Assembly: GCF_000526195.1 (NCBI RefSeq)
Contig: NZ_JAFP01000001.1
Coordinates: 904,001-968,000 of the forward strand
Source of the DNA: Hippea sp. KM1
Lineage (GTDB): Bacteria > Campylobacterota_A > Desulfurellia > Desulfurellales > Hippeaceae
Direction of reading: 5' to 3'
Length of the DNA: 64,000 nucleotides
Shown here: positions 1 to 64,000 of the stretch, one piece after another
Layout: every line of letters begins with the position of its first letter
Position numbering within the stretch: the stretch's first letter is position 1
Translations under genes and position numbers: made by a program
The notes under the pieces: generated by a model
The model's input: the letters and a program-made list of their open reading frames with translations, nothing else
Database searches by the model: none
Told to the model about the DNA's origin: nothing

Positions 1-1
1 A

Positions 2-454
2 AGGACAACGGCCACGATGATGTTTGGTCATATTGAGACAGAGGAAGATATCATAGAGCATTTGGATAGGGTAAGGGCTGTTCAGGATGAAACAGGCGGT
101 TTTAGTGCATTCATAGCCTGGGATTTTAAGAAGGAGAACAACGAGCTTGGCAGGCAGGTAAACAGAAGCGTAAGCGGTATAGACTATCTGAAGATAGTGG
201 CCATCTCAAGGATTTACCTTGACAATTTTGACAACATACAGGCATCGTGGGCCTCTCAGGGTAAGGATATTGGTGAGGTGGCGCTGCATTTTGGCGCAAA
301 TGATATGGGGAGTATGCTTGTTGAGGAGAATGTGATGAGGCAGGCAGGCTTTAGGGCCCTGGCAAGTGTTGAGGAGATAGCCGAGATCATAAGAAAAGCC
401 GGCTTTAAACCGGCCTTAAGGAGCACGGATTACAGGATAGTAAACTATCTATGA
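2..454 (+). CDS. mqnC: Cyclic dehypoxanthine futalosine synthase, C-terminal part (5' end outside window)
   Basis: This is the C-terminal 150 or so residues of a radical-SAM enzyme of the futalosine pathway to menaquinone. MqnC cyclises dehypoxanthine futalosine. The open frame runs in from the window edge, and the first visible residues (RTTATMMFGH) match the conserved TTATMM(F/Y)GH segment of MqnC. The family is about 350-370 residues long, so more than half the gene, including the CX3CX2C cluster motif, lies outside. The later LHFGANDMGS stretch also fits. MqnE is a related alternative but fits less well. Menaquinone by this route is common in Campylobacterota and many anaerobes. The stop is followed by about 80 bp and then tRNA-Ser. 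Confidence 0.85.
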   Translation, partial: RTTATMMFGHIETEEDIIEHLDRVRAVQDETGGFSAFIAWDFKKENNELGRQVNRSVSGIDYLKIVAISRIYLDNFDNIQASWASQGKDIGEVALHFGANDMGSMLVEENVMRQAGFRALASVEEIAEIIRKAGFKPALRSTDYRIVNYL

Positions 455-490
455 GTTATTCAAAGTTTCTTATGCTGGCCAACTTTACTC

Positions 491-519
491 TTGAAAATAC
501 AATTGAAATGTGTTATTTA
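491..519 (+). promoter_or_regulatory. Sigma-70-like promoter for the tRNA-Ser pair
   Basis: TTGAAA (491-496), a 17-bp spacer and TATTTA (514-519) lie about 15 bp upstream of the first tRNA-Ser. The -10 match is only moderate, so this is a plausible call rather than a firm one. Confidence 0.4.
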
Positions 520-534
520 TTTAACCGCAAAAGC

Positions 535-626
535 GGAGGAGTGGCCGAGTCTGGCTTAAGGCGGCGGTCTTGAAAACCGCTGAGCTCGCAAGGGCTCCGT
601 GGGTTCGAATCCTACCTCCTCCGCCA
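535..626 (+). tRNA. tRNA-Ser(UGA)
   Basis: A complete type II tRNA. The acceptor stem GGAGGAG/CTCCTCC is perfect, and there is a G discriminator and an encoded CCA (624-626). The anticodon loop CTTGAAA gives anticodon TGA. A long variable arm (GAGCTCGCAAGGGCTC) and the T-loop GGTTCGAATCC are present. It is the first of two tandem serine tRNAs 10 bp apart, probably one transcript. Confidence 0.95.
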
Positions 627-636
627 TTTGTTATTT

Positions 637-731
<95 letters not shown>

Positions 732-743
732 TTTATGCATCCC

Positions 744-772
744 TTGAAAACCCCAAACCGTTCTGATAGAAT
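744..772 (+). promoter_or_regulatory. Sigma-70-like promoter upstream of the DUF808/aor operon
   Basis: TTGAAA (744-749), exactly 17 bp, then TAGAAT (767-772). It starts just after the second tRNA-Ser and ends 30 bp before the TTG start of the DUF808 gene. It could drive the run of same-strand genes through 5734. Confidence 0.55.
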
Positions 773-802
773 CCAAAGACAAATACCGGCCTAAGGTGGA
801 GC

Positions 803-1666
803 TTGGCAGGCGGTTTCTTTGCTTTATTGGACGATATATCCACCCTAATGGATGATATTGCCTCAGCCACAAAGATAGCAACAAAGAACACCGTAAGCCT
901 GCTTGGTGATGACATAGCGGTAAATGCCAAGAAGGCCTCAGGGCTTGAATCGTCAAAAGAAATCCCAATCCTTGTTGCCATAATAAAGGGTTCTCTGATA
1001 AACAAGGCCATTCTTTTGCCGATAGTGTTTATTCTGGAAACCTTGGCGGAATGGCTTATAGTGCCCATACTTTTGTTTGGGGGCATCTATATATCCTATG
1101 AGGCATTCGAAAAGGTTTATGAGTTTTTCTTCTTGAAAAACCATAAAAAGGCGCAGGATATAAAAATGACGGATGAGGAAAAGATAAAATCCGCCATAAA
1201 GACAGACTTTGTGCTATCCATCGAGATTGTTGTGATTGCAATGAGTAATGTCTTGGGCAAGCCTATGTATGTTCAGATACCCACCGTTGCTCTGGTTTCG
1301 GTTATTGCCACTGCCGGCGTGTACGGATTTGTGGCTTTGATAATCAGAATGGACGATATGGGTATAAAACTGATACAGATCAGCGATAAAAAGGGTAAAC
1401 TCCTGAGAACAATAGGCATCTTATTAATAGAGGCCATGCCCTATGTGGTGAAGACCCTCTCTGTAATTGGAACGCTGGCCATGTTTTTGGTCTGTGGTGG
1501 CATATATTTGCATAAGCTTGAATTCATCCACCATCTGTTTGATATGTTTGAAATAAGCATGCCGATCCTTATAATGGAGATGGTTGTGGGTTTTGTTGTG
1601 GGTGGTTTATCGTTCATTGTAAAAAGAGGGCTTGTGGGCTTTGCAGGCCTGGTTTTGAAGGGTTAA
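803..1666 (+). CDS. DUF808 (YedI-like) inner-membrane protein
   Basis: A 287-residue integral membrane protein of the DUF808/YedI family, whose function is not established. The N-terminus (GGFFALLDDISTLMDDIA) and the following GDD..A.NA and KGSLINK segments are the family signature. Several hydrophobic segments follow from about residue 60 to the C-terminus. The start is TTG at 803, chosen because AAGGTGGA ends 2 bp upstream and the family motif begins at residue 2-3; no ATG fits. It lies 10 bp upstream of the aor genes and may be cotranscribed, but a functional link is not implied. Confidence 0.8.
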   Translation: MAGGFFALLDDISTLMDDIASATKIATKNTVSLLGDDIAVNAKKASGLESSKEIPILVAIIKGSLINKAILLPIVFILETLAEWLIVPILLFGGIYISYEAFEKVYEFFFLKNHKKAQDIKMTDEEKIKSAIKTDFVLSIEIVVIAMSNVLGKPMYVQIPTVALVSVIATAGVYGFVALIIRMDDMGIKLIQISDKKGKLLRTIGILLIEAMPYVVKTLSVIGTLAMFLVCGGIYLHKLEFIHHLFDMFEISMPILIMEMVVGFVVGGLSFIVKRGLVGFAGLVLKG

Positions 1667-1676
1667 GGGGGTTTTT

Positions 1677-2150
1677 ATGAAGGTTTTGATGGTCGATATA
1701 GACAAATGCACGGGTTGCAGGGCTTGTGAATATGCGTGTTCTTTTGCTCACGATGGAGAATTCAACCCCTTAAATTCAAGGATCCACATCAGCGAGTTTC
1801 TGGATGATTTTGTCTTTGTCCCCACATATTGCACCCAATGCGATGAGGCGTATTGTATGGATGTCTGTCCAACAAAGGCCTTAACCAGATCACAAAGCGG
1901 TGTTGTCGAGCTTGACTATGATAAATGCATCGGATGCAAGCAGTGCGTAATAGCCTGCCCATGGGGCAACATCAAGCTAAGCAGTGATGCAAAGAGGGTT
2001 ATAAAGTGCGATTTATGCGGTGGAGAGCCTGAATGTGTAAGGGTTTGCCATGCAGGGGCGCTTGAGTTTGTCGATGTTGAGGATGCGGTTTTAGGCAAAC
2101 AGATAAGGGCTGCGGCAAACATAAAGAGATCTGCTGTGGCGGGGGTGTGA
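1677..2150 (+). CDS. aorA: AorA-like polyferredoxin subunit (four [4Fe-4S])
   Basis: A 157-residue cytoplasmic electron-transfer protein with sixteen cysteines in four groups (KCTGCRACEYAC, YCTQCDEAYCMDVCP, KCIGCKQCVIACP, KCDLCGGEPECVRVC), enough for four [4Fe-4S] clusters. It immediately precedes the tungsten enzyme gene, with a 1-bp gap. The order ferredoxin, AOR, FAD protein matches the three-subunit AorABC of Aromatoleum and related bacteria, where this subunit wires the aldehyde site to the FAD subunit. In a different context the same fold appears as DmsB/HycB-type subunits, so the assignment rests on the neighbours. Confidence 0.8.
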   Translation: MKVLMVDIDKCTGCRACEYACSFAHDGEFNPLNSRIHISEFLDDFVFVPTYCTQCDEAYCMDVCPTKALTRSQSGVVELDYDKCIGCKQCVIACPWGNIKLSSDAKRVIKCDLCGGEPECVRVCHAGALEFVDVEDAVLGKQIRAAANIKRSAVAGV

Positions 2151-2151
2151 T

Positions 2152-3963
2152 ATGGTTGGCGGATATGCAGGTAAGATTTTAAGGGTAAACTTAACTGAGC
2201 AGACAATATCGACTGAGGATATAAACCTGAAATGGGCTGAGGATTTTATAGGTGGAAGGGGTTATGGTGAGAGGCTGTTGTTTGATGAGATAGACCCCAG
2301 GATTGATCCTTTAAGTGAAGAGAATAAGCTGATTATAGCGACAGGTCCTTTGGGTTCAACGACCGCCCCATCATCCGGCAGGGTTATGGTGATTACAAAG
2401 GGTGCACTAAACGGAACTATGGCCTGCTCAAACTCAGGAGGCCATTTTGCGGGTGAGCTAAAAAGGGCCGGCTATGATATGATTGTTATTGAAGGGAAGG
2501 CTGAAAAACCCGTTTATCTGTGGATATACAAGGGCCAGGTGCAGATAAGGGATGCCTCAAAGCTATGGGGCAAGAACACCAAAGAGACGGATAAACTGCT
2601 AAAGAGGTTTACGCACCCTGAGGCCAGCACGCTTCAGATAGGCCCGGCCGCAGAGAAGCTCTCTTTAATTTCCAATATAACATTCGACGGTCGCAGGATG
2701 GCAGGAAGGACGGGTATCGGTGCTGTTATGGGCAGTAAAAACCTAAAGGGCGTGGCCGTTAAGGGCCATTTGAGCATAAGGGTTGCCGATAAAGAGAGGT
2801 TTGCAAAGGCCGTTTACCAAGCAAGGGATATATTGAGTAAGGATGCCTTCTCAGGCAAGGGGGGCGCAAAATACGGAACGGCCGTATTGGTCAATGTAAT
2901 AAACAAAGCTGGAGGTCTGCCTACAAGAAACGCCCACGATGCCTATTTTGATAATGCTGCCTCGATTAGCGGTGAGAGATTGACAAAGGATCACCTTATA
3001 AAGGCCGAGGCTTGCGATAGCTGCTCCATAGCCTGCGGGAGGGTTACCCAGATAACCAGTGGCAAATATGCCAACAACAAGGGCGTTGGGCCTGAGTATG
3101 AGACGATATGGGCATTTGGTGCAGCATGCGGAGTGGATGATTTAGATGCCATCGTTATGGCTAATTATCTATGCAATGAATACGGGCTGGATACCATATC
3201 GGCTGGTGCAACCGTGGCATGTGCTATGGATCTGTTTGAGGCCGGCTATATACCAAAAAGCGATATAGGGTTTGATTTGAGATTTGGTGATGCCGATGCA
3301 ATGGTCGAGGCTGTGAAGCTGATGTGTGAGCAGAATACAGACTTTGGAAGGCTTTTGGCCAAAGGTTCATATAGACTTGCCGAACATTACGGCCATTTGG
3401 AGTTTTCTATGAGCGTTAAGAAGCAGGAGTTTCCCGCATACGATCCGAGGGCCATCAAGGGCATAGGCCTTGAGTATGCCACAAGCAACAGGGGGGCCTG
3501 TCATGTTAGGGGGTACACGATCGGTGCTGAGGTGTTAGGCGGGTTGGATAAAAGCAGCTATGAGGGTAAGGCAAAGCTAACCAAAAAACTTCAGGATTTG
3601 ACCGCTGCTTTGGATTCTTCGGGGATCTGCCTGTTTACGACATTTGGTTTGAAGGCCAAAGAGATTGCCGAACTATTTGCAGCAGCCACGGGTTTTGACT
3701 GCGATAAGGATGAGTTTGTTAAGAAGGGTGAGAGAATCTGGAATTTAGAGAGGATTTTCAACATAAAGGCCGGTTTTTCGGCCGACGATGATAGATTGCC
3801 TGAGCGTATGGAGAAGGAACCGATAAAGAGTGGCCCCTCAAAGGGTGAGGTTGCTAACGTTTCTGAGATGTTGAGCGAGTATTACAGCTTAAGGGGGTGG
3901 GATAAAAACGGCATTCCCACTGATAAAAAGCTAAAAGAATTGGGCCTTGAGGGGCTGCTATGA
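2152..3963 (+). CDS. aorB: Tungsten aldehyde:ferredoxin oxidoreductase, catalytic subunit
   Basis: A 603-residue enzyme oxidising aldehydes to carboxylates, or running in reverse with low-potential electrons, with a bis-pyranopterin tungsten centre and one [4Fe-4S]. The cluster ligands are visible as C288, C291, C295 (CDSCSIAC) and C493 (SGICLF). These fall almost exactly where the ligands of the Pyrococcus enzyme lie (288, 291, 295, 494). The pterin-binding segment around residues 420-450 (EFPAYDPRAIKGIGLEYAT) is conserved. Full length. The ATG lies one base after the aorA stop, and the stop overlaps aorC by 4 bp, so translation is probably coupled. Confidence 0.93.
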   Translation: MVGGYAGKILRVNLTEQTISTEDINLKWAEDFIGGRGYGERLLFDEIDPRIDPLSEENKLIIATGPLGSTTAPSSGRVMVITKGALNGTMACSNSGGHFAGELKRAGYDMIVIEGKAEKPVYLWIYKGQVQIRDASKLWGKNTKETDKLLKRFTHPEASTLQIGPAAEKLSLISNITFDGRRMAGRTGIGAVMGSKNLKGVAVKGHLSIRVADKERFAKAVYQARDILSKDAFSGKGGAKYGTAVLVNVINKAGGLPTRNAHDAYFDNAASISGERLTKDHLIKAEACDSCSIACGRVTQITSGKYANNKGVGPEYETIWAFGAACGVDDLDAIVMANYLCNEYGLDTISAGATVACAMDLFEAGYIPKSDIGFDLRFGDADAMVEAVKLMCEQNTDFGRLLAKGSYRLAEHYGHLEFSMSVKKQEFPAYDPRAIKGIGLEYATSNRGACHVRGYTIGAEVLGGLDKSSYEGKAKLTKKLQDLTAALDSSGICLFTTFGLKAKEIAELFAAATGFDCDKDEFVKKGERIWNLERIFNIKAGFSADDDRLPERMEKEPIKSGPSKGEVANVSEMLSEYYSLRGWDKNGIPTDKKLKELGLEGLL

Positions 3964-5123
3964 TAGCTATCATAGGCGGCAGCATAGCCGCCTTCTATGC
4001 CTATAAAACGATTAAAGAGTTGGACAAAACGATAGATGTTAAGGTCTTCTCCAAAGAGGATAGGCAGCCGTATGCAAAGATGGTATTGCCGTATCTGATT
4101 TCTGGCAACAGGGATGCGTTTTTTGAGATAGAAGAAGACGATATACTTATGAACTGTGAAGTAAAAGCCATAGATACCAAAGCAAAGACCATAACAACCC
4201 CTATGGGCTTATACTCCTATGAAAGGCTCATCATAGCTGCAGGGGCCGATGCCTATATCCCGCAGTATGAGGGCGATTACGATGGATTTTTGTTTGGTGT
4301 GAGGTATCTTAAGGACATAGAGGCAATGAGGGAGAAACTTAGAAGGGCAGGGCTTAGGCATATCGTTATCCTGGGGGCTGGGCTTGTAAGCCTTGAGATG
4401 GCTCATGCCTTTGTAAAATTGGGTTTTTCTGTTAGCGTCATTGCATCTTCTAATAGGATACTGTCCCAGATTTTGCCCAAAGAGGCCTCTGTTGTTGTTC
4501 AGAGGCAGATAGAATCACTCTATCCGGTTAAATTTTACACATCCAACGATGTGGAGGTAATTTACAAGACCAACGACGGCGTTAATATCAGGCTAAAAAA
4601 CGGTGAACATCTGGATGCGGATTTTGTTGTTGTTGGTAAGGGTGTAAAACCCAACATAGAATTCTTAGATGGGGCTATACAGACAAACAGCGGTATAGTT
4701 GTCGATGATTATTTGAGGGCAACAGACGATGTGTTTGCCGTTGGCGATATAGCAGAAAGCACAGATGCTGTCTGGGGTGATAAAAGACTCCATGCGATTT
4801 GGCCTGTGGCTATTGCCCAGGCAAAGGTTGCAGCCAAAAATGCAGCTGGTTTAAACATAGAAACCCAACCGGAAGTATCGAGAAACATCCTGCCCATCTT
4901 TGATATGGATATATTCAGCGGAGGCGACAGTGTTGCACTCGATGGTGATGCGGTTGTTTCGAACGATGACGGCTTCAGGATGGTTGTTGTTAAGGATGGC
5001 ATCTTGAGGGGCTTCTGTATGGTCGGCAGGCCTATAAATTACGGCGGCCTGGTGCGACTTGTAAGGGATAGAACAAGAATAGACAGATATGATATATCCG
5101 ATTTGCTGTTTGGTAATGTTTAG
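3960..5123 (+). CDS. aorC: AorC-like FAD/NAD(P)H oxidoreductase subunit
   Basis: A 387-residue two-dinucleotide-binding flavoprotein. The N-terminal FAD motif is IAIIGGSIAAFYAY, a second Rossmann motif (ILGAGLVSLEMA) near residue 140 should bind NAD(P)H, and the closing FAD motif is DDVFAVGDIAES near residue 260. Redox-active CxxxxC cysteines are absent, as in the NADH:acceptor reductase branch. Overlap of 4 bp with aorB and its place as third gene suggest it passes electrons from the Fe-S subunit to NAD+. Which pyridine nucleotide is used cannot be read from the sequence. Confidence 0.82.
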   Translation: MIAIIGGSIAAFYAYKTIKELDKTIDVKVFSKEDRQPYAKMVLPYLISGNRDAFFEIEEDDILMNCEVKAIDTKAKTITTPMGLYSYERLIIAAGADAYIPQYEGDYDGFLFGVRYLKDIEAMREKLRRAGLRHIVILGAGLVSLEMAHAFVKLGFSVSVIASSNRILSQILPKEASVVVQRQIESLYPVKFYTSNDVEVIYKTNDGVNIRLKNGEHLDADFVVVGKGVKPNIEFLDGAIQTNSGIVVDDYLRATDDVFAVGDIAESTDAVWGDKRLHAIWPVAIAQAKVAAKNAAGLNIETQPEVSRNILPIFDMDIFSGGDSVALDGDAVVSNDDGFRMVVVKDGILRGFCMVGRPINYGGLVRLVRDRTRIDRYDISDLLFGNV

Positions 5124-5131
5124 GGGGTTGT

Positions 5132-5734
5132 ATGAGCCTTATTGAGCTTTCCGTTATTGGTTTTGTGGCCGCCTTAACGCCCGGGCCAGATATACTGTTT
5201 ATTGTGCAAACCACGCTAAACCATTCATTTAAAGAGGCGCTAAAGGCCTTAAGCGGTGTTTTAACCGGGAATTTCATAGTTATTGCCATCCTGGTGGTTG
5301 GTCTTTCGTCCGTTGGCAGGAGTGCGTATTTTCAGATGACCATATCGCTTTTGGGTGGAATCTATCTATTATATGTGGCCTATGAGATATTCAAACACAG
5401 GAGGGATGAGGTAAGGGTTAGGCAACCCAAGGCCAAGACATTCTATCTAAAGGGACTAACGGTCAATCTATCAAACCCCAAGGCCATTATCTTCTTTAGC
5501 GCACTCATAGCGCCGTTTCTTGAAAATGGCAGACTCCTTTCGACGCTTCTGTTCCTGTTTAGTGGTATAGTTTTGGCTTTCATTTTTGCAATAACCCTAA
5601 CAGAGCTCCTTAGAAAGAACTTTCTAAACCCAAAAGTGGCAGTTGCCATAAATACGGCATCGTCGCTGATCTTCTTTTTCTTCTCTGTCGAGCTGCTCTA
5701 TTATTCCTATACGAAGTTTATGTCTGTCCTATAG
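5132..5734 (+). CDS. LysE/RhtB-family amino-acid exporter
   Basis: A 200-residue inner-membrane translocator with about six hydrophobic segments. The family hallmark TPGPD is at residues 16-20 and NLSNPKAI(I) begins the second half. Members export amino acids such as lysine, homoserine or threonine; the substrate here is unknown. It starts 8 bp after aorC with a GGGGGTTGT-type ribosome site, so it is the last gene of that run, and it overlaps the convergent DUF815 gene by 6 bp. Confidence 0.85.
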   Translation: MSLIELSVIGFVAALTPGPDILFIVQTTLNHSFKEALKALSGVLTGNFIVIAILVVGLSSVGRSAYFQMTISLLGGIYLLYVAYEIFKHRRDEVRVRQPKAKTFYLKGLTVNLSNPKAIIFFSALIAPFLENGRLLSTLLFLFSGIVLAFIFAITLTELLRKNFLNPKVAVAINTASSLIFFFFSVELLYYSYTKFMSVL

Positions 5735-6448
5735 ACCTAAGAGGTGGGAGATAACAAACTGTTTTGCTATGCGGCCGTTCCTTGCTCCTTTTGATGTGGC
5801 AAAGGCACAGGCCTGTTTCTGCCAGTCTTTAAACTCTTCCACCTCGTATTTGTCCATATAGAATTTGACGATTTTTAGGTATGTCTCTTTATCGGGTGAG
5901 CGAAACGAGACAACGAGGCCAAACCTGCCGTATAGGGACATCTGCTCGTTTATCTCATCCAAATCATAGATTGTGTCTGTTGTGGCCACACTGTCTTTAA
6001 CAAGATGCCTCTTGTTGGATGTTGCAACAAACATCACATTATCCGGTTTTTCCTCAAGCCCGCCTTCAAGCATCGATTTGAATTGCCTGTAATTATCATC
6101 CCTATGGTCAAATGATATATCATCAAAGAACAGGATAAACTTAAACGGCTCTGAGGATACATACTCATACAACTCATACAGGTCAGAATTGTCGTATTTT
6201 ACCTGCACAATCTTCAGTCCGTCTTTGTGATATTCATTGGCAAAGGCCTTAATTAGGGATGATTTGCCACAGCCCCTTTCGCCCCAAAGGAGCATATTTA
6301 AGAAGGGTTTGTTGGCAATAAAGGCCTCTATGTTTTTTCTGATCAGGAGTATTTGAGCATCAAGGCCTATAAGTTGAGATGTGCTTATATTGCTAAAATT
6401 TATGACCGGCTTGAGCTTCCCATCTCTATAGACAAACGCCCAATTCAT
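5729..6448 (-). CDS. DUF815 AAA-type ATPase
   Basis: A 239-residue P-loop protein of the DUF815 family, of unknown role. The Walker A motif (GERGCGKSS) is near residue 55 and Walker B (ILFFDDISF) near residue 108. An SNKRHL segment that recurs in DUF815 follows around residue 145, and an arginine-finger-like GRFGL around 180. It is the last gene of a minus-strand trio after gpmA and a LUD protein, and overlaps the LUD gene by 4 bp. No partner is obvious. Confidence 0.82.
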   Translation of the reverse strand: MNWAFVYRDGKLKPVINFSNISTSQLIGLDAQILLIRKNIEAFIANKPFLNMLLWGERGCGKSSLIKAFANEYHKDGLKIVQVKYDNSDLYELYEYVSSEPFKFILFFDDISFDHRDDNYRQFKSMLEGGLEEKPDNVMFVATSNKRHLVKDSVATTDTIYDLDEINEQMSLYGRFGLVVSFRSPDKETYLKIVKFYMDKYEVEEFKDWQKQACAFATSKGARNGRIAKQFVISHLLGL

Positions 6449-6858
6449 CTTATAACAAATACGACCTTTTCGGCTGCTTGAACGCCGCTTACCAGTTGTT
6501 TTTCTATATCAGCGGTTTTGCTTTCTGCTCCGATGAACATAAGGTAATTCCATTGGGTATCTCTGGCTTTTTCATACGCCTCATACATCGACGGATAGAT
6601 CTTATCCCTATCTATGATTATGTATAGCTCCTTGCTGTCGATTATGCAGCTTAATGCCTCTTTTGTGTTTGCTTCAACTAAGGCGTTCCCCTCGCTTGCA
6701 GCAGCTGAGATGGCCAAAACAACGCCGATGCCATCTTTTGAGAAGTGGGTTTTGCCATCATAGCCCAATTCGTTTATTTTTTGCTCTATTTCTTTTAAAT
6801 CTATAACATCGACGCCGTTTAGGTTTGCCGTCCTTTTGAACTGCTCAATCGTTTTCAT
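6445..6858 (-). CDS. Short LUD-domain (LutC/YkgG-like) protein
   Basis: A 137-residue protein. The C-terminal stretch FIGAESKTADIEKQLVSGV matches the LUD-domain signature normally read as GPS(R/K)TADIE..LV.GVHGP in LutC/YkgG. The central part, normally carrying A(D/E)TG(T/S), is degenerate here (ASEGNAL). LutC-type proteins are about 200-240 residues and act in lactate oxidation; this one is much shorter and no lutA or lutB is nearby, so its role is unknown. It overlaps gpmA by 14 bp and DUF815 by 4 bp, indicating one operon. Confidence 0.65.
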   Translation of the reverse strand: MKTIEQFKRTANLNGVDVIDLKEIEQKINELGYDGKTHFSKDGIGVVLAISAAASEGNALVEANTKEALSCIIDSKELYIIIDRDKIYPSMYEAYEKARDTQWNYLMFIGAESKTADIEKQLVSGVQAAEKVVFVIR

Positions 6859-7525
6859 CTTCGGACTTCTTTATAAAATTGCCGTCTTTGTAATCGTAAA
6901 TCAAGGGTTTGCCCGTTGGTATCTCAAATTTCGGTATGTCGTTGTCTGATATGTTCTCAATGAACTTTACTATAGCCCTCAGGCTGTTTCCGTGGGCGCT
7001 TATCAATATGTTTTTACCCTCCTCAAGCCTGGGGATTATGGTGGCCTTGAAGAACGGTATTGTCCTTTCGTAATTGTCCTTTAGGGATTCACCCCCTGGA
7101 GGGTTGATGTCATAACTCCTTCTCCATTTATGAACCATCTCTGCACCGAATTTCTCGGCCATCTCCTGCTTATTTAGCCCCTGCAGATTGCCGTAATACC
7201 TCTCGTTGAGTTCCTCTATCTCATACACAGGCAAAACGGGTATGTTTTCTGGCATATTGGCCCAATCCTTCATTCTGCCCTCGTTGTGCTGGATTATAGG
7301 GGTTTTACCGCATCCGTTTTTTGAAAGGGCTATCATTGCCGTCTGGATGGAGCGGATCAATACAGATGTATATACCTCATCAAAGCAGTAATCCTTCAAT
7401 ATCTCGCCAGCCCTCAAAGCCTCATCGATCCCTTCCTCTGCTAACGGCACATCGACCCAACCGGTAAAGAGATTCAACTTATTCCACATGGACTTTCCGT
7501 GTCTTAAAAGCACTAAAATAGACAT
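6845..7525 (-). CDS. gpmA: 2,3-bisphosphoglycerate-dependent phosphoglycerate mutase
   Basis: A 226-residue glycolytic/gluconeogenic enzyme interconverting 3- and 2-phosphoglycerate in the cytoplasm. The phosphohistidine motif LLRHGKSMWN is at the N-terminus, FTGWVDVPL and the ELNERYYGNLQG block follow, and the second catalytic histidine is in ISAHGNSLRAI. Length is close to the family norm (about 228-250), with a short acidic tail. AGGAGATG lies just upstream of the ATG. tRNA-Thr precedes it by about 57 bp on the same strand and may share its transcript. Confidence 0.95.
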   Translation of the reverse strand: MSILVLLRHGKSMWNKLNLFTGWVDVPLAEEGIDEALRAGEILKDYCFDEVYTSVLIRSIQTAMIALSKNGCGKTPIIQHNEGRMKDWANMPENIPVLPVYEIEELNERYYGNLQGLNKQEMAEKFGAEMVHKWRRSYDINPPGGESLKDNYERTIPFFKATIIPRLEEGKNILISAHGNSLRAIVKFIENISDNDIPKFEIPTGKPLIYDYKDGNFIKKSEDEND

Positions 7526-7582
7526 AACACATCTCCTTTTTACATGTTGCTAAGGGTTCTTTAGGGGGTTATAATTAAAAAA

Positions 7583-7657
7583 TGGAGCCAGCGATAGGAT
7601 TCGAACCTACGACCTGCTGATTACGAATCAGCTGCTCTACCCCTGAGCTACGCTGGC
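7583..7657 (-). tRNA. tRNA-Thr(CGU)
   Basis: On the minus strand the acceptor GCCAGCG pairs with CGCTGGC, followed by a T discriminator and encoded CCA (plus 7583-7585). The anticodon arm CTGAT-TCGTAAT-CAG gives CGT. The T-arm GTAGGTTCGAATCCTAT is canonical. Seventy-five nucleotides including CCA. Confidence 0.95.
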
Positions 7658-7669
7658 TCACGCTTGGAG

Positions 7670-7697
7670 ATTTTATTTAAGGTAATTTATTTGTCAA
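7670..7697 (-). promoter_or_regulatory. Sigma-70-like promoter for tRNA-Thr
   Basis: On the minus strand TTGACA (7697-7692) is separated by 16 bp from TAAAAT (7675-7670). The expected transcription start is a few bases before the tRNA 5' end at 7657. It stands back to back with the promoter of the plus-strand gene at 7755. Confidence 0.6.
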
Positions 7698-7702
7698 GCC
7701 TA

Positions 7703-7731
7703 TTGAAAAATTATGCGCAATGTTGTATAAG
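7703..7731 (+). promoter_or_regulatory. Sigma-70-like promoter for the CBS-DHH gene and hppA
   Basis: TTGAAA (7703-7708), 17 bp, TATAAG (7726-7731), then GGAGGGG before the ATG at 7755. It is well placed to drive both downstream genes. Confidence 0.62.
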
Positions 7732-7754
7732 TTGCACACTTTTGGAGGGGTGAG

Positions 7755-9059
7755 ATGAGAGGAATAAAGAATATCTATGTGGTGGGGAGAAAAAACCCTG
7801 ATTTGGATAGTGTTGTTAGCAGCATAGCCTATGCAGAGCTAAAGAACACAATAGACAGGGAGACAAACTATGTGGCTGCCGTTTGCGGCATGATAGATTC
7901 TACAACGCAGAAGCTGTTTGGGCATATGAATATACCGTTTCCCAAATACATATCCGACTTAAGCTTAAGGGTTGAGGATGTAATGACGCCCAACACCATA
8001 GTGGTTAACAAAAACGACCCTGTAACCGAGATATTTAAGCTAATGCTGAGAAACGACCTAATGGTGGTGCCTGTGGTTGACGATGATGAGAGGTTTGTCG
8101 GCTATTTCGGCATGATCGATATAGCAAGAAAAAGCATCTCCTCTGTAATGCCCGACATATTCAGAAAAATAAAGACCAGCATATCCGTTATAAAGAAGGC
8201 CGTCAACGGAGAGGTTATTGTAAAGATAGACGAGGATGAAACAAAACCGTTTGTTGCCACAACCATGATGGGCGTTATGGATTCAGAATATCTGTTTGAG
8301 ATTATAGACAGGGTCGATCCAGAAAGCGCCATAATAGTGGTGGGCAACAGAAGGGATCTTCAAAAGGCAGCTATAGAGTTGGGTGTTAAATGCATCATAC
8401 TATCCTACGGCTGCGACTTGGATGAGGAGTTGAAGGGCCTTGCAGAAGATAGGGGTGTTTTTGTAATAAAATCGGAATACGATGCATTTGCCACGGTGGG
8501 ATTGATAGAGTGGGGCATACCCGTTGATAATGTTTGTGAGAAGTCCACAACGGTGGTTAGCCCATCGGATCTCATAAACGAAATAAAGGAGAAGGTGTAT
8601 CATTCAAGCAACAGGGCTGTGGCTGTGGTTGACAAAAACAACAGGGTTAAGGGCATAATAACCCGAACCGATATAATAAAATACGACAAAAGGAATGTTA
8701 TACTCATAGACCACTCATCAAGCGCCAACGCCCCAGACGGCATATTTGAGTGCAATGTGCTTGAGATAATCGACCACCATAGACTCGGCGATATACAGAC
8801 CGGTTATAGAACACGATACAGGATTGAACCTTGGGGCTCAACCTCAGCTATTGTTGTCGATGAATTTGTAAAACATAAGGTTAAACCCTCCAAGACCACA
8901 TCGATGCTATTGGCTGCAGGCATAATAGTTAACACGGAATTTCTAAGCAACTCAAAGGTGACAGAATACGACAGAGAGGCCCTGCAGTGGCTCTGCTCGC
9001 TATGGGATATAGACATAGATGAGTTTACCGAAGAGATAAAAGGTGTATTAAATTTTTGA
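7755..9059 (+). CDS. CBS-DRTGG-DHH protein, degenerate family II (Mn) pyrophosphatase
   Basis: A 434-residue protein built like a CBS-domain family II inorganic pyrophosphatase: DHH-type N-terminus, CBS at about 75-135, DRTGG at about 155-250, second CBS at about 260-312, then the rest of the DHH domain. Metal-site residues D16, D18 (NPDLDS), D319 (LIDH) and D340-H341-H342 remain. However, the usual His of GH.NPD.DS is R12, the late metal Asp (normally in (I/L)(I/V)SDT) is N393, and the protein stops 41 residues later, so the roughly 110-residue DHHA2 substrate domain is absent. Known CBS-PPases are about 550 residues. Catalysis is therefore doubtful and a nucleotide-sensing role is possible. 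It is cotranscribed with hppA. Confidence 0.8.
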   Translation: MRGIKNIYVVGRKNPDLDSVVSSIAYAELKNTIDRETNYVAAVCGMIDSTTQKLFGHMNIPFPKYISDLSLRVEDVMTPNTIVVNKNDPVTEIFKLMLRNDLMVVPVVDDDERFVGYFGMIDIARKSISSVMPDIFRKIKTSISVIKKAVNGEVIVKIDEDETKPFVATTMMGVMDSEYLFEIIDRVDPESAIIVVGNRRDLQKAAIELGVKCIILSYGCDLDEELKGLAEDRGVFVIKSEYDAFATVGLIEWGIPVDNVCEKSTTVVSPSDLINEIKEKVYHSSNRAVAVVDKNNRVKGIITRTDIIKYDKRNVILIDHSSSANAPDGIFECNVLEIIDHHRLGDIQTGYRTRYRIEPWGSTSAIVVDEFVKHKVKPSKTTSMLLAAGIIVNTEFLSNSKVTEYDREALQWLCSLWDIDIDEFTEEIKGVLNF

Positions 9060-9077
9060 GGGGAGAGGAGGTTTTAT

Positions 9078-11144
9078 ATGATTAGCTCAACAACAGCGTT
9101 GTATCTGACATTTTTGGCTTCCTTCCTTTCGATAGGATATGCTATTTTTGCTGCATACTATGTTCTATCGAAGGAAGATGGCAACGAGAGGATGCGAGAG
9201 ATCGCCAAAGCCATCCAGGAGGGTGCTTTTGCTTTCCTATCGAGGGAATACAAGAGCATCGCCATCGTTGCTGTGGTGATATTTGCCATTCTATGGGCTT
9301 TGGGTGCAAAGAGTGAGCACTTTGGTCTGTTGACGGCATTGGGCTATCTAACGGGTGCCATACTTTCAGGATTGGCCGGTTATATCGGTATGGTCGTGGC
9401 GGTAAAGACCAATGTTAAAACGGCCCAAATGGCTAAAAACGGGCTTGCCAAGGCCTTGAATTTGGCTTTCAGGGGAGGCTCCGTTACGGGCTTTTTGGTT
9501 ACGGGTTTTGGTCTTTTGGCCATAGCCGGATTCTATTACATCTCGGTTTATGTCTTTAAACAGTCCGTTGAACATACAATAAAGGCCTTAATAGGTCTTG
9601 CCTTCGGAACAAGCTTGATCAGTGTGTTTGCCCGTCTTGGAGGTGGTATCTATACCAAAGCTGCCGATGTGGGTGCAGACCTTGTCGGTAAGGTGGAGGC
9701 AGGAATACCGGAGGACGACCCAAGAAACCCTGCTGTTATTGCAGACAATGTGGGTGATAATGTTGGCGATTGCGCTGGAATGGCAGCCGATGTCTTTGAG
9801 ACATTCACCGTTACAACCGTTGCTTCAATGGTTTTGGGATATAGCCTGTTTGATAAGGCAACAGGCAGCGTTGGCGTGGCAACGATGTTTCCTCTGCTTA
9901 TTGGAGCCATAGCTTCAGTTTCGGCTATTATAGGAACATTCTTTGTTAAATTGGGAAGATCCAACAACATCATGGGTGCATTCTATAAGGGTATGTTGGC
10001 AACGGCCGTTATAGCCCTTGTAATCATCTATTTTGCAGCACAGAAGTTCTTTGCTGGCGGCATAAAGTATAGTTGGGGTGTTGTAACGCCGAATGCCGTA
10101 TTCATGACCGCCTTGATAGGTATGGCAATAACGGCACTGCTTATGTTCATAACAGAGTATTACACATCCTATGAGTATCCACCGGTAAAATCAATCGCAA
10201 AATCATCCGTAACGGGTCATGCAACCAATATCATTCAGGGTATGGCTGTAATGCTTAAGGCACCTGCTGCCCCTGCTATAGTCATCGCTTTAGGCATCTT
10301 CTTCTCATACAAGCTTGCAGGACTTTACGGTATTGCTATAGCTGCAGCCTCTATGCTTTCTCTAACGGGTATGGTTATATCCATCGATTCATACGGACCA
10401 ATCACAGACAACGCTGGCGGTATTGCAGAGATGGCCGAGCTTGATGAGTCTGTTAGGGCAGTTACCGATCCCTTGGATGCCGTTGGAAATACAACAAAGG
10501 CCGTTACAAAGGGATTTGCCATAGGTTCTGCTGCTTTGGCTGCACTTGTTCTGTTTGCCGAATACACAAGGGCCATAGGCGGCAAAACGGCATTCGATTT
10601 GAGCGATCCTTTGGTATTGGTCGGACTGCTGTTAGGCGGTCTTCTGCCGTTCTATTTCGGCGCTATGAGTATGGAGGCAGTGGGTATTGCTGGCGGTATG
10701 ATGGTTGAAGAGGTTAGAAGGCAGTTTAAAACGATTAAAGGCATACTTGAGGGTAAGGCAAAGCCGGATTATGCCGCCTGTGTTGATATAGTCACAAGGG
10801 AATCACTGAAAAAGATGATAGCACCGGGATTGATACCGGTTTTGGGCCCGATTATCGTGTATGCCATATTTGGAAGGACGGCTTTGGGTGCGCTTTCTAT
10901 GGGTTCTATCATAACGGGATTCTTCTTGGCTGTTGCAATGACAAGCGGTGGCGGTGCCTGGGATAATGCTAAAAAATACATCGAGGATGGAAACTTCGGC
11001 GGCAAGGGTTCTGAAGCCCATAAAGCTGCAGTAACGGGTGATACGGTTGGTGATCCGCTTAAGGATACAGCAGGCCCGGCTATTAACCCGATGATTAAGA
11101 TCATAAACATCATTGCTATCCTGATTGTTCTGACAAGTATGTAA
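9078..11144 (+). CDS. hppA: Membrane-bound H+-translocating pyrophosphatase, K+-independent type
   Basis: A 688-residue polytopic enzyme (about 16 helices expected) coupling pyrophosphate hydrolysis to cation pumping. The substrate loop [20 protein letters not shown] and the acidic [16 protein letters not shown] block are intact, as is the late DNAKKYIE and [11 protein letters not shown] pair. The subclass motif reads GNTTKAVTK with K474 and T477; this Lys/Thr pair replaces the Ala residues of K+-dependent enzymes and marks the K+-independent H+-pumping class. It starts 18 bp after the CBS-DHH gene with GAGAGGAGG as ribosome site, and a terminator follows. Confidence 0.95.
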
Positions 11145-11149
11145 GAAAT

Positions 11150-11171
11150 AAGGGGGCTTGCCCCCTTTTTT
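11150..11171 (+). terminator. Rho-independent terminator after hppA
   Basis: AAGGGGG-CTTG-CCCCCTTTTTT: a G/C stem with a 4-nt loop and a T run, starting 5 bp after the hppA stop. Confidence 0.85.
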
Positions 11172-11173
11172 GT

Positions 11174-11201
11174 TGTGCCTTCGGCGTTTTTCGAGGGCAC
11201 A
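11174..11201 (+). other. Imperfect hairpin in the purC leader
   Basis: TGTGCCTTCG pairs with CGAGGGCACA (one G-T pair) around a loop GCGTTTTT, just after the hppA terminator and 33 bp before the purC start. It resembles no purine riboswitch I know; it may be a second stem of the terminator region or a structured leader. Confidence 0.4.
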
Positions 11202-11234
11202 GCAGAGAAATCTTTATTTAAGAGGGGTGTGGAG

Positions 11235-11948
11235 ATGGTTGAAGAGACGAATCTGTTGTATGAGGGTAAGGCCAAGAAGGTCTATGAGACTGATGATCCT
11301 AATCTTCTGATAATATACTTCAAAGACGACGCAACGGCATTTAACGGAAAGAAACACGCCATTATAGACGAAAAGGGTGCTCTGAATAAAGCCATAACGG
11401 TTAAGGCCTTTGGATGGATGAATGAGTGCGGCATAACCAACCACTTTGTTGAGGAGAACTCCGGCAGGGAGATAGTGGTAAAAAGGCTTAAGATGATACC
11501 CGTTGAGGTTGTCGTAAGAAACATTGCAGCCGGTTCTATCGCAAAAAGGCTCGGCTTAAAGCAGGGTCAGAAGCTTCCAAGACCCATCATAGAATTCTAT
11601 TACAAAAGCGACGAGTTGGATGACCCGATGATAAACGAAGACCATATAACGGCATTTGGATGGGCGGATGAGGAGACAATCAAGAAGATGAAGGAGATGG
11701 CCCTAAAGGTTAACGACTGCTTAAGGGAGAGGTTTGACAAGGCAGGTATAGAGCTTGTGGACTTCAAATTGGAGTTTGGCTTTGACAACGACGGCAATCT
11801 GCTTGTGGGCGATGAGTTTACGCCGGACGGTTCGAGGTTGTGGGATAAAGAGACCGGTGAGGTTTTGGATAAAGACCGATTCAGAAAGGATTTAGGCGAT
11901 CTCATTGAGGGGTATGAGAAGATAATGATGAAGATATCAAGGGTTTAG
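11235..11948 (+). CDS. purC: Phosphoribosylaminoimidazole-succinocarboxamide synthase
   Basis: A 237-residue SAICAR synthetase of de novo purine synthesis, joining CAIR and aspartate with ATP. Motifs LLYEGKAKKVYET at the N-terminus, KRLKMIPVEVVVRNIAAGS near the middle, and LVDFKLEFG and GDEFTPDGSRLWD in the C-terminal half are typical. I chose ATG 11235, with GGTGTGGAG before it and the normal family length; an in-frame upstream start at 11175 would add 20 residues that read through the leader hairpin. purS follows after 2 bp. Confidence 0.95.
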   Translation: MVEETNLLYEGKAKKVYETDDPNLLIIYFKDDATAFNGKKHAIIDEKGALNKAITVKAFGWMNECGITNHFVEENSGREIVVKRLKMIPVEVVVRNIAAGSIAKRLGLKQGQKLPRPIIEFYYKSDELDDPMINEDHITAFGWADEETIKKMKEMALKVNDCLRERFDKAGIELVDFKLEFGFDNDGNLLVGDEFTPDGSRLWDKETGEVLDKDRFRKDLGDLIEGYEKIMMKISRV

Positions 11949-11950
11949 CT

Positions 11951-12178
11951 ATGAAATACATCGTCATAGTCAAGCCTAAGAAGGCCATACTGGATCCTCA
12001 AGGCAAGGCTATAAAGAAGGTGGCAGAGGACTATCTGCAGGCTAAGATCAAAGACATCAGGGTGGGTAAATACTTCGAGGTCGAGCTTAATGAGGAAAAC
12101 GACGAGTTGATAGAAAAATTAGCAAAGAACATCCTATCAAATGAGGTAATCGAGGATTACGAGGTAAGAAAGGCGTGA
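11951..12178 (+). CDS. purS: FGAM synthase subunit PurS
   Basis: A 75-residue small subunit of the three-part formylglycinamidine ribonucleotide synthetase (PurL-PurQ-PurS). The pattern VKPKKAILDPQGKAIKK followed by V..GK..E is characteristic. It lies 2 bp after purC and overlaps purQ by 4 bp (GTGA). The large subunit purL is not in this window. Confidence 0.93.
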   Translation: MKYIVIVKPKKAILDPQGKAIKKVAEDYLQAKIKDIRVGKYFEVELNEENDELIEKLAKNILSNEVIEDYEVRKA

Positions 12179-12846
12179 GGATTGGAATAGTTAGATTTCT
12201 TGGAACGAATTGCGATTTTGATTGTAAATACGCCTGTGATGTTTTGGGTGTTGAGTCGGATTTTATCTGGCATGAAGAGCAAAAGATAGATGGCTTTGAT
12301 GTTGTGATTTTGCCCGGTGGCTTTTCATACGGGGATTACCTAAGATGCGGAGCTTTAGCAAAGTTCTCACCCGTTATGAAGGCCATAAGGGAGTTTGCAA
12401 AAAAAGGCGGCTATGTCATGGGCATCTGCAACGGTTTTCAGATACTTCTGGAGAGTGGGCTTTTGAAGGGTTCGCTCCTTAGGAATAAAAACCTCAGGTT
12501 TATCCATAAGGATGTCCATTTGAGGGTTGAAAACAGCAGGTGCTATTTTACAAAAGGCCTTGAAGGCAAAACGCTCAAGATGCCTATAGCTCACGGCGAC
12601 GGCAATTACTTCTGCAGCGAGGATTACCTAAAATACCTTCAAGATAATGAGATGATAGTTTTAAGATACGCATCAAAAGACGGCAACCCCTCCGATGAAT
12701 GTAATCCAAACGGCTCGATATACAACATAGCCGGTATTTGCAATGAAAGCGGTAATGTATTTGGATTGATGCCCCATCCCGAAAGGGCTGTGGGGGATCT
12801 GGGGAGCGATGGTGAATATATCTGGGCAAGACTCCTTGGGGGTTAG
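12175..12846 (+). CDS. purQ: FGAM synthase glutaminase subunit PurQ
   Basis: A 223-residue class I glutamine amidotransferase that feeds ammonia to PurL. The nucleophile elbow is GICNGFQIL, with Cys in the middle, and the His-Glu pair is in MPHPERAVG near the end. The start is GTG at 12175, overlapping the purS stop, giving the expected MRIGIVRFLGTNCD N-terminus. hemL begins 2 bp after its stop. Confidence 0.95.
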   Translation: MRIGIVRFLGTNCDFDCKYACDVLGVESDFIWHEEQKIDGFDVVILPGGFSYGDYLRCGALAKFSPVMKAIREFAKKGGYVMGICNGFQILLESGLLKGSLLRNKNLRFIHKDVHLRVENSRCYFTKGLEGKTLKMPIAHGDGNYFCSEDYLKYLQDNEMIVLRYASKDGNPSDECNPNGSIYNIAGICNESGNVFGLMPHPERAVGDLGSDGEYIWARLLGG

Positions 12847-12848
12847 TT

Positions 12849-14150
12849 ATGTTTGATAAGAGCAGGGAGCTTTTTGAGGAGGCCAAAAAATACATAGCCG
12901 GAGGTGTCAACAGCCCCGTCAGGGCTTTTAAGAATGTGGGAAGGCATCCGCTTTTTATAAACAGGGCTAAGGGTTCTAAGATTTACGATGAGGATGGAAA
13001 TGAGTTTATCGACTATGTAAACAGCTGGGGTCCTACAATCTTAGGCCATGCCGATGATGAGGTCATAAACAAAACCAAGGATGCTCTGGATAGGGGTTTT
13101 AGCTTTGGTGCACCCACAATACTTGAGACGGAGCTTGCCAAAAGAATAGTCAGGGCGTTTGATTCAATAGAGGTTGTGAGGTTTGTGAACTCAGGCACAG
13201 AAGCCGCCATGAGTGCCATCAGGCTTGCAAGGGGCTTTACCGGCAGGGATAATATACTTAAATTCAGCGGCTGCTATCACGGCCATTCCGATAGCCTGCT
13301 GGTTGGTGCAGGCTCAGGCTCAAGCACATTCGGCATACCATCAAGTAAAGGGGTTCCTGCAGACTTTGCCAAGCATACGCTGCTTGCTGAGTTTAACGAT
13401 TTAGATATGGTTGAGGATATATTCAAAAGATACGGCGATTCAATAGCCGCAATAGTGATAGAGCCCGTTGCAGGCAATATGGGCTTGATTAGGCCTATAG
13501 AGGGTTTCTTAGAAGGACTTAGAAGCGTATGCGACAAATACGGCACTCTGTTGATATTTGATGAGGTGATGACAGGCTTCAGGCTAACATACGGTGGAGC
13601 GCAACATATATACAACATAACACCCGACATTACGATACTGGGAAAGGTTGTTGGTGGGGGTTTTCCTGTGGCCTGTTTTGGGGCAAAGAGGGAAATCATG
13701 GAGTATTTAGCCCCTGAAGGCCCTGTGTATCAGGCAGGGACCTTAAGCGGAAACCCCGTTGCAATGGCCTGCGGAATAGCCACATTGGACATATTAAAGA
13801 GGAAAAACCCCTATAGGGATCTGGACAAAAACACAAGCAAATTAGTGTCGAGGATTTTGGGTCTTGCCAGCCAATACGGCATACCGGCAAGCGGGGAGTC
13901 TATAGGGTCGATGTTTAGCATATTCTTCACAGAGGAGAAACCTGTAAACTATAAAGGTGTTCAAAAGAGCGACTTAAGACTTTTTACCAATTACTTCATA
14001 GGGTTGCTTGAGCGGGGTATTTACATACCACCATCCCAGTTTGAGTCCAACTTTATAACAATAAAACATTCGCTTGAGGATATAGAAAATACGCTTGTTG
14101 CCTTGGAAGAGGTCTTTAGCGAGATTGCAAGCGGCAAGTTTTATGTATGA
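12849..14150 (+). CDS. hemL: Glutamate-1-semialdehyde 2,1-aminomutase
   Basis: A 433-residue PLP enzyme making 5-aminolevulinate from glutamate-1-semialdehyde in the C5 route to haem and cobamides. The N-terminal block AGGVNSPVRAFK, the SGTEAAMSAIRLAR motif and GCYHGHSD are diagnostic. The Schiff-base lysine is K266 (ILGKVVGGGFP). Full length. It sits in a tight operon between purQ (2 bp) and atpZ (4-bp overlap), an unusual mix of purine, tetrapyrrole and ATP synthase genes. B12 demand by the NrdJ reductase encoded further along fits local tetrapyrrole synthesis. Confidence 0.95.
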   Translation: MFDKSRELFEEAKKYIAGGVNSPVRAFKNVGRHPLFINRAKGSKIYDEDGNEFIDYVNSWGPTILGHADDEVINKTKDALDRGFSFGAPTILETELAKRIVRAFDSIEVVRFVNSGTEAAMSAIRLARGFTGRDNILKFSGCYHGHSDSLLVGAGSGSSTFGIPSSKGVPADFAKHTLLAEFNDLDMVEDIFKRYGDSIAAIVIEPVAGNMGLIRPIEGFLEGLRSVCDKYGTLLIFDEVMTGFRLTYGGAQHIYNITPDITILGKVVGGGFPVACFGAKREIMEYLAPEGPVYQAGTLSGNPVAMACGIATLDILKRKNPYRDLDKNTSKLVSRILGLASQYGIPASGESIGSMFSIFFTEEKPVNYKGVQKSDLRLFTNYFIGLLERGIYIPPSQFESNFITIKHSLEDIENTLVALEEVFSEIASGKFYV

Positions 14151-14410
14151 ACGATCGCAAGAAAAGGCAACAGAAGGTAAGGTTTTATTTAGAGCTATAC
14201 GATGCCACCACCATAGGCTTTAGCGTGGTTTTATCCATCCTGTTTGGTGGTGGCCTGGGCTATTGGCTGGATAAGAAGTTCAACTCATCCCACCATTGGC
14301 TGTTCTTTCTTTTTTTGGCTTTTGGCATAATAGCGGGCTTTAAAAATATGTTCTATGGCATAAGAAAGGTTGATAAGAGCTTAGATGAAGATAACGATAA
14401 AAAGACTTGA
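14147..14410 (+). CDS. atpZ: AtpZ-like ATP synthase-associated membrane protein
   Basis: An 87-residue protein with two hydrophobic segments (about residues 20-40 and 50-68) and the pattern G..LG.WLD.K. in the first hairpin, as in AtpZ ('gene 1') proteins that precede Fo genes. These are thought to help Mg2+ handling or c-ring assembly together with AtpI. It overlaps hemL by 4 bp and atpI by 26 bp. Confidence 0.72.
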   Translation: MNDRKKRQQKVRFYLELYDATTIGFSVVLSILFGGGLGYWLDKKFNSSHHWLFFLFLAFGIIAGFKNMFYGIRKVDKSLDEDNDKKT

Positions 14411-14738
14411 AATAACCTTCGTAATAGTGTATTTTTTAGCAGCACTTTTATGTTTCTTCTTATTCAGAAGTAAAAGCTGCCTATTGGGCAGTTTTGTTGG
14501 TTGGTTGGTCTCAATAGGAGACTGGTTTCTTTTAAAAATTATGGCCAAAAGATGGCTAAAAAAGGGCGGATATTCGTTTATTGATTACGGTTTAAGGTTT
14601 GCCATCGTGGCCATCAGCATACTGATTTTGCTTAAAGCGGGGTTTAGCCCTGTTGGAATAGTTGTTGGCGTATCTGTAATTCCAGCATCGCTAATGATGT
14701 TAGGAGTGGTGGCTCTATTTAGAAAAATTACGGTTTGA
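14385..14738 (+). CDS. atpI: AtpI-like ATP synthase assembly protein
   Basis: A 117-residue membrane protein with four hydrophobic segments, read from ATG 14385 inside the end of atpZ. Position (between atpZ and atpB), size and topology match AtpI/UncI, the c-ring assembly factor. Sequence identity in this family is low, so the call rests mostly on context. A GAGGGGG site before the next gene links it to atpB. Confidence 0.68.
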   Translation: MKITIKRLEITFVIVYFLAALLCFFLFRSKSCLLGSFVGWLVSIGDWFLLKIMAKRWLKKGGYSFIDYGLRFAIVAISILILLKAGFSPVGIVVGVSVIPASLMMLGVVALFRKITV

Positions 14739-14747
14739 GGGGGTAGC

Positions 14748-15416
14748 ATGGAAGCACCAAGTTTTTTAGACTTTATAATTCATGCCACTGGTTTACCAGG
14801 TTATCTTGTCTTTAGTTGGTTTATGATTTTGGTTATCGTTGGTCTGGCTTTGGTTGTCAGATCATCGCTTAAGTTGATGCCAGAGGGCATTCAGAATGTT
14901 GCAGAGAGTGTTGTTTATGGCATTTACAGCTTTGTGGAGGATATATTGGGCAAAGAGGAGACGCCCAAGCATTTTCCATTGCTTGCAACCCTTGCCATAG
15001 TTATATTCTTTTACAACATAGTGGAGCTAATTCCAGGCTTCATACCGCCCACATCCAGCCTAAACACAACGCTATCCATGGCCTTAATCGTTTTCTTCTA
15101 TTATCAGTTTTTGGGCTTCAAAAGGCATGGTATAAAATACATAAAGCACTTTATGGGGCCTGTTTGGTGGCTTGTGCCTTTAATTCTGCCTATAGAGATA
15201 ATAGGTCATTTTGCAAGGATCGTATCGTTATCGGTCAGGTTGTTTGGTAATATCTTCGGAGACGATCTGCTTTTGGCCGTTGTTTTCTTCTTAGCTCCGT
15301 GGCTTGTTCCGTTGCCCGTTATGGCTTTGGTCTTGCTGGCAGCAAGTATCCAGGCGTTTATATTCTTCTTGCTCAGCACGCTCTATATAGCAGATGCTAT
15401 AAACGAGGCGCATTAA
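14748..15416 (+). CDS. atpB: F-type ATP synthase subunit a
   Basis: A 222-residue membrane stator subunit forming the ion half-channels. The key arginine is in the penultimate helix (IVSLSVRLFGNIFGDDLL), and the NIVELIPGF and PTSSLNTTLSMAL blocks are conserved. Five to six helices. It lies 9 bp after atpI and 43 bp before atpE. The b, delta and F1 genes are not next to it, so the Fo a/c pair forms its own cluster. Confidence 0.95.
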   Translation: MEAPSFLDFIIHATGLPGYLVFSWFMILVIVGLALVVRSSLKLMPEGIQNVAESVVYGIYSFVEDILGKEETPKHFPLLATLAIVIFFYNIVELIPGFIPPTSSLNTTLSMALIVFFYYQFLGFKRHGIKYIKHFMGPVWWLVPLILPIEIIGHFARIVSLSVRLFGNIFGDDLLLAVVFFLAPWLVPLPVMALVLLAASIQAFIFFLLSTLYIADAINEAH

Positions 15417-15459
15417 TGAGATTTGAATGTTTTTAGATTTATTGTGAGGAGGTGGAGTT

Positions 15460-15810
15460 ATGAGGGGTAAGGTTGTTTTATTGGCACTGTTGGCTTTGGC
15501 AGTGGGATTGCCAGCATTGGCTGCAGGTGATGCCCAGAGCGCCGAAGCAGCTGCAAACCTGGTGCTGAAGAAGTATTACATGTTCGTCGCAATGGGTGGC
15601 GCAATCGGTCTGGGTTTGGCAGCCTTGGGTGGTGGAATCGGTCAGGGACACGCAGTTAATGGAACTGCATTAGGAACAGCAAGGAATCCGAGCATGTCCG
15701 GTAAACTTCTCACCGTTATGATGATCGGTCTTGCTATGATCGAGTCTTTGGTTATTTACATGCTCGTTATCGTTCTGATTATCCTTTACACAAACCCATT
15801 CCACATCTAA
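15460..15810 (+). CDS. atpE: F-type ATP synthase subunit c
   Basis: A 116-residue c-ring subunit with a 21-residue signal-like N-terminus ending in LPALA before AGDAQS, then the two-helix hairpin. The ion-binding carboxylate is E95 (AMIESLVIY). Q62 in the first helix and S96 next to the Glu correspond to Na+ ligands in the Ilyobacter c-ring, while the threonine after S is replaced by Leu. The polar loop is GTARNPSMSGK. An AGGAGGTGG ribosome site precedes the ATG. A probable terminator follows at 15844. Confidence 0.93.
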   Translation: MRGKVVLLALLALAVGLPALAAGDAQSAEAAANLVLKKYYMFVAMGGAIGLGLAALGGGIGQGHAVNGTALGTARNPSMSGKLLTVMMIGLAMIESLVIYMLVIVLIILYTNPFHI

Positions 15811-15843
15811 ATCACCCAAAAAAAATCTAAAAAACCCAAGCAA

Positions 15844-15868
15844 GGCGAGAGGCGCTCAGCCTCCCGCC
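15844..15868. terminator. Hairpin between atpE and the disrupted lipoprotein gene
   Basis: GGCG-A-GAGGC / GCCTC-C-CGCC around GCTCA, flanked by AAG on the left and TTTACTCTTTT on the right. It sits between convergent genes and could stop transcription from both sides. A near copy of the hairpin lies at 18933. Confidence 0.55.
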
Positions 15869-16084
15869 TTTACTCTTTTAATACAAAATCTAAAATCTAA
15901 AATCCAAAATCCAACATCCAAAATTAGTTATTAGTTGTTCATCTCGGTTAAGTTATCGTTCTCCTTAGAGTAAGCCTCTTTTATAGCCTTCACAAACTCG
16001 GGAGAGGAGAAATAGTCAAGGAGGGCTTTATAGTATTGGACGGACATATCACCGACGATAAACTTAAATTTACCTGTTAGATCA
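15849..16084. repeat. Duplicated segment, copy 1 (hairpin, heptamer tract, lipoprotein 3' end)
   Basis: This stretch is closely repeated at 18935-19154: the hairpin, a run of AAAATCT/AAAATCC heptamers, and the last ~150 bp of a lipoprotein gene. Differences are scattered single bases plus length change in the heptamer tract. Its right side ends about 19 bp from the IS target site. Confidence 0.85.
15878..15926. repeat. Degenerate heptamer tract
   Basis: Consecutive 7-bp units of the form AAAATCT, AAAATCT, AAAATCC, AAAATCC, AACATCC, AAAATTA. A shorter version is at 18966-18994. Such short tandem heptamers resemble the STRR repeats of cyanobacteria in style; no function is shown. Confidence 0.6.
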
Positions 16085-16102
16085 GTCGCAAACAATACAT
16101 GA

Positions 16103-16110
16103 GTTACTCT
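16103..16110. repeat. Target-site duplication, left copy
   Basis: GTTACTCT, repeated at 17369-17376 on the other side of the IS. Eight bases is the usual duplication for the IS256 family. Confidence 0.9.
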
Positions 16111-16138
16111 GGCAATGTCAACTTTTTTGTGTCACCCC
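16111..16138. repeat. IS terminal inverted repeat, left
   Basis: About 28 bp beginning GGCAATGTCAA and ending TTGTGTCACCC. The mismatches to the right repeat are in the middle. Confidence 0.85.
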
Positions 16139-16169
16139 TCTTCCTGTTTGGTTCACTTAGTTTCCCCAT

Positions 16170-17273
16170 CTATCCAAAAGCCTCCATCAGGTATTCAGAG
16201 TATCTGAGCTTTCTTGATGAATACTTCTCATCCTTATCTTTGAAGAAAAGGTAAAGGAACTTTTCAGCACTGTCCTCAGAATGGAGATAACCCCTAATTC
16301 TTAAAGAATCCTTTAGTTCCTTGAAACACCTCTCCATCCAGTTTGTTGTTGAAAAGTATACCTTTATCTTTTCATTGAGGTTTGAGAAGTGTGTATAGTT
16401 CTTGACTTTACTTTTTAGGCTGTTTAGGGATTTATAGAGCCTACTCCATTTGTCGATGAACTCATTCATCAAGAGTTCTGCCTCCTCTTGGGTCTTAGCC
16501 TCCATTATCTGGTTTAGCTCTTTCAGCATCTCATCCCAGTGTCTCTTTCTCACCTTGCTTTTTATGTTCTTCTTCAGATGAAACCAGCATAGCTGATGCT
16601 TTGCTTTGGGGAATGCCTCCTCTATTGATCTTGAGAGCCCTTTTAGATCATCGCTGATTATCATTCTGACATTCTTTAGTCCCCTTGATTTTAGGTCCTC
16701 AAATATCTCTCTCCACATCTGTGTATTCTCATTGCCTCCTGGCAGGAAGTATGCAAGTATGTTTCTTCTGCCGTCGTATCTCAATACCAGAACAGCATAA
16801 ACTGCCTCTTTTTCTACACTGTCCCTCTTCAGAGGCAGGTATGTTGCATCTATGTATAGGACTGGATACTCATCATCCAACCTTCTGTTTTTGAACTCCT
16901 CTATGACCTCTTTTGGTATGTCGGAAATATAGCTTGCAAACTGGGATGATATGGAACATCCAATGAGATTTTCTAAAACCTTGCCTGCCTTCCTTGATGA
17001 GACTCCAGACACGAACATTGCCCTTATTATGTCATCAAGGAGAAACATCACCCTCTTTCTCTCAGGCAATACATCGCTTTTGAACTTGCCGTCCCTTGTT
17101 CTGGGGATGGAAAGCTCCATCTGACCTAATATTGTTTTTGGTGACCTTGTGTAATATCCATTTGCCCTTGTTGATTTATTCTCTTCTAAGTACCTGTCTC
17201 TTTCCTCTTTCATGATCTTTTCAATCATTGACTTGAATTCTTCCTTCAATTGTGTAAAAATCAAATCATACAT
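16170..17273 (-). CDS. IS256/Mutator-type DDE transposase
   Basis: A 367-residue full-length transposase. The catalytic triad is visible: Asp in LYIDATYL (about residue 143), Asp in IISDDLKGL (about 208), and Glu in WMERCFKELK near residue 317. The C/H signature between the second and third acids is present as LCWFHLKKN. AAAGGAGG stands 8 bases before the ATG. The same GG-rich site is part of an inverted repeat (see the hairpin at 17285). No frameshift or stop interrupts it. Confidence 0.95.
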   Translation of the reverse strand: MYDLIFTQLKEEFKSMIEKIMKEERDRYLEENKSTRANGYYTRSPKTILGQMELSIPRTRDGKFKSDVLPERKRVMFLLDDIIRAMFVSGVSSRKAGKVLENLIGCSISSQFASYISDIPKEVIEEFKNRRLDDEYPVLYIDATYLPLKRDSVEKEAVYAVLVLRYDGRRNILAYFLPGGNENTQMWREIFEDLKSRGLKNVRMIISDDLKGLSRSIEEAFPKAKHQLCWFHLKKNIKSKVRKRHWDEMLKELNQIMEAKTQEEAELLMNEFIDKWSRLYKSLNSLKSKVKNYTHFSNLNEKIKVYFSTTNWMERCFKELKDSLRIRGYLHSEDSAEKFLYLFFKDKDEKYSSRKLRYSEYLMEAFG

Positions 17274-17284
17274 GTGTTTTTCCT

Positions 17285-17343
17285 CCTTTGAAGGGTTAGT
17301 GTCAAAGAGGGGTTATAACATATAACCCCTCTCCCTTCAAAGG
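17285..17343 (-). promoter_or_regulatory. Large hairpin at the transposase ribosome site
   Basis: Two nested 11-bp perfect arms: outer CCTTTGAAGGG (17285-17295) with CCCTTCAAAGG (17333-17343), inner AGAGGGGTTAT (17306-17316) with ATAACCCCTCT (17322-17332). The arm next to the gene overlaps the AAAGGAGG ribosome site. A transcript entering from outside the IS could fold and hide it, as in IS10/IS50; that role is inferred. Confidence 0.6.
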
Positions 17344-17368
17344 GTGACACAAGTAATTTTACACTGCC
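17341..17368. repeat. IS terminal inverted repeat, right
   Basis: Read inward from 17368: GGCAGTGTAAAATTACTTGT then GTCACCC. It pairs with the left repeat at 16111-16138. Confidence 0.85.
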
Positions 17369-17376
17369 GTTACTCT
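17369..17376. repeat. Target-site duplication, right copy
   Basis: GTTACTCT, identical to 16103-16110. Confidence 0.9.
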
Positions 17377-17877
17377 AGCTATATTTTTACTCAAAAACCT
17401 TTTATTATTCTTATCGTATAAGCAAATTTCGCTCTCTGTTCTTTTAGGAGTAGAGAAAAAACCCCAATGTTGTCCAAAATCTTTTAACTTAGTCTCCACC
17501 ACAAAATCCGCCCTATCCCTATTCTCAACCACCCCCCAACCGGTATTAAAGAGGGCTTTCTCGGTTATATGCCTTATACTTAGTTCAGGGTTAGCAAACT
17601 TAGTACTAGCAGTTCTAATTAGGAAAGGACCTCTTTTTATAACTACCGCCTTATCCTCTCTCTTATCCTCCACCTTCCCCACATAAAACTTTATCTCTTT
17701 ATCCCCAACCCTCTTACTCTCGGGCACTTTCACCTTGTCTATATAGTTCTTCTGTATATAGCTATCTTCCACTTTCGTCGTCTTAAATACATTAGCCACG
17801 CACCCGCTCATCATCATCCCCAATCCAATCACCGCCACCACAAAAGCAAGAAACCTTTTCATGGATACCTCCTTTTC

Positions 17878-17968
17878 TTTAATTCGATAGTCTCTGGTTC
17901 GATAGTCTTTGGTCTCCAGTTCCCCCCTGACCAACGACTAACGACCAATGACCAATGACTAACGACCA
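17878..17968. repeat. Short degenerate repeats upstream of the split lipoprotein gene
   Basis: First, two near copies of TCGATAGTCT.TGGT (about 17883-17910). Then 7-bp units around 17930-17968: GACCAAC, GACTAAC, GACCAAT, GACCAAT, GACTAAC, GACCATC. Same style as the AAAATCC heptamers nearby but a different unit. The rest of this gap to 18041 shows nothing I recognise. Confidence 0.55.
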
Positions 17969-18041
17969 TCCACCATCTTCTCCAAAGCAAATACCGACTG
18001 CCTAAACACCTCGCACAGCTCACAAATATATTAGACGGTTT

Positions 18042-18466
18042 TTAAAGGTTTTGTGTTTTGTATAAGAAATCCCTCGGTTTCAAAATAATCGTTTTACCTA
18101 TTGTCTTACCGTATAAGTCCTTAAAATCCCTTGTATTTCCCGTAAGAAAATACTTTATGCCGTTGGCTATAGCTGTAGAGAGTATAATCCTATCAGCCTT
18201 AGGGAGAAAATCTAAAACAGGTAAATCAACTATAACATCATCAAGGATATTAACCCTCTCCATTAACTTCCTCAGCAAACAGAGCTTTTCCGGTTTTTTA
18301 TCCCCTAAATTATTAACGGTTTCAAAAACCACAAGATTTGATATGAATATACTTATAAACTCTCTCTCTCTTGGAGTTTGAAAAGGATATAAGATGTGGA
18401 TTTTTCACCAGAATAGGCGGCAGAAAACAATACATTGCTATCCAGAAAAACGCTTACTTTTCCCAC
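18042..18466 (-). pseudogene. VapC-like PIN-domain toxin with a frameshift in a GA repeat
   Basis: Reading from GTG 18466, inside the antitoxin end, the frame gives VSVFLDSNVLFSAAYSGEKS, a typical PIN N-terminus with the first acidic residue. It stops soon after the repeat (GA)5G at 18360-18370. In the next frame the protein continues as IFISNLVVFETVNN to the PIN C-terminus LPKADRIILSTAIANGIKYF and LTGNTRDF, ending at 18042. Loss of one GA unit would restore about 140 residues. So the toxin is inactive, phase-variable by slippage, or affected by a sequencing error. A downstream in-frame start at 18332 would give only a 96-residue fragment. Confidence 0.75.
18360..18370. repeat. Dinucleotide repeat (CT/GA)5 at the toxin frameshift
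   Basis: CTCTCTCTCTC on the plus strand. It lies exactly where the two halves of the PIN protein go out of frame; nine or twelve bases would keep the frame open. Confidence 0.8.
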
Positions 18467-18717
18467 TTACTCAGTATCTTCTCCTCTTCTGAATCCTTGA
18501 GTAAGTCTTCCTCTGTGATCTCTTTAATAAAATCGTCATCGAACTTTCTTGCAAGCTTCTTGAGTTCCTTGATAGGAACAGCCACGGCTGGCTTTATTAC
18601 AATCTCACCGTCTTTATCTTCTATTATCAACGGTTGTTTTTTCTTTATTCCGTATTTTTTCCTTATCTGTTTGGGTATAGTTATCTGTCCCCTATCTCCA
18701 ACAATTACGGTATTCAT
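18454..18717 (-). CDS. AbrB/SpoVT-type antitoxin (VapB-like)
   Basis: An 87-residue DNA-binding protein. The swapped-hairpin AbrB motif covers the first 45 residues (GDRGQITIPKQIRKKYGIKK, then IIEDKDGEIVIKP), and the charged C-terminal tail is expected to wrap the toxin. It overlaps the PIN toxin start by 13 bp, the usual antitoxin-toxin order. It should repress its own promoter; a GGGGTGA ribosome site precedes the ATG. With the toxin frame broken it may be an orphan. Confidence 0.82.
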   Translation of the reverse strand: MNTVIVGDRGQITIPKQIRKKYGIKKKQPLIIEDKDGEIVIKPAVAVPIKELKKLARKFDDDFIKEITEEDLLKDSEEEKILSKWEK

Positions 18718-18769
18718 CGCTTCACCCCTTTTTTGAAATTATACCGAATTTCAGAAAGTATGCAAACAA

Positions 18770-18918
18770 TATAACTATTCTTAAAAATCCACAGGTTTTT
18801 GCAAACAAGGCAAGCTGTAATCAATCAAATCAAACACGGCGGTTTACCAATCTTCAAGGGCTTAACAGACGACGAAAGGCAGAGAATCAAGGAAATGCAA
18901 CGGCAGAATCCCAACTAA
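18770..18918 (+). pseudogene. Remnant of an unidentified gene, 3' end only
   Basis: An open frame without start codon that ends at TAA 18916-18918. Its last codons read HGGLPIFKGLTDDERQRIKE and then a short polar tail. It looks like the C-terminus of a protein whose body was lost. It lies in the 283-bp gap between the antitoxin and the second lipoprotein gene, just before the duplicated hairpin. Family not recognised. Confidence 0.35.
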
Positions 18919-18932
18919 CCTCCCAAACCAAA

Positions 18933-18951
18933 GGGAGGCGCTCAGCCTCCC
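18933..18951. terminator. Hairpin downstream of the intact lipoprotein gene
   Basis: GGGAGGC-GCTCA-GCCTCCC, a 7-bp perfect stem without a long T run. It copies the one at 15844-15868. Confidence 0.5.
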
Positions 18952-19154
18952 GCCTTATCCTTTAAGCCAAAATCCAAAATTCAAAATCCAAAATTAGTTA
19001 TCAGTTGTTCGTCTCGGTTAGGTTATCGTTTTCCTTCGCATAAGCCTCTTTTATAGCCTTCACAAACTCGGGAGAGGAGAAATAGTCAAGGAGGGCTTTG
19101 TAGTATTGGACGGACATATCGCCAACGATAAATTTAAATTTACCTGTTAGGTCA
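18935..19154. repeat. Duplicated segment, copy 2
   Basis: Homologous to 15849-16084: hairpin, shortened heptamer tract and lipoprotein 3' end. Similarity falls off sharply after TTACCTGTTAG(A/G)TCA, where the two lipoproteins diverge. Confidence 0.85.
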
Positions 19155-19660
19155 GGATGAAAAACGAATCCAAACTTCTTTTTATGTAAATGTTTACTTA
19201 TAATTCTCTTTTCATAATTATTATATATACATATATCACTTTCGGTTATATACCAGCTGTTCAGTAACCCCATATGATTTGTAAAATCCCTTATCACCGT
19301 ATCCACCACAAAATCAGCACTATTCCCACTATCCACAACACCCCAACCTGTCTGTTCTAAGGCTCTTTCTGTTAGATGTCTAACGGTTCCGCAAATATCT
19401 TTGAAATGTATAGCTCCAACAGGAATCCAAAAGTAAGTTCTTTTCATCCATACATACTTATCCTTTCTCTTGTCTTCCACTTTTCCTACATAGAACTTTA
19501 TGTTCCTATCCCCTACAACCTTTTTCTTATCGACTTTTACCTTATCTATGTAATTTTTCTGTATATAACCCTCTTTTATATAATGGCTTCCAAATGTACA
19601 CCCGCTCATCATCATCCCCAATCCAATCACCGCCACCACAAAAGCAAGAAACCTTTTCAT
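19001..19660 (-). CDS. Predicted lipoprotein, intact paralogue of the split gene
   Basis: A 219-residue secreted protein with a lipoprotein signal ending MMMSGC, so lipidation is expected at Cys21. ATG 19660 is chosen over the longer frame because AGGAGGTG precedes it and the signal starts there. The first ~60 residues (YIQKNYIDKVKV, IKFYVGKVEDKR) and the last ~55 (DLTGKFKFIVGDMSVQYYKA onward) nearly match the disrupted paralogue, while residues ~70-150 differ widely. The family is unknown to me. It is flanked by topA 45 bp upstream on the same strand. Confidence 0.82.
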   Translation of the reverse strand: MKRFLAFVVAVIGLGMMMSGCTFGSHYIKEGYIQKNYIDKVKVDKKKVVGDRNIKFYVGKVEDKRKDKYVWMKRTYFWIPVGAIHFKDICGTVRHLTERALEQTGWGVVDSGNSADFVVDTVIRDFTNHMGLLNSWYITESDICIYNNYEKRIISKHLHKKKFGFVFHPDLTGKFKFIVGDMSVQYYKALLDYFSSPEFVKAIKEAYAKENDNLTETNN

Positions 19661-19705
19661 GGACACCTCCTTTAGTCTAATCACTAACCAACACAATAAA
19701 CCAGC

Positions 19706-21871
19706 TCACTCCTGGCAATAGTTGCATTTTTTATTTGCGCAGCACCATTTATCTTTCTTCTTAACAAACAGCGTATAGCCACATTTGGGGCATTCTTGAT
19801 TCTTCAACTCACCCCTTATGGTAAACTTGCACTCTGGATAGTTGGAGCATCCGTAAAACTTACCCCTCTTTGAGGAATATTCTATCAAATCACCGCCACA
19901 CTGGGGGCACTTCAAGCCTGTAGGGTAGGGTTTGGTGTTTTTGCATTTGGGGTAATTTGAGCAGGCTAAGAATTTGCTTCCTTTTCTTGAGTATTTGACC
20001 ACCATTGGCGCGCCGCATTTGTCGCACTTCATATCCGTGATTTCCTCTTCCAAAGGCTTTGTGTATTTGCATTTGGGGTAATTTGAGCAGGCCAGAAACT
20101 TACCAAACCTGCCGTGCCTTATGACTAAATTTGCCCCACATAGAGGGCAGACTTCATCTGTTGGTTCATCTTCTGGTTTTATTCTCTCCATGTTCTCGTA
20201 TGCGTTTTGCAGAAGCACCTTAAACTTGTCATAGAATCTTTTTAAAAGCTCAAGCTTTGTTAATTCCCTGTTTGCTATTTTATCCAGACCATCCTCCATC
20301 TGGGCTGTAAATTTAACATTTATGATATCTGAGAAGAACTTATCCAGCATCTTGCTTGTTATTATGCCTATCTCCTCCGGATAAAACTTCTTATCCTTCA
20401 AAACGACATAGCCCCGCTTGATTATGGTGTCGATAATTGTGGCATAGGTGGATGGCCTTCCGATACCGTGTTTTTCTAATTCCTTTATGAGGCTTGCCTC
20501 TGTGTATCGTGGTGGCGGTTCGGTGAAGTGTTGCTTTGGCTTTACCTGACTCAATTCCACGGTTTGATTCTTTTTCAAGGTGGGTATTGAGTCTTCGTTT
20601 AGCTTTGAGAATGTCCAGATCCTTAAAAAGCCGTCAAACACAAGCTCTTTGTATGAAGCCCTGGCCTCAAAGTTGTCCGATGTAAATGTTATCTTGGTGT
20701 TTCTAAACTCAGCAGGCTTCATCTGAGAAGCAACAAACCTGCGCCAGATCAAATCGTAAAGCTTAAACTGCTCATCCGTTAGATACGGTTTAACCATCTC
20801 AGGCAACAGGGCAGGGTTTGTGGGCCTTATAGCCTCATGCGCCTCCTGTGCCAATTTTGACTTTGTTTTATATACAACGGCTTTATCTGGCAAATAATCA
20901 TCCCCTAAAAGCTCCTTAATCGTCTTTCTGACCTTTGTTAGTGCCTCTTTGGCTATATTGAGTGAGTCTGTTCTCATGTATGTTATAAGACCGATACGCT
21001 CTTTGCCCATATCCACGCCTTCATAGAGGCTCTGGGCTATTCGCATGGTTCTTTGGGCTGAAAAGCCCAGATATGTGGATGCTGCCATCTGCATGGTGCT
21101 TGTTATAAATGGTGGCTCAGGCTTTCTCAAAGACCTGGTCTTTGTGATTGAATATACCTTAAAAGACTCCTTCTCTATCTCTTCTTTTAACTCAGATACC
21201 CTTGCTTTATCCTTTTCTTCTTTGATGAACAGTTTATCGAATTTTTCACCATAGGCTTTGGTTAAATCGGCCTGAATTGAATCCTCAAATATGAGGTGTA
21301 TAGTCCAATACTCCTCGGGTTTGAAGTTTTGAATCTCCTCTTCTCTGTCAACAATGAGTTTTAGCGCCACCGATTGAACCCTACCGGCCGACAACCCCTT
21401 TCTTATCTTTTTGGCCAGCAGGGGAGAAAGCTTATAGCCCACAATCCTATCAAGTATCCTTCGGGCTTCCTGGGAGTTCACCATGTCCATATCTATTGAG
21501 CGGGGAGACTTTATAGCATCCAAAATCGCCTTTTTGGTTATCTCATGAAAGGCTATGCGCTTAATCTTACCCTCATCGAGCTTTGTCGCCTGCGTTATGT
21601 GCCAGCCTATGGCCTCACCCTCTCTGTCCTCATCCGTGGCGATATAAACAACATCGGAGTCCTGGGTTAGCTTTTTTAGCTGTTTTACTATGGGCTGCTT
21701 ATCCTTTGGTATGACATACTTGGGTTTGAAATCGTTTTCTATATCAACACCGAAAGAGCTTTTGGGTAAATCCCTTATGTGGCCGTATGAGGCAACGACA
21801 TTGTAATCCTTACCCAAGAACTTGCTTATGGTCTTTGCTTTGGCCGGAGATTCAACTACAACAAGATTCAT
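19706..21871 (-). CDS. topA: DNA topoisomerase I
   Basis: A 721-residue type IA topoisomerase relaxing negative supercoils. The Toprim domain opens with NLVVVESPAKAKTI and holds DEDREGEAIGWH. The active-site tyrosine is Y298 (GLITYMRTDS). The C-terminus carries four zinc-ribbon repeats: the first three are of the form CPxCG...CSNYPKC, and the last is CPKCGYTLF...CC..KKC. Full length. dprA lies 15 bp upstream on the same strand, a common topA-dprA pairing. Confidence 0.96.
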   Translation of the reverse strand: MNLVVVESPAKAKTISKFLGKDYNVVASYGHIRDLPKSSFGVDIENDFKPKYVIPKDKQPIVKQLKKLTQDSDVVYIATDEDREGEAIGWHITQATKLDEGKIKRIAFHEITKKAILDAIKSPRSIDMDMVNSQEARRILDRIVGYKLSPLLAKKIRKGLSAGRVQSVALKLIVDREEEIQNFKPEEYWTIHLIFEDSIQADLTKAYGEKFDKLFIKEEKDKARVSELKEEIEKESFKVYSITKTRSLRKPEPPFITSTMQMAASTYLGFSAQRTMRIAQSLYEGVDMGKERIGLITYMRTDSLNIAKEALTKVRKTIKELLGDDYLPDKAVVYKTKSKLAQEAHEAIRPTNPALLPEMVKPYLTDEQFKLYDLIWRRFVASQMKPAEFRNTKITFTSDNFEARASYKELVFDGFLRIWTFSKLNEDSIPTLKKNQTVELSQVKPKQHFTEPPPRYTEASLIKELEKHGIGRPSTYATIIDTIIKRGYVVLKDKKFYPEEIGIITSKMLDKFFSDIINVKFTAQMEDGLDKIANRELTKLELLKRFYDKFKVLLQNAYENMERIKPEDEPTDEVCPLCGANLVIRHGRFGKFLACSNYPKCKYTKPLEEEITDMKCDKCGAPMVVKYSRKGSKFLACSNYPKCKNTKPYPTGLKCPQCGGDLIEYSSKRGKFYGCSNYPECKFTIRGELKNQECPKCGYTLFVKKKDKWCCANKKCNYCQE

Positions 21872-21886
21872 TCACTCCACCCCACA

Positions 21887-22888
21887 TTAGTTTTTCTGAT
21901 AACCACCGCCTGGTGTAAGCTTAACAACACCCTTTAGCTGTAAATCGAATAGGATCTCGCTAACATAACCAATATCTTTATTGAGTTTTAAGGCTATCTC
22001 ATCCTCTGTAGTCTCGCCCTCTATGGCATCCAATACCTCTTTCTCCTGCAGGCTTAGGTCAATCTCGCCTTCGGCCTTTTCCATCTCTTCCTTTAGCTTT
22101 AGGTAAAAATGCCCCAGGATGGTGTTTACATCCAATACCGGTATGGCCCCCTCTGCGATTAATTTATTCGTTCCTCTGCTTCTTTTTGAGAATATCTCAC
22201 CAGGAACGGCAAAAACCGCCTTTGACTGCTCTGCGGCAAGCCTTGCTGTAATCAGAGAACCGCTTTTGATGTCTGCTTCAACAACCAATACGGCCTCAGC
22301 CAGACCGGCTATGATCCTGTTTCTTGCAGGGAAGTTGTACTTTGTTGGGGGCGTATTTAGGGGAAACTCGCTGATTATGCAACCCTTATCGGCCATTTTA
22401 TCGAATAAGGTCTTGTTTTCTTTCGGATATATCACATCAATACCGCACCCCAAAACCCCAACAGTATATCCGCCGCATCCCAATGTAATCCTGTGCGCTA
22501 AGGCATCTATACCCCTTGCAAGGCCGCTTATAACCTCAAAACCACTCTCAACAAGTTGAGGCAGGAGGTGTTTTACTACTCTTTCCCCGTATCCTGAAGG
22601 GTATCTGCTGCCCACAACCGCTATGGGCAAGACCATTTCCTTCAATTGGCCTTTTATGTATAAAACAACGGGCGGATATTCAATGGTTTTTAATCTATCC
22701 GGGTATTCATCATCGAATATGCTTATAAGCCGTATATTGTGCCTTTCTAAATACTCAAGCTCTTTGTTTACATTTTTTGGTTTTAGCTTTGGCTTTACAG
22801 CCTCATATAGGGATTCTAAGCTTTCAAACTTAAGCGGATCTTTTATGTTGATTCCACTTAACAAAAGCTTTAGCCTATTTTTCTCCAA
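21887..22888 (-). CDS. dprA: DNA-processing protein DprA
   Basis: A 333-residue protein that loads RecA on incoming single-stranded DNA during transformation. The Rossmann-like domain shows VVGSRYPSGYG, SGLARGIDALAHR, GCGIDVIYP, and the long block from SEFPL through FPARNRIIAGLA to SGSLITA. The last ~65 residues form a winged-helix-like tail (LKLNKDIGYVSEILFDLQLK). The ATG overlaps the end of the methyltransferase gene by 14 bp. It implies possible competence, but other com genes are not seen here. Confidence 0.95.
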   Translation of the reverse strand: MEKNRLKLLLSGINIKDPLKFESLESLYEAVKPKLKPKNVNKELEYLERHNIRLISIFDDEYPDRLKTIEYPPVVLYIKGQLKEMVLPIAVVGSRYPSGYGERVVKHLLPQLVESGFEVISGLARGIDALAHRITLGCGGYTVGVLGCGIDVIYPKENKTLFDKMADKGCIISEFPLNTPPTKYNFPARNRIIAGLAEAVLVVEADIKSGSLITARLAAEQSKAVFAVPGEIFSKRSRGTNKLIAEGAIPVLDVNTILGHFYLKLKEEMEKAEGEIDLSLQEKEVLDAIEGETTEDEIALKLNKDIGYVSEILFDLQLKGVVKLTPGGGYQKN

Positions 22889-23507
22889 TCAGCAACCTCA
22901 CATAGCCTGAATAGTAATTGTGTTGTTCAAAATTACCAAAGCCGAACAAGGAGAGCTTATCTTTCAAATTTAAACCTATAAACTCGCTGGCCAAAGGGCA
23001 TTCGCCGTATTTAAAGACGGCCTTTATAAGTGGATTCTGGTTTTGCAAATCAAACTCATTATAGTCCAATATGCAAAAACGGCCGCCCTTTTTTAGGCTA
23101 TCGTAAGCGTTTTTTATTATTAAGCCCCTCTCGTTATCGATAAATCCGTGCAGAACGAACGATATAAAGACCATATCAAACGACTCATAGAACGGATGCG
23201 GCTTCCTTATGTCGTGATAGAATACCTTTACATTTCTGCCCCTGCAGCGTTTTTTGGCCTGCTTTAGCATGTTTCTGCTTGTATCAAAACCCACACACGG
23301 GGCGGTTGTGTAATTAGTCATAAGGCATAGATTTTTGCCTGTTCCACAGCCGAGATCCAATATTCTGTCGTTAAGCTTGATGTTCATATCGCCTACAACC
23401 TTTTTAATAAACCCATCATAGCTAAAACCGCTTATCAGCTGCATTATGGCATCATAGGCTAAGGCTTCCCATCCATCAATCTCGACCTTGCTTAGTTGTT
23501 TGGACAT
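22875..23507 (-). CDS. Class I SAM-dependent methyltransferase
   Basis: A 210-residue methyltransferase. Motif I is ILDLGCGTGKNLCLM near residue 50, post-I is VGFDTSRNMLKQAKK, and motif II/III regions DMVFISFVLHGF and LKKGGRFCILDYNEF follow. It resembles the UbiE/MenG-like and arsenite-methyltransferase-like branches, but no substrate can be named. GAGGTC precedes the ATG. First gene of the methyltransferase-dprA-topA run. Confidence 0.82.
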   Translation of the reverse strand: MSKQLSKVEIDGWEALAYDAIMQLISGFSYDGFIKKVVGDMNIKLNDRILDLGCGTGKNLCLMTNYTTAPCVGFDTSRNMLKQAKKRCRGRNVKVFYHDIRKPHPFYESFDMVFISFVLHGFIDNERGLIIKNAYDSLKKGGRFCILDYNEFDLQNQNPLIKAVFKYGECPLASEFIGLNLKDKLSLFGFGNFEQHNYYSGYVRLLIGEK

Positions 23508-23532
23508 TTTGACCTCCTGTTTAAGCCTTACT

Positions 23533-23560
23533 GTTATAACTATTTTTAGCTTTTTTTCAA
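23533..23560 (-). promoter_or_regulatory. Sigma-70-like promoter for methyltransferase-dprA-topA
   Basis: On the minus strand TTGAAA (23560-23555), 16 bp, TATAAC (23538-23533), about 26 bp before the ATG at 23507. Confidence 0.5.
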
Positions 23561-23592
23561 GATTCTTGTGCAGATACTTTAAGGTTTAAGTA

Positions 23593-23621
23593 TTGATTTG
23601 TTTACAAAAACCTGCTATTTT
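23593..23621 (+). promoter_or_regulatory. Sigma-70-like promoter for the aldehyde dehydrogenase
   Basis: TTGATT (23593-23598), 17 bp, TATTTT (23616-23621), followed 50 bp later by the ATG at 23672. It is divergent from the promoter at 23533. Confidence 0.45.
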
Positions 23622-23671
23622 TCAAAAGAACCGTGAGCAAATTAGAGAAAAATAGGGTTTGGAGGTGTCCC

Positions 23672-25096
23672 ATGAAGCAGTATAAGACCTATATCGGCGG
23701 TGAATGGATTGAAACAGGTCAAACCATCAATGTCATCGACAAATACACAGGCGAGACCATAGCCACAGTTCCAAAGGCAGACAAAAAAACCGTCGATATG
23801 GCCGTGGATGCAGCCCATGAGGCTTTTGAGGTTATGAGGAAGATGCCTGCATACAGAAGGTCCGAGATTTTGGAGAAGGCTGCCAACCTTATAAAGGAAA
23901 GGTCAGAGGAGATTGCAACCACCATTTGCAGAGAGGCCGGCAAGGCCTGGAAATACTCAATGGGTGAAGTTAGCAGGGGATATGAAACATTCAAGTTTGC
24001 ATCAGAGGAAGCAAAGCGCATACATGGCGAGACCGTGCCTATGGATGCAAGCTCAGGCGGTGTAGGCAGGGTTGGTTATTACATTAGAGTCCCCATGGGT
24101 GTAATTGGAGCCATAACACCGTTTAACTTTCCATTGAACCTGGTGGCTCACAAGGTTGCCCCTGCCATTGCAAGCGGCAATACGGTTGTTCTAAAGCCTG
24201 CATCATCCACGCCAATAACCGCTTTGATATTGGCTGAGATTTTGGAAGAGGCGGGATTGCCAAAGGGTGCCTTCAATGTGGTTATAGGGCCTGGTGGAGA
24301 GGTTGGTGAGCCGCTTATTACAAATGATAAGGTCAGAAAGGTGACATTCACAGGCTCTCCCAAGGTTGGAGACAGGATCATGCGCATAGCGGGCATAAAG
24401 AGGGTCACACTTGAGCTTGGCAACAACTCCGCAACAATAATCGAGAAGGATGCAGATATTGATAAAGCCATACCAAGGTGTGTGGATAGCGCCTTTGCAA
24501 ACTCAGGCCAGGTCTGCATATCGTTACAGAGGATCTATGTACATAAAGACATTGCCGATGAGTTCACCAAGAAGTTTGCAGAGGCCACAAAGAGGCTGAA
24601 GGTGGGTAATCCCGTTGAGAAGGATGTGGATTTGGGGCCTATGATCGATGAGAGTGAAGCAAAGAGGGCAGAGGAGTGGATCAAGGAGGCCATAAGCCAG
24701 GGTGCTCAGTTGATTGTGGGTGGTGAAAGAGAAGGCAGGGTGCTGCGTCCCACTGTTTTGAGGAATACGACAAAGGATATGCGTGTTATGTGCATGGAGG
24801 TCTTTGCACCTATCGTTTCTATCGTTGAATACAACGATTTTGAAGAGGCTATTCAACATGTAAACGATTCCGATTACGGCTTACAGGCCGGTATTTACAC
24901 AAACGACATAAGGAAAATCCAATACGCCATAGACAACCTTGATGTTGGCGGTGTGATGATAAACGATACCTCCATTTTCAGGGTCGATCACATGCCCTAT
25001 GGTGGCAATAAGATGAGCGGAATAGGAAGGGAAGGCGTAAGGTTTGCAATAGAGGAAATGACCAATATCAAGATGGTGATGATAAATCTAAACTAA
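23672..25096 (+). CDS. NAD(P)-dependent aldehyde dehydrogenase
   Basis: A 474-residue member of the aldehyde dehydrogenase superfamily, near the lactaldehyde/GapN/succinate-semialdehyde group. The general base is E248 (VTLELGNNSATII) and the nucleophile C282 (NSGQVCISLQRI). The cofactor loop FTGSPKVGDRIM and the N-terminal signature ITPFNFPLNL are present. ATG 23672 is chosen because GGAGGTG lies 6 bp upstream; a longer frame from 23633 has no such site. Monocistronic, with its own terminator. It offers an NAD-linked aldehyde oxidation route beside the AOR operon; the substrate is not known. Confidence 0.88.
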   Translation: MKQYKTYIGGEWIETGQTINVIDKYTGETIATVPKADKKTVDMAVDAAHEAFEVMRKMPAYRRSEILEKAANLIKERSEEIATTICREAGKAWKYSMGEVSRGYETFKFASEEAKRIHGETVPMDASSGGVGRVGYYIRVPMGVIGAITPFNFPLNLVAHKVAPAIASGNTVVLKPASSTPITALILAEILEEAGLPKGAFNVVIGPGGEVGEPLITNDKVRKVTFTGSPKVGDRIMRIAGIKRVTLELGNNSATIIEKDADIDKAIPRCVDSAFANSGQVCISLQRIYVHKDIADEFTKKFAEATKRLKVGNPVEKDVDLGPMIDESEAKRAEEWIKEAISQGAQLIVGGEREGRVLRPTVLRNTTKDMRVMCMEVFAPIVSIVEYNDFEEAIQHVNDSDYGLQAGIYTNDIRKIQYAIDNLDVGGVMINDTSIFRVDHMPYGGNKMSGIGREGVRFAIEEMTNIKMVMINLN

Positions 25097-25120
25097 GAGG
25101 GGGGATGCCCCTCTTTTTTT
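25097..25120 (+). terminator. Rho-independent terminator after the aldehyde dehydrogenase
   Basis: GAGGGG-GGAT-GCCCCTC followed by seven T, right after the stop codon. Confidence 0.85.
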
Positions 25121-25129
25121 GGAGTCGAT

Positions 25130-25630
25130 ATGAGGTGGGCTACGACATTTGGTGCAAGCAGGCTAAACGATAAGGGATTATATCAGGAGGGTGTTGAGCT
25201 GGGGAGGTTTCTTGCCCAGAAGGGATATGCTGTCAAGTGTGGCGGATACCAAGGGCTCATGGAGGCTGTTAGTAAGGGTGTAAAAGAGTCAGGCGGTGTG
25301 GTTGTTGGTATAGGGCTTGAGGCGTTTGAGCCTTTAAGGGAGAATAACCCTTATCTAACCAAAAAGATAGTTGCAGGTGATCTATTCGAAAGGTTGAGGC
25401 TTCTGGTTAAGGATAGTGAGCTATTCGTTGTGCAGCAGGGCAGTATAGGCACGCTGAATGAGCTGTTTTTGGTCTGGGCGCTTAAATACTCCTTAAAAGA
25501 AACATTCAGGGTCTGTTTAATTGGTAAAAAATACCTATCCTTAAAGAATTGCGATTTTATACCTCAGGATACCTTGAGATTCTTAGAGATATACCCGACG
25601 CTTGAGGATTTTAAAGAGAGCTTAAGTTGA
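25130..25630 (+). CDS. LOG-like nucleotide-binding protein (TIGR00725 type)
   Basis: A 166-residue Rossmann-fold protein related to LOG / lysine-decarboxylase-like proteins. The nucleotide region is visible as CGGYQGLMEAVSKGVKESGG. The catalytic PGG.GT..E motif of true LOG phosphoribohydrolases is here QQGSIGTLNELF, keeping G-GT-(N)E but losing PGG. Cytokinin-type activity is thus uncertain. It starts with ATG behind GGAGTCGAT, just after a terminator, and ends next to the convergent tRNA-Ser. Confidence 0.72.
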   Translation: MRWATTFGASRLNDKGLYQEGVELGRFLAQKGYAVKCGGYQGLMEAVSKGVKESGGVVVGIGLEAFEPLRENNPYLTKKIVAGDLFERLRLLVKDSELFVVQQGSIGTLNELFLVWALKYSLKETFRVCLIGKKYLSLKNCDFIPQDTLRFLEIYPTLEDFKESLS

Positions 25631-25721
<91 letters not shown>

Positions 25722-25728
25722 GCCTGCT

Positions 25729-25757
25729 TTTATAGCAAAGAGGATGGTTGAAGTCAA
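25729..25757 (-). promoter_or_regulatory. Strong sigma-70-like promoter for tRNA-Ser(CGA)
   Basis: On the minus strand TTGACT (25757-25752), 17 bp, TATAAA (25734-25729), ending 8 bp before the tRNA. Confidence 0.7.
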
Positions 25758-25955
25758 AGAAAATCTCTCCTGATTTTCCTTGAAACGATAAGGAATCCAG
25801 AAACACAAAATCGCCAATAAACTGAATTATCTCTGTTAGCTAATTATTTTTATTACCTGCATGAAGCATCTATTTATGCCCATTTTATGCCTATTTTGCG
25901 CCCCTTTGTTGTAAAATAGCATAAAAAATCCAGCTTCCCTCTAAACTCATATATC

Positions 25956-28900
25956 CTAAAACTTACCATCCGGTGAATAGACCCAGCGGAATTCTATATA
26001 AGCATTCAGACCAACCCCGCCGGCATTTGTTATATAAACCTTAGCAAAATGCCCCTCCTTTGTTCTGATGCAGTATGTATGGCCAATCTTTACCTTGGTC
26101 ATGGCATAGTATTCAGTATAGCCTGTTTTTGGACAGGCCTTTACACTTTCCAAGGGAACGGCGCCCATATCCCTGACCTGTCCGACATTGAAGTAGGGTT
26201 TGTTGGCCTGGGGAACCTTGGGGTTTACATAGCCAGATGCAATATCCTCCTCGCTGTTTTTGTATCTTCCCGTCTCAAAATCCAAGGAATAGCCGCCAAA
26301 TTTCGGGTTTGGTGCATGGGTCAAATAGCCGGTCTTGACCTTATTGGTTGCTTTGTTTTTACTGTTTTGAGCCTCAAACACCATAAAGAAGCTGTCGCCT
26401 TCAACATTTGCTATGTAAGAATATGTCTTGCTCTTGGATGGTGTGAACTTGTTGATGATAGTAACCGTTGCAGTGCCGCTTTTTTTGATCTTACCGTCAA
26501 CCCTCCACGGTATAGACAGCTTTATTGAATACCTTATGAAGTTTGGATCATCCTCAAAACTCCTAAATGATACCAAGGCTGGCTTGCCAAAACTCAAAAC
26601 ACTTACGCCGTTGGCCCTGTTTTTTGAGCATATATCGACCCAGGCAGAGGCCAAGTCGGAATCCTTTAAAAAACCCCTAATATCCCTTCCTTCGGAATAG
26701 TATCTGGCAAACCTTCTTAAGAACAACTCGGCTTTGAGAAGAAAATCCTCATAATCTATCGTAAAACCCATTTGCGTTTTTTGGTTTGAGTAGTTCTCTA
26801 TCGTAAGGCTGCAATAGGAAACAAACGGATTTGATTTAATAGTGCATCTTGCCAGGTTGCCATTTACAGTACAATTTGACTTCACAGCGCCGCAATTTAT
26901 ATAGGCCTTTTTAGGATAGCACTTCTTAAGGTTGCAGGCAGGCTTTAGGTATGCCTCGATGTTGATGGGGTATGGATATAAGGCTGCAGACCACTTCTTT
27001 ATCGCATGGCCGTTTATCTTTATCGTCGTAATCTTGGGCGGGGCAAAGTATCTCTGCTTATTTTCCATTCTAACTATCCTTTCCTCATAATCCGATATGT
27101 TAAAGGATGGTTTAAATGGTAAGGCCTTGGCAAAACCCAGATACTTATTACACGCCCATGCGTTGTTTTTTGCTATGCACTCATCGAGCCTGTTTTTTAT
27201 CTTTATCTCGATAAATTTGAGTTTTTCCAGGGTTGAAACGGCACTTTCGAAATCGGATTTAAACGAATTGGAACAGTAAGGGGTCTCTATTCCTCGATAG
27301 TTATTCATGAAGGAGTTGTATGCATTCCTTAAATCGGATGGCCACAGCTTTAGTTTCGATGCAACCCTCCTCATCTGCTCTATAAATCGGTCATCCTCAA
27401 GGTTTCGCTCCTTTATATGCTTGCACTGATTAAGCTGTTGGTAGGCCTTCTGCTTTAAGGATTCATAGTAAGACAATTTATGATAGACCTTCTCCGATAG
27501 GGCCTGTCTCTTTATCCATTCAATTTGGGACTCATCCACCCCTCTATCGCCATCTAAGTTAGAAGGCAATGCCCTTGTAATAAGGTAGTTGAGTTTCTTC
27601 ATATATCCAACGAATTTTTCAACATCACTAAAATCAGCAGACCCTTTTTGTTTTTTGGATGCCTCAAACACCAATATGGATAGGGTTTTGTAATAGTTTA
27701 ACTGCTGAGAGAGAAAATCCCTGTCGCCCATAATTGTGTCGTAGTCGTTTAAATAGTAATTCTGCAAATCCTCCAATTTGTTTATGGCAGATGCAGCCTT
27801 CGGTATGTGGCTTTTGTAATCGTCGATGCAGTGCATGTTGTACTTTGAATAGACCTCATATGTTAAATACTCCTCTATCTTGTCCTCAAACTCCCCCTCT
27901 AATACGCCAAAATTCCTCAAGTAATCGGAGAATTCAGCATTGAGCCTATCCTCTTTTTCTGCGATAAAAGAGGCAATACTGTATGTCTTTTCAAGGCAGT
28001 CCATAGACTCATAAAACACCCTCTCAAAATACCCGCCCGACAGCTTGCCCTGATTGGAAAGCCTAAAAAGCTCGTTTATTAGATAATGGTTGTATTTACA
28101 CCGGTTGTTTTTGCTGAATGTATCTATTTCCCTTTTTGCCTTCTTAATGCGACTCAACATGTCGTCCTTTTCACATATGCTTTTGTTTAGCCTTTTTAGA
28201 TCCTCCTCTGCCTTCTCTCTTGTTGCTTTTGCCTGATTATAAAAATCTTGAGCCTTGCTTATGAAAGATTCTGCTTCTTTTCTTTCAACATAAGGCAGTA
28301 TATTGTTCTTCATTGCGCCAAATAAAAAGTTATTGGCCGACAGGTATTGCCTGTAATTTATGTTTTTATCGATAAAAGCATCTTTTAGTCTTCTTAGATA
28401 GGAGACATACCTGCCTAAATCTATCCTTGCTGTCTTACTGCCGCTATTTAGCTGTTTTTTGATGCTTTGAATATCCCTATTGATGCTGCTTACTATCTCA
28501 TCCCTGAATCTTCCAAAGTTCCTTTGAGTTATCACATTAACAACCACATATACCGGCACATCGGATATCTCCTTCTTGAGCTTTTGAAAATCCCCCTTAG
28601 GCGGCACCGAGACACTCTTTTTAGGTGTGGCCTTTTTGGAAGCCTTCTCGATGTTTCTTCTAAAATCCCCATCCAGCACAAACAGCCTTAAATAATCCAG
28701 ATTGGCCTCATACCCTGCAAGGCTTAGTTTTTTCATAATCTCCACCACATCCTTATAGGTAAGCCGCTCAAGCAAAGAGATAAAACGCTCATAGTCGGCT
28801 ATGGTTAGGTTGGAGTTGGAGGCCTTATTTATTGCGCATACCTTCAAAACGGTTGTCTTGTAATCCTTTTCCTCCATAAACCGTCTTATGTTGTTGATGG

Positions 28901-29621
28901 TTATAGCCTCGTTTGCACATCTCAATTTCTTCACTGCCGCCCTGACCATATACCTTGCCTTCCATTTCAAATACCTGATCTCTTGCTGCTTCTGTTTGGC
29001 AGCGGCCTGAAGCCTCCTTAAGGCCAAAAAGTATTTCCTGTATTTAGTGTTTACCTCTAAGGTCTTTGACCACATCTCAAACTTCAACTGCTCTATCCAC
29101 TTATCCCTATCCTTAAAAAACTCGGTTCTGCCAAGCCTCATGCGATTATCGTCAAACCATTGGTCAAACATAGTTCTAAGCGTTCTTATATCGTCAACCC
29201 TTCTGGATGCCTTCCATCTTTCCATGCAAGGCAGTAGAAAATCCTTCAAAAATAGCCTTCTTTCAACATTCTTTCCCCAGCTTTGCACCGACTGAAGTGA
29301 GTATTTGGCAAAATCCCAGGCATAACCAACTATACTGCCCCCTGTTGAGCCCAACAAAAATCCAGCGATCTGCTTGGCCGCCTCCTCGCTTATTGTGTTT
29401 TTAGCCTTATCAAATTCACCGTGGGCGAATTGGTCTATAGCCTGTGTTATGCTTTCAACAGGAAGGTCTGTCTCAAGGACATCCTCAAGCATATCGTGCA
29501 ACTCTTGAATGTAATATTGTTTCTCTATTTTATTAAAATCCTCAGCTGTGATTTGGGCTTGAGCATTGAAAAACAGAAAGAATACAACAAAAACAACACC
29601 AATAACGGATTTTGTTCTCAT
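25956..29621 (-). CDS. Large secreted protein of unknown function (1221 residues)
   Basis: The start at 29621 is chosen because GGGAGGATGGG precedes it and a Sec signal begins there (MRTKSVIGVVFVVFFLFFNA, then QAQ); an upstream in-frame start adds 18 polar residues. The mature protein is highly charged, with long Lys/Arg/Glu-rich helical stretches between about residues 150 and 900 that look coiled-coil-prone. A Cys-rich part (ACNLKKC..., INCGAVKSNC...) lies around 960-1010. The last ~200 residues read as beta-rich (SIPWRVDGKIKKSGTATVTI, FNVGQVRDMG). No family recognised. Periplasmic or surface location is expected. It stands alone, divergent from the aroF leader. The 234-bp gap below it (25722-25955) shows only the tRNA promoter and AT-rich sequence. 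Confidence 0.8.
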   Translation of the reverse strand: MRTKSVIGVVFVVFFLFFNAQAQITAEDFNKIEKQYYIQELHDMLEDVLETDLPVESITQAIDQFAHGEFDKAKNTISEEAAKQIAGFLLGSTGGSIVGYAWDFAKYSLQSVQSWGKNVERRLFLKDFLLPCMERWKASRRVDDIRTLRTMFDQWFDDNRMRLGRTEFFKDRDKWIEQLKFEMWSKTLEVNTKYRKYFLALRRLQAAAKQKQQEIRYLKWKARYMVRAAVKKLRCANEAITINNIRRFMEEKDYKTTVLKVCAINKASNSNLTIADYERFISLLERLTYKDVVEIMKKLSLAGYEANLDYLRLFVLDGDFRRNIEKASKKATPKKSVSVPPKGDFQKLKKEISDVPVYVVVNVITQRNFGRFRDEIVSSINRDIQSIKKQLNSGSKTARIDLGRYVSYLRRLKDAFIDKNINYRQYLSANNFLFGAMKNNILPYVERKEAESFISKAQDFYNQAKATREKAEEDLKRLNKSICEKDDMLSRIKKAKREIDTFSKNNRCKYNHYLINELFRLSNQGKLSGGYFERVFYESMDCLEKTYSIASFIAEKEDRLNAEFSDYLRNFGVLEGEFEDKIEEYLTYEVYSKYNMHCIDDYKSHIPKAASAINKLEDLQNYYLNDYDTIMGDRDFLSQQLNYYKTLSILVFEASKKQKGSADFSDVEKFVGYMKKLNYLITRALPSNLDGDRGVDESQIEWIKRQALSEKVYHKLSYYESLKQKAYQQLNQCKHIKERNLEDDRFIEQMRRVASKLKLWPSDLRNAYNSFMNNYRGIETPYCSNSFKSDFESAVSTLEKLKFIEIKIKNRLDECIAKNNAWACNKYLGFAKALPFKPSFNISDYEERIVRMENKQRYFAPPKITTIKINGHAIKKWSAALYPYPINIEAYLKPACNLKKCYPKKAYINCGAVKSNCTVNGNLARCTIKSNPFVSYCSLTIENYSNQKTQMGFTIDYEDFLLKAELFLRRFARYYSEGRDIRGFLKDSDLASAWVDICSKNRANGVSVLSFGKPALVSFRSFEDDPNFIRYSIKLSIPWRVDGKIKKSGTATVTIINKFTPSKSKTYSYIANVEGDSFFMVFEAQNSKNKATNKVKTGYLTHAPNPKFGGYSLDFETGRYKNSEEDIASGYVNPKVPQANKPYFNVGQVRDMGAVPLESVKACPKTGYTEYYAMTKVKIGHTYCIRTKEGHFAKVYITNAGGVGLNAYIEFRWVYSPDGKF

Positions 29622-29692
29622 CCCATCCTCCCTTTCTAAAAATATTACCTGATAAACTATATCGTATTTCTTCAATCAAGAAAATAAAAAAC

Positions 29693-29721
29693 TTGCAAAA
29701 CGGAGATTTCTTTGGTATAAA
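29693..29721 (+). promoter_or_regulatory. Sigma-70-like promoter for the aroF leader
   Basis: TTGCAA (29693-29698), 17 bp, TATAAA (29716-29721). Transcription should start near 29728, only about 3 bases before the leader ATG. Confidence 0.65.
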
Positions 29722-29730
29722 CTCCTCACT

Positions 29731-29832
29731 ATGAAAAAGCTGGATCTGTTTGAGAAGGGATATTCGGTGTATTTCACATACTTTACATACTTTAACTTTA
29801 ACTATTACTGGTTTTTTGGGGGAGGGGGATAG
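29731..29832 (+). CDS. Aromatic-rich leader peptide of the DAHP synthase attenuator
   Basis: A 33-codon ORF (MKKLDLFEKG..., stop TAG 29830-29832). It encodes 7 Phe, 6 Tyr and 1 Trp, clustered in codons 11-29 (for example YFTYFTYFNFNYYWFF). This density of the pathway's end-product codons directly before a competing-hairpin terminator and the first gene of aromatic synthesis is the classic design of a pheL/trpL-type leader. No Shine-Dalgarno is visible and the promoter spacing suggests a nearly leaderless mRNA. Too short for usual gene finders. No other function is implied for the peptide. Confidence 0.82.
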   Translation: MKKLDLFEKGYSVYFTYFTYFNFNYYWFFGGGG

Positions 29833-29887
29833 TCCAGCTTAGCGGCTGTTTTGTAGATTCACCGAGCCGTTTGAATGGGCTATCCCC
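29825..29887 (+). promoter_or_regulatory. Predicted antiterminator pairing
   Basis: GGGGATAGTCC (29825-29835, spanning the leader stop codon) can pair with GGGCTATCCCC (29877-29887), eleven pairs with one G-U. Inside, GCGGCT (29842-29847) can pair with AGCCGT (29865-29870), which is the left arm of the terminator. A ribosome stalled on Phe/Tyr codons would leave this fold free; one reaching the stop codon would cover it. Confidence 0.65.
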
Positions 29888-29916
29888 AGGGATGGTCGAT
29901 TCAAACGGCTTTTTTT
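29865..29916 (+). terminator. Attenuator terminator upstream of aroF
   Basis: AGCCGTTTGAAT (29865-29876) pairs perfectly with ATTCAAACGGCT (29899-29910), 12 bp, followed by six further T. It sits 32 bp before the DAHP synthase ATG, with no other gene between. Confidence 0.88.
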
Positions 29917-29947
29917 ATTGGCCGAAAATTTTTTGGGAGGTGTTTAG

Positions 29948-30979
29948 ATGATTATCGTTATGAAGCGTTCGGCGACAGACGAAGACATTGAAAGGGTCAG
30001 CAAGAAGGTTGAGAGGATGGGTCTAAAAACCCATATATCCAAGGGCAGTCGCAAAACCGTTATAGGTGTCATAGGTGATATAGACAGCAAGATAAAGGAG
30101 TACGATCCAGTGGCCACCTTATCCTTAGATAAGGCCGTTGAGAGTGTCCAGAGGGTCTCAAAACCCTATAAATTGGCATCGAGGGAGAGCAGAAACGACG
30201 ATACCATCATCGATGTGAAGGGGGTAAAGATCGGCGGTGATACATTCACGCTCATTGCAGGCCCCTGTTCTGTGGAAAACAGGGAGCAGATATTAACCAC
30301 GGCAAGGGGCATAAAGAAGTGTTCAGCCCACATGTTGAGGGGTGGTGCATTCAAGCCGAGGACTTCACCTTACAGCTTCCAGGGTCTTGGAGAAGAGGGC
30401 TTGAGGTTGTTAAAAGAGGCATCGGAGGAGACAGGCCTGCCGGTTGTTACGGAGGTGATGAATCCAAAGGATCTGGATGTTGTGCTTAAATACGCCGATG
30501 TGCTCCAGATAGGGGCCAGAAACATACAGAACTTCTCCTTACTCAAGCTGGTCGGTCAGACGGATAAGCCCGTTCTCCTAAAGAGGGGTATGGCAACAAC
30601 GATTCAGGAGTTCTTAATGAGCGCTGAGTATGTAATGAGTGAAGGCAATGCCGATGTTATTCTCTGTGAGAGGGGCATAAGGACATTCGAAACAGCAACA
30701 AGGAACACATTGGACATCTCGGCTGTTCCTGTTTTGAAAAAGGAGACCCATCTGCCCGTTTTAATAGACCCATCCCATGCCGCAGGCAAAAGGGATTATG
30801 TGCCTGCACTCTCAAGGGCAGCCATAGCCGCAGGTGCCGACGGTCTTTTGATTGAGGTTCATTACAACCCCCAGATTGCCGTCTCCGATGCAGCCCAGCA
30901 GCTAACCGTTGAGGAGTTCTGTGAATTGGTTGAAGAGCTAAGAAGGATCGGTGAGGTGGTGGGCAAAAAGATCCAGTAA
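29948..30979 (+). CDS. aroF: 3-deoxy-7-phosphoheptulonate (DAHP) synthase, type I-beta with N-terminal regulatory domain
   Basis: A 343-residue first enzyme of the shikimate pathway, joining PEP and erythrose 4-phosphate. Residues 1-70 form the ferredoxin-like domain ([20 protein letters not shown]) that in Thermotoga DAHPS binds Tyr/Phe for feedback inhibition. The barrel carries [46 protein letters not shown] and [10 protein letters not shown]. Full length. GGGAGG precedes the ATG. Transcription is probably attenuated by aromatic amino acid supply (leader at 29731), giving two layers of control. It ends before the separate hom promoter. Confidence 0.95.
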
Positions 30980-30987
30980 AATAAATT

Positions 30988-31016
30988 TTGACAGTAAGTA
31001 AAGAGTTTTCTATATT
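30988..31016 (+). promoter_or_regulatory. Near-consensus sigma-70 promoter for the hom operon
   Basis: TTGACA (30988-30993), 17 bp, TATATT (31011-31016). It lies 33 bp before the hom ATG and probably serves the tightly packed genes down to gpsA. Confidence 0.75.
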
Positions 31017-31048
31017 AGACTTAACTTTTGAGAAGTAAGGGAAGGGCT

Positions 31049-32347
31049 ATGGAAAGTGTAAATGTGGGTTTGTTGGGTGTTGGAACCGTTGGCAGCGGCG
31101 TTGTAAAGATTCTAACCAACAACGCTGACATAATAAAAAAGAGGCTCGGCTTTGAGTTAAACCTAAAAAGGGTCTATGCCAAACAGATAAAGGACGATGT
31201 TAGGCCGCTCCTTGAGGGCAAGATAGCATCGGGTTATGAGGAGTTGCTTGCAGACGACATCGATATAGTCGTTGAGCTTATTGGCGGGACGAGCTTTGCA
31301 AAGGAGTTTATATTAAAGGCGATACAGGCCAAAAAAAGCGTGGCAACGGCAAACAAGGCACTGCTTGCAGAATACGGATACGAGATATTCTCAGAGGCCT
31401 TCAAGAACAGGGTGGATATAGGCTATGAGGCTGCTGTTGCAGGTGGAATCCCCATAATCAAAGCCATAAAAGAATCACTGGCTGCCAACCATATAAAATC
31501 CATCAAAGCCATAGTAAACGGCACCTGCAATTACATATTGTCGGAGATGTTCTATAAGGAGATCTCATTCGAGGAGGCCCTAAAGGATGCCCAGGAAAAG
31601 GGATTTGCCGAGGCAGACCCTACATTCGACATAGAGGGCATCGATTCAGCGCATAAAATGGCCATATTAAGCTCCATATCGTTTGGCGATAATGTCAAGG
31701 CCAAGGATGTTTACACAGAAGGTATAACCAACATAGACCTTCTGGATATAAAGTTTGCAGATGAGTTCGGCTATAGAATAAAGCTCATCGGCATAACCAA
31801 TCTGTTGAACGGAAGGATAGATGTAAGGGTGCATCCAACACTGATAAAGAAAGACGACATACTGGCAAAGACAGACGGTGAGTTTAACGCCATCAAGGTA
31901 AAGACAGATATGAACGATGAAACTGTCTATATAGGAAAAGGGGCAGGGAGCCTGCCTACGGCAAGCGCCGTTGTGGCAGATATCATGGATATAGCAAGAA
32001 ACATCAAAAACAAAACAAATCTCAGGGTTCCTTTGATGGCATTCCCTTTTAATTATGTGAAAAAAAGGGATATTATCAACATAGACGATTTAACCATGAG
32101 CTATTACTTAAGGTTCACGGTGAAGGATCAGGCCGGTGTTTTATCTAAAATCTCAGGCATCTTGGGTGAATACAACATAAGCATCAAAAGCGTTGTCCAA
32201 TTGGGTAAAAACGAGGAATGGGTGCCGTTGATTGTATTTACACACAAGGCCAAAGAAAAAGACATAAAACAGGCGTTAACAATCATAGAGAAGCTCGATA
32301 TAATAAAAGAAAAGGTGCTTTTGGTGAGAGTGGATGATGAAGAATAA
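31049..32347 (+). CDS. hom: Homoserine dehydrogenase
   Basis: A 432-residue enzyme reducing aspartate semialdehyde to homoserine for Thr, Met and Ile. The NAD(P) motif is [15 protein letters not shown], the catalytic domain has [39 protein letters not shown] and EAD.TFD(I)EGIDSAHK, and a C-terminal ACT domain ([20 protein letters not shown]) should sense threonine. ATG 31049 is chosen for its AAGGGAAGGG site; the longer frame from 31028 lacks one. It overlaps argH by 14 bp. Confidence 0.95.
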
Positions 32348-34163
32348 AAAACTGTGGGGCGGTAGGTTCTCCTCATCAACCGATAGCGTAATGGAGGCAT
32401 TCTCAGAATCTATCAGTTTTGATAAGAGGCTTTATGAATACGATATAGCAGGCTCGATAGCACATGCGCAGATGCTTGCAAAACATGGCATAATAAAGGA
32501 TGAAGAGGCCGATAAAATCATCGAGGGCTTGAGAAAGATAAAGCGGATGATAGATGAGGGGGAGTTTGAGTTTAGGATAGAAGACGAAGATATCCACATG
32601 AATATAGAGCGCAAGCTCATAGAGCTTATAGGTAAGGTGGGCGGTAAGCTCCATACGGCAAGGAGTAGAAACGACCAGATAGCGTTGGATATAAGGCTAT
32701 TCTTAAGGGATGCCACCATAGAGATAATAGACAAGCTTACAGGGATTCTAAAACACTTAGTTGAGCTTGCAGAAAAGCATATAGATGTTGTTATGCCCGG
32801 CTTTACCCATCTTCAGCACGCACAACCGGTCTTATTCTCGCATTACATACTCGCCTATTATGAGAAGTTCAAAAGGGACAGGGACAGATTCAGGGATACA
32901 CTCAAAAGGATCGATGTGTTGCCGCTTGGCAGCGGGGCGTTAGCAGGCACAAGCTTTCCCATAGATAGAAAGTATGTGGCAGAACAGCTGGGTTTTTCAA
33001 CCATATCGAGAAACTCCATGGATGCCGTATCGGATAGGGACTTTGCCATAGAGTTTCTATCAGATGTTGCTATATGCGCCATGCACGCCTCAAGGTTTGC
33101 CGAGGAGATGGTGATATTCTCCTCCCAGGAGTTTGATTTTGTCGAACTGCCCGATGAGTTCTGCACAGGCTCAAGCATAATGCCGCAGAAGAAAAACCCG
33201 GATGCTATGGAGCTGATCAGGGGTAAAACGGCAAGAACTTACGGCAATCTAATACAGATGCTGGTTTTAATGAAGGCTCTGCCATTAACATACAACAGGG
33301 ATATGCAGGAGGATAAGGAGTCTCTCTTTGACTCGATTGACACAATAATGGGCATATTGGATGTGCTAAACGGCGTTATACCCAGGATTAAACCCAAAGT
33401 AGACTCATTACAGAAGGCGCTGGATAAAGGCTTTATAACAGCAACCGATTTAGCGGATTATTTGGCAAAAAAGGGTATGCCGTTCAGGGAGGCGCATAAG
33501 ATCGTTGGTCAAATCGTGGCCTATGCTGAACAGAACAATAAAGAATTAAACGATATATCCATAGAGGAGCTAAAGTCGTTCTCGGATTTAATAGAAAACG
33601 ATGTGCTTGATGTGCTCCATTACAAAAAGGCCGTAAACTCAAGAACGAGTTATGGTGGAACGGCAAGGGAGAATGTGATCAGGGTTATAGAGGAGATAAA
33701 AAAGGAGCTTACCGTTAGGAGTGATGGTAATACGGTTGAATGCCAGAGATGCGGCTATCCGGTTAAGGTTTACAGAAATCCGATTCCAACGGTTGATGTT
33801 ATCATAAAGGTGGAAGGCAAGGTTGTTCTTATAAAGAGGAAGAATCCCCCATACGGATGGGCCATACCGGGCGGTTTTATAGATTACGGTGAGTCCGCCG
33901 AGGAGGCTGCCGTAAGGGAGGCCAAAGAGGAGACGGGGTTGGATGTTAAATTGGAGGGTATCTTAGGTGTCTATTCAGATCCGAACAGGGATCCCAGGCA
34001 GCACACCATAACAACGGTGTTTATAGCCACCGCATCAGGAAAACCGAGGGCCGGTGATGATGCAGAGGGCGTGGGCCTGTTTGATAGTAATAATCTGCCA
34101 GAGCCCATAGCGTTTGACCATAAGAAAATACTTAAAGACTTCTTTGAGAAACATAATGCCTGA
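32334..34163 (+). CDS. argH: Argininosuccinate lyase fused to a Nudix hydrolase domain
   Basis: A 609-residue fusion. Residues 1 to about 460 are a full argininosuccinate lyase ([30 protein letters not shown], and the signature loop [12 protein letters not shown] with Ser at about 280), the last step of arginine synthesis. After a short linker, a [10 protein letters not shown] segment leads into a Nudix domain with a perfect box ([20 protein letters not shown] then TGL, about 514-536), as in ADP-ribose-type pyrophosphatases. ArgH alone is about 460 residues. The frame is continuous and there is no in-frame stop at the junction. Whether the chain is processed is unknown. It overlaps hom by 14 bp and recJ by 8 bp. 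Confidence 0.92.
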
Positions 34164-35865
34164 AACCTTTGAATTAGAAAGCGTAAGCGGTATTAAAAAA
34201 AAAGTTCACCTAAAGAGCAAATGCCTATCCAACGACATAATAAGCGTAGGAAGCATAAAACTCTTTGAAGCAACCCGCCAGATACTGAAAAATAGAAACA
34301 TACTAACCGAAAGCCAGATAAAAAATTTTCTATACCCGTCGCTTTCCCAGCTGTACAATCCGTTTCTTCTAAAGGATATGGATATTGCAATAAACAGAAT
34401 TGCAAAAGCTGTGTATAGATCCGAAAAGATATTCATCGTGGGCGATTACGATACAGACGGTGTGACATCAACAAGTCTGTTATTGAGGTTTTTCAAAGAG
34501 ATTGGCGTTGAGGCCAACTTTTACATACCAACCAGGGATGACGGATACGGTTTGAGTTTAGAGGCCATAAAGAAGGCGATAAAGGAGAAGGCGAAATTAA
34601 TAATAACGGTCGATAACGGCATAACCAGCATAGATGAGGTGGAGTTTGCAAAGACCGTTGGCATAGATGTTATTATAACAGACCACCACGAGCCGCAGGA
34701 TATATTGCCCAACGCATTTGCCGTGATCGATCCAAAGAGGAGGGATTCAAAATTCCCCTTCAAGGAGCTTTCAGGCGTCGGCGTTGCATTCAATCTCATC
34801 ATGGCTTTAAGAAACAAACTAAGAAAAGACGGTTTCTTTAAGACAAGGAAAGAGCCAAACCTAAAGAAGTATCTGGATCTTGTGGCGCTTGGCACGCTGG
34901 CCGACATAGTTCCGCTCTTGGATGAGAATAGGGTGTGCGTAAAGATAGGGTTGTTTAACAAAAACCACTCCACCGTGGGGCTTGAGTTGTTGAAGAAGGT
35001 CTCAGGAATAGAGGGGTCTTTAACATCCAGACATGTGGGTTTTGTTATAGCTCCACGCATTAATGCGGCAGGCAGGCTATCTGATGCCTCTATAGTGGTG
35101 GATATGTTTTTAAAGGACGATGAGAAGGAGGCAGAGGCTATAGCGCTGAAGCTTGAAGAGATAAACAACCAGCGGAGGAAGCTCCAGCTTAAAATCATAA
35201 ACGAGGTGGAAAAATACGCAAGGGACTTAGAAAATAGCGTCATTGTTGCAGCCAAAAAGGGGTGGCACAAGGGTGTAATAGGTATAGTGGCAAACGCCAT
35301 AGCATACAAATTCAAAAAACCCACCATCATCATAAGCAAGGAGGAGCATGTCAGCATAGGCAGTGGAAGGAGCGTTGGCGAAATAGACCTGTTTTCGGCT
35401 ATAAAGGAGACATCGGATATACTGGAGAGGTTTGGTGGCCATAAGATGGCTGTAGGCATCACCATAAAGAACAACAGGATAGAGGAGTTTTCCAAAAGGC
35501 TGGATGAGATCATATCAACGAGGTATTCAAGCGATGCAACATTAGCCAAATACGATGTCGATTGTGAGGTGCTTCTATCCATATTCAACAGGAAGTTTGT
35601 TGAGGAGCTTTCTTTACTTGAGCCTTACGGGCCGCTAAATGAGGAACCGCTATTTTTAGCCAGGAATGTTTTGGTTAAAGAGGAGACAACCATCCTGGGC
35701 AAATACCCCAAATACCTCCTTGATGATGGAACATCATACCTGTGGATGGTTAGCTTTGACGATGTAAGGCTAAAGGTGGGCAATATATACGATGTGGTGT
35801 TTTCTGCTTACATGAAGAACGGTTATATGTCGTTTAGTTTAAAAGACGCCTTTTATGTATACTAA
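34156..35865 (+). CDS. recJ: Single-stranded-DNA exonuclease RecJ
   Basis: A 569-residue DHH-family 5'-3' exonuclease for recombination and mismatch repair. Motifs [34 protein letters not shown] and [13 protein letters not shown] are intact, and DHHA1 ([26 protein letters not shown]) follows. ATG 34156 overlaps the argH stop by 8 bp; an upstream start at 34114 would put 14 extra residues inside the Nudix end and is less likely. nrdJ begins 10 bp after its stop. Confidence 0.93.
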
Positions 35866-35875
35866 GGAGGAAACG

Positions 35876-38053
35876 GTGAGATTATCAGAGAATGCTTTGG
35901 TGGTTTTAAAGAGCAGATACCTGCAAAAAGACACAGACGGCAACATTATAGAGACACCAGAACAGCTAATCGAGAGGGTGGCCTCTGCCATAGCAAAAGC
36001 CGATGAGAATTACGGTTCAAGCAAGGATGAGGTATCCAAAACCAGGGACGGTTTTATCCAGATTATGTCTGAGTTGAAATTTCTGCCCAACACGCCCACA
36101 CTGGTTAATGCAGGCAGGCCGCTTGGTCAGCTTTCGGCCTGTTTTGTTCTGCCTATAGATGACAGCATGGAAAGCATATTCGATGCCGTAAAGGCCACAG
36201 CCTTGATACATAAATCCGGTGGCGGCACGGGTTTTTCTTTCTCAAGACTCAGGCCGAAAAACGACATAGTCTCATCGACAATGGGCGTCTCCAGCGGTCC
36301 TGTATCCTTCATGAAGGTGTTTGACTGCGCAACCGAAGCTATTAAGCAGGGTGGTGTAAGGCGAGGGGCAAACATGGGCATACTAAGGGTTGACCACCCC
36401 GACATACTGGATTTTATACACTGTAAGGATAGGGAAGGGGAGTTTTCCAATTTCAACATATCCGTTGCCATTACGGATAAGTTCCTAAAGGCCTTGGAAA
36501 ACGACGAGGAGTATGACCTCATAAACCCCAGAAACAACGAGATTGCGGGCAGGCTAAAGGCCTCGTTTGTCTGGGATGAGATAGCAAAAAGCGCACACAA
36601 AAGCGGTGAGCCGGGCATTATATTCATTGACAGGATAAATCAGAAACACCCCCTATCCAGCGAGGTGGGAGAGATAGAAAGCACCAACCCCTGCGGTGAG
36701 CAGCCGCTCCTGCCTTATGAGAGCTGCAATTTGGGCTCTATAAACTTGGGTAAATTCGTAAAGGGTAAAAAGATCGACTGGGACGATCTAAAAGAAACCG
36801 TTATAACGGCTGTGCATTTTCTTGACAATGTAATAGATGTAAATAAATACCCCTTGGACAAGATAGAGGAGAATACAAAGAAGAACAGGAAGATTGGCCT
36901 TGGCGTAATGGGCTTTGCAGATATGCTCATAGACTTAGGCATACCGTATGATTCAGAGGATGCCGTAAAGCTGGCAGAGGAGGTCATGGACTTTATACAG
37001 AAAACATCCAAGGAGGCATCCAGCGAGCTGGCCAAAAAGAGGGGCAATTTCCCCAATTACAAATACAGCGTATATGCAAAAGAAGGTATACCGATGAGGA
37101 ATGCCACAACAACGACCATCGCACCCACAGGCTCAATCTCCATGATAGCCGACGCCTCAAGCGGTATAGAACCCATATTTGCACTGGCCTATTACAAGCA
37201 GGTGTTAGATGGAAAAAGGCTTCCGTATGTCTATGAGAGGTTGTTCAATATCCTAAAGGAGAAGGGCATCTATACAGATAAGCTTGCAGAGAGGATAATC
37301 GACAACAGGGGAAGCCTGAAGGGAATAGACGATATACCAGAAGAAATAAGAAGGATATTTGTCACGGCTATGGACATATCATATAAAGCCCACATAGACA
37401 TACAGGCGGCTTTCCAGAAATATACAGACAATGCCGTCTCAAAAACAATCAACATGCCAAACTCAGCCACGGTTGGCGATGTAAAAGAGGCATACAACTA
37501 TGCATACAAAAACGGCCTTAAGGGCATAACGGTTTACAGGGACGGTTCAAGACAGGAGCAGGTTTTGGTTGTGGCCAAAAAAGAGGACAAAAAGCCAGCA
37601 ACAGGCTTTACAAGGCCCGTCGTATTAAACGGATTTACAGAGAAAGTCAAAACATCCAGGGGAACCCTCTATGTAACGATAAACACGGTAAACGACGACC
37701 CGATAGAGGTCTTTGCAAATATAGGCAAATCCGGCGGTGATATATCCGCCTTAAGTGAAGCCATAGGAAGGTTGATTTCCATAGCGCTTCAAAACGGCGT
37801 TCCCGTTAAAAACATCGTAAACACGCTAATAAGCATCACAGGCGCACAACCCATATGGAGCAACGGCAGGCTCATTAAATCGGTGCCCGATGCCATAGCT
37901 CAGGTTTTGAGGGATCACTTCTTAAGAAACGGTAAGCAGAAGGAGGAGCCCAAGGTAATCGTCGGTGAAGAGTGTCCTGAGTGCGGCTCACCCTTGGAGA
38001 TAGTCGAAGGATGTGCTGTCTGCAGGAACTGCGGATACTCAAGGTGCGGCTAA
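35876..38053 (+). CDS. nrdJ: Adenosylcobalamin-dependent ribonucleotide reductase (class II)
   Basis: A 725-residue enzyme making deoxynucleotides without oxygen, using B12. The active-site loop NPCGEQPLLPYESCNLGS carries the N.C.E set; LPNTPTLVNAGR, SGGGTGFSFS and GGVRRGANMG are class II features. The C-terminus ends in a Cys-rich CPECGSPLEI ... CRNCGYSRCG tail used for re-reduction or zinc binding. GTG 35876 is chosen because AAGGAGG lies 5 bp upstream; an ATG at 35855 is in frame but lies before that site. Cotranscribed with recJ and tyrS. Confidence 0.93.
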   Translation: MRLSENALVVLKSRYLQKDTDGNIIETPEQLIERVASAIAKADENYGSSKDEVSKTRDGFIQIMSELKFLPNTPTLVNAGRPLGQLSACFVLPIDDSMESIFDAVKATALIHKSGGGTGFSFSRLRPKNDIVSSTMGVSSGPVSFMKVFDCATEAIKQGGVRRGANMGILRVDHPDILDFIHCKDREGEFSNFNISVAITDKFLKALENDEEYDLINPRNNEIAGRLKASFVWDEIAKSAHKSGEPGIIFIDRINQKHPLSSEVGEIESTNPCGEQPLLPYESCNLGSINLGKFVKGKKIDWDDLKETVITAVHFLDNVIDVNKYPLDKIEENTKKNRKIGLGVMGFADMLIDLGIPYDSEDAVKLAEEVMDFIQKTSKEASSELAKKRGNFPNYKYSVYAKEGIPMRNATTTTIAPTGSISMIADASSGIEPIFALAYYKQVLDGKRLPYVYERLFNILKEKGIYTDKLAERIIDNRGSLKGIDDIPEEIRRIFVTAMDISYKAHIDIQAAFQKYTDNAVSKTINMPNSATVGDVKEAYNYAYKNGLKGITVYRDGSRQEQVLVVAKKEDKKPATGFTRPVVLNGFTEKVKTSRGTLYVTINTVNDDPIEVFANIGKSGGDISALSEAIGRLISIALQNGVPVKNIVNTLISITGAQPIWSNGRLIKSVPDAIAQVLRDHFLRNGKQKEEPKVIVGEECPECGSPLEIVEGCAVCRNCGYSRCG

Positions 38054-38062
38054 GGAGGGGTT

Positions 38063-39283
38063 ATGGATTTAGAAAAGGAAGTCCAAAGGCAATTTGAGGT
38101 TATAAAGAGAGGAACAGCTGAAATCATAGACGAAGAGGAATTGAAAGAGAAGCTTAGGGACAGCATAAAGAACAACAAACCTTTGAAGGTAAAGGCCGGT
38201 TTTGACCCCACTGCACCGGATCTGCATCTTGGTCATACCGTCTTGATTCAGAAGCTTAAGCAGTTTCAGGATTTGGGTCATGAGGTCTATTTCCTAATCG
38301 GTGATTTTACCGGAATGATAGGGGATCCAACGGGAAAAAGCGAAACAAGAAAAGCCCTAAGTAAGGAAGAGGTTGAAAAAAACGCACAAACATACAAGGA
38401 GCAGATATTCAAGATACTCGATAAGGACAAGACCAAGGTCGTATACAACTCCCAATGGTGTTCAAAACTCAACGCAGTCGATATGATAAAGCTGGCATCG
38501 ACCATGACTGTTGCCAGAATGCTCGAAAGGGACGACTTCTCAAAGAGGTTCAATTCAAACAAACCCATATCCATACACGAATTCCTATACCCCCTGCTTC
38601 AGGGGTATGACTCTGTGGCCTTAGAGGCCGATGTTGAGCTTGGCGGAACAGATCAAAAGTTTAACCTCTTGGTTGGAAGGCATTTGCAAAAACTCCAGGG
38701 TCAGAGGCCGCAAACGGTTATCATGATGCCCATACTGGAGGGCCTTGATGGCGTTCAGAAGATGAGTAAATCGTTGGGCAATTATGTCGGCATTACGGAT
38801 CAACCAAACGACATGTATGGTAAGATCATGTCCATATCGGATGATTTGATGTGGAGATATTACGAGCTATTAAGCGACAGGGATCTTGAGGAAATCAACC
38901 AGATGAAGGAGGATGCAAAATCCGGCAGGCTGCATCCAAAAAAAGCCAAAGAGATGCTGGCATTTGAGATAACCAGGCGCTTCCACGGACAAAAAAAGGC
39001 CGAGGAGGCAGCTGCGTTCTTTGAGGAGCTGTTTAAAAAGAAAGAGATACCTGAAGAGATAGAGAAGATAGAGTTTGATACAGAAGAGCAAGAGGTGTGG
39101 ATATGCCACCTGCTTAAGGGAATAGGCTTTGTTAAAAGCTCATCAGAGGCAAGGAGAATGATAAAATCCAATGCCGTTTCTATAGACTCAAAGAAGATAA
39201 CAGATGAGAACCTAAAACTCCAAAAGGGCGACTATGTTATAAAGGTGGGTAAGAAAAAAATTGCAAGGGTGAGTGTAAAATAA
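38063..39283 (+). CDS. tyrS: Tyrosyl-tRNA synthetase
   Basis: A 406-residue class I synthetase of the longer bacterial type. The HIGH motif is DLHLGHTVL near residue 52, KMSKS is [13 protein letters not shown] near 233, and a C-terminal S4 RNA-binding domain ([19 protein letters not shown]) ends the protein. AAGGAGG precedes the ATG by a normal spacing. Its stop TAA shares a base with the coaX ATG. Confidence 0.95.
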
Positions 39284-40041
39284 TGTTGATTGCGGTTGAT
39301 ATAGGCAATACGAATATAGTAATAGGCGTGTTTTTAAGGGACAGGTTTCTAAATTTCAGGCTCAGCACAAGCCTAAAACTAACGCAGGATGAATACTGCA
39401 TAAACCTATACAACCTATTCAACCTGTATGGATTGAACGAAAAGGCCAGGGGAGCGGTCGTCTCCTCGGTTGTGCCCCAAATAACGCCCAGGATGACCAA
39501 CGCCATAAAAACCGTATTCAACATACAGCCGTTGGAGGTCGGGCCTGGCATAAAGACGGGTATGCCTATAAAATACCACAACCCTTCAGAGGTTGGCGCA
39601 GACAGGATCGTCAATGCCGTAGGTGCCTATGAGGAATTCAAAGACGCCTTAATAGTGATAGACTCAGGAACAGCCATAACCTTTGATGTGATAAACAAAA
39701 AGGGCGAGTATATAGGTGGTGCAATAGCCCCCGGCATACACATCTCAGCAGACGCATTGGCGCTAAAAACGGCAAAGTTGCCGAGGGTGCCGTTGCAGAT
39801 GCCGCCTGAGGTTATAGGAAAGACAACCATGAACAGCATACAATCCGGCCTGTTTTACGGATACCTATCCATGATAGAGGGGATGATAAAAAGGATCAAG
39901 GAAGAACTGGGTCATGACTGCACTGTGGTTATAACAGGAGGGGATAGCGCCCTGTTTTATAAACATCTAAAGGAGATAGACCATTTTAGACCGTATTTGA
40001 CCCTTTTTGGATTGAAGGCTATCTATGAGAAGAACACTTAA
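39283..40041 (+). CDS. coaX: Type III pantothenate kinase
   Basis: A 252-residue first enzyme of CoA synthesis, of the ASKHA fold. Motifs VDIGNTNIVIGVF at the N-terminus, GADRIVNAVGAYEEF, and VIDSGTAITFDVI are diagnostic for CoaX. The start overlaps the tyrS stop (TAATG), and the end overlaps gpsA by 17 bp. Confidence 0.94.
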   Translation: MLIAVDIGNTNIVIGVFLRDRFLNFRLSTSLKLTQDEYCINLYNLFNLYGLNEKARGAVVSSVVPQITPRMTNAIKTVFNIQPLEVGPGIKTGMPIKYHNPSEVGADRIVNAVGAYEEFKDALIVIDSGTAITFDVINKKGEYIGGAIAPGIHISADALALKTAKLPRVPLQMPPEVIGKTTMNSIQSGLFYGYLSMIEGMIKRIKEELGHDCTVVITGGDSALFYKHLKEIDHFRPYLTLFGLKAIYEKNT

Positions 40042-41035
40042 AATAGGTGTATTGGGTGCTGGCAGCTGGGGTAGTGCTATAGCCAATCTGCTTGCCATAA
40101 ACGGGCACGATGTGCTTTTGTATGTAAGGGAGAGGGATCTCTTTGAGCAGCTAAAGGCAAGAAGGATAAACACCGTATACTTAGACGGTGTGGTTTTGAA
40201 TGAAAGATTAAAATTCACAAACAATATAACCGAGGCGGCAGAAGATAAGGATGTGGTTGTCTCGGCAATACCGGTCAAATACCTAAGAGAAACACTGAAG
40301 CTTATAAGCTTGCCTGTTGAGGGGCTGGTGGTCTCTTTAAGCAAGGGCATGGAGAATGAAACATTCTGCAGGCCTTCAGAGATCATACAGAATAGCTTGA
40401 AAATACCAAACGACAGGGTTGTGGTGCTAAGCGGACCCAACTTCGCCAAAGAGGTGGCAAAGGGTCTGCCCACAGCCACTGTGGTGGCCTCGACATCCAG
40501 GCCGTCGGCAAGATTGATACAGGAGGCATTTAGCAATAGCTTCTTTAGGGTTTACACATCAGACGATGTTGTGGGTGTTGAGGTATGTGGAGCCTTGAAG
40601 AACATAATGGCAATAGCAAGCGGCATAAGCGACGGGTTAAACTTAGGCGATAACGCCAGGGCAAGCCTAATAACAAGGGGCTTGAGTGAGATATCGAGGT
40701 TGGGTTTAAAGTTAGGGGCAAAGAGTCAAACATTTATGGGGCTTGCAGGGATTGGAGACCTCCTTCTAACGGCAACAGGCAATCTAAGCAGAAACAGAAC
40801 CGTCGGCTTGAGAATAGCAAAGGGTGAGAAGCTAAGCGACATACTCCAAAGCATGAAGATGATCCCCGAGGGAGTAAACACGGCAAGATCGGTTTACAAC
40901 CTATCGCAGAAAGAAGGCATAGATATGCCCATAACCGCTGAGGTTTATGAGATACTCTACAAAGACAAAGACCCCCTGAAAGCATTGAACGATTTAATGT
41001 CAAGGCCGCTAAAGGAAGAAAACTATTTACTTTAA
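40025..41035 (+). CDS. gpsA: Glycerol-3-phosphate dehydrogenase [NAD(P)+]
   Basis: A 336-residue enzyme reducing dihydroxyacetone phosphate to sn-glycerol 3-phosphate for phospholipids. The N-terminal Rossmann motif GVLGAGSWGSAIANLLA, LSGPNFAKEVAKGLPT, the catalytic lysine region CGALKNIMAIASG, and GLAGIGDLLLT are all present. ATG 40025 lies within the end of coaX. It is the last gene before the flagellar cluster, which starts 40 bp later; no clear terminator separates them. Confidence 0.95.
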   Translation: MRRTLKIGVLGAGSWGSAIANLLAINGHDVLLYVRERDLFEQLKARRINTVYLDGVVLNERLKFTNNITEAAEDKDVVVSAIPVKYLRETLKLISLPVEGLVVSLSKGMENETFCRPSEIIQNSLKIPNDRVVVLSGPNFAKEVAKGLPTATVVASTSRPSARLIQEAFSNSFFRVYTSDDVVGVEVCGALKNIMAIASGISDGLNLGDNARASLITRGLSEISRLGLKLGAKSQTFMGLAGIGDLLLTATGNLSRNRTVGLRIAKGEKLSDILQSMKMIPEGVNTARSVYNLSQKEGIDMPITAEVYEILYKDKDPLKALNDLMSRPLKEENYLL

Positions 41036-41075
41036 GCCAATTTTGTGTTAGTTAATAATAAAAACGGAGGATAAC

Positions 41076-41663
41076 ATGGCAAAGGAGAAAGAGGCCCAGG
41101 CCGAGAATCAGGAAGGCGGCAAAAAGAAGGGTAAAGGCAAGCTGTTAATAATTATCATAGCGGTTGTTGTTTTGGTTGTCGTGGGCGTTGTTGTAAAGAT
41201 GTTTGTGCTTGGCGGCTCAAAGGGTAAGGAAAAACCCAAGGAGGCTCATAAAGCCCAGGCTGCCCATGAACAGGCCAAGGAAGAGCCAGAGCCAGAACCC
41301 GGGCCCGTTGTTGAGGATGCACCGATAAACGAATCCCACCTAACGCCCGTTGTTATAGGGCCTATAATAGTCAACTTAGCCGATGTGGGTGGCGATAGAT
41401 ACCTGAAGGTTAAGCTTGTGTTGTTAGAGGCTAAAAAGGCCGCAAAGAAAGAGAAGGAAGAGGGTGAAAAAACCGGTATTTCACTGGAGGATGCGGTTGT
41501 AAGGGATACGATCATCTCTGTATTATCGGCAAAGACATCGGATGATCTCTTATCTGTGTCGGGAAAAGAAGAGCTAAAAAACGAACTGGTCAGCGCAATC
41601 AATCAAGCTCTGCACAGAAATCTTGTTAAGAAAATATACTTTCTTACATTCATAATACAATGA
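41076..41663 (+). CDS. fliL: Flagellar basal-body-associated protein FliL
   Basis: A 195-residue protein with a Lys-rich cytoplasmic N-terminus, one transmembrane helix (LLIIIIAVVVLVVVGVVV, about 24-42), a Pro/Glu-rich linker and a periplasmic FliL domain (VVIGPIIVNLADVGGDRYLK...). FliL supports stator function and torque. ACGGAGG precedes the ATG. It overlaps fliN by 4 bp. Confidence 0.88.
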   Translation: MAKEKEAQAENQEGGKKKGKGKLLIIIIAVVVLVVVGVVVKMFVLGGSKGKEKPKEAHKAQAAHEQAKEEPEPEPGPVVEDAPINESHLTPVVIGPIIVNLADVGGDRYLKVKLVLLEAKKAAKKEKEEGEKTGISLEDAVVRDTIISVLSAKTSDDLLSVSGKEELKNELVSAINQALHRNLVKKIYFLTFIIQ

Positions 41664-41944
41664 TATCAAACAAACAGATAAAAGAGGAATTCAAGGATTA
41701 CTTCGATATACCTCTGAAGTTGATATTTGACCTTGCAACAACACGGGTGAAGGTTAGGGACCTGCTAAAGTGGAAAGAGGGTGATGTAATAGAGACCAAC
41801 AAGATGGCCGGAGAATATATAAGCATAGACATAGAGAACAAGCCGTTGGGTATGGGAGAGGTTATAGTATTGGATAACAAATTCGCCATAAGGATAACAA
41901 GCATATACACCAAAGATGACCTGATGGAACTCAATGTAAAATGA
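41660..41944 (+). CDS. fliN: Flagellar motor switch protein FliN (short SpoA-domain form)
   Basis: A 94-residue C-ring protein made almost entirely of one SpoA domain: IPLKLIFDLATTRVKVRDLL, then PLGMGEVIVLDNKFAIRITS. Usual FliN are 80-140 residues. No FliM or FliG is in the window, so other C-ring genes lie elsewhere. It overlaps both neighbours by 4 bp. FliY is an alternative name, but the phosphatase motifs are absent. Confidence 0.87.
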   Translation: MISNKQIKEEFKDYFDIPLKLIFDLATTRVKVRDLLKWKEGDVIETNKMAGEYISIDIENKPLGMGEVIVLDNKFAIRITSIYTKDDLMELNVK

Positions 41945-42264
41945 TTCCCCTTGTGTTTGCCTTCTTTTTTATCTCATCAACATGCTATGCATCTGAGGCG
42001 CCCGACTATTGGGGCTATACACTGAGGTCTTTGGGAAGCCTTATTCTGGTTTTGGGGGTCATAGTATTGTTTTTTTACATCATCAAGAAGATCAGCAGGG
42101 GTGGCGGTGTATCCTCATCCAGAATAAAGATAAAAAACAGGCTGTATTTGGACAACAAGCGCTATCTGGCGGTGATAGAGGTGGACGGAAGGGAATTCTT
42201 AATAGGTGCATCCGATTCGATAAATATACTTATGGAACTGAAAAACGATGATAAAGAGGATTAG
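41941..42264 (+). CDS. fliO: Flagellar biosynthesis protein FliO
   Basis: A 107-residue protein with a signal-like N-terminus (PLVFAFFFISSTCYA), one transmembrane helix (SLGSLILVLGVIVLFFYIIK, about 30-50) and a small cytoplasmic domain (RIKIKNRLYLDNKRYLAVIE) as in FliO. It aids assembly of the FliPQR export gate. It lies directly before fliP, overlapping it by 17 bp. Confidence 0.82.
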   Translation: MIPLVFAFFFISSTCYASEAPDYWGYTLRSLGSLILVLGVIVLFFYIIKKISRGGGVSSSRIKIKNRLYLDNKRYLAVIEVDGREFLIGASDSINILMELKNDDKED

Positions 42265-42997
42265 TTTTCTATCCATTATCTTTATACTTGTTGCCTTGGG
42301 CAGCTATGGCGCCGATGTTGTGACTCCATCACTAAACATAACGCTCCCTGCCACCAACAACCCCACAACCGTCGCCGAATCCATAAAACTGCTTATAATA
42401 TTAACGGTATTGGCGCTGGCTCCCTCCATCCTGATAATGATGACCTCATTCACAAGGATCATAATTGTTTTAGCCATACTAAGGCAGGCCTTAGGAACCC
42501 AACAGATGCCGCCAAACCAGATACTCATAGGCATAGCCCTGTTTTTGACGCTGTTTATAATGTCTCCACAGATCAAAACCATATACCAGACGGCTTATCT
42601 TCCGCTTCAGAAAAACCAGATAACACTTGAGGAGGCATATAAGAACGCAACAGAACCGCTAAAGGCGTTTATGCTAAAACAGACCAGGCAGAAGGATTTA
42701 GCGTTGTTTTTAAGGATAGCCAAAAAACCCAATCCCAAAAACCCGGCCGATTTAACTATGGACATAGTAATCCCTGCATTTATCATTAGTGAGCTAAAAA
42801 CCGCCTTCGAGATGGGATTTATCATATACATACCGTTTTTGATAATCGACATGGTCGTATCCAGCATACTTATGAGTATGGGTATGATGATGTTGCCGCC
42901 TATAATGATATCACTGCCCTTCAAACTGCTTATATTCGTATTGGCCGACGGATGGAATCTGGTGGTGATGTCGCTGTTTAAAAGCTTTGCGAGGTGA
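42248..42997 (+). CDS. fliP: Flagellar export gate protein FliP
   Basis: A 249-residue core gate protein of the flagellar type III secretion apparatus. It has a cleavable-looking signal (ISFLSIIFILVALGSYG), and then the strongly conserved TSFTRIIIVLAILRQALGTQ, PPNQILIGIALFLT and MGMMMLPPIMISLPFKLLIF. Four membrane segments. fliQ follows after 3 bp. Confidence 0.95.
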   Translation: MIKRISFLSIIFILVALGSYGADVVTPSLNITLPATNNPTTVAESIKLLIILTVLALAPSILIMMTSFTRIIIVLAILRQALGTQQMPPNQILIGIALFLTLFIMSPQIKTIYQTAYLPLQKNQITLEEAYKNATEPLKAFMLKQTRQKDLALFLRIAKKPNPKNPADLTMDIVIPAFIISELKTAFEMGFIIYIPFLIIDMVVSSILMSMGMMMLPPIMISLPFKLLIFVLADGWNLVVMSLFKSFAR

Positions 42998-43000
42998 TTT

Positions 43001-43270
43001 ATGGATATTGCAACGGTTGTGGCCGTAGGCAAGGAGGCCATGAAGGTCACCATGCTGATTTCGATGCCCATACTATTGGTCAGCCTGCTTGCAGGTCTTC
43101 TTGTTAGCATATTCCAGGCCGTAACGCAGATTCAAGAGATGACATTGACATTCATACCCAAGATACTTGCAACGGCGATTACGGTGATCTTTTTGGCTCC
43201 GTGGATGACAAAACTTTTAGTAAACTATGTTATACAGTTGTATTCGTCGATACCAACTTTTATTAAATGA
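43001..43270 (+). CDS. fliQ: Flagellar export gate protein FliQ
   Basis: An 89-residue protein with two transmembrane helices in a hairpin; the conserved segment is LLAGLLVSIFQAVTQIQEMT followed by FIPKI. Full length, overlapping fliR by 4 bp. Confidence 0.94.
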   Translation: MDIATVVAVGKEAMKVTMLISMPILLVSLLAGLLVSIFQAVTQIQEMTLTFIPKILATAITVIFLAPWMTKLLVNYVIQLYSSIPTFIK

Positions 43271-44055
43271 ACGATTTGTTGTTTTATTCGACCCACTTTT
43301 ATGCCAATTTTATAGCTTTTCTATTTGTTTTATTGAGGGTTTCAAGCGTTGTGGTGTTTGCACCCATCTTTTCATCCTCATCCGTCCCGCCTCAACTTAA
43401 GGCGGCCTTCAGCCTTGTTTTTGCCGCTGCGCTATTCCCGACGGTAAGGCAATACATAAACATAGAGAGCCTAAACTCGATGTATCTATTTGCCGTTACG
43501 CTTAGAGAGTTGGTGTTTGCCATACTCCTATCCCTGACAATACACTTCGTATGGAGCGGGCTTGAGCTTGGGGCGCAGTTGGTTGGGTTCAACATGGGTT
43601 TTTCCATTGCCAATGTATTGAGCCCTGAGGAGAATATACAGATATCGGTTCTTGCAGAATTTGAGAGTATATTTGCCATATTGGTATTCCTAATCATAAA
43701 CGGCCATTATGTCTTCCTTCAGGCGCTTGCTATGAGCTTTGAGGCGGTAAAGGTGGGCAGTTTTGCGCTAAACCACAACATATTTACCATATTCAACAAA
43801 CTCATAATCACGCTCTTTGATGTGGCCTTTACCGTGCTTGCTCCGGTGATAATAGCCCTATTTATAACACAGGTAGTTTTCGGTGTAATTGCAAGAACAA
43901 TGCCCCAGATGAATATAATGATTGTGGCCTTTCCGCTGAGTATAGCCATAGGGTTCATTACGCTGGGGGCTTCGTTTATGTTTGCTGCTGAATCGCTAAT
44001 ACATTACTATCAGCAGGCGTTTAACTATATCTATGCAATCATAAGGGGTGGATGA
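43267..44055 (+). CDS. fliR: Flagellar export gate protein FliR
   Basis: A 262-residue membrane protein with about six helices (VLLRVSSVVVFAPIFSSSSV, GAQLVGFNMGFSIANVLSPE, FITQVVFGVIARTMPQMNIM). It completes the FliPQR gate. Start and end overlap fliQ and flhB by 4 bp, indicating translational coupling. Confidence 0.95.
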   Translation: MNDLLFYSTHFYANFIAFLFVLLRVSSVVVFAPIFSSSSVPPQLKAAFSLVFAAALFPTVRQYINIESLNSMYLFAVTLRELVFAILLSLTIHFVWSGLELGAQLVGFNMGFSIANVLSPEENIQISVLAEFESIFAILVFLIINGHYVFLQALAMSFEAVKVGSFALNHNIFTIFNKLIITLFDVAFTVLAPVIIALFITQVVFGVIARTMPQMNIMIVAFPLSIAIGFITLGASFMFAAESLIHYYQQAFNYIYAIIRGG

Positions 44056-45116
44056 TGCCTGATGAGGATAAAACCGAACCGGCGACCCCGAAACGCAGAC
44101 AAGAGGCAAGGGAAGAGGGCAAGGTAGCAAAATCCGTCGAGCTAAACAGCGCCTTTCTCCTATTGGCCGCTGTTATATTCTTCTATTTCAATGCCAGCAA
44201 CTTCTCTGAAAAGATCACCGATATGCTTGCATACTTCTTTAACCTATCGTCCTACTTTGAGATAAACCCGGACTCTATAGGTTTCATAATAAAAAGCATA
44301 AACAAACAGCTATTATCCATACTGCTGCCGTTTTTTATCGTCATGGCGATTATAGCCTTCCTTATCAATGTCGTTCAGGTGGGCTTTCACATAACCCCCA
44401 AGGTTCTTGAGATTAAATTCGACAAAATCAATCCGATAAACGGCTTTAAGAATATGTTTTCCTTAAGGTCGTTTGGCGAGTTGGTTAAATCCATCCTGAA
44501 GGCCTCTGTTATGGGCTATATCCTCTGGATATTCATAAAGCACAACATCAACAACTGGACATCCCTGTCGGATACCAATCAGATAACCGTGTTTCTGTTT
44601 ATGCTTAAGAGCATGTTTTCCATTGTTGTATACCTTCTCATCTTTATCGTATTTGTGGCTGTTTTGGATTATCTGTTTCAAAGATACACATTTGAAAAGA
44701 GCATAATGATGACAAAACAGGAGGTTAAAGACGAGTATAAGCAGATGGAGGGCGATCCAAAGATAAAACAAAAAATCAGAAGTATGCAGATGGAGATAGC
44801 AAGAAAGAGGATGATGGAAGAGGTAAAGAAGGCCGATGTTGTAATCACCAACCCCACACATTACGCCGTGGCCTTAAAATACGATGCAGCCAGCATGAAT
44901 GCACCCAAGGTTGTAGCAAAGGGTATAAACCTCATAGCAAAAAAGATCAAGGAGATAGCAGAAGAAAACGATGTGCCGATAGTTGAGAAACCGGAGCTGG
45001 CAAGGGCTTTATACGAAAAGGTTAAATTAGACGCTGAGATTCCCGAGGAGCTCTATCAGGCTGTGGCCGAGATTCTGGCCTATGTATTCAAACTAAAACA
45101 GCAATCAGCAGGCTAA
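44052..45116 (+). CDS. flhB: Flagellar export switch protein FlhB
   Basis: A 354-residue protein that switches export from rod/hook to filament substrates. The N-terminus DKTEPATPKRRQEAREEGKV is typical, four helices follow, and the autocleavage motif NPTH is at residues 267-270 (VVITNPTHYAVALKYD). The C-terminal cytoplasmic domain is complete. Last gene of the fliL-flhB run; the next gene has its own promoter-like site. Confidence 0.95.
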   Translation: MMPDEDKTEPATPKRRQEAREEGKVAKSVELNSAFLLLAAVIFFYFNASNFSEKITDMLAYFFNLSSYFEINPDSIGFIIKSINKQLLSILLPFFIVMAIIAFLINVVQVGFHITPKVLEIKFDKINPINGFKNMFSLRSFGELVKSILKASVMGYILWIFIKHNINNWTSLSDTNQITVFLFMLKSMFSIVVYLLIFIVFVAVLDYLFQRYTFEKSIMMTKQEVKDEYKQMEGDPKIKQKIRSMQMEIARKRMMEEVKKADVVITNPTHYAVALKYDAASMNAPKVVAKGINLIAKKIKEIAEENDVPIVEKPELARALYEKVKLDAEIPEELYQAVAEILAYVFKLKQQSAG

Positions 45117-45140
45117 AGTTTTTCCGTTTTAATCCGAGAT
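45114..45140 (+). promoter_or_regulatory. Sigma-28 (FliA)-like promoter for fliD-flaG-fliS
   Basis: TAAAGTTT (45114-45121) is a perfect match to the sigma-28 -35 element. After 11 bp comes TCCGAGAT (45133-45140), close to GCCGATAA with CCGA intact. It lies 22 bp before the fliD ATG, in part over the flhB stop codon. Late flagellar genes are the usual sigma-28 targets. Confidence 0.6.
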
Positions 45141-45162
45141 AATAGACAGAAGGAGGTGCCGT

Positions 45163-46545
45163 ATGGATCTGGGTGGTTTTACCGTATTGGGTTTAGGAAG
45201 CGGAATGGACCTTCAGGGTCTTATAGATAAATTGATAAAGGCCGACAGCCAGCCGCTTCTCATGGCTCAGGCCAAAAAACTCCAGTATCAGACATACTAT
45301 AAAACATTCAACACATTCGAGAGTAAGCTTCAGAAGCTTGCAACGGACGCCTCCCAGATGATAAATGACTTCACCTTCCAGACGGCAAGCGTTAGCGATG
45401 AGGATATAGCAGAGGCCCAGATTAGTGGCAACCCCACATCGGGTATGCACAACATCACAGTAAACAGTCTTGCTCAAGGTCAAACATGGATATCAAACAA
45501 TACGGGTGATACGGGGTTTACTTCCAAATCGGATAGCATCGCAAACGGCAGCGGTAAGTTCGTCTACAAGATAGGCGATAAGGAGTATTCCATAGACATA
45601 GACAACAATGTGCTCTCATCAACACCTACAACGCTTGAGGAGTTCGTCAACGCCATAAACAAGAACGATTCAGGACTTCAGGCAAGCCTCTTATACACAG
45701 GCTCTGAATACAAGGTGATATTAAAAACCCCAGAAGGCACAGATAACAACCTAACGATCGTTCAAAATGACACAAAGATAGACTTTGGTGATGGTGAGGG
45801 TGGCAGCGGACCCGCTATTGAGTCCTCTGATGCGAGCCTAACTATAGACGGCATAGACATAACATCAAAATCCAACACGCTAAGCGATTACATACCGGGT
45901 GTAAGCCTAACCATTAAAAAAACCGGTTCATTCAATCTATATATACAGACAGACTACTCCAAACTCGTTGAGGACATGAACAATATAGTTAACGATTACA
46001 ACGACATGATCAAATACATAAAGGACAATCAAGACTTTGATGACAAGACCAATGTCGCCGATGCCTTCTTCTGCAATAGCACCATAGAAAACACAGAGAA
46101 CAAGATAAGCAACCTGCTTTTGGATTCATACGGTGATAAAAACTCAAACTTCACATCGCTGGTGGATTTGGGATTAAACCTAAATAAAGACGGCACATTG
46201 GAGTTTGACTCATCGAAGTTTCTCTCTGCCCTTCAGAGCAATTTTAAGGAGGTAAAGAAGGCTTTGGTGGAGACAGATACAGCAGCGGCAGATGGGTTCT
46301 TAAGCAGATTACACGACACCATAAACAACATGACATCAACCAACGGTTCTATAGAGCTGCAGAAGGATTACATAAACACAAGGATAGACAACCTAAACGA
46401 CCAGATAGAAACACTGCAGAAGCAACTGGATCAAGAAAGAACCATGCTAACTTTAACACTGTCTCAAATGGATGAGTATATAGGGTCTTTGAAAAACCAG
46501 AGCGATTACATGGAAAAAATATTTGACAGTTCAAACAAGAAGTAA
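45163..46545 (+). CDS. fliD: Flagellar hook-associated protein 2 (filament cap)
   Basis: A 460-residue capping protein secreted by the flagellar system. The N-terminus (GLGSGMDLQGLIDKLIKADS) and the C-terminal coiled coil (LQKDYINTRIDNLNDQIETL) are typical of FliD; the middle, acid- and Ser-rich, is the variable part. No Sec signal, as expected. AAGGAGGTG precedes the ATG. flaG follows after 11 bp. Confidence 0.93.
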   Translation: MDLGGFTVLGLGSGMDLQGLIDKLIKADSQPLLMAQAKKLQYQTYYKTFNTFESKLQKLATDASQMINDFTFQTASVSDEDIAEAQISGNPTSGMHNITVNSLAQGQTWISNNTGDTGFTSKSDSIANGSGKFVYKIGDKEYSIDIDNNVLSSTPTTLEEFVNAINKNDSGLQASLLYTGSEYKVILKTPEGTDNNLTIVQNDTKIDFGDGEGGSGPAIESSDASLTIDGIDITSKSNTLSDYIPGVSLTIKKTGSFNLYIQTDYSKLVEDMNNIVNDYNDMIKYIKDNQDFDDKTNVADAFFCNSTIENTENKISNLLLDSYGDKNSNFTSLVDLGLNLNKDGTLEFDSSKFLSALQSNFKEVKKALVETDTAAADGFLSRLHDTINNMTSTNGSIELQKDYINTRIDNLNDQIETLQKQLDQERTMLTLTLSQMDEYIGSLKNQSDYMEKIFDSSNKK

Positions 46546-46556
46546 GGAGGCCTAAA

Positions 46557-46958
46557 ATGTCTACCGGCATCAATAAGATTACAGGTTCAGAGGCTGCTAT
46601 GCAAAATCAGATAAACAACACACACAAGCAACCAGCCCAGGTTAACCCGCAGGCTCAGGCACAGAAGGTGGACATCAAGGATGTGCAGAAGGGCTCAACG
46701 GGTGGGTATCATAAGAAGTCTTTAACTGAGGAGGACATAAAGAGGGTTATAAACAAGATAAACGAGAATGTCAGCAAACTCAACAAGGATGTAAAGTTCA
46801 CCTATAGCGATACGATAAAATCGCTTGTCGTTAAGGTTGTGGACGCAAAGACGGGTAAGGTTATAAGAGAGATACCGCCGCAGGAGGTAATAAACCTGCA
46901 AAAGAAACTGTCAGAGGTGGTTGGTATAATTTTTGATAGTAAGGAGGTAGAAAAATGA
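46557..46958 (+). CDS. flaG: Flagellar protein FlaG
   Basis: A 133-residue protein. The C-terminal half has the FlaG motif (VKFTYSDTIKSLVVKVVDAK, TGKVIREIPPQEVINLQKKL); the first ~55 residues are Gln/Asn-rich and low in complexity. FlaG affects filament length and acts near FliD. It overlaps fliS by 4 bp. Confidence 0.88.
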   Translation: MSTGINKITGSEAAMQNQINNTHKQPAQVNPQAQAQKVDIKDVQKGSTGGYHKKSLTEEDIKRVINKINENVSKLNKDVKFTYSDTIKSLVVKVVDAKTGKVIREIPPQEVINLQKKLSEVVGIIFDSKEVEK

Positions 46959-47353
46959 CGGCTAACGAGGCTTATAATACCTATAAGAACATGATGATAA
47001 ATACAACCGTGGACAAGCTGCAGATCGTTGCCATGTTGTATGAGGGAGCCCTTGGCTTTGCTAAGAACGCCATTGAGTCGGCAAAGGAAAACGACGAGGA
47101 GGCCTTCATAGACAACATGAACAGGGTTATTGGCATCATATTGGCCCTGAGGGATTCATTAGATCCGAATGCAGACAAAGAGACCGTGGATTATCTGACA
47201 GCACTTTACAACTTTCTGCTTGAGAAATCCATAAAGGCCATCGAGTTATTCTCAGAGGGTGCCTTCTCTGAAGAGGAGTTCTCCATAGTGGTCAGATACC
47301 TCGCCCAGATGCACCACATATGGACCACAGAGGTAATGAACAAGGCTGACTAA
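46955..47353 (+). CDS. fliS: Flagellin export chaperone FliS
   Basis: A 132-residue helical chaperone that keeps flagellin unpolymerised before export. The motif NAYNTYKNMMINT-type N-terminus (here ANEAYNTYKNMMINTTVDKL), LQIVAMLYEGAL and LRDSLDP fit the family. No flagellin gene is in the window. It converges, 1 bp apart, with the next gene. Confidence 0.9.
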   Translation: MTANEAYNTYKNMMINTTVDKLQIVAMLYEGALGFAKNAIESAKENDEEAFIDNMNRVIGIILALRDSLDPNADKETVDYLTALYNFLLEKSIKAIELFSEGAFSEEEFSIVVRYLAQMHHIWTTEVMNKAD

Positions 47354-47354
47354 A

Positions 47355-47990
47355 TCACCCCGTTTGAGCCTTGAATGTATCCATAAAGGCATTCTTCTCT
47401 TCGATTGAAGAGTAGGATGCCATCCCCTTGAAGAATGTTGAATAGGTATTAGCAACAATATCCTCGTTGGGCGCATTCTTGGCAATATCATTAACCATAT
47501 TTACATAATCCTCAAAGAGGGAGGCCGCTTCTGTGGTGTTGCCATAGCCCAAAATGGTGTTTGTTTCTGTTATAAACTCATCGGCAAAACCGTATTTATT
47601 GGTATTGACAAAACCGTTGAGCCATTCATTTAAATCGTAATTCCTCGTTTTGATGGTATGTGCAGCCTCAAATAGCTCACTAAACTTATCGCTGTTTTTG
47701 AACTCATCCAGGGCCTGTGTGGTCTCCATCCACTTATCGGAATCACTGTTGGCCAGACTGACAATAACATCCCTTGCCCCTGCTAAAGCCTGCTCTGAGA
47801 TGCCCTCTTGCTGTGATAGGGTGGTGTATATATCGTTTAATTTCTTTCCAAAAGCCGATATGGTGGCATACTTCTGGCCCAATGTCTGAAGTGTTCCTAC
47901 TATATCGCTGGAGTTGTTTTTATTGTTATCGTTTTTAAACAGCTGATTAACCACATATTCATTCAAATAGTTGTCAACCTTTATAGCCAT
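47355..47990 (-). CDS. Unrecognised 211-residue protein next to the flagellar genes
   Basis: A soluble, acidic, mainly helical protein with no signal peptide, no Cys, and many Asn/Ser/Thr (for example NDNNKNNSSD). The start is firm: AAAAGGAGGTGATGCC precedes the ATG. That composition resembles exported flagellar proteins, and it lies back to back with fliS, but it has its own divergent promoter. No family recognised; a flagellar or secreted role is only a guess. Confidence 0.7.
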   Translation of the reverse strand: MAIKVDNYLNEYVVNQLFKNDNNKNNSSDIVGTLQTLGQKYATISAFGKKLNDIYTTLSQQEGISEQALAGARDVIVSLANSDSDKWMETTQALDEFKNSDKFSELFEAAHTIKTRNYDLNEWLNGFVNTNKYGFADEFITETNTILGYGNTTEAASLFEDYVNMVNDIAKNAPNEDIVANTYSTFFKGMASYSSIEEKNAFMDTFKAQTG

Positions 47991-48011
47991 GGCATCACCT
48001 CCTTTTGTAAA

Positions 48012-48039
48012 TAATTACAACAAACAACGGCAAAGTCAA
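48012..48039 (-). promoter_or_regulatory. Sigma-70-like promoter for the 47355-47990 gene
   Basis: Minus strand TTGACT (48039-48034), 16 bp, TAATTA (48017-48012), about 22 bp before the ATG. Confidence 0.5.
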
Positions 48040-48048
48040 GAATAAATC

Positions 48049-48076
48049 TTGAAAATAGAGGCCAAATAAGTAATAT
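48049..48076 (+). promoter_or_regulatory. Sigma-70-like promoter for the 48125-dcd-yebC run
   Basis: TTGAAA (48049-48054), 16 bp, TAATAT (48071-48076). A short hairpin AACCCC-AACG-GGGGTT (48088-48103) would stand near the 5' end of the mRNA. The two promoters are back to back. Confidence 0.5.
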
Positions 48077-48124
48077 TTTCAGGGACAAACCCCAACGGGG
48101 GTTATTAAAAACAGGAGGAGTACA

Positions 48125-48439
48125 ATGTCCAAAAATCAACTCGATGCAATATTTACAGATCCCTTTGACCAGCCAAAAGCTGGATACGAAGAGGTAAAAC
48201 AGTTTGTGGAAACCGTGTTGGATAAAGCACCCCACTATGCCGTGGTTGAAGAGCTTGAGAATGTGGCTGAATATGTTGTTTTGCTGGAGAAGCTGTTAGA
48301 GGAAAACGGCATAGATTTCAGCGATGAGGTGTTAAAGGAGAAAAAGATACTCAATCAGGCCGAGGTGGACGATCAGAAAAGGCTGTTTTTGCTTCACTTC
48401 TCGGGTAAGATAGTCAGAAAAGAGGGTGCTGTGGTATGA
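48125..48439 (+). CDS. Small conserved-looking protein of unknown function
   Basis: A 104-residue soluble acidic protein, mostly helical by composition ([40 protein letters not shown]). ACAGGAGGAG precedes the ATG. The stop overlaps the dcd ATG by 4 bp, so it is a genuine first gene of that operon. I recognise no family. Confidence 0.72.
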
Positions 48440-48987
48440 GTATAAAAAACGACCGCTGGATTATAGAGATGGCTAAAAAGGGCATGATAGAGCCCTTTGC
48501 AGACAGACAGGTCAGGGAAGGGGTCATAAGCTACGGTGTTAGCTCATACGGATACGACATGCGCATAGCCGATGAATTTAAGATATTCACCAATGTAAAC
48601 AACACCATAGTTGACCCGAAGGACTTTACAGAAAAGAACTATGTGGATTTTAAGGGCGATGTCTGCATTATACCACCCAATAGCTTTGTTCTGGCAAGGA
48701 GCGTGGAGTATTTTAGGATTCCAAGGAACATCTTGACGGTGTGCGTCGGTAAATCCACATATGCAAGATGCGGGCTTATAGTGAATGTCACACCGTTTGA
48801 GCCGGAATGGGAGGGTTATGTCACGATAGAGATATCCAATTCAACGCCCATTCCAGCCAAGGTTTACGCCTGGGAGGGTATAGCTCAGGTGCTGTTCTTT
48901 GAAGCAGACGAGGAGTGCCTTGTAAGCTATGCCGATAAAAAGGGTAAATACCAGAAACAGATGGGGTTAACGCCGCCAAAACTCTAA
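48436..48987 (+). CDS. dcd: dCTP deaminase
   Basis: A 183-residue trimeric enzyme turning dCTP into dUTP. Motifs [13 protein letters not shown], the [20 protein letters not shown] active-site block and [20 protein letters not shown] carry the Ser/Arg and Glu residues expected. Whether it is mono- or bifunctional (with dUTPase) cannot be told from the visible motifs. Overlaps the upstream gene by 4 bp. Confidence 0.93.
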
Positions 48988-48999
48988 AGGGAGGTATGT

Positions 49000-49761
49000 A
49001 TGTCTGGTCATAATAAATGGAGCACCATAAAACACAAAAAGGCCAAAGAGGATGCAAAAAGGGGGGCTATCTTCACCAAACTGATAAAGGAGATCACCAT
49101 TGCCGCTAAATTGGGTGGGGGAGACCCTGAAAACAACCCCAGACTCAGGATGGCTATAGAAAAGGCCAAAGAAGCCAACATGCCCAAGCAAAACATAGAA
49201 AAGGCCATAAAGAAGGGCACAGGTGAGTTGCCAGGAACCACCTATGAGGATGTTATATACGAAGGATATGGGCCTGGCGGAGTGGCTATGATAATAGAGG
49301 CCACAACCGATAACAGGCAGAGAACGACGGCCAGTGTAAGACACCTTTTGAATAAATTTGGTGGCAGCCTGGGTGAGAACGGCTGCGTCTCCTGGATGTT
49401 TGATTATGTGGGTTATATGACATTTGATAAAAACTCAACCGATGAGGATGCCCTATTTGAGGCGGCCTTAGAAGCCGGCGCAAGCGATGTCAGAGAGAAT
49501 CAAGAAGATGGTGTTTTTGAGGTTATAACAGAGCCGAAGGAATTTATGGCTGTAAAGGAGACCTTAGAAAGCCAGGGCTTTAAGCCGCAAACAGCCGAGC
49601 TAACAAGGATTCCACAGAACACGGTAAAACTCGAGGGCGAGAAGGCCATTAGCATGCTGAAACTCATGGAGGCATTGGAAGACGATGATGATGTATCGCA
49701 TGTATATGCCAACTTCGACATATCCGATGAGGTAATGGAGAAGTTCAGCCAGCAAAACTAA
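49000..49761 (+). CDS. yebC: YebC/PmpR-family protein
   Basis: A 253-residue protein with the invariant start [20 protein letters not shown] and the block [20 protein letters not shown], then [10 protein letters not shown]. Family members act as transcription regulators or, as shown more recently for some, help ribosomes through difficult proline stretches. It follows dcd after 12 bp behind GGGAGG. It converges with the glycosyltransferase gene. Confidence 0.93.
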
Positions 49762-49767
49762 AAAAAC

Positions 49768-50919
49768 TTAAGAGCCACATTTGTCTCTTATTAGCATTTC
49801 TATCTGTAAGAAAACATCCCCTTGGGGTTGTTTTCTTACAGTTTCAATAGCATTTAATCTTAAACTTTTAATAATCTCCGGGTTATCTAAAACCAGTTTC
49901 ATAGAACTGGCTATCTTTAAAGGGTTCGACGGCTCCGATATCAAAAAGCCATTGTATCCCTCTTTTATTAACTCACTGCTTCCAGCATAGATGCTAACAA
50001 TAGGAACATTTCCGCAAGCCATGGCCTCTAATATAACCAAAGCCGATGTATCAAAAAGTGTGGGGTATATAAAAACATCACTGGCATTGTATACATTTTC
50101 TATGTCCTTTCTTCTGCCAAGCCACACAACATAATCTTCAATGCCTTTCATTCTTTTTTTAAAGAAGCTGTTTATATCTTCCCCTGCTATCAATAGTTTA
50201 AACCTATAACCCTCTTCTTTCAAAATCCTAACGGCTTTTAAAAGATATTGCAATCCTTTAAGTCTATGATTTGTTGAGACAAAGGAGAACACAAATTCAT
50301 CCATTGCTATGCCCAGTTTTTTTCTCTCTGCGTATCTAAGCTGATTGTCTGGTTTAAATCTATTTATATCGACGCCGTTTCTTATGATCGCTATTCTATT
50401 TTTTTCAATACCAAACGATTCGATCTGCTTTTTCACAAACAAAGAAGGAACAATAAATGTTTTTTGGCCCGATCTGTATGTTAAATCCTCAATCCATATT
50501 GTTATCCAGTGAGACAAGGTAAGATACTTCTTGAGCTTATAAAAAAACCGCCCGAGTTTGCTTTCGTATTTAAAAACAGCCCTTTTGAAATAATACCTAT
50601 GAACCCCACCACCAGATCTGTAGATGTCGTTGTAAAATGTCTTTCCAAAACCCATTATACAAACAGAAGGTTCCTTTTTCTTTAATACCTTGCCCTTAAC
50701 ATAAGAATAAATAGCAAAACCCAACAAGGATGGCCAACCATTGGACGGTAAAAAAACCCTATGCAATCTAATATTTTCTTTTCTTGGCAAATCATCTATC
50801 TTGATGGCATAAACATCTATCTCATATCCCATATCAGCAAGGTAATGCACTAAGTTGTATATCACCTTCTCCTGTCCGCCGTAGGTTCTGAAGTATTTAT
50901 AGAAAATCACTATTTTCAT
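49768..50919 (-). CDS. Glycosyltransferase family 4 protein
   Basis: A 383-residue GT-B enzyme. The N-terminal acceptor domain starts KIVIFYKYFRTYGGQEKVIY. The donor domain shows RNGVDINRFKPD, the WLGRRKDIENVYNASDVFIYPT segment and an E-x7-E-like LVILEAMACGNVPIVS. This resembles heptosyl/glucosyl transferases of lipopolysaccharide core assembly (WaaG group), but the sugar and acceptor are not known. It stands alone, divergent from nfo. Base composition is somewhat more AT-rich than its neighbours. Confidence 0.85.
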   Translation of the reverse strand: MKIVIFYKYFRTYGGQEKVIYNLVHYLADMGYEIDVYAIKIDDLPRKENIRLHRVFLPSNGWPSLLGFAIYSYVKGKVLKKKEPSVCIMGFGKTFYNDIYRSGGGVHRYYFKRAVFKYESKLGRFFYKLKKYLTLSHWITIWIEDLTYRSGQKTFIVPSLFVKKQIESFGIEKNRIAIIRNGVDINRFKPDNQLRYAERKKLGIAMDEFVFSFVSTNHRLKGLQYLLKAVRILKEEGYRFKLLIAGEDINSFFKKRMKGIEDYVVWLGRRKDIENVYNASDVFIYPTLFDTSALVILEAMACGNVPIVSIYAGSSELIKEGYNGFLISEPSNPLKIASSMKLVLDNPEIIKSLRLNAIETVRKQPQGDVFLQIEMLIRDKCGS

Positions 50920-50977
50920 GGTGGAATTCTATAAAAACAGGCTTTAAAAGGCAAACGGTTTGTGGTAATTTGAGGGC

Positions 50978-51820
50978 ATGAAATTCATCGGCGCTCATGT
51001 AAGCATAGCAGGAGGCATTCAGAATGCCCCGATCAACGCCCATAGGATAGGCGCAAAGGCGTTTGCCCTGTTTTTAAAAAACCAGAGGCAGTGGCAGGCA
51101 AAACCGCTGAGTGAAGAAAGTATAGAAGGCTTCAACAAAAACTGTGGGGCGTTTGGGTTTGACAAAAAATACATATTGCCGCATGCAAGCTATCTGATAA
51201 ATTTGGGCTCACCGGAAAAAGAGAAACTAACAAAATCAAGGGAGGCCTTGATCGATGAGCTAAAAAGGTGCAGGCAATTGGGGCTTTTAAGGCTCAATGT
51301 CCATCCCGGCGCATCGCTAAATAGAATAACAACTCAAGACTGCCTAAAACGCATAGCAGAAAGCATCAACATAGCATTAGACAGAACAGAAGGCGTTGAG
51401 GTGGTTTTAGAGAATACAGCAGGCGAGGGGAGCGTCCTGGGATTTAGGTTTGAGCATCTGAGGACAATAATAGACCGTATAGAAGACAAAACCCGTATAG
51501 GCGTTTGCATAGACACATGCCATCTGTTTGCTGCAGGATACGATATAAGAAGATACGACGGTTTCTGTAAAACATTTGAGGAGTTTGAAAGGATAGTGGG
51601 TTTTTCATACCTAAAAGGCATGCACCTAAACGATTCAAAAACAGCCTTAGGCTCAAGGGTTGACAGACACCAAAGCCTCGGTGAGGGCCAGATAGGCATA
51701 GACGCCTTCAGGTTTATAATAAAAGACAAAAGGTTCTGCAATATGCCACTGATACTTGAGACACCCAACCCGTCTAAATGGCCTTATGAGATAGGTCTTC
51801 TGTATTCCTTTTTGGAATAA
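50978..51820 (+). CDS. nfo: Endonuclease IV
   Basis: A 280-residue zinc AP endonuclease of base-excision repair. Zn ligands lie in typical motifs: [55 protein letters not shown] and GEGQIG, then LILETPN. The final 47 bp overlap the end of the convergent phoR. Confidence 0.95.
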
Positions 51821-53342
51821 ATACCCTGAAGGTGCTGCCCTTTTGCGGCTTGCTGTAAACCTCAATTCTTCCAGAGTATAGATCAACTATATGCTTAACA
51901 ATAGCCAGCCCCAAACCCGTCCCGGAGAGTCTTCTGCTTCTGCTTTTCTGTGTAGTATAGAACCGCTGAAAGATATTCCCCAAATGCTCTTTAGCTATAC
52001 CTATGCCGCTATCCCTAACCTCTATGGTTAAACCGGAATTCTTCAGGAAACACGAAACACTCACAAAGCCGCTTTCTGTATACTTAATGGCGTTGTCCGT
52101 TAAGTTCCACAGGATAGACTTAACATACTCACAGGGTATATCGACAGCCACAGGCGGGCATTCAATCTCAAATTTTAGGGATTTATCCTTGGCAAGCCCA
52201 CCGAAGGAGAACTCAAGCTCATCCTTGATTCTTTTTAAATCGCATCTGCCACTTTTGGGGTTCTTTATGGATTCTATCCTGTGAAGCGTCAGTATATCCT
52301 CTATTAGTTCGGTTAACTCTTTCGCATTTTCGTTTATGTATCTGATAAACTTAAGCCTCAGCTCTGTATCCATATCCGGGTTCTCCATCAGTGTTTCCGA
52401 ATAACCCAGAATGGAGGTTATGGGCGTTTTTAATTCGTGCGAAGCATCGGCAAAGAACTGAGCCTTCATCTGTGCATACTCCTTCTTCTGCGTTATATCA
52501 CTAATGATCACTATAATCTTATCCTGAATCCTTTTGCCTTTGATCAAAAGCCATCTGTTGTCTATCTTGATCTCCTCCTCAGAAGAACCGCCCTCCAACA
52601 GCTTGCTAAAATAGTTAAGCAGAGGGTAGTGTGATATGACATCGAGGATGTTTTTATTAGCCTCAATATCGCTGAAAATCAACTCCTTTGCCTTAGGATT
52701 AACAAGCTCTATAACGCCTGTTGATGATAGAAGCATCAGTCCCTCTCCCATGGATGAGATTATAAAATCTATGCGACCCTTTTCCTTCTTTAAATCCTCC
52801 TGCTGCCTCTTCTGTATCCTGTAAATCTTCTTTATCCCATAAAACAGCCTGGCATAGGATTTATCCTCAAGATGGGGGAAAACCGGCTCCCTCATCTGTT
52901 TTACATCATCTATTATGCTGTTTAGAAGCCTTACCATATCCTCTTCCTTTTTTGTTATGAGCATACTGAAAACAAACGAGATCCCGCTAAGTGAGATAAA
53001 AAGCAAAGAGAGTTTATCCAAAAACCTCCCAAACAGATCCTCAAAACCGAGCGGTTTATATTCAAACGCTATTGTCTTATCCTTGCTCTTTAGTCTTACA
53101 CAATAAGGCTCAACGCACGGACTCTTCGGGTTTGCCTCTATGGTAAGCTTCAAATAACGCCCTTCATAGGTCAGATTATCCACACCTTTAGAAAGAACAA
53201 CGCCGCTAAACGCCTTAAGCACATCCCTTGCGACCATGTTGTTTAGGGCCTTTAGCTGATAGTAATAGATCCAGCCTACAACAACTATAACAACAAGCTC
53301 CAGTATCAGCAAAAAGCCAAACAGCCTTACGCTCTGCCTCAT
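51774..53342 (-). CDS. phoR: Phosphate-sensing histidine kinase PhoR
   Basis: A 522-residue membrane kinase. The first transmembrane helix ([18 protein letters not shown]) is at 10-28, a short periplasmic part of about 80 residues, and a second helix ([17 protein letters not shown]) near 115. Then a PAS domain ([19 protein letters not shown]), the HisKA phospho-acceptor H302 ([18 protein letters not shown]), and the ATPase N, G1 and G2 boxes ([32 protein letters not shown]). It overlaps phoB by 4 bp. The last gene of the pst-pho operon. Confidence 0.9.
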
Positions 53343-54010
53343 ACACTAAACTTATATCCAACACGGGGTATGGATTTGATCAAATTGGCCTTTGAGCCTA
53401 TCTTCTTTCTGATTTTGGATATGTGCACATCTATGGTTCTATCGCTGATATTACCATCACTGCCCCACACCTCATCGATTATGGCATCCCTGGTCAAAAC
53501 CTTGTTGGGGTTTAGCAAAAAGAACTTCAATATATCAAACTCCGTTTTTGTAAAAGAGACCGGTTTACCATCAACAGCAACGGAATACTCATCGAGGCTC
53601 ATCTCAATGCCGCCCAAAGATATAGTATTGCCCTGCTTATAAACCCTCCTAAACAAAACGCCTATCTTTGCCAGGAGCACCTTTATACTGAACGGTTTTA
53701 TCAAAAAATCATCGGCACCCTCATTCAGAAGCTTAACAAACAGATCCTCCTGTGATTTGGCTGTTATGATTATCACGGGAATATCCCTTAGATTGTCCCT
53801 GGACTTTATAAGCCTCAAAAACTCCTCACCCTGAAGACCGGGCAACATCAAATCCAACAGTATCACATCGATGTCTCTTTTATTTAGATAAACCAAGCCT
53901 TCGTTGGCATTTAGCGCCATCAACACATTATAACCCTCTTTGGTTAGATTAAACTCTATCAACTCGGCTATATACCTATCATCCTCAATAACCAGGACAT
54001 TACCCCTCAT
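53339..54010 (-). CDS. phoB: Phosphate response regulator PhoB/PhoP
   Basis: A 223-residue OmpR-family regulator. The receiver domain has phospho-acceptor D53 (VILLDLMLPGLQG) and the switch Lys in FLIKPFS; the C-terminal winged helix (TKTEFDILKFFLLNPNKVLT, DRTIDVHISKIRKKIG) binds DNA. Likely target: the TTAACA repeats between pstC and pstS. Overlaps phoU and phoR by 4 bp. Confidence 0.92.
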   Translation of the reverse strand: MRGNVLVIEDDRYIAELIEFNLTKEGYNVLMALNANEGLVYLNKRDIDVILLDLMLPGLQGEEFLRLIKSRDNLRDIPVIIITAKSQEDLFVKLLNEGADDFLIKPFSIKVLLAKIGVLFRRVYKQGNTISLGGIEMSLDEYSVAVDGKPVSFTKTEFDILKFFLLNPNKVLTRDAIIDEVWGSDGNISDRTIDVHISKIRKKIGSKANLIKSIPRVGYKFSV

Positions 54011-54666
54011 TCCTTCTTCCTTCTGTGCTTATAGACCTCTCCGTTTGCAACAAATATGGCCAATTCTGCTATGTTTGTGGCCTGATCAGCTATCCTCTCA
54101 AGCGCCCTTGCAACATACATCAACCTCAAGGCGTTCTTTATAACAGACGGATTCTCAAATATATATGTGAACAATTCTCTTATTATCTGTATCTCGTAAT
54201 TATCGACAATATCATCCCTTTCTATTATACCCTTGCTTTTCTGCACATCCTTAGAAAAGAACGCCTCTATCGCATCCTTCACCATGCCCAGGGCCTCATC
54301 CTTCATTTTGGGCAGGTCTATGTATGGTTTTATAGGCGGATGCTTTATTATCTTGTATGCCCATTCGGCTATATTGACGGCATTATCTGCGACCCTTTCT
54401 AAAAACACATTGATCTTAACGGCAGACAGAATAAACCTCAAATCGGTGGCCTCAGGTTGCCTTATTGCGCATATCCTAACCACCATCTCATCTATCTGGT
54501 TATCCATCCTATCCACCACATTGTCCATGGCTATAACATCGGCAAGCGGCGTTGGGTCTGAATTAAACAAACCATAAGTGGCCTTATCGACCATATCAAT
54601 GGAGACATCCGCCATTTTTGAGATTTTAACCCTTAGGTCCCTTAAATCATCTTCTATCATAACCAT
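54007..54666 (-). CDS. phoU: Phosphate signalling protein PhoU
   Basis: A 219-residue helical protein of two three-helix repeats. The segments NVVDRMDNQIDEMVVRICAI and RVADNAVNIAEWAYK, and in the second half RDDIVDNYEIQIIRELFTYI and RALERIADQATNIAELA, carry the E/D-xxx-D metal motifs. It links the Pst transporter to PhoR. It sits between pstB (14 bp) and phoB. Confidence 0.92.
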   Translation of the reverse strand: MVMIEDDLRDLRVKISKMADVSIDMVDKATYGLFNSDPTPLADVIAMDNVVDRMDNQIDEMVVRICAIRQPEATDLRFILSAVKINVFLERVADNAVNIAEWAYKIIKHPPIKPYIDLPKMKDEALGMVKDAIEAFFSKDVQKSKGIIERDDIVDNYEIQIIRELFTYIFENPSVIKNALRLMYVARALERIADQATNIAELAIFVANGEVYKHRRKKE

Positions 54667-54680
54667 TACACACCCCTCTG

Positions 54681-55439
54681 TTAACCAAACCTACCAGTTA
54701 TATAACGCTCCGTCAACTCCTCAGACGGATTTGTAAACAGTTTATCCGTTCTATTGAACTCTATGAGCTTCCCTTTGTATAAAAACGCCGTAAAATCCGA
54801 TATTCTTGCAGCCTGTTGCATATTGTGCGTAACTATAAGGATCGTTGTGAGGCTCTTAAGCTGTGATATAAGCTCCTCTATCTTCGATGTTGCTATTGGA
54901 TCCAAAGCGCTTGTGGGCTCATCAAACAGAATAATATCCGGCTCAACGGCTAAAGCCCTTGCTATAACTATTCTCTGCTGCTGGCCACCGCTTAAGGCCA
55001 AAGCCGATGTGTTGAGCTTATCCTTAACCTCATCCCATAGTGCAGCGCCCCTTAGAGACCTTTCAACAATCTCCTCTATCCGGGTCTTATCCCTTATACC
55101 CTTTAGCTTCAGCCCGTATGCAACATTGTCAAAGATAGACATGGGAAACGGGGTGGGTTTTTGAAAAACCATACCTATGTGACTCCTTAAGCTGATAAGA
55201 TCCCTCTCTTTTAACAGATCCTTGCCCTTGTATATGATCTCGCCCTCATACCTTGTGTTTTTATAGAGGTCGTGCATGCGGTTAAAACACCTCAAGAATG
55301 TCGTCTTGCCGCATCCAGAGGGCCCGATGAGGGCGGTGATTCTGTTTTTGTATATAACCATATTTATATCATTCAAAACCCTGACATCCCCATAATAAAA
55401 ACTCAAATGGTTAACCCTTATCAAAGCCTCAAGACTCAC
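54681..55439 (-). CDS. pstB: Phosphate ABC transporter ATPase PstB
   Basis: A 252-residue ABC ATPase. Walker A is [14 protein letters not shown]-loop [18 protein letters not shown], signature [16 protein letters not shown], Walker [13 protein letters not shown], switch His in VTHNM. It overlaps pstA by 4 bp. Confidence 0.96.
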
Positions 55440-56278
55440 CTGCCAAACCTCCTTCTGATAAAGAGCCTGCCGCTTATATTCACAATCAACACAAACACCA
55501 CAATGACAAACGAGGCGCCCCAGGCCAATCTATGCCAATCGTCATACGGCCCCATAGCGTACTGGTATATAGTAACGGTCAAAGAGGGCATGGCCTCGTT
55601 GGGGTTTAGGCTAAAGAAAGGGTTGTTGAAAGAGGTAAACAACAGGGGGGCTGTCTCTGTCGCCACCCTTGCAATGCCCAGTATAACACCCGTAAACAAA
55701 CCGCCTGCTGCAGACCTGTATACAACATCCATTATAACCCTGTGGTATGGTGCACCCAGGGCAAAGGCCGCCTCCCTTAAGTCCCACGGCACAAGCCTAA
55801 GCACCTCTTCTGTGCTTCTTAAGATAACCGGTATCATTATGATGGCTAAGGAAATAGCGCCTGCATATCCACTAAAATGCCCCATAGGCCTTACGACAAC
55901 CGTATAGACGAAGGTTCCAACAACGATCGAGGGCAGACTTATCATAATATCCGCTATATCGCTTACAATCCTTGATAGCCTTGTTCCCCTTCCGTATTCG
56001 GATAGGAATGTGCCACCAAGAATACCTATAGGGACACCTATTGCAGAGGCCAACACCGTTATAATCAACTGACCAACAAAAGCAGAACGCAAACCGCCAC
56101 CGCTAAATCCGGGTGGTGCAGGATCCTTAAAAAACAGATCCCAATTTATGGCCTGAAAACCGTTTTTCAGTATGCTTACAATTATGAACAACAGCCAAAA
56201 CGCCCCAAACAGGGCGGCCATAACGCTCAAACCCAAAAAGATCGTGTTATTTATTCTTCTGCGGAGCATGTATCTCAT
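55436..56278 (-). CDS. pstA: Phosphate ABC transporter permease PstA
   Basis: A 280-residue permease with about six helices and the cytoplasmic EAA-like loop [20 protein letters not shown]. The N-terminal [20 protein letters not shown] and [16 protein letters not shown] regions are typical of PstA. It overlaps pstC and pstB by 4 bp each. Confidence 0.95.
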
Positions 56279-57198
56279 CTTGAAAACCTCCTCTTGACGA
56301 TAAACTTCGCCAATCCAAGCAAAAGAAAACTCAAAAACAGCAGTATAAAGGCCAGATAGAACAAAGATGATGAATACAAATTAAAATCGGCCTCCGTAAA
56401 CTCATTTGCCAAGGTCACAGAGATTGTGGTCGATGATTTAAGCAGCGATAGGTGAATTGAGTGGTCATTACCCAAAACAAAGGCCACAGCCATCGTCTCA
56501 CCCAAAGCCCTCCCTGTGGCTATGATGATACCGCCAAAGATGCCCAGCTTAGAATAAGGAATAATTACATCCCTTATAACCTCCCACCTGGTTGCCCCCA
56601 TTGCATAAGCCGACTCTATAAGCTCCTTAGGCACAAGCTCAAAGTTGTCCCTTGCTATAGAGCCAATAAAGGGTATTATCATAATGCTTAAAACAACCCC
56701 TGAGGTTAGAAGGTCTATGCCTAACGGTGTGCCTTCAAACAGAAGCCTCAAACCCGGTATGGGCAGAAACACCCTTTGCAGAAACGGCTCTATGTAATTC
56801 CTCATAATCGGCGCCAGACTAAATAAGCCCCACATTCCATAGACTATGCTGGGTATGGTGGCAAGCATCTCTATCGAATAGGAAAATATATCCTTTAAAA
56901 ACTCAGGGCACAACTGACTGATAAATACGGCTATACCCAAAGAAACAGGCACAGCAATGATTAAGGCTATGATGGTGGTTATAACGGTTCCATAGATAGG
57001 GCCTGCACCGCCGAATATGCTTTTTGAGGGATCCCACTTAACAGAGAAGACAAACCTAAACACACCAAAATGCTCAATGGCATCCAGCGAGGCATAAAGC
57101 AAAACAACAAACATCAAAACCAGTATAAGCACAACAAATATAGCACCAAAGAAGGTTAAGGCAAAAGCAACTCTTTCAACAAAGCCATCCCTTTTCAT
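56275..57198 (-). CDS. pstC: Phosphate ABC transporter permease PstC
   Basis: A 307-residue permease with the EAA-loop ESAYAMGATRWEVIRDVIIP and conserved IPSIVYGMWGLF and GRALGETMAVAFVLGN. It is the first gene of the pstCAB-phoU-phoB-phoR operon; Pho-box-like repeats lie 24-52 bp before its ATG. Confidence 0.95.
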   Translation of the reverse strand: MKRDGFVERVAFALTFFGAIFVVLILVLMFVVLLYASLDAIEHFGVFRFVFSVKWDPSKSIFGGAGPIYGTVITTIIALIIAVPVSLGIAVFISQLCPEFLKDIFSYSIEMLATIPSIVYGMWGLFSLAPIMRNYIEPFLQRVFLPIPGLRLLFEGTPLGIDLLTSGVVLSIMIIPFIGSIARDNFELVPKELIESAYAMGATRWEVIRDVIIPYSKLGIFGGIIIATGRALGETMAVAFVLGNDHSIHLSLLKSSTTISVTLANEFTEADFNLYSSSLFYLAFILLFLSFLLLGLAKFIVKRRFSR

Positions 57199-57221
57199 TG
57201 CCGTGCATTGTCAGAAAAAGA

Positions 57222-57250
57222 TGTTAAGAAAATGTTAAGGCGACATTAAG
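57222..57250 (-). promoter_or_regulatory. Pho-box-like direct repeats for pstC
   Basis: On the plus strand TGTTAAG (57222), TGTTAAG (57233) and CATTAAG (57244) recur every 11 bp; on the pstC strand they read TTAATG-N5-TTAACA-N5-TTAACA. That matches PhoP/PhoB-type boxes (TTAACA units, 11-bp phase). Confidence 0.72.
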
Positions 57251-57268
57251 AAACCTTTAAAGGCACTT

Positions 57269-57296
57269 TTAACACCTTCTTAACATCTTTTAAAAG
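57269..57296 (+). promoter_or_regulatory. Pho-box-like direct repeats for pstS
   Basis: TTAACA (57269-57274) and TTAACA (57280-57285) are 11 bp apart, with TAAAAG at the next 11-bp step (57291). They point toward pstS, opposite to the repeats at 57222. Confidence 0.7.
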
Positions 57297-57354
57297 GAAT
57301 CTTTACAAATCATCGATAAACAACAGGCGAAAATCTTTGTATGGAGGTGTGTTT

Positions 57355-58374
57355 ATGAGGGGTTTCTTAAGTATGGTTTTATCAGCAGCATTTATTATCG
57401 TATCGGCTCTATCGGCCTATTCGGCCAAGCTTATCAATGGAGCCGGTGCAACATTCCCCTATCCGGTTTACACAACCTGGAGCTATGCATATTACAAGGC
57501 AACCGGCATAAGGGTAAACTATCAGGGTATTGGTTCTGGCGGAGGCATAAGGCAGATCACAAAGAGGATCGTCGATTTTGGTGGCTCAGACAAGATGCTC
57601 TCACCAGAAGAGCTCAAAAAGAGGGGCCTCTATCAATTCCCGGCCGTTATAGGCTCAATCGTCGTTGTTTACAACTTAGACGGAATAGACGATATGCAGC
57701 TTAAACTCTCCAATAGAACCATCTGCGACATATTTATGGGTAAGCTAAGATATTGGGACGATGCAGAAATCAAGAAGGATAACCCATCCTTGAATCTGCC
57801 GCATGAGGCTATAACGGTGATACACAGAGCCGAAGGTTCAGGCACAACATGGAATTTCACCTATTGGTTATCTCGGGTATGCCCTGCATGGAATAAAGAG
57901 GTCGGCTTCGGCAAGGTGGTTAACTGGCCCACGGGAAAGGGCGCCAAGGGCAACCAGGGCGTCACAAACTATATCAAGCAGATAAAAGGCTCAATAGGCT
58001 ATGTTGAGTATGCATACAAGCTGCAAAACAGACTAAAGAGTTCACAGTTGCAATCTAAAGAGGGTAATTTTGTGAAACCGACAAGGGAATCGTTCGAAAA
58101 TGCCGCAAAGCAGGCAAACTGGTCTTTAAAGACCTCGTTTTACATACCATCCAACCTCTTACTCGCAAAGGGCAAAGATAGCTGGCCGTTGACCGTGGCA
58201 ACGATGATACTATTAGCAGATGACAGACCAAAATCGAGCAAGGCATCCGTTGAATTTTTTAGATGGGCATTCAAACACGGCGATAAATACGCAGAACAGC
58301 TCGGCTATATACCGCTGCCAGCCTCAGTCAAAAGGATGATAGAGGGATATTACAAAATCAAGGGTCTTGAATAG
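57355..58374 (+). CDS. pstS: Phosphate-binding protein PstS
   Basis: A 339-residue periplasmic phosphate receptor for PstCAB. A Sec signal (FLSMVLSAAFIIVSALSAYS then A) is followed by LINGAGATFPYPVYTTW, and the ligand segments IGSGGGIRQI, DFGGSDKMLS and HRAEGSGTTWNFTYWL carry the phosphate-binding Ser/Thr/Asp. ATG 57355 is chosen for GGAGGTG 5 bp upstream. It is divergent from pstC; most bacteria keep pstS at the head of the same operon. Confidence 0.94.
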   Translation: MRGFLSMVLSAAFIIVSALSAYSAKLINGAGATFPYPVYTTWSYAYYKATGIRVNYQGIGSGGGIRQITKRIVDFGGSDKMLSPEELKKRGLYQFPAVIGSIVVVYNLDGIDDMQLKLSNRTICDIFMGKLRYWDDAEIKKDNPSLNLPHEAITVIHRAEGSGTTWNFTYWLSRVCPAWNKEVGFGKVVNWPTGKGAKGNQGVTNYIKQIKGSIGYVEYAYKLQNRLKSSQLQSKEGNFVKPTRESFENAAKQANWSLKTSFYIPSNLLLAKGKDSWPLTVATMILLADDRPKSSKASVEFFRWAFKHGDKYAEQLGYIPLPASVKRMIEGYYKIKGLE

Positions 58375-58378
58375 GGCA

Positions 58379-58394
58379 GGGGGCTAAAGCCCCC
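58379..58394 (+). terminator. Hairpin after pstS
   Basis: GGGGGC-TAAA-GCCCCC followed by TTAT, 5 bp after the pstS stop. The T run is short. The stop codon of the convergent gene lies inside the hairpin. Confidence 0.5.
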
Positions 58395-60021
58395 TTATCT
58401 GGACAAAGGTGTCATTATACGCTATGCCGTTTTTTGTATCTGTTGGTATGGTTGAAAAGATGTAATTGGTCTTTTTGCAGGCGCTTTTGTAAACAAACGC
58501 CACATCGCCTTCTGTTTTGTCTGTGAGGCTTACCCTAAATTCGGCCTCCTTTGAGCCATTTCTTAACAAAACCAAAGAACCCTCACCTAAAGATAAGCCC
58601 TCTGCAAGCCCTCTGTTTAGGTAAACCTGATCAATGGGCTTTTCGTCTGTTTGTGAGTTTAAATAATCCATATGGGAGAGGCTCATCAATCTGATTTTGC
58701 CATCCTCATAATAGGGTTTTTTAAGCTGAATATCCTTAAAATCCACCCGCCTTGAGCTCTTTAGTCCCTTGTATGCTGAGCTTGGGTTCAAATCAAGGCC
58801 AACACCCAGTTGTTTTGCAAGCATTAACGCCGCACCGTAATCGGATAGACCCTCAACAAGCCTATCCCTGAAATGGGTCTTGTTGAAAAAATAGCTCCCC
58901 TGGGCATCGGGCGATGAGAACATGCCTCCAACCCTTATGAAATACTCGGCAAGGGAGGAGGTCTGTGTCAGATTCGTATCGACGGATATAAGCGGCTTAT
59001 CCCTAAACTCCCTCTCCCAGATGTGGTTATCCGGCAGGCTCATGATGGGGTTTGCTGCAACAACAAAAAACCCATCAAAGAAACCATCTTTTAGGTATTT
59101 CACAATCTCGCTTATGGGTATTCTGTTCTTGGGTTCTATCGTGGGCTTGATAAAGCCCTCCTTAGATGAGCGAGAGTAATACAGCATATTCAGGTTTCCG
59201 CTTAAATAGGCAAGCCTGTTGAGCCATTGTATATTGTTCTTGCCGTTTCTGTATCTCTGCAGGCCGTATCCCTCAACTATTGCAACCCTACCTTGAATAA
59301 AGCTATCCCTTAAAAGCTCAAAATCGCTTACGCTTATGCCTGTGCATCTGAAGGCTTCATCGGTATTTGAAAGCCTATCGTATCCCAAAGAATCTATTAG
59401 ACAATAGGCCAAAGCACCGTCTGATGCTGGATTTATACGAATAAATCTGGTTGCTATCCTTGATGTTTCTGACCTTACGGGGTCTATATAAAACACCTTC
59501 TTATCTTTCGATAGCTTAAGCAGGTATGAATAGAAGTGGGGCGATGCGGCAAATGCGTTTCTGCCGAAGACCAGAATAGTATCGGCTTTTTCCAAATTCT
59601 CTATATCGGGGTTTGTGCATACACCAAAATCCTCTATATGTGCCTCAATACCCGTCTCATCACACGGGCTTCCATCCACAAAATAGACATTATCAAAGGC
59701 GGATGCAACAACATCCCAGGCAAACATGGAATAGCCAAGATTGCCAGAACCCCTGTAATAGAGAATCCTCTTTCCCGACCTTATAAGCCCTGCGGCCTCT
59801 TTTATAACATCCTCAACAGGGGCAGGCCTAAAAAACAGCCTGCTTTCTGATTTGTTGTATTTAACCTCTCTGTTGAAGAAACCCTTTAGCTTTGAGCAAA
59901 CAAAGCTTTTGCCTAAAAACCCATCCGGTTTTATATCGAGCTTCTTTCCATCGAAACGGGCAGAAAACGAGCAGGCATCCGGGCAATCCTTCGAACAAAA
60001 CAGCTTCACATATCCATCCAT
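58384..60021 (-). CDS. Molybdopterin-dependent oxidoreductase
   Basis: A 545-residue soluble member of the DMSO-reductase superfamily. Near the N-terminus C9, C13, C17 and C42 form the C-x3-C-x3-C-x24-C set for one [4Fe-4S]. GSGNLGYS, FGRNAFAASPHFYSYL and YIDPVRSETSRIATRFIRI fit the bis-MGD folds, and the C-terminus has a short molybdopterin-dinucleotide domain (VYLNRGLAEGLSLGEGSLVL). It is shorter than typical (650-750) and lacks a Tat signal, so a cytoplasmic enzyme is likely. No partner subunit is next to it and the substrate is unknown. It overlaps the JetD-like gene by 16 bp. Confidence 0.83.
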   Translation of the reverse strand: MDGYVKLFCSKDCPDACSFSARFDGKKLDIKPDGFLGKSFVCSKLKGFFNREVKYNKSESRLFFRPAPVEDVIKEAAGLIRSGKRILYYRGSGNLGYSMFAWDVVASAFDNVYFVDGSPCDETGIEAHIEDFGVCTNPDIENLEKADTILVFGRNAFAASPHFYSYLLKLSKDKKVFYIDPVRSETSRIATRFIRINPASDGALAYCLIDSLGYDRLSNTDEAFRCTGISVSDFELLRDSFIQGRVAIVEGYGLQRYRNGKNNIQWLNRLAYLSGNLNMLYYSRSSKEGFIKPTIEPKNRIPISEIVKYLKDGFFDGFFVVAANPIMSLPDNHIWEREFRDKPLISVDTNLTQTSSLAEYFIRVGGMFSSPDAQGSYFFNKTHFRDRLVEGLSDYGAALMLAKQLGVGLDLNPSSAYKGLKSSRRVDFKDIQLKKPYYEDGKIRLMSLSHMDYLNSQTDEKPIDQVYLNRGLAEGLSLGEGSLVLLRNGSKEAEFRVSLTDKTEGDVAFVYKSACKKTNYIFSTIPTDTKNGIAYNDTFVQIRGL

Positions 60022-60725
60022 TCTGGTCTTTTCAACCTCCCCCTGGCAAATAGAACCTGCAAAAACTCCTGCTCTATCCTCACATTCTTTTCTTTTAGCA
60101 TTTCAGCAATACCCTTTAGAAAGGTTATCTTTCTATCTTGCTGTTTCAGTGGCGGCAGCGCATCGCCATAGACAGATATAACAAACCTTATCGTTTCAGG
60201 ATCAGGGTAAAACTCAATCCCATCGAAATGTTCCCTAAAGGCATCGTATATGGCCAGTCCCTCTAAGTCGACATCACCAAAAAAGATAACCCTATCGAAT
60301 GTAAGTTTCTTTACAAAGTGGCTTATCTGCTTTGTTAAATGAAACCCCTTGTTGTATAGAAAGACGCTGTTTTTTGGCTTTGCGCTCATAAAAAACGATA
60401 GATTCTCAGAGATAATCACATTGTTAGCGCTGTTTTCGATGCTTTTTATATCCCCACCAAAAAAGGCCGCAAGGTGGAGCTTTTCTGTCAACTCCCTTAT
60501 ACTGACACCGTTTATCTTAAGCTCCGTGTCGGTTTTTATATAAATAATGTTGGGTCTTTCAACAACCGCAAGGCCGTTGAATGTATCGGCCAACACCCTG
60601 TTTTTTTCGATAAATTTGGAATCACCGAACAGATAAGCAGAACAGAATCGTATATCCTCGCCCCTATACTCATTCTCCATAAAGTCTATGATTTTTTGCC
60701 TTGCCTCTTCCAGCACCCTATCCAT
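60006..60725 (-). CDS. Solo JetD-like (DUF2220) Toprim protein
   Basis: A 239-residue protein. Start ATG 60725 overlaps the stop of the upstream glycosyltransferase by 8 bp; a longer frame from 60776 would lie within that gene. Two motifs resemble the Toprim half of JetD (Wadjet) and topoisomerase VI A: NNVIISENLSFF, with E107, and IFFGDVDLEGLAIY, with D151 and D153. JetD is about 350-400 residues and has an extra N-terminal domain, missing here. No jetA, jetB or jetC is in the window. It may cut or bind DNA; its real role is unknown. Confidence 0.58.
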   Translation of the reverse strand: MDRVLEEARQKIIDFMENEYRGEDIRFCSAYLFGDSKFIEKNRVLADTFNGLAVVERPNIIYIKTDTELKINGVSIRELTEKLHLAAFFGGDIKSIENSANNVIISENLSFFMSAKPKNSVFLYNKGFHLTKQISHFVKKLTFDRVIFFGDVDLEGLAIYDAFREHFDGIEFYPDPETIRFVISVYGDALPPLKQQDRKITFLKGIAEMLKEKNVRIEQEFLQVLFARGRLKRPEWMDM

Positions 60726-62241
60726 TATCCATAAGCAGAAGAGCGGTCTTCGTGCCTGTATCTTGATACCTGCCAATCAACTTAAAATGTCCCTTTAGCT
60801 GTTTTATGTATTTCTCCTTCGTATAGACAAAGAACTTGCCCTTCAGTGAATTAAAGTAATTCGGATCCCTGATCTCATTTAGGCAACATCGCGTATATGC
60901 GGTCAGAGACTGGTTTTTTATCCTATACTCATAAAGCGGCAAACCCTCTGACAACACAGCCCTCCAGATATGTTTTTCCGGTCTCAACTGCTCAAACTGG
61001 AGCAATAAAACAAAGCCAACAAGGCTAAGCATCAACGCCTTATAGAAAACAAGGTTTGCCGGTTTCTTTATCATATTGGTCAAAGCCACAAAGAAAAACC
61101 CAAATAAAACCGTCGGCAATAGGCCTATTATACCGTCTTTGTATAGATACACACTCAGAGCCACACCCAGGGCAAACTCCAGCGTAAACATAGACAAAAA
61201 CTTAAACTTACTGTTCTTTGCCTTCTCTATGACAAGTCCGAATAAAACGGTTAGCGGTATAAAGCCGAATGCTATGTAATGCGCAAGCTTGTTTTTGGAT
61301 ATCGAGAAAAAGAGAAAAACCCAAAAAAACCAGGCAAACAAAAACATCACCCTTCTGTCTTTAAAATCCAAGGCCCTATAGAAATCATAGAGAAATGGCC
61401 ACCACAGGTAAACAGCGGCTATGGCTATAGGAAAGAAATAGAAAAATGAGCGTGGGTGCTGATCAGCCGCACCGGTAAACCGCTCTATGTTATGGTATAT
61501 CAGAAACTTATTGATAAACTCCATCCCATAGAGCTTATAAACGGCCACATACCAGGGCATGCTAACAATTAAAAAAACCAAAAATCCAATGCCGTTCTTT
61601 GAAGAGAAAAACTCCCTAATGCCACTCTCTTTCTTTACTATCCACAGATACAAAAAATAGGTAAATCCAACACTTACGATGCCTATAGGGCCCTTGGTTA
61701 AGAACGCTAAGGCCACAAACAACCAGCCCAAAACATACCTGCCTGCTATAAAATAATAGACACCGGCAAGTTCGAACAAAATCAGGCTCATATCCGGATA
61801 TACGGCCCTGCCCAAGTAAAAAAAGAACAATACAGAAACAAAGCCTACTATTGACAATCGGGCTGAATACTCATCATTGAAGAGTCTTTTGCTTAACTCA
61901 TACACATAGATACCGCTTAGGGATGCAGAGATTATAGCCGGCAATCTGGCAGCATACTCTATGATGCCAAAGAAATCGTGGCCGCTTTTGATCAACTCAT
62001 CAATGAAAAACAGCTTAAAAAACGCCACCAATTCCCAATAGAACAGTATAGGCTTATCAAACCTAACATGGCAGTTGAAAAACGGCACTATATAGTTGCC
62101 ATTTTCTATCATCCTTAGGGCAGCATCCACATATTTAGGCTCATCCGGCGGGAAAAATGAGATATAAAAGCTGCCTATCGAAAAGAATACAAACAGATAT
62201 ATAAAAATCGATGCCTTGTTCTTTGTGAGTCTATCCAGCAA
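60718..62241 (-). CDS. ArnT/PMT-type glycosyltransferase (GT39/GT83)
   Basis: A 507-residue polytopic membrane enzyme with roughly 11-12 hydrophobic segments. The first periplasmic loop has the catalytic Asp-Glu pair in FPPDEPKYVDAALRMIENGN, and RFDKPILFYW follows, as in lipid-linked sugar transferases modifying lipid A or proteins. The last ~80 residues form a small soluble domain (RPEKHIWRAVLSEGLPLYEY). It starts next to the isochorismatase stop. Donor and acceptor are unknown. Confidence 0.85.
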   Translation of the reverse strand: MLDRLTKNKASIFIYLFVFFSIGSFYISFFPPDEPKYVDAALRMIENGNYIVPFFNCHVRFDKPILFYWELVAFFKLFFIDELIKSGHDFFGIIEYAARLPAIISASLSGIYVYELSKRLFNDEYSARLSIVGFVSVLFFFYLGRAVYPDMSLILFELAGVYYFIAGRYVLGWLFVALAFLTKGPIGIVSVGFTYFLYLWIVKKESGIREFFSSKNGIGFLVFLIVSMPWYVAVYKLYGMEFINKFLIYHNIERFTGAADQHPRSFFYFFPIAIAAVYLWWPFLYDFYRALDFKDRRVMFLFAWFFWVFLFFSISKNKLAHYIAFGFIPLTVLFGLVIEKAKNSKFKFLSMFTLEFALGVALSVYLYKDGIIGLLPTVLFGFFFVALTNMIKKPANLVFYKALMLSLVGFVLLLQFEQLRPEKHIWRAVLSEGLPLYEYRIKNQSLTAYTRCCLNEIRDPNYFNSLKGKFFVYTKEKYIKQLKGHFKLIGRYQDTGTKTALLLMDNG

Positions 62242-62796
62242 TTAGTCTTTACCCAAAATTATCCTCTGGAGTTTTTTGAATGATTCTGTGCCTGCAAACT
62301 CAAGCCAGTAAAACACCAATGTCTCGGCAGGAACAACGCTTATGCCGTATCCGTTGTAAAAATCCATTGCCGTTGAATAGAACTCATCCTCCCTCGATGT
62401 TGTTGCATCCTTTGCTATTACGACATTGTACCCTTTCGCCTTCAAATCCACAGCTGTTGACAGAACGCATATATGTGATTCTATACCCGTAAGAACAACG
62501 GTCTTTCTGCCCAACTCCTCTATCCTTTTTGCTATCTCATCTATCTTCAGGGCAGAAAACGACATCTTATCGAACCTTTCGGCATTGTATTTTTCAAGCA
62601 GAGACTTAAGCGGCTCTATTGTTTCTCCCAAGCCCTTGGGGTATTGCTCTGTGTATATTATGGGCATATTGAATTCGTTGGCAGCCTCAATCAATAGCCT
62701 GATGTTCTTTGTGGTTCTATCCAGATTCTTCATAACCTTGCAGAGTTTCTCCTGCATATCGATTACAACCAAAACAGCGTTGTTCTTGGAAAACAT
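62242..62796 (-). CDS. Isochorismatase-family cysteine hydrolase
   Basis: A 184-residue hydrolase. The triad is visible as D13 (VVIDMQEKL), Lys in ERFDKMSFSA, and nucleophile C110 (LTGIESHICVLSTA) preceded by the expected cis-peptide pair. Relatives include nicotinamidases and YcaC-like amidases; no substrate can be given. ATG 62796 is preferred to GTG 62802 because the AGGGGGT ribosome site lies just before it. The preceding coiled-coil gene ends 10 bp upstream. Confidence 0.85.
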   Translation of the reverse strand: MFSKNNAVLVVIDMQEKLCKVMKNLDRTTKNIRLLIEAANEFNMPIIYTEQYPKGLGETIEPLKSLLEKYNAERFDKMSFSALKIDEIAKRIEELGRKTVVLTGIESHICVLSTAVDLKAKGYNVVIAKDATTSREDEFYSTAMDFYNGYGISVVPAETLVFYWLEFAGTESFKKLQRIILGKD

Positions 62797-62806
62797 AGGC
62801 ACCCCC

Positions 62807-63115
62807 TTATTTTTTCAGGTATTGTGATATCTTCTTTGCATCGCTTTCTTTGGATTTAAACTCACCCAACAGCTGCTCCTTCTTCTCAATAACCATATCT
62901 ATCAATCTATTATTATCATCTATCAATTTTTTTGCAAGCTCCAATTCATCCTCGGGCGGCTCACCGTTTGACTTTAGCCTATCAAACAGCTCATTCCTCT
63001 TTCTGAATAATCTATCAACTTCTGCAAGGTTGAAATCCTTTTTAGAAATCTCCTTTTCTATTTCCTTGCTATTCTCAAAGAGCTTGTCGTATATGTCTTT
63101 TCTTTTTTCATCCAC
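62807..63115 (-). CDS. Small coiled-coil protein, unknown
   Basis: A 102-residue, highly charged helical protein without Cys or Trp (KLFENSKEIEKEISKKDFNL, KLIDDNNRLIDMVIEKKEQL). The pattern is reminiscent of FlgN/FliT-type or other small chaperones, but no motif proves this. It overlaps the ppx/gppA end by 8 bp, so it is cotranscribed. Confidence 0.65.
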   Translation of the reverse strand: MDEKRKDIYDKLFENSKEIEKEISKKDFNLAEVDRLFRKRNELFDRLKSNGEPPEDELELAKKLIDDNNRLIDMVIEKKEQLLGEFKSKESDAKKISQYLKK

Positions 63116-64000
63116 CGCAAAACTCCCTTATTATAACGCCTTCTCTTAAGCTTCCATTCGTGGTTATAAGATAATCCTTGCCAAAAAACTCAAGCACCCT
63201 CTTTATGATATAAGCACCTATTACTATAACATCCTCCCTGCCTTTTTCCAAGATGGGGTATCGCCTTAGCCTATCCTCAGAACTCATCGACATCATATCC
63301 TTCAGTATAGACTCAACCGTCGACTTCTTAAGCAGATGCCCCTCAACTATATCGTGCCTGTATTCCTTAAGCTTTAAATCTATGGCAGCCAGGGTGGTTG
63401 TGGTGCCTGCATTGGCCACAATCTCATCGACTCGCCTGTCTTTAACCTTCTCACCCAAAAAGCCAATAAACTCATCACCTATCCTTAAAAGCTCATCCTT
63501 ACTGGGCGGATCGTTCAAGATGTGTTTTTCCAATAGCTTCACAACGCCAGTGGGCAGACTAAAGGCCTCCTTAAGCCTATCATCAAAAGAGAACATAAAC
63601 TCGGTGCTGCCACCACCCAAATCAAAAGCCACCCAGCTTTTATTCCTGATTCTGCCGTTTAGGAAATACACTATACCCAAATGGGTAAGGACAGCCTCCT
63701 CAACGCCGTCTATAACCCTTATATCAAGACCCAAAGACCTCGCTCTTTCTAAAAACTCATCCCTGTTTAAGGCCTCCCGTGTGGCGCTTGTTGCAACAGC
63801 AATGGTTCTATCAACCCTAAAGTCATCTATGATTCTCAAATAGTCCTTCAATATCGATACAGCCCGTTCTATGGCCTCGGCCTTGAGCAGTTTTTGCGGC
63901 AGAAAACCCTCACCCAGACGGGCTATTCTGCTCTTTTGAACCAAAAAATCAAACCTGCACGGCTCCTCTTTCTTTGCTATGAGCAGTCGTATGGTGTTTG
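63108..64000 (-). CDS. Ppx/GppA phosphatase family protein (5' end outside window)
   Basis: About 297 residues are visible, running off the window edge. The edge-proximal residues NTIRLLIAKKEEPCRFDFLV are the first ATP-like phosphate-binding loop (usually GTNS.RLL.A), so only some 10 residues are missing. Later SATREALNRDEFL, the second loop FDLGGGSTEFMFS, NAGTTTTLAAIDL and GAYIIKRVLEFFG are typical. It degrades polyphosphate or the (p)ppGpp precursor pppGpp. It lacks the C-terminal HD region of long Ppx. Confidence 0.9.
   Translation of the reverse strand, partial: NTIRLLIAKKEEPCRFDFLVQKSRIARLGEGFLPQKLLKAEAIERAVSILKDYLRIIDDFRVDRTIAVATSATREALNRDEFLERARSLGLDIRVIDGVEEAVLTHLGIVYFLNGRIRNKSWVAFDLGGGSTEFMFSFDDRLKEAFSLPTGVVKLLEKHILNDPPSKDELLRIGDEFIGFLGEKVKDRRVDEIVANAGTTTTLAAIDLKLKEYRHDIVEGHLLKKSTVESILKDMMSMSSEDRLRRYPILEKGREDVIVIGAYIIKRVLEFFGKDYLITTNGSLREGVIIREFCGG

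Follow-up and report, generated by a model that had tools for sequence, protein, structure and literature searches.

The window analysed here, a stretch of 64,000 nucleotides, belongs to the genome of Hippea sp. KM1, a sulfur-reducing bacterium of hot vents, which consists of a single contig of 1.74 Mb. At positions 7755 to 9059 its forward strand carries an open reading frame of 434 amino acids that Pfam, NCBIfam and alignments identify as a CBS-pyrophosphatase (CBS-PPase) without the DHHA2 domain, hereafter the putative pseudo-pyrophosphatase psPPase. On the same strand, 18 bp past its stop codon, starts hppA (9078 to 11144), assigned by Pfam, NCBIfam and its GNTTKA motif to the membrane pyrophosphatases, and a terminator-like hairpin was detected by a hairpin scan 3' of it (11150 to 11167, forward strand). 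According to the accessible part of PMC10897367, the Lys of this motif marks the K+-independent class of these enzymes. The spacing between both genes is that of the original prediction, which had also placed them under one good promoter. A candidate sigma-70-like box (TTGAAA-N17-TATAAG) was read by eye at 7703 to 7731 on the forward strand; it is missing from the promoter-scan list because the scan accepts only second hexamers closing in T, so the shared promoter is plausible although unproven. The hairpin scan revealed no terminator-like hairpin in the 18-bp gap. Upstream of psPPase, a tRNA-Thr gene lies on the opposite strand, and positions 5729 to 7525 of the reverse strand encode a histidine-phosphatase (phosphoglycerate mutase-like), a short LUD-domain protein and a DUF815 AAA protein, a trio that is found together in all three other wider loci compared within the genus (L043, L044, L048).

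In psPPase, a DHH domain (PF01368) was detected above the cut-off, split across residues 6-390, and the CBS-DRTGG-CBS insert noticed at first reading lies inside it. In its first part (residues 6-66; 7770 to 7952) the DHH domain contains the motif GRKNPDLD, in which R12 replaces a metal His and D16 and D18 are kept. This part is followed by CBS1, with an altered motif, and the linker behind it (67-145; 7953 to 8189), the DRTGG domain (PF07085, 146-252; 8190 to 8510), CBS2, with its G-h-h-T-R-x-D motif intact (253-312; 8511 to 8690), and the second part of the DHH domain (313-397; 8691 to 8945), with D319-H320-S321, D340-H341-H342 and N393, the latter in place of a metal Asp, all of them on the forward strand. 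The CBS model (PF00571) matched in two stretches, the best one at 73-126. As had been noted, 41 residues follow N393 and DHHA2 is missing: its profile (PF02833) matched neither psPPase nor any other part of the window's genome. A frameshifted or downstream-encoded DHHA2 was also rejected on this absence and on the position of hppA, which leaves no space for a frameshifted domain. Among the NCBIfam models, those of putative Mn-dependent pyrophosphatases come nearest; alignments to the best eight run to around position 414-437 of their 540-576 positions, and the score was below the curated cut-off for every NCBIfam PPase model listed.

The distribution of this short form was studied in a sample of 386 genomes around the window, with matches accepted at E values up to 1e-25. 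Matches were detected in 42 of these genomes, corresponding to 22 short frames, all within the phylum of the window, and 33 others of 536-607 aa. In another phylum, matches came from 39 of 395 genomes, and their frames measured 547-920 aa except for three short ones, one in genome G740 and two in G504. These three are located at contig ends or close to them, so they were taken as fragments and rejected as short forms. A third sample of 4 genomes contained two with full-length matches, both already in the first set. Among the approximately 780 genomes sampled, the phylum of the window was the only source of the DHHA2-less form. All 25 available genomes of this phylum were searched and 22 have it, comprising the 16 of the window's own family (Hippea-type, f1), the three of a family taken, from its kinship, as Desulfurella-type (f2) and the three of a third family (f3), with none of the three genomes of the fourth (f4). 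These proteins are 428-434 aa long, the orthologues reach down to around 44% identity, and one copy is 83% identical to that of the window. A plasmid search gave matches in 5 of 72,556 records, with identities of 23-28% and extending up to residue 428 of psPPase.

Phylogenetic analysis grouped the short forms in one clade (UFBoot 95; FastTree 1.0) with a long stem, nested among full-length CBS-PPases, and within it the tree follows the families, f3 standing outside f1 and f2. The dN/dS ratio was 0.022-0.170 in 10 of the 12 pairs of short forms compared, dS being saturated in the other two, both involving the window, and the gene is under purifying selection. As the R12/N393/no-DHHA2 state is fixed in 22 orthologues that have diverged this far, with low dN/dS, it represents more than chance, and the two substitutions count as a single evolutionary event and not as 22 independent ones. 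A full-length CBS-PPase is also present in 13 of the 22 short-form genomes (L064-L076). These 13 copies are not a clade, the smallest one holding them having 18 tips with other phyla mixed in, which suggests a later horizontal gain besides the inherited short form; the full-length paralogue was probably acquired by transfer. A recent local truncation of this paralogue was rejected as the origin of psPPase, the short-form clade being apart from the full-length copies of the phylum.

The metal site was compared with the core of the B. subtilis PPase, whose metal-site residues we take to be H9, D13, D15, D75, H97 and D149, plus H98. In the alignment, GHQNPDTD faces GRKNPDLD and IIsDs faces IIvNt, the His corresponding to R12 and the Asp to N393. 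Judging from the B. subtilis structure, these two lost ligands presumably serve different metals of the pair. All 22 short forms have R12 and N393 versus His and Asp in all 33 full-length CBS-PPases (15 of 15 in an earlier set), which bears out the two replacements originally proposed and restores no His or Asp to the site. The remaining residues D16, D18, D319, H341 and H342 are unchanged in the 22 short forms. Overall, 82 of the 434 positions are invariant among them, including all seven metal-site or catalytic positions (hypergeometric P 7e-6, relatedness ignored), and the five kept ones are also invariant above expectation (P 2e-4, relatedness again ignored), so the psPPase pocket may have retained the binding of a metal or a ligand.

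Other features of this family were also compared. The SRKKQ motif is absent, RKKQ being found in none of the 22 short forms versus SRKKQ in 15 of 15 full-length sequences. Position 321, which by its spacing from the DHH motif corresponds to Asn312 of the Desulfitobacterium hafniense CBS-PPase (dhPPase), is Ser in the short forms versus Asn in the full-length ones, all but one, in the sets of 15 and 33. The available text of PMC7226116 describes that the change of Asn312 to Ser abolishes kinetic cooperativity in dhPPase, so the path linking the sensor to the active site is altered in psPPase too; it also assigns the high-affinity substrate site of the family to the C-terminal domain. Furthermore, dhPPase with its DHHA2 deleted (delta-dhPPase) forms tetramers without activity, in which the binding of Mant-AMP is unchanged and that of Ap4A is tighter, as stated in the portion of PMC10742508 consulted. 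Because psPPase has the architecture of this inactive construct, plus two ligand changes, it was read as a pseudo-pyrophosphatase, in support of what had been proposed. From its sequence and the published inactivity of the engineered protein, it very probably has no PPase activity, and it fits a pseudoenzyme, with catalytic residues lost, purifying selection on the gene and a presumed loss of activity.

Regarding the nucleotide-sensing part, it matches by sequence the structures 3L2B/3L31. Structure prediction for the monomer from 8 sequences was weak (mean pLDDT 64, pTM 0.48), and the PDB matches of this low-confidence model, again 3L2B/3L31, merely repeat the sequence matches. CBS2 has G300, T303, R304 and D306 in the 22 short forms; in CBS1, G116 and D122 are kept, position 119 is Gly or Asp, and the Ser/Thr is lost in all 22. 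The Lys100 of dhPPase, which neutralises the alpha-phosphate of the ligand (PMC11172384, in its accessible part), is matched by Arg in 12 of the 22 and by Met, Leu, Val or Ile in 10, with Met in the protein of the window, and the position of Arg276 is conserved neither in the short forms nor in the full-length CBS-PPases. With CBS2 kept, and CBS1 and the Lys100 position changed, binding of nucleotides by psPPase is likely, with a strength or preference that may differ from those of known CBS-PPases. The proposal of a nucleotide sensor is thus backed by the fold and the CBS2 motif, and weakened by the loss of the CBS1 Ser/Thr and by the retention of the Lys100 charge in only 12 proteins. Conservation within psPPase is highest in DHH part 2 and CBS1, and the mean entropy of CBS1 plus linker is 0.89 bits in the short forms versus 1.28 in the full-length ones. 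After CBS1, the stretch 126-141 has 9 of its 16 residues invariant among the 22 short forms, a block that the full-length proteins do not share; this region, picked post hoc, may be a docking surface.

The presence of other pyrophosphatases was also analysed. A membrane PPase is encoded in the 25 genomes of the phylum (31 of the 31 searched), and a family I PPase in none of the 25, the window's included, the only one among the 31 being that of an outsider. DHHA2 proteins were found in 13 of the 22 psPPase genomes and in none of the other nine, among them that of the window, whose other DHH proteins (frames of 584, 324 and 859 aa) have no DHHA2. Thus, the profile search for another soluble pyrophosphatase, to which the original prediction had pointed, found none of family I or of the DHHA2-bearing kind in this genome, and, for the two types searched, the organism seems dependent on the membrane pump for the removal of pyrophosphate. 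On the side of pyrophosphate production, pyruvate phosphate dikinase was above the curated cut-off in 7 of the 25 genomes, belonging to f2, f3 and one genome of f4, and in none of the 16 of f1; it was rejected as a common source of PPi, with no link to psPPase.

As concerns the gene neighbourhood, hppA lies directly downstream of psPPase in the 19 genomes of f1 and f2, with 13-21 bp between the stop codon and hppA, and these pumps have GNTTKA in 18 cases, the remaining one being cut by the contig. This is the case in none of the three f3 genomes, in which psPPase is followed by purC, starting 7-8 bp past its stop codon (L061, L062, L063), and the membrane pyrophosphatase is encoded elsewhere in the genome (L101, L102, L103), with around 45% identity to the HppA of the window and the motif GNTTAA of the K+-dependent type. 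A GNTTKA hppA gone from between psPPase and purC, with a GNTTAA pump elsewhere, represents a swap of pump type inside one phylum. The f4 genomes, without psPPase, have a GNTTKA hppA in two of three cases, the third being cut by the contig; hppA precedes purC in G022 and ends at the contig end in G024. A full-length CBS-PPase beside hppA, as ancestor of the pair, was not found in 20 outside loci, covering mostly around 4 kb per side and in some cases cut by contig ends. The presence of psPPase without a neighbouring hppA in f3 indicates that the gene outlasted its neighbour, from which it follows that psPPase serves any membrane pyrophosphatase or that its target is something else. The survey upheld the gene pair in two families, and the action on HppA suggested at first has in its favour the order of the genes in 19 of 19 genomes, and against it the three f3 genomes.

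We consider that these data are best explained if psPPase is a conserved, non-hydrolytic, nucleotide-binding tetramer that signals to a partner, an explanation to which, as a whole, we give a probability of around 0.55. An ancestral CBS-PPase would have lost DHHA2 together with two of its metal ligands, a His being replaced by Arg and an Asp by Asn, on a single occasion before three of the phylum's four families diverged from their common ancestor, and the protein would have been kept since then in a non-hydrolytic form. Most likely, psPPase would form tetramers via DHH and CBS contacts, as CBS-PPases do, and would bind AMP, ADP, ATP or diadenosine polyphosphates, mainly through CBS2. The conformational change driven by the nucleotide would then go by contact to a partner protein and not to the active site, and the likeliest output would be the control of pyrophosphate turnover, in most genomes by way of the membrane pyrophosphatase transcribed along with it. 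Among single candidates for the partner HppA ranks first, and its direct control by psPPase is a speculative proposal that we find doubtful; other points in pyrophosphate or purine metabolism would be the next candidates. A dedicated regulator that reads the adenylate or Ap4A state and accordingly slows, stimulates or reverses proton pumping by the PPi-driven pump is more tentative still. If this were true, energy charge would directly set the pyrophosphate energy stored as membrane potential, in an organism that seems to rely on the pump and still keeps, adjoining the pump gene, the sensor portion of a soluble pyrophosphatase. Full-text literature searches gave no paper whose title or first lines of the abstract describe a natural DHHA2-less CBS-PPase or a protein that regulates a membrane pyrophosphatase, which is weak evidence of absence as most subscription papers fall outside such searches.

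The main alternative, unlikely in our opinion, is that psPPase is an enzyme for another reaction, in which a remodelled one- or two-metal DHH pocket would hydrolyse another phosphoester without DHHA2, with Arg12 perhaps holding the phosphate. Five unchanged positions of the seven in the metal site, the invariance of the two changed ones as well, and the high conservation of DHH part 2 and CBS1 would agree with this; however, two metal ligands are gone, and the protein has no DHHA1 or DHHA2 substrate-binding domain, in a family that has its high-affinity substrate site in the C-terminal domain (PMC7226116, available text). Somewhat less probable is a role in purine or nucleotide metabolism and not with the pump, psPPase being gated by nucleotides and linked to the purC-purQ-hemL stretch. 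Its basis is that in 17 of 22 genomes purC comes just after psPPase, with or without hppA in between, and almost contiguous to psPPase in f3, but a terminator-like hairpin separates hppA from purC in the window, the stretch examined in each of the three Desulfurella-type genomes gave no purC match (two further genomes have contigs that stop before that point), and f4 shows the order hppA-purC without psPPase. The modulation of the full-length paralogue through mixed tetramers, conceivable in the 13 genomes that have both proteins, is very improbable, given that the other nine psPPase genomes, including that of the window, lack any DHHA2 protein and that the paralogue, mixed with outside lineages, is probably a later transfer. 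A decaying pseudogene or a truncation artefact, which a missing domain and changed catalytic residues could have indicated, is already contradicted by the intact frame in 22 genomes, the low dN/dS of the 10 usable pairs and the 82 invariant positions.

The reading of psPPase as a non-hydrolytic sensor can be compared with known systems. Cdc45 is a DHH-family (RecJ-like) protein turned scaffold, and so it resembles psPPase in the reuse of a DHH phosphoesterase fold without catalysis, although it differs in DHH branch, partner and process. The closest relatives are the CBS-PPases, such as dhPPase, the Moorella mtPPase and the C. perfringens protein of the 3L2B/3L31 regulatory part, to which psPPase is alike in the split DHH domain and in the CBS-DRTGG-CBS insert at the equal place, as well as in its best NCBIfam and regulatory-part matches. 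In contrast to them, it has no DHHA2 or SRKKQ, shows Arg and Asn at the metal positions, and Ser at that of Asn312. It shares its domain architecture with delta-dhPPase, a tetramer that lacks activity and binds both an AMP analogue and Ap4A (PMC10742508, in the part available). The construct is man-made, by deletion of DHHA2 only, whereas psPPase is natural and has, in addition, two ligands replaced and the CBS1 site altered. The same text reports that delta-dhPPase is more heat-stable than the full enzyme and was imaged by electron microscopy, which makes a thermophilic natural psPPase an attractive structural target. Whatever its target, psPPase is, by its predicted architecture, the natural counterpart of the engineered DHHA2-less CBS-PPase, a construct made to study nucleotide sensing apart from catalysis.

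Follow-up and report, generated by a model that had tools for sequence, protein, structure and literature searches.

In the pheL-pheA and trpL-trp systems of Escherichia coli, the regulatory codons lie in a leader whose stop codon sits beside the 5' arm of an antiterminator, and this antiterminator and a terminator are mutually exclusive. In Sinorhizobium meliloti, the start site of trpL falls at the ATG itself. The aroF product catalyses the opening step of aromatic amino acid synthesis, in the common pathway, and DAHP synthases with a ferredoxin-like domain are inhibited by Tyr and Phe through that domain. In the GTDB taxonomy, the class Desulfurellia belongs to the same phylum as Campylobacter.

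The E. coli attenuators are summarised in PMC11802643. For a DAHP synthase gene, PMC4046766 and PMC11802643 (the latter citing Neshat et al. 2014) describe the aroR-aroF arrangement of Corynebacterium glutamicum, in which the gene is preceded by an attenuator and by a leader containing Phe-Tyr-Phe codons in a row; aroF transcription there is reported to rise under Phe limitation (PMC11802643), and four unspecified leaderless transcripts are listed among eight small mRNAs of this species (PMC4046766). In Acholeplasma, the candidate uORFC-13-1, with one or more Phe codons and an intrinsic terminator, lies before aroF, and attenuation has been proposed from comparative sequence alone (PMC8632094). 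The leader peptides LeuL, TrpL and MetL, reported for Campylobacter jejuni, belong to amino acid operons and give a signal in ribosome profiling (PMC11955535). In a survey of Actinobacteria, phenylalanine and tyrosine operons showed no conserved regulatory structure on their upstream side (PMC1262725).

The locus considered here lies in a stretch of 64,000 nucleotides (the window) from Hippea sp. KM1, whose genome forms a single contig (1,742,311 bp). Judged by comparative sequence analysis, the region ahead of its aroF gene very probably acts as a ribosome-mediated attenuator of transcription, tying aroF expression to how much charged aromatic tRNA is available. It combines three features of trpL/pheL-type systems, namely (i) a leader rich in regulatory codons, (ii) a terminator between leader and gene, and (iii) an antiterminator 5' arm that a ribosome at the stop codon would cover (Table 1). 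From its domains, PF18152 (residues 1-72) and PF00793 (residues 86-331) in a single protein, and from its closest solved structures, 1rzm and 1vr6, matched over the full length, the predicted AroF is a DAHP synthase with a ferredoxin-like regulatory domain. A search of genome contigs placed its relatives at 75-86% identity in Hippea sp. and other Desulfurellales/Desulfurellaceae.

Table 1. Features of the aroF leader region (window coordinates) and loci with aromatic leaders outside the class
Feature	Position	Strand	Remarks
Predicted promoter	29693..29721	+	-35 TTGCAA 29693-29698, 17-nt spacer, -10 TATAAA 29716-29721
Leader peptide ORF	29731..29832	+	33 codons, 14 aromatic; dense block at codons 14-29; ends GGGG-TAG
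Antiterminator outer helix, 5' arm	29825..29835	+	Overlaps last Gly codons and stop codon
Antiterminator inner helix, 5' strand GCGGCT	29842..29847	+	Pairs with 29865-29870
Intrinsic terminator hairpin	29864..29911	+	12 perfect lower pairs, 29865-29876/29899-29910; more upper pairs
Antiterminator outer helix, 3' arm	29877..29887	+	Inside terminator upper stem and loop
Terminator T run, 7 T	29910..29916	+	Present in 21/21 loci
Shine-Dalgarno-like sequence of aroF	29935..29942	+	GGGAGGTG
aroF	29948..30979	+	DAHP synthase, N-terminal ferredoxin-like domain, 343 aa
Aromatic leaders outside the class			L040-L068, L076 Desulfuromonadales; L045/L070 NC10; L071-L074 Dehalococcoidia; also L022, L028, L091

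Several neighbouring or related genes were recorded alongside. Divergent from the aroF leader, on the minus strand at 25956-29675, the window encodes a protein of 1239 aa, for which there was no Pfam match, and a 609-aa ORF at 32334-34163 looks, from its translation judged by eye, like a fusion of argininosuccinate lyase with a C-terminal Nudix-type domain. At G000:C1:238786-239523 (L096:1766-2587), adjoining apparent sugar-nucleotide genes, lies another DAHP-synthase-like gene, which encodes 273 aa and is 41% identical over the catalytic domain only; the other genomes of the genus contained no equally strong second match. This match was rejected as a second copy of the attenuator system.

The leader ORF translates as MKKLDLFEKGYSVYFTYFTYFNFNYYWFFGGGG, and its composition (7 Phe, 6 Tyr and 1 Trp) is as the sequence-only reading had counted it. 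It is the most aromatic of the 1158 short ORFs in the window, with aromatic residues at 10 of 14 consecutive codons against 8 in the next best, and none of the 57,806 ORFs in 30 Markov-1 copies of the window reaches 10 in 14. Elsewhere in the genome, a search for YYWFF-like codon runs gave 4 pattern matches, not above the 8 of a reversed-pattern control, so that this pattern revealed no further copy. Within the class, each of the 21 readable aroF loci, from three families (L001-L021), has a leader rich in aromatic codons and a terminator ending in a T run, with an antiterminator in the interval from the leader's end to the terminator. Genomes G020, G022 and G024 represent a fourth family, in which aroF has no such leader and is placed elsewhere in the aroF tree; at one locus of this family (L029), aroF lies directly 3' of an upstream open frame. 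Since the conserved blocks of all three leader-bearing families contain Trp as well as Phe and Tyr (YYWFF; SYWWYYFYSW; YWYYFYFW), all three aromatic tRNAs are expected to be sensed. The earlier proposal, attenuation of aroF by charged tRNA-Phe and tRNA-Tyr, is thus strongly supported as to its ribosome-mediated mechanism and needs widening as to its signal, as the attenuator probably senses Trp tRNA in addition.

The YYWFF block and the GGGG that follows it are well conserved within the genus, as would also be expected if the nascent peptide YYWFFGGGG, like TnaC, sensed a free aromatic metabolite and, by arresting inside the ribosomal exit tunnel, set the same RNA switch. Among the families, however, the order of the aromatic residues and the tail both vary (YYWFF-GGGG, SYWWYYFYSWQE, WYYFYFWGGSLPV, AYYFWFYQERST) while the block itself persists. 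Moreover, arrest of the TnaC type induces a gene when its amino acid is in ample supply, the opposite of what a biosynthetic gene requires. Peptide arrest is therefore an improbable account of the locus, and stalling at aromatic codons is the reading carried forward here.

Downstream of the leader, the perfect 12-bp terminator stem and its T run were recovered as the sequence-only reading had described them, as were both alternative pairings, i.e., the 11-bp stem joining the leader stop region to the terminator and the inner GCGGCT/AGCCGT pairing. The terminator has a ΔG of -35.0 and a z score of -6.0 (29862-29925), and 31 nt separate the end of the T run from the aroF start. The outer antiterminator helix comprises 11 consecutive pairs, one of them G-U; at 20/21 loci, folding predicts an inner helix that captures 3 or more bases from the left base of the terminator.

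Lack of conservation in relatives, whether of the aromatic codons or of the pair of competing stems, had been named as grounds for abandoning the attenuator reading; both are kept class-wide, and both mutually exclusive helices bear compensatory changes. The comparison used both arms of antiterminator and terminator in 17 distinct sequences. In the antiterminator, 83% of cells are paired and 9/13 pairs have compensatory changes (e.g., U-A/C-G/G-C and A-U/G-C in the core), counts that are favoured by the alignment of the arms by hand and eye around the proposed pairing, an effect which slid and shuffled controls partly offset. Its covariation score was 0.459, compared to 0.287 ± 0.025 for shuffled arms (reached in 0/500) and 0.16-0.23 for slid partners, with 28 double-change cells against a shuffled mean of 9.8. 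In the lower 10 pairs of the terminator, aligned in the same way, 100% of cells are paired, 6/10 pairs show compensatory changes, and there are 17 double-change cells against a shuffled mean of 3.5 (0/500).

These results also bear on two further explanations. Strong intergenic terminators are common, and the one before aroF might serve for a fixed low read-through or mark the end of an upstream transcript, with the aromatic ORF an incidental decoy. Such an ORF is nevertheless present at 21/21 loci, whereas only 16/1300 Markov-resampled upstream regions contain at least 7 aromatic codons in 14, and the antiterminator covaries; a constitutive terminator is thus highly improbable. Terminator/antiterminator pairs are found as well in riboswitches and T-boxes, and a metabolite- or tRNA-binding RNA might use the same terminator. 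The structure conserved here comprises the ORF and the helices of the switch, with no further conserved domain, and no Rfam family among 4227 (known amino acid leaders included) matched at the gathering threshold, either for the region in the window or for 13 related loci; at a permissive threshold, nothing relevant was returned for the leader region. We accordingly give this last explanation a negligible probability and retain a switch governed by translation of the leader.

In this attenuator model, the position of the ribosome would decide between two structures that, folded separately, have nearly equal energies (antiterminator, -35.3 kcal/mol; terminator, -35.0 kcal/mol). On the complete RNA at computed equilibrium, the terminator wins at every modelled ribosome position, and the switch must therefore be kinetic, acting during transcription. 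Folding was also modelled for an RNA still lacking the right arm of the terminator. Where a ribosome placed at the fifth-last aromatic codon masked to +14, the antiterminator had a probability of 0.71-1.00 at 21/21 loci, compared to 0.00 at 21/21 loci with the ribosome at the stop codon. The last aromatic codon precedes the antiterminator core by 7-17 nt (14 nt in most congeners). A protector (1:2) stem, which would prevent read-through on an RNA free of ribosomes, was also looked for at the 21 loci and is not general: base-pairing between the first 45 nt and at least 6/13 bases of the 5' arm is predicted in 11/21 and in none of the other 10, and the stem is absent in L002 and in the third family (f3).

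From the ORF, the stems, their conservation and covariation, and this geometry, we infer the following course of stalling, read-through and termination, and with it the direction of regulation. Transcription would start on the leader ATG or immediately ahead of it, with a ribosome then entering the leader behind the RNA polymerase. Were Phe-, Tyr-, or Trp-tRNA scarce, the ribosome would stall within codons 14-29, leaving 29825-29835 free to pair with 29877-29887, while 29842-29847 would pair with 29865-29870; the base and top of the terminator's left arm would thus be captured before its right arm is synthesised, allowing the polymerase to read into aroF. With plentiful aromatic tRNAs, the ribosome would reach the stop codon at 29830 and cover the antiterminator 5' arm, such that the terminator would form and transcription would cease at the T run.

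The placement of the start site draws on the promoter region. Throughout families f1 and f2 (18/18 loci), a TTGC/TTGA element is followed after 16-17 nt by a TATAA-like hexamer and, 7-10 nt further on, by the leader ATG (9-10 nt past the -10 element in the window's own family). This predicted promoter emerged only through comparison of loci; a sigma-70 scan with stricter rules returned none upstream of the leader. Ahead of the leader ATG in the same 18 loci, no Shine-Dalgarno match longer than 3 nt was found, and because the ATG also lies just behind the -10 element, the leader ORF of f1 and f2 probably starts on a leaderless mRNA, as judged from sequence. Taking the usual distance from -10 element to start, transcription would begin within ~3 nt of the ATG. 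Putative translation of the leader in these two families rests on this leaderless arrangement together with its conservation. In f3, a Shine-Dalgarno element (GGAG or GGGG) stands ahead of the leader ATG. Should the leaderless start hold true, the locus would offer a simple natural system in which transcription and translation are coupled without a Shine-Dalgarno sequence.

These genomes also have a sibling leader, similarly laid out, ahead of trpE (G000:C1, ~236.2-236.5 kb, minus strand, L113; also L097-L115 of the same class). It ends in WWW (e.g., NNWWWGS), its arms look by eye like an antiterminator of their own, and several loci have two intrinsic terminators in series. Here too, a -10-like element is found a short distance ahead of the leader ATG. 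The aroF and trpE leaders suggest a division of labour within the same genomes, with the common-pathway gene aroF reading Phe, Tyr and Trp codons and trpE reading Trp alone. At the loci checked, the pheA open frame overlaps or closely trails an upstream open frame.

Beyond the class, 34/65 further aroF upstream regions, a sample biased towards relatives of the query, contain a leader with at least 7 aromatic codons in 14, compared to 16/1300 Markov-resampled regions. These leaders occur in nearly all Desulfuromonadales sampled and at four Dehalococcoidia loci; two NC10 loci reach 6/14. Terminators are present at 34/36 leader-bearing loci outside the class, with pairing such as GGCCGTCTGCCCGGGG with ACCATGGGCAGACGGC; several Desulfuromonadales have a second terminator nearer aroF. 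A duplex test against shuffled arms gave p ≤ 0.02 at 14/36 of these loci, the test being weak in Desulfuromonadales and the other phyla because the arms are G+C-rich, and no covariation is claimed there. The GTCTGCC arm is read as P-S-A in Desulfuromonadales and as V-C-P in NC10, and these different frames favour a conserved RNA over a conserved peptide. Taken with the variable residue order of a persistent aromatic block, they argue that codons and RNA are kept rather than peptide sequence. On the aroF tree, the leader label requires 7 changes, 3 of them forced by well-supported branches, such that one or several origins are both possible. We therefore raise only tentatively, and consider somewhat doubtful, the idea that one ancient, previously undescribed attenuator, an aromatic-codon block followed by a GTCT(A/G)CC-like arm read in different frames, has travelled with the ferredoxin-domain-type aroF across Desulfurellia, Desulfuromonadales, Methylomirabilota (NC10), and Dehalococcoidia, sensing three aromatic tRNAs and being leaderless in Desulfurellales. 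The recurrence before aroF of the same type in other phyla points to attenuation as a widespread and mostly unannotated property of this gene.

Compared to known systems, the Desulfurellia aroF attenuator shares with E. coli pheL and trpL the regulatory-codon leader, the stop codon beside the antiterminator 5' arm, and the exclusive terminator. The E. coli leaders differ in that they control pheA or trp genes rather than a DAHP synthase and have Shine-Dalgarno sequences, and the protector (1:2) hairpin that is regular in them is not conserved in Desulfurellia. C. glutamicum aroR, from another phylum, likewise pairs an aromatic leader peptide with an attenuator before a DAHP synthase gene; unlike it, Desulfurellia has a dense Phe/Tyr/Trp block and a two-helix antiterminator, and its enzyme carries a ferredoxin-like domain, a comparison that leaves the enzyme type of C. 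glutamicum aside. The uORFC-13-1 candidate is confined to Acholeplasma and environmental sequences, has at least one Phe codon, and possesses a ribosome-binding site (PMC8632094). S. meliloti trpL encodes an attenuator leader peptide on a leaderless transcript, as proposed for Desulfurellales. It differs in responding to Trp only and in having a leader peptide that also acts in trans (PMC7298713). The extracts of PMC11955535 include no aroF leader for C. jejuni and present its leaders as generally detected only in Campylobacter. A search of the open-access literature yielded no account of an aroF leader from either Desulfurellales or Desulfuromonadales. The sequence-only statement that no example was described in a lineage of this kind thus holds for aroF in the class, as far as the sources consulted extend, and must be narrowed in view of the Campylobacter leaders (PMC11955535), aroF attenuation in Corynebacterium (PMC4046766, PMC11802643), and its proposal in Acholeplasma (PMC8632094). 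The principle is thus known, while this lineage and this design appear undescribed. Our analysis adds a class-wide, covariation-supported attenuator in a deep-branching anaerobic lineage, in which the AroF enzyme would probably be made only when aromatic amino acids are short.
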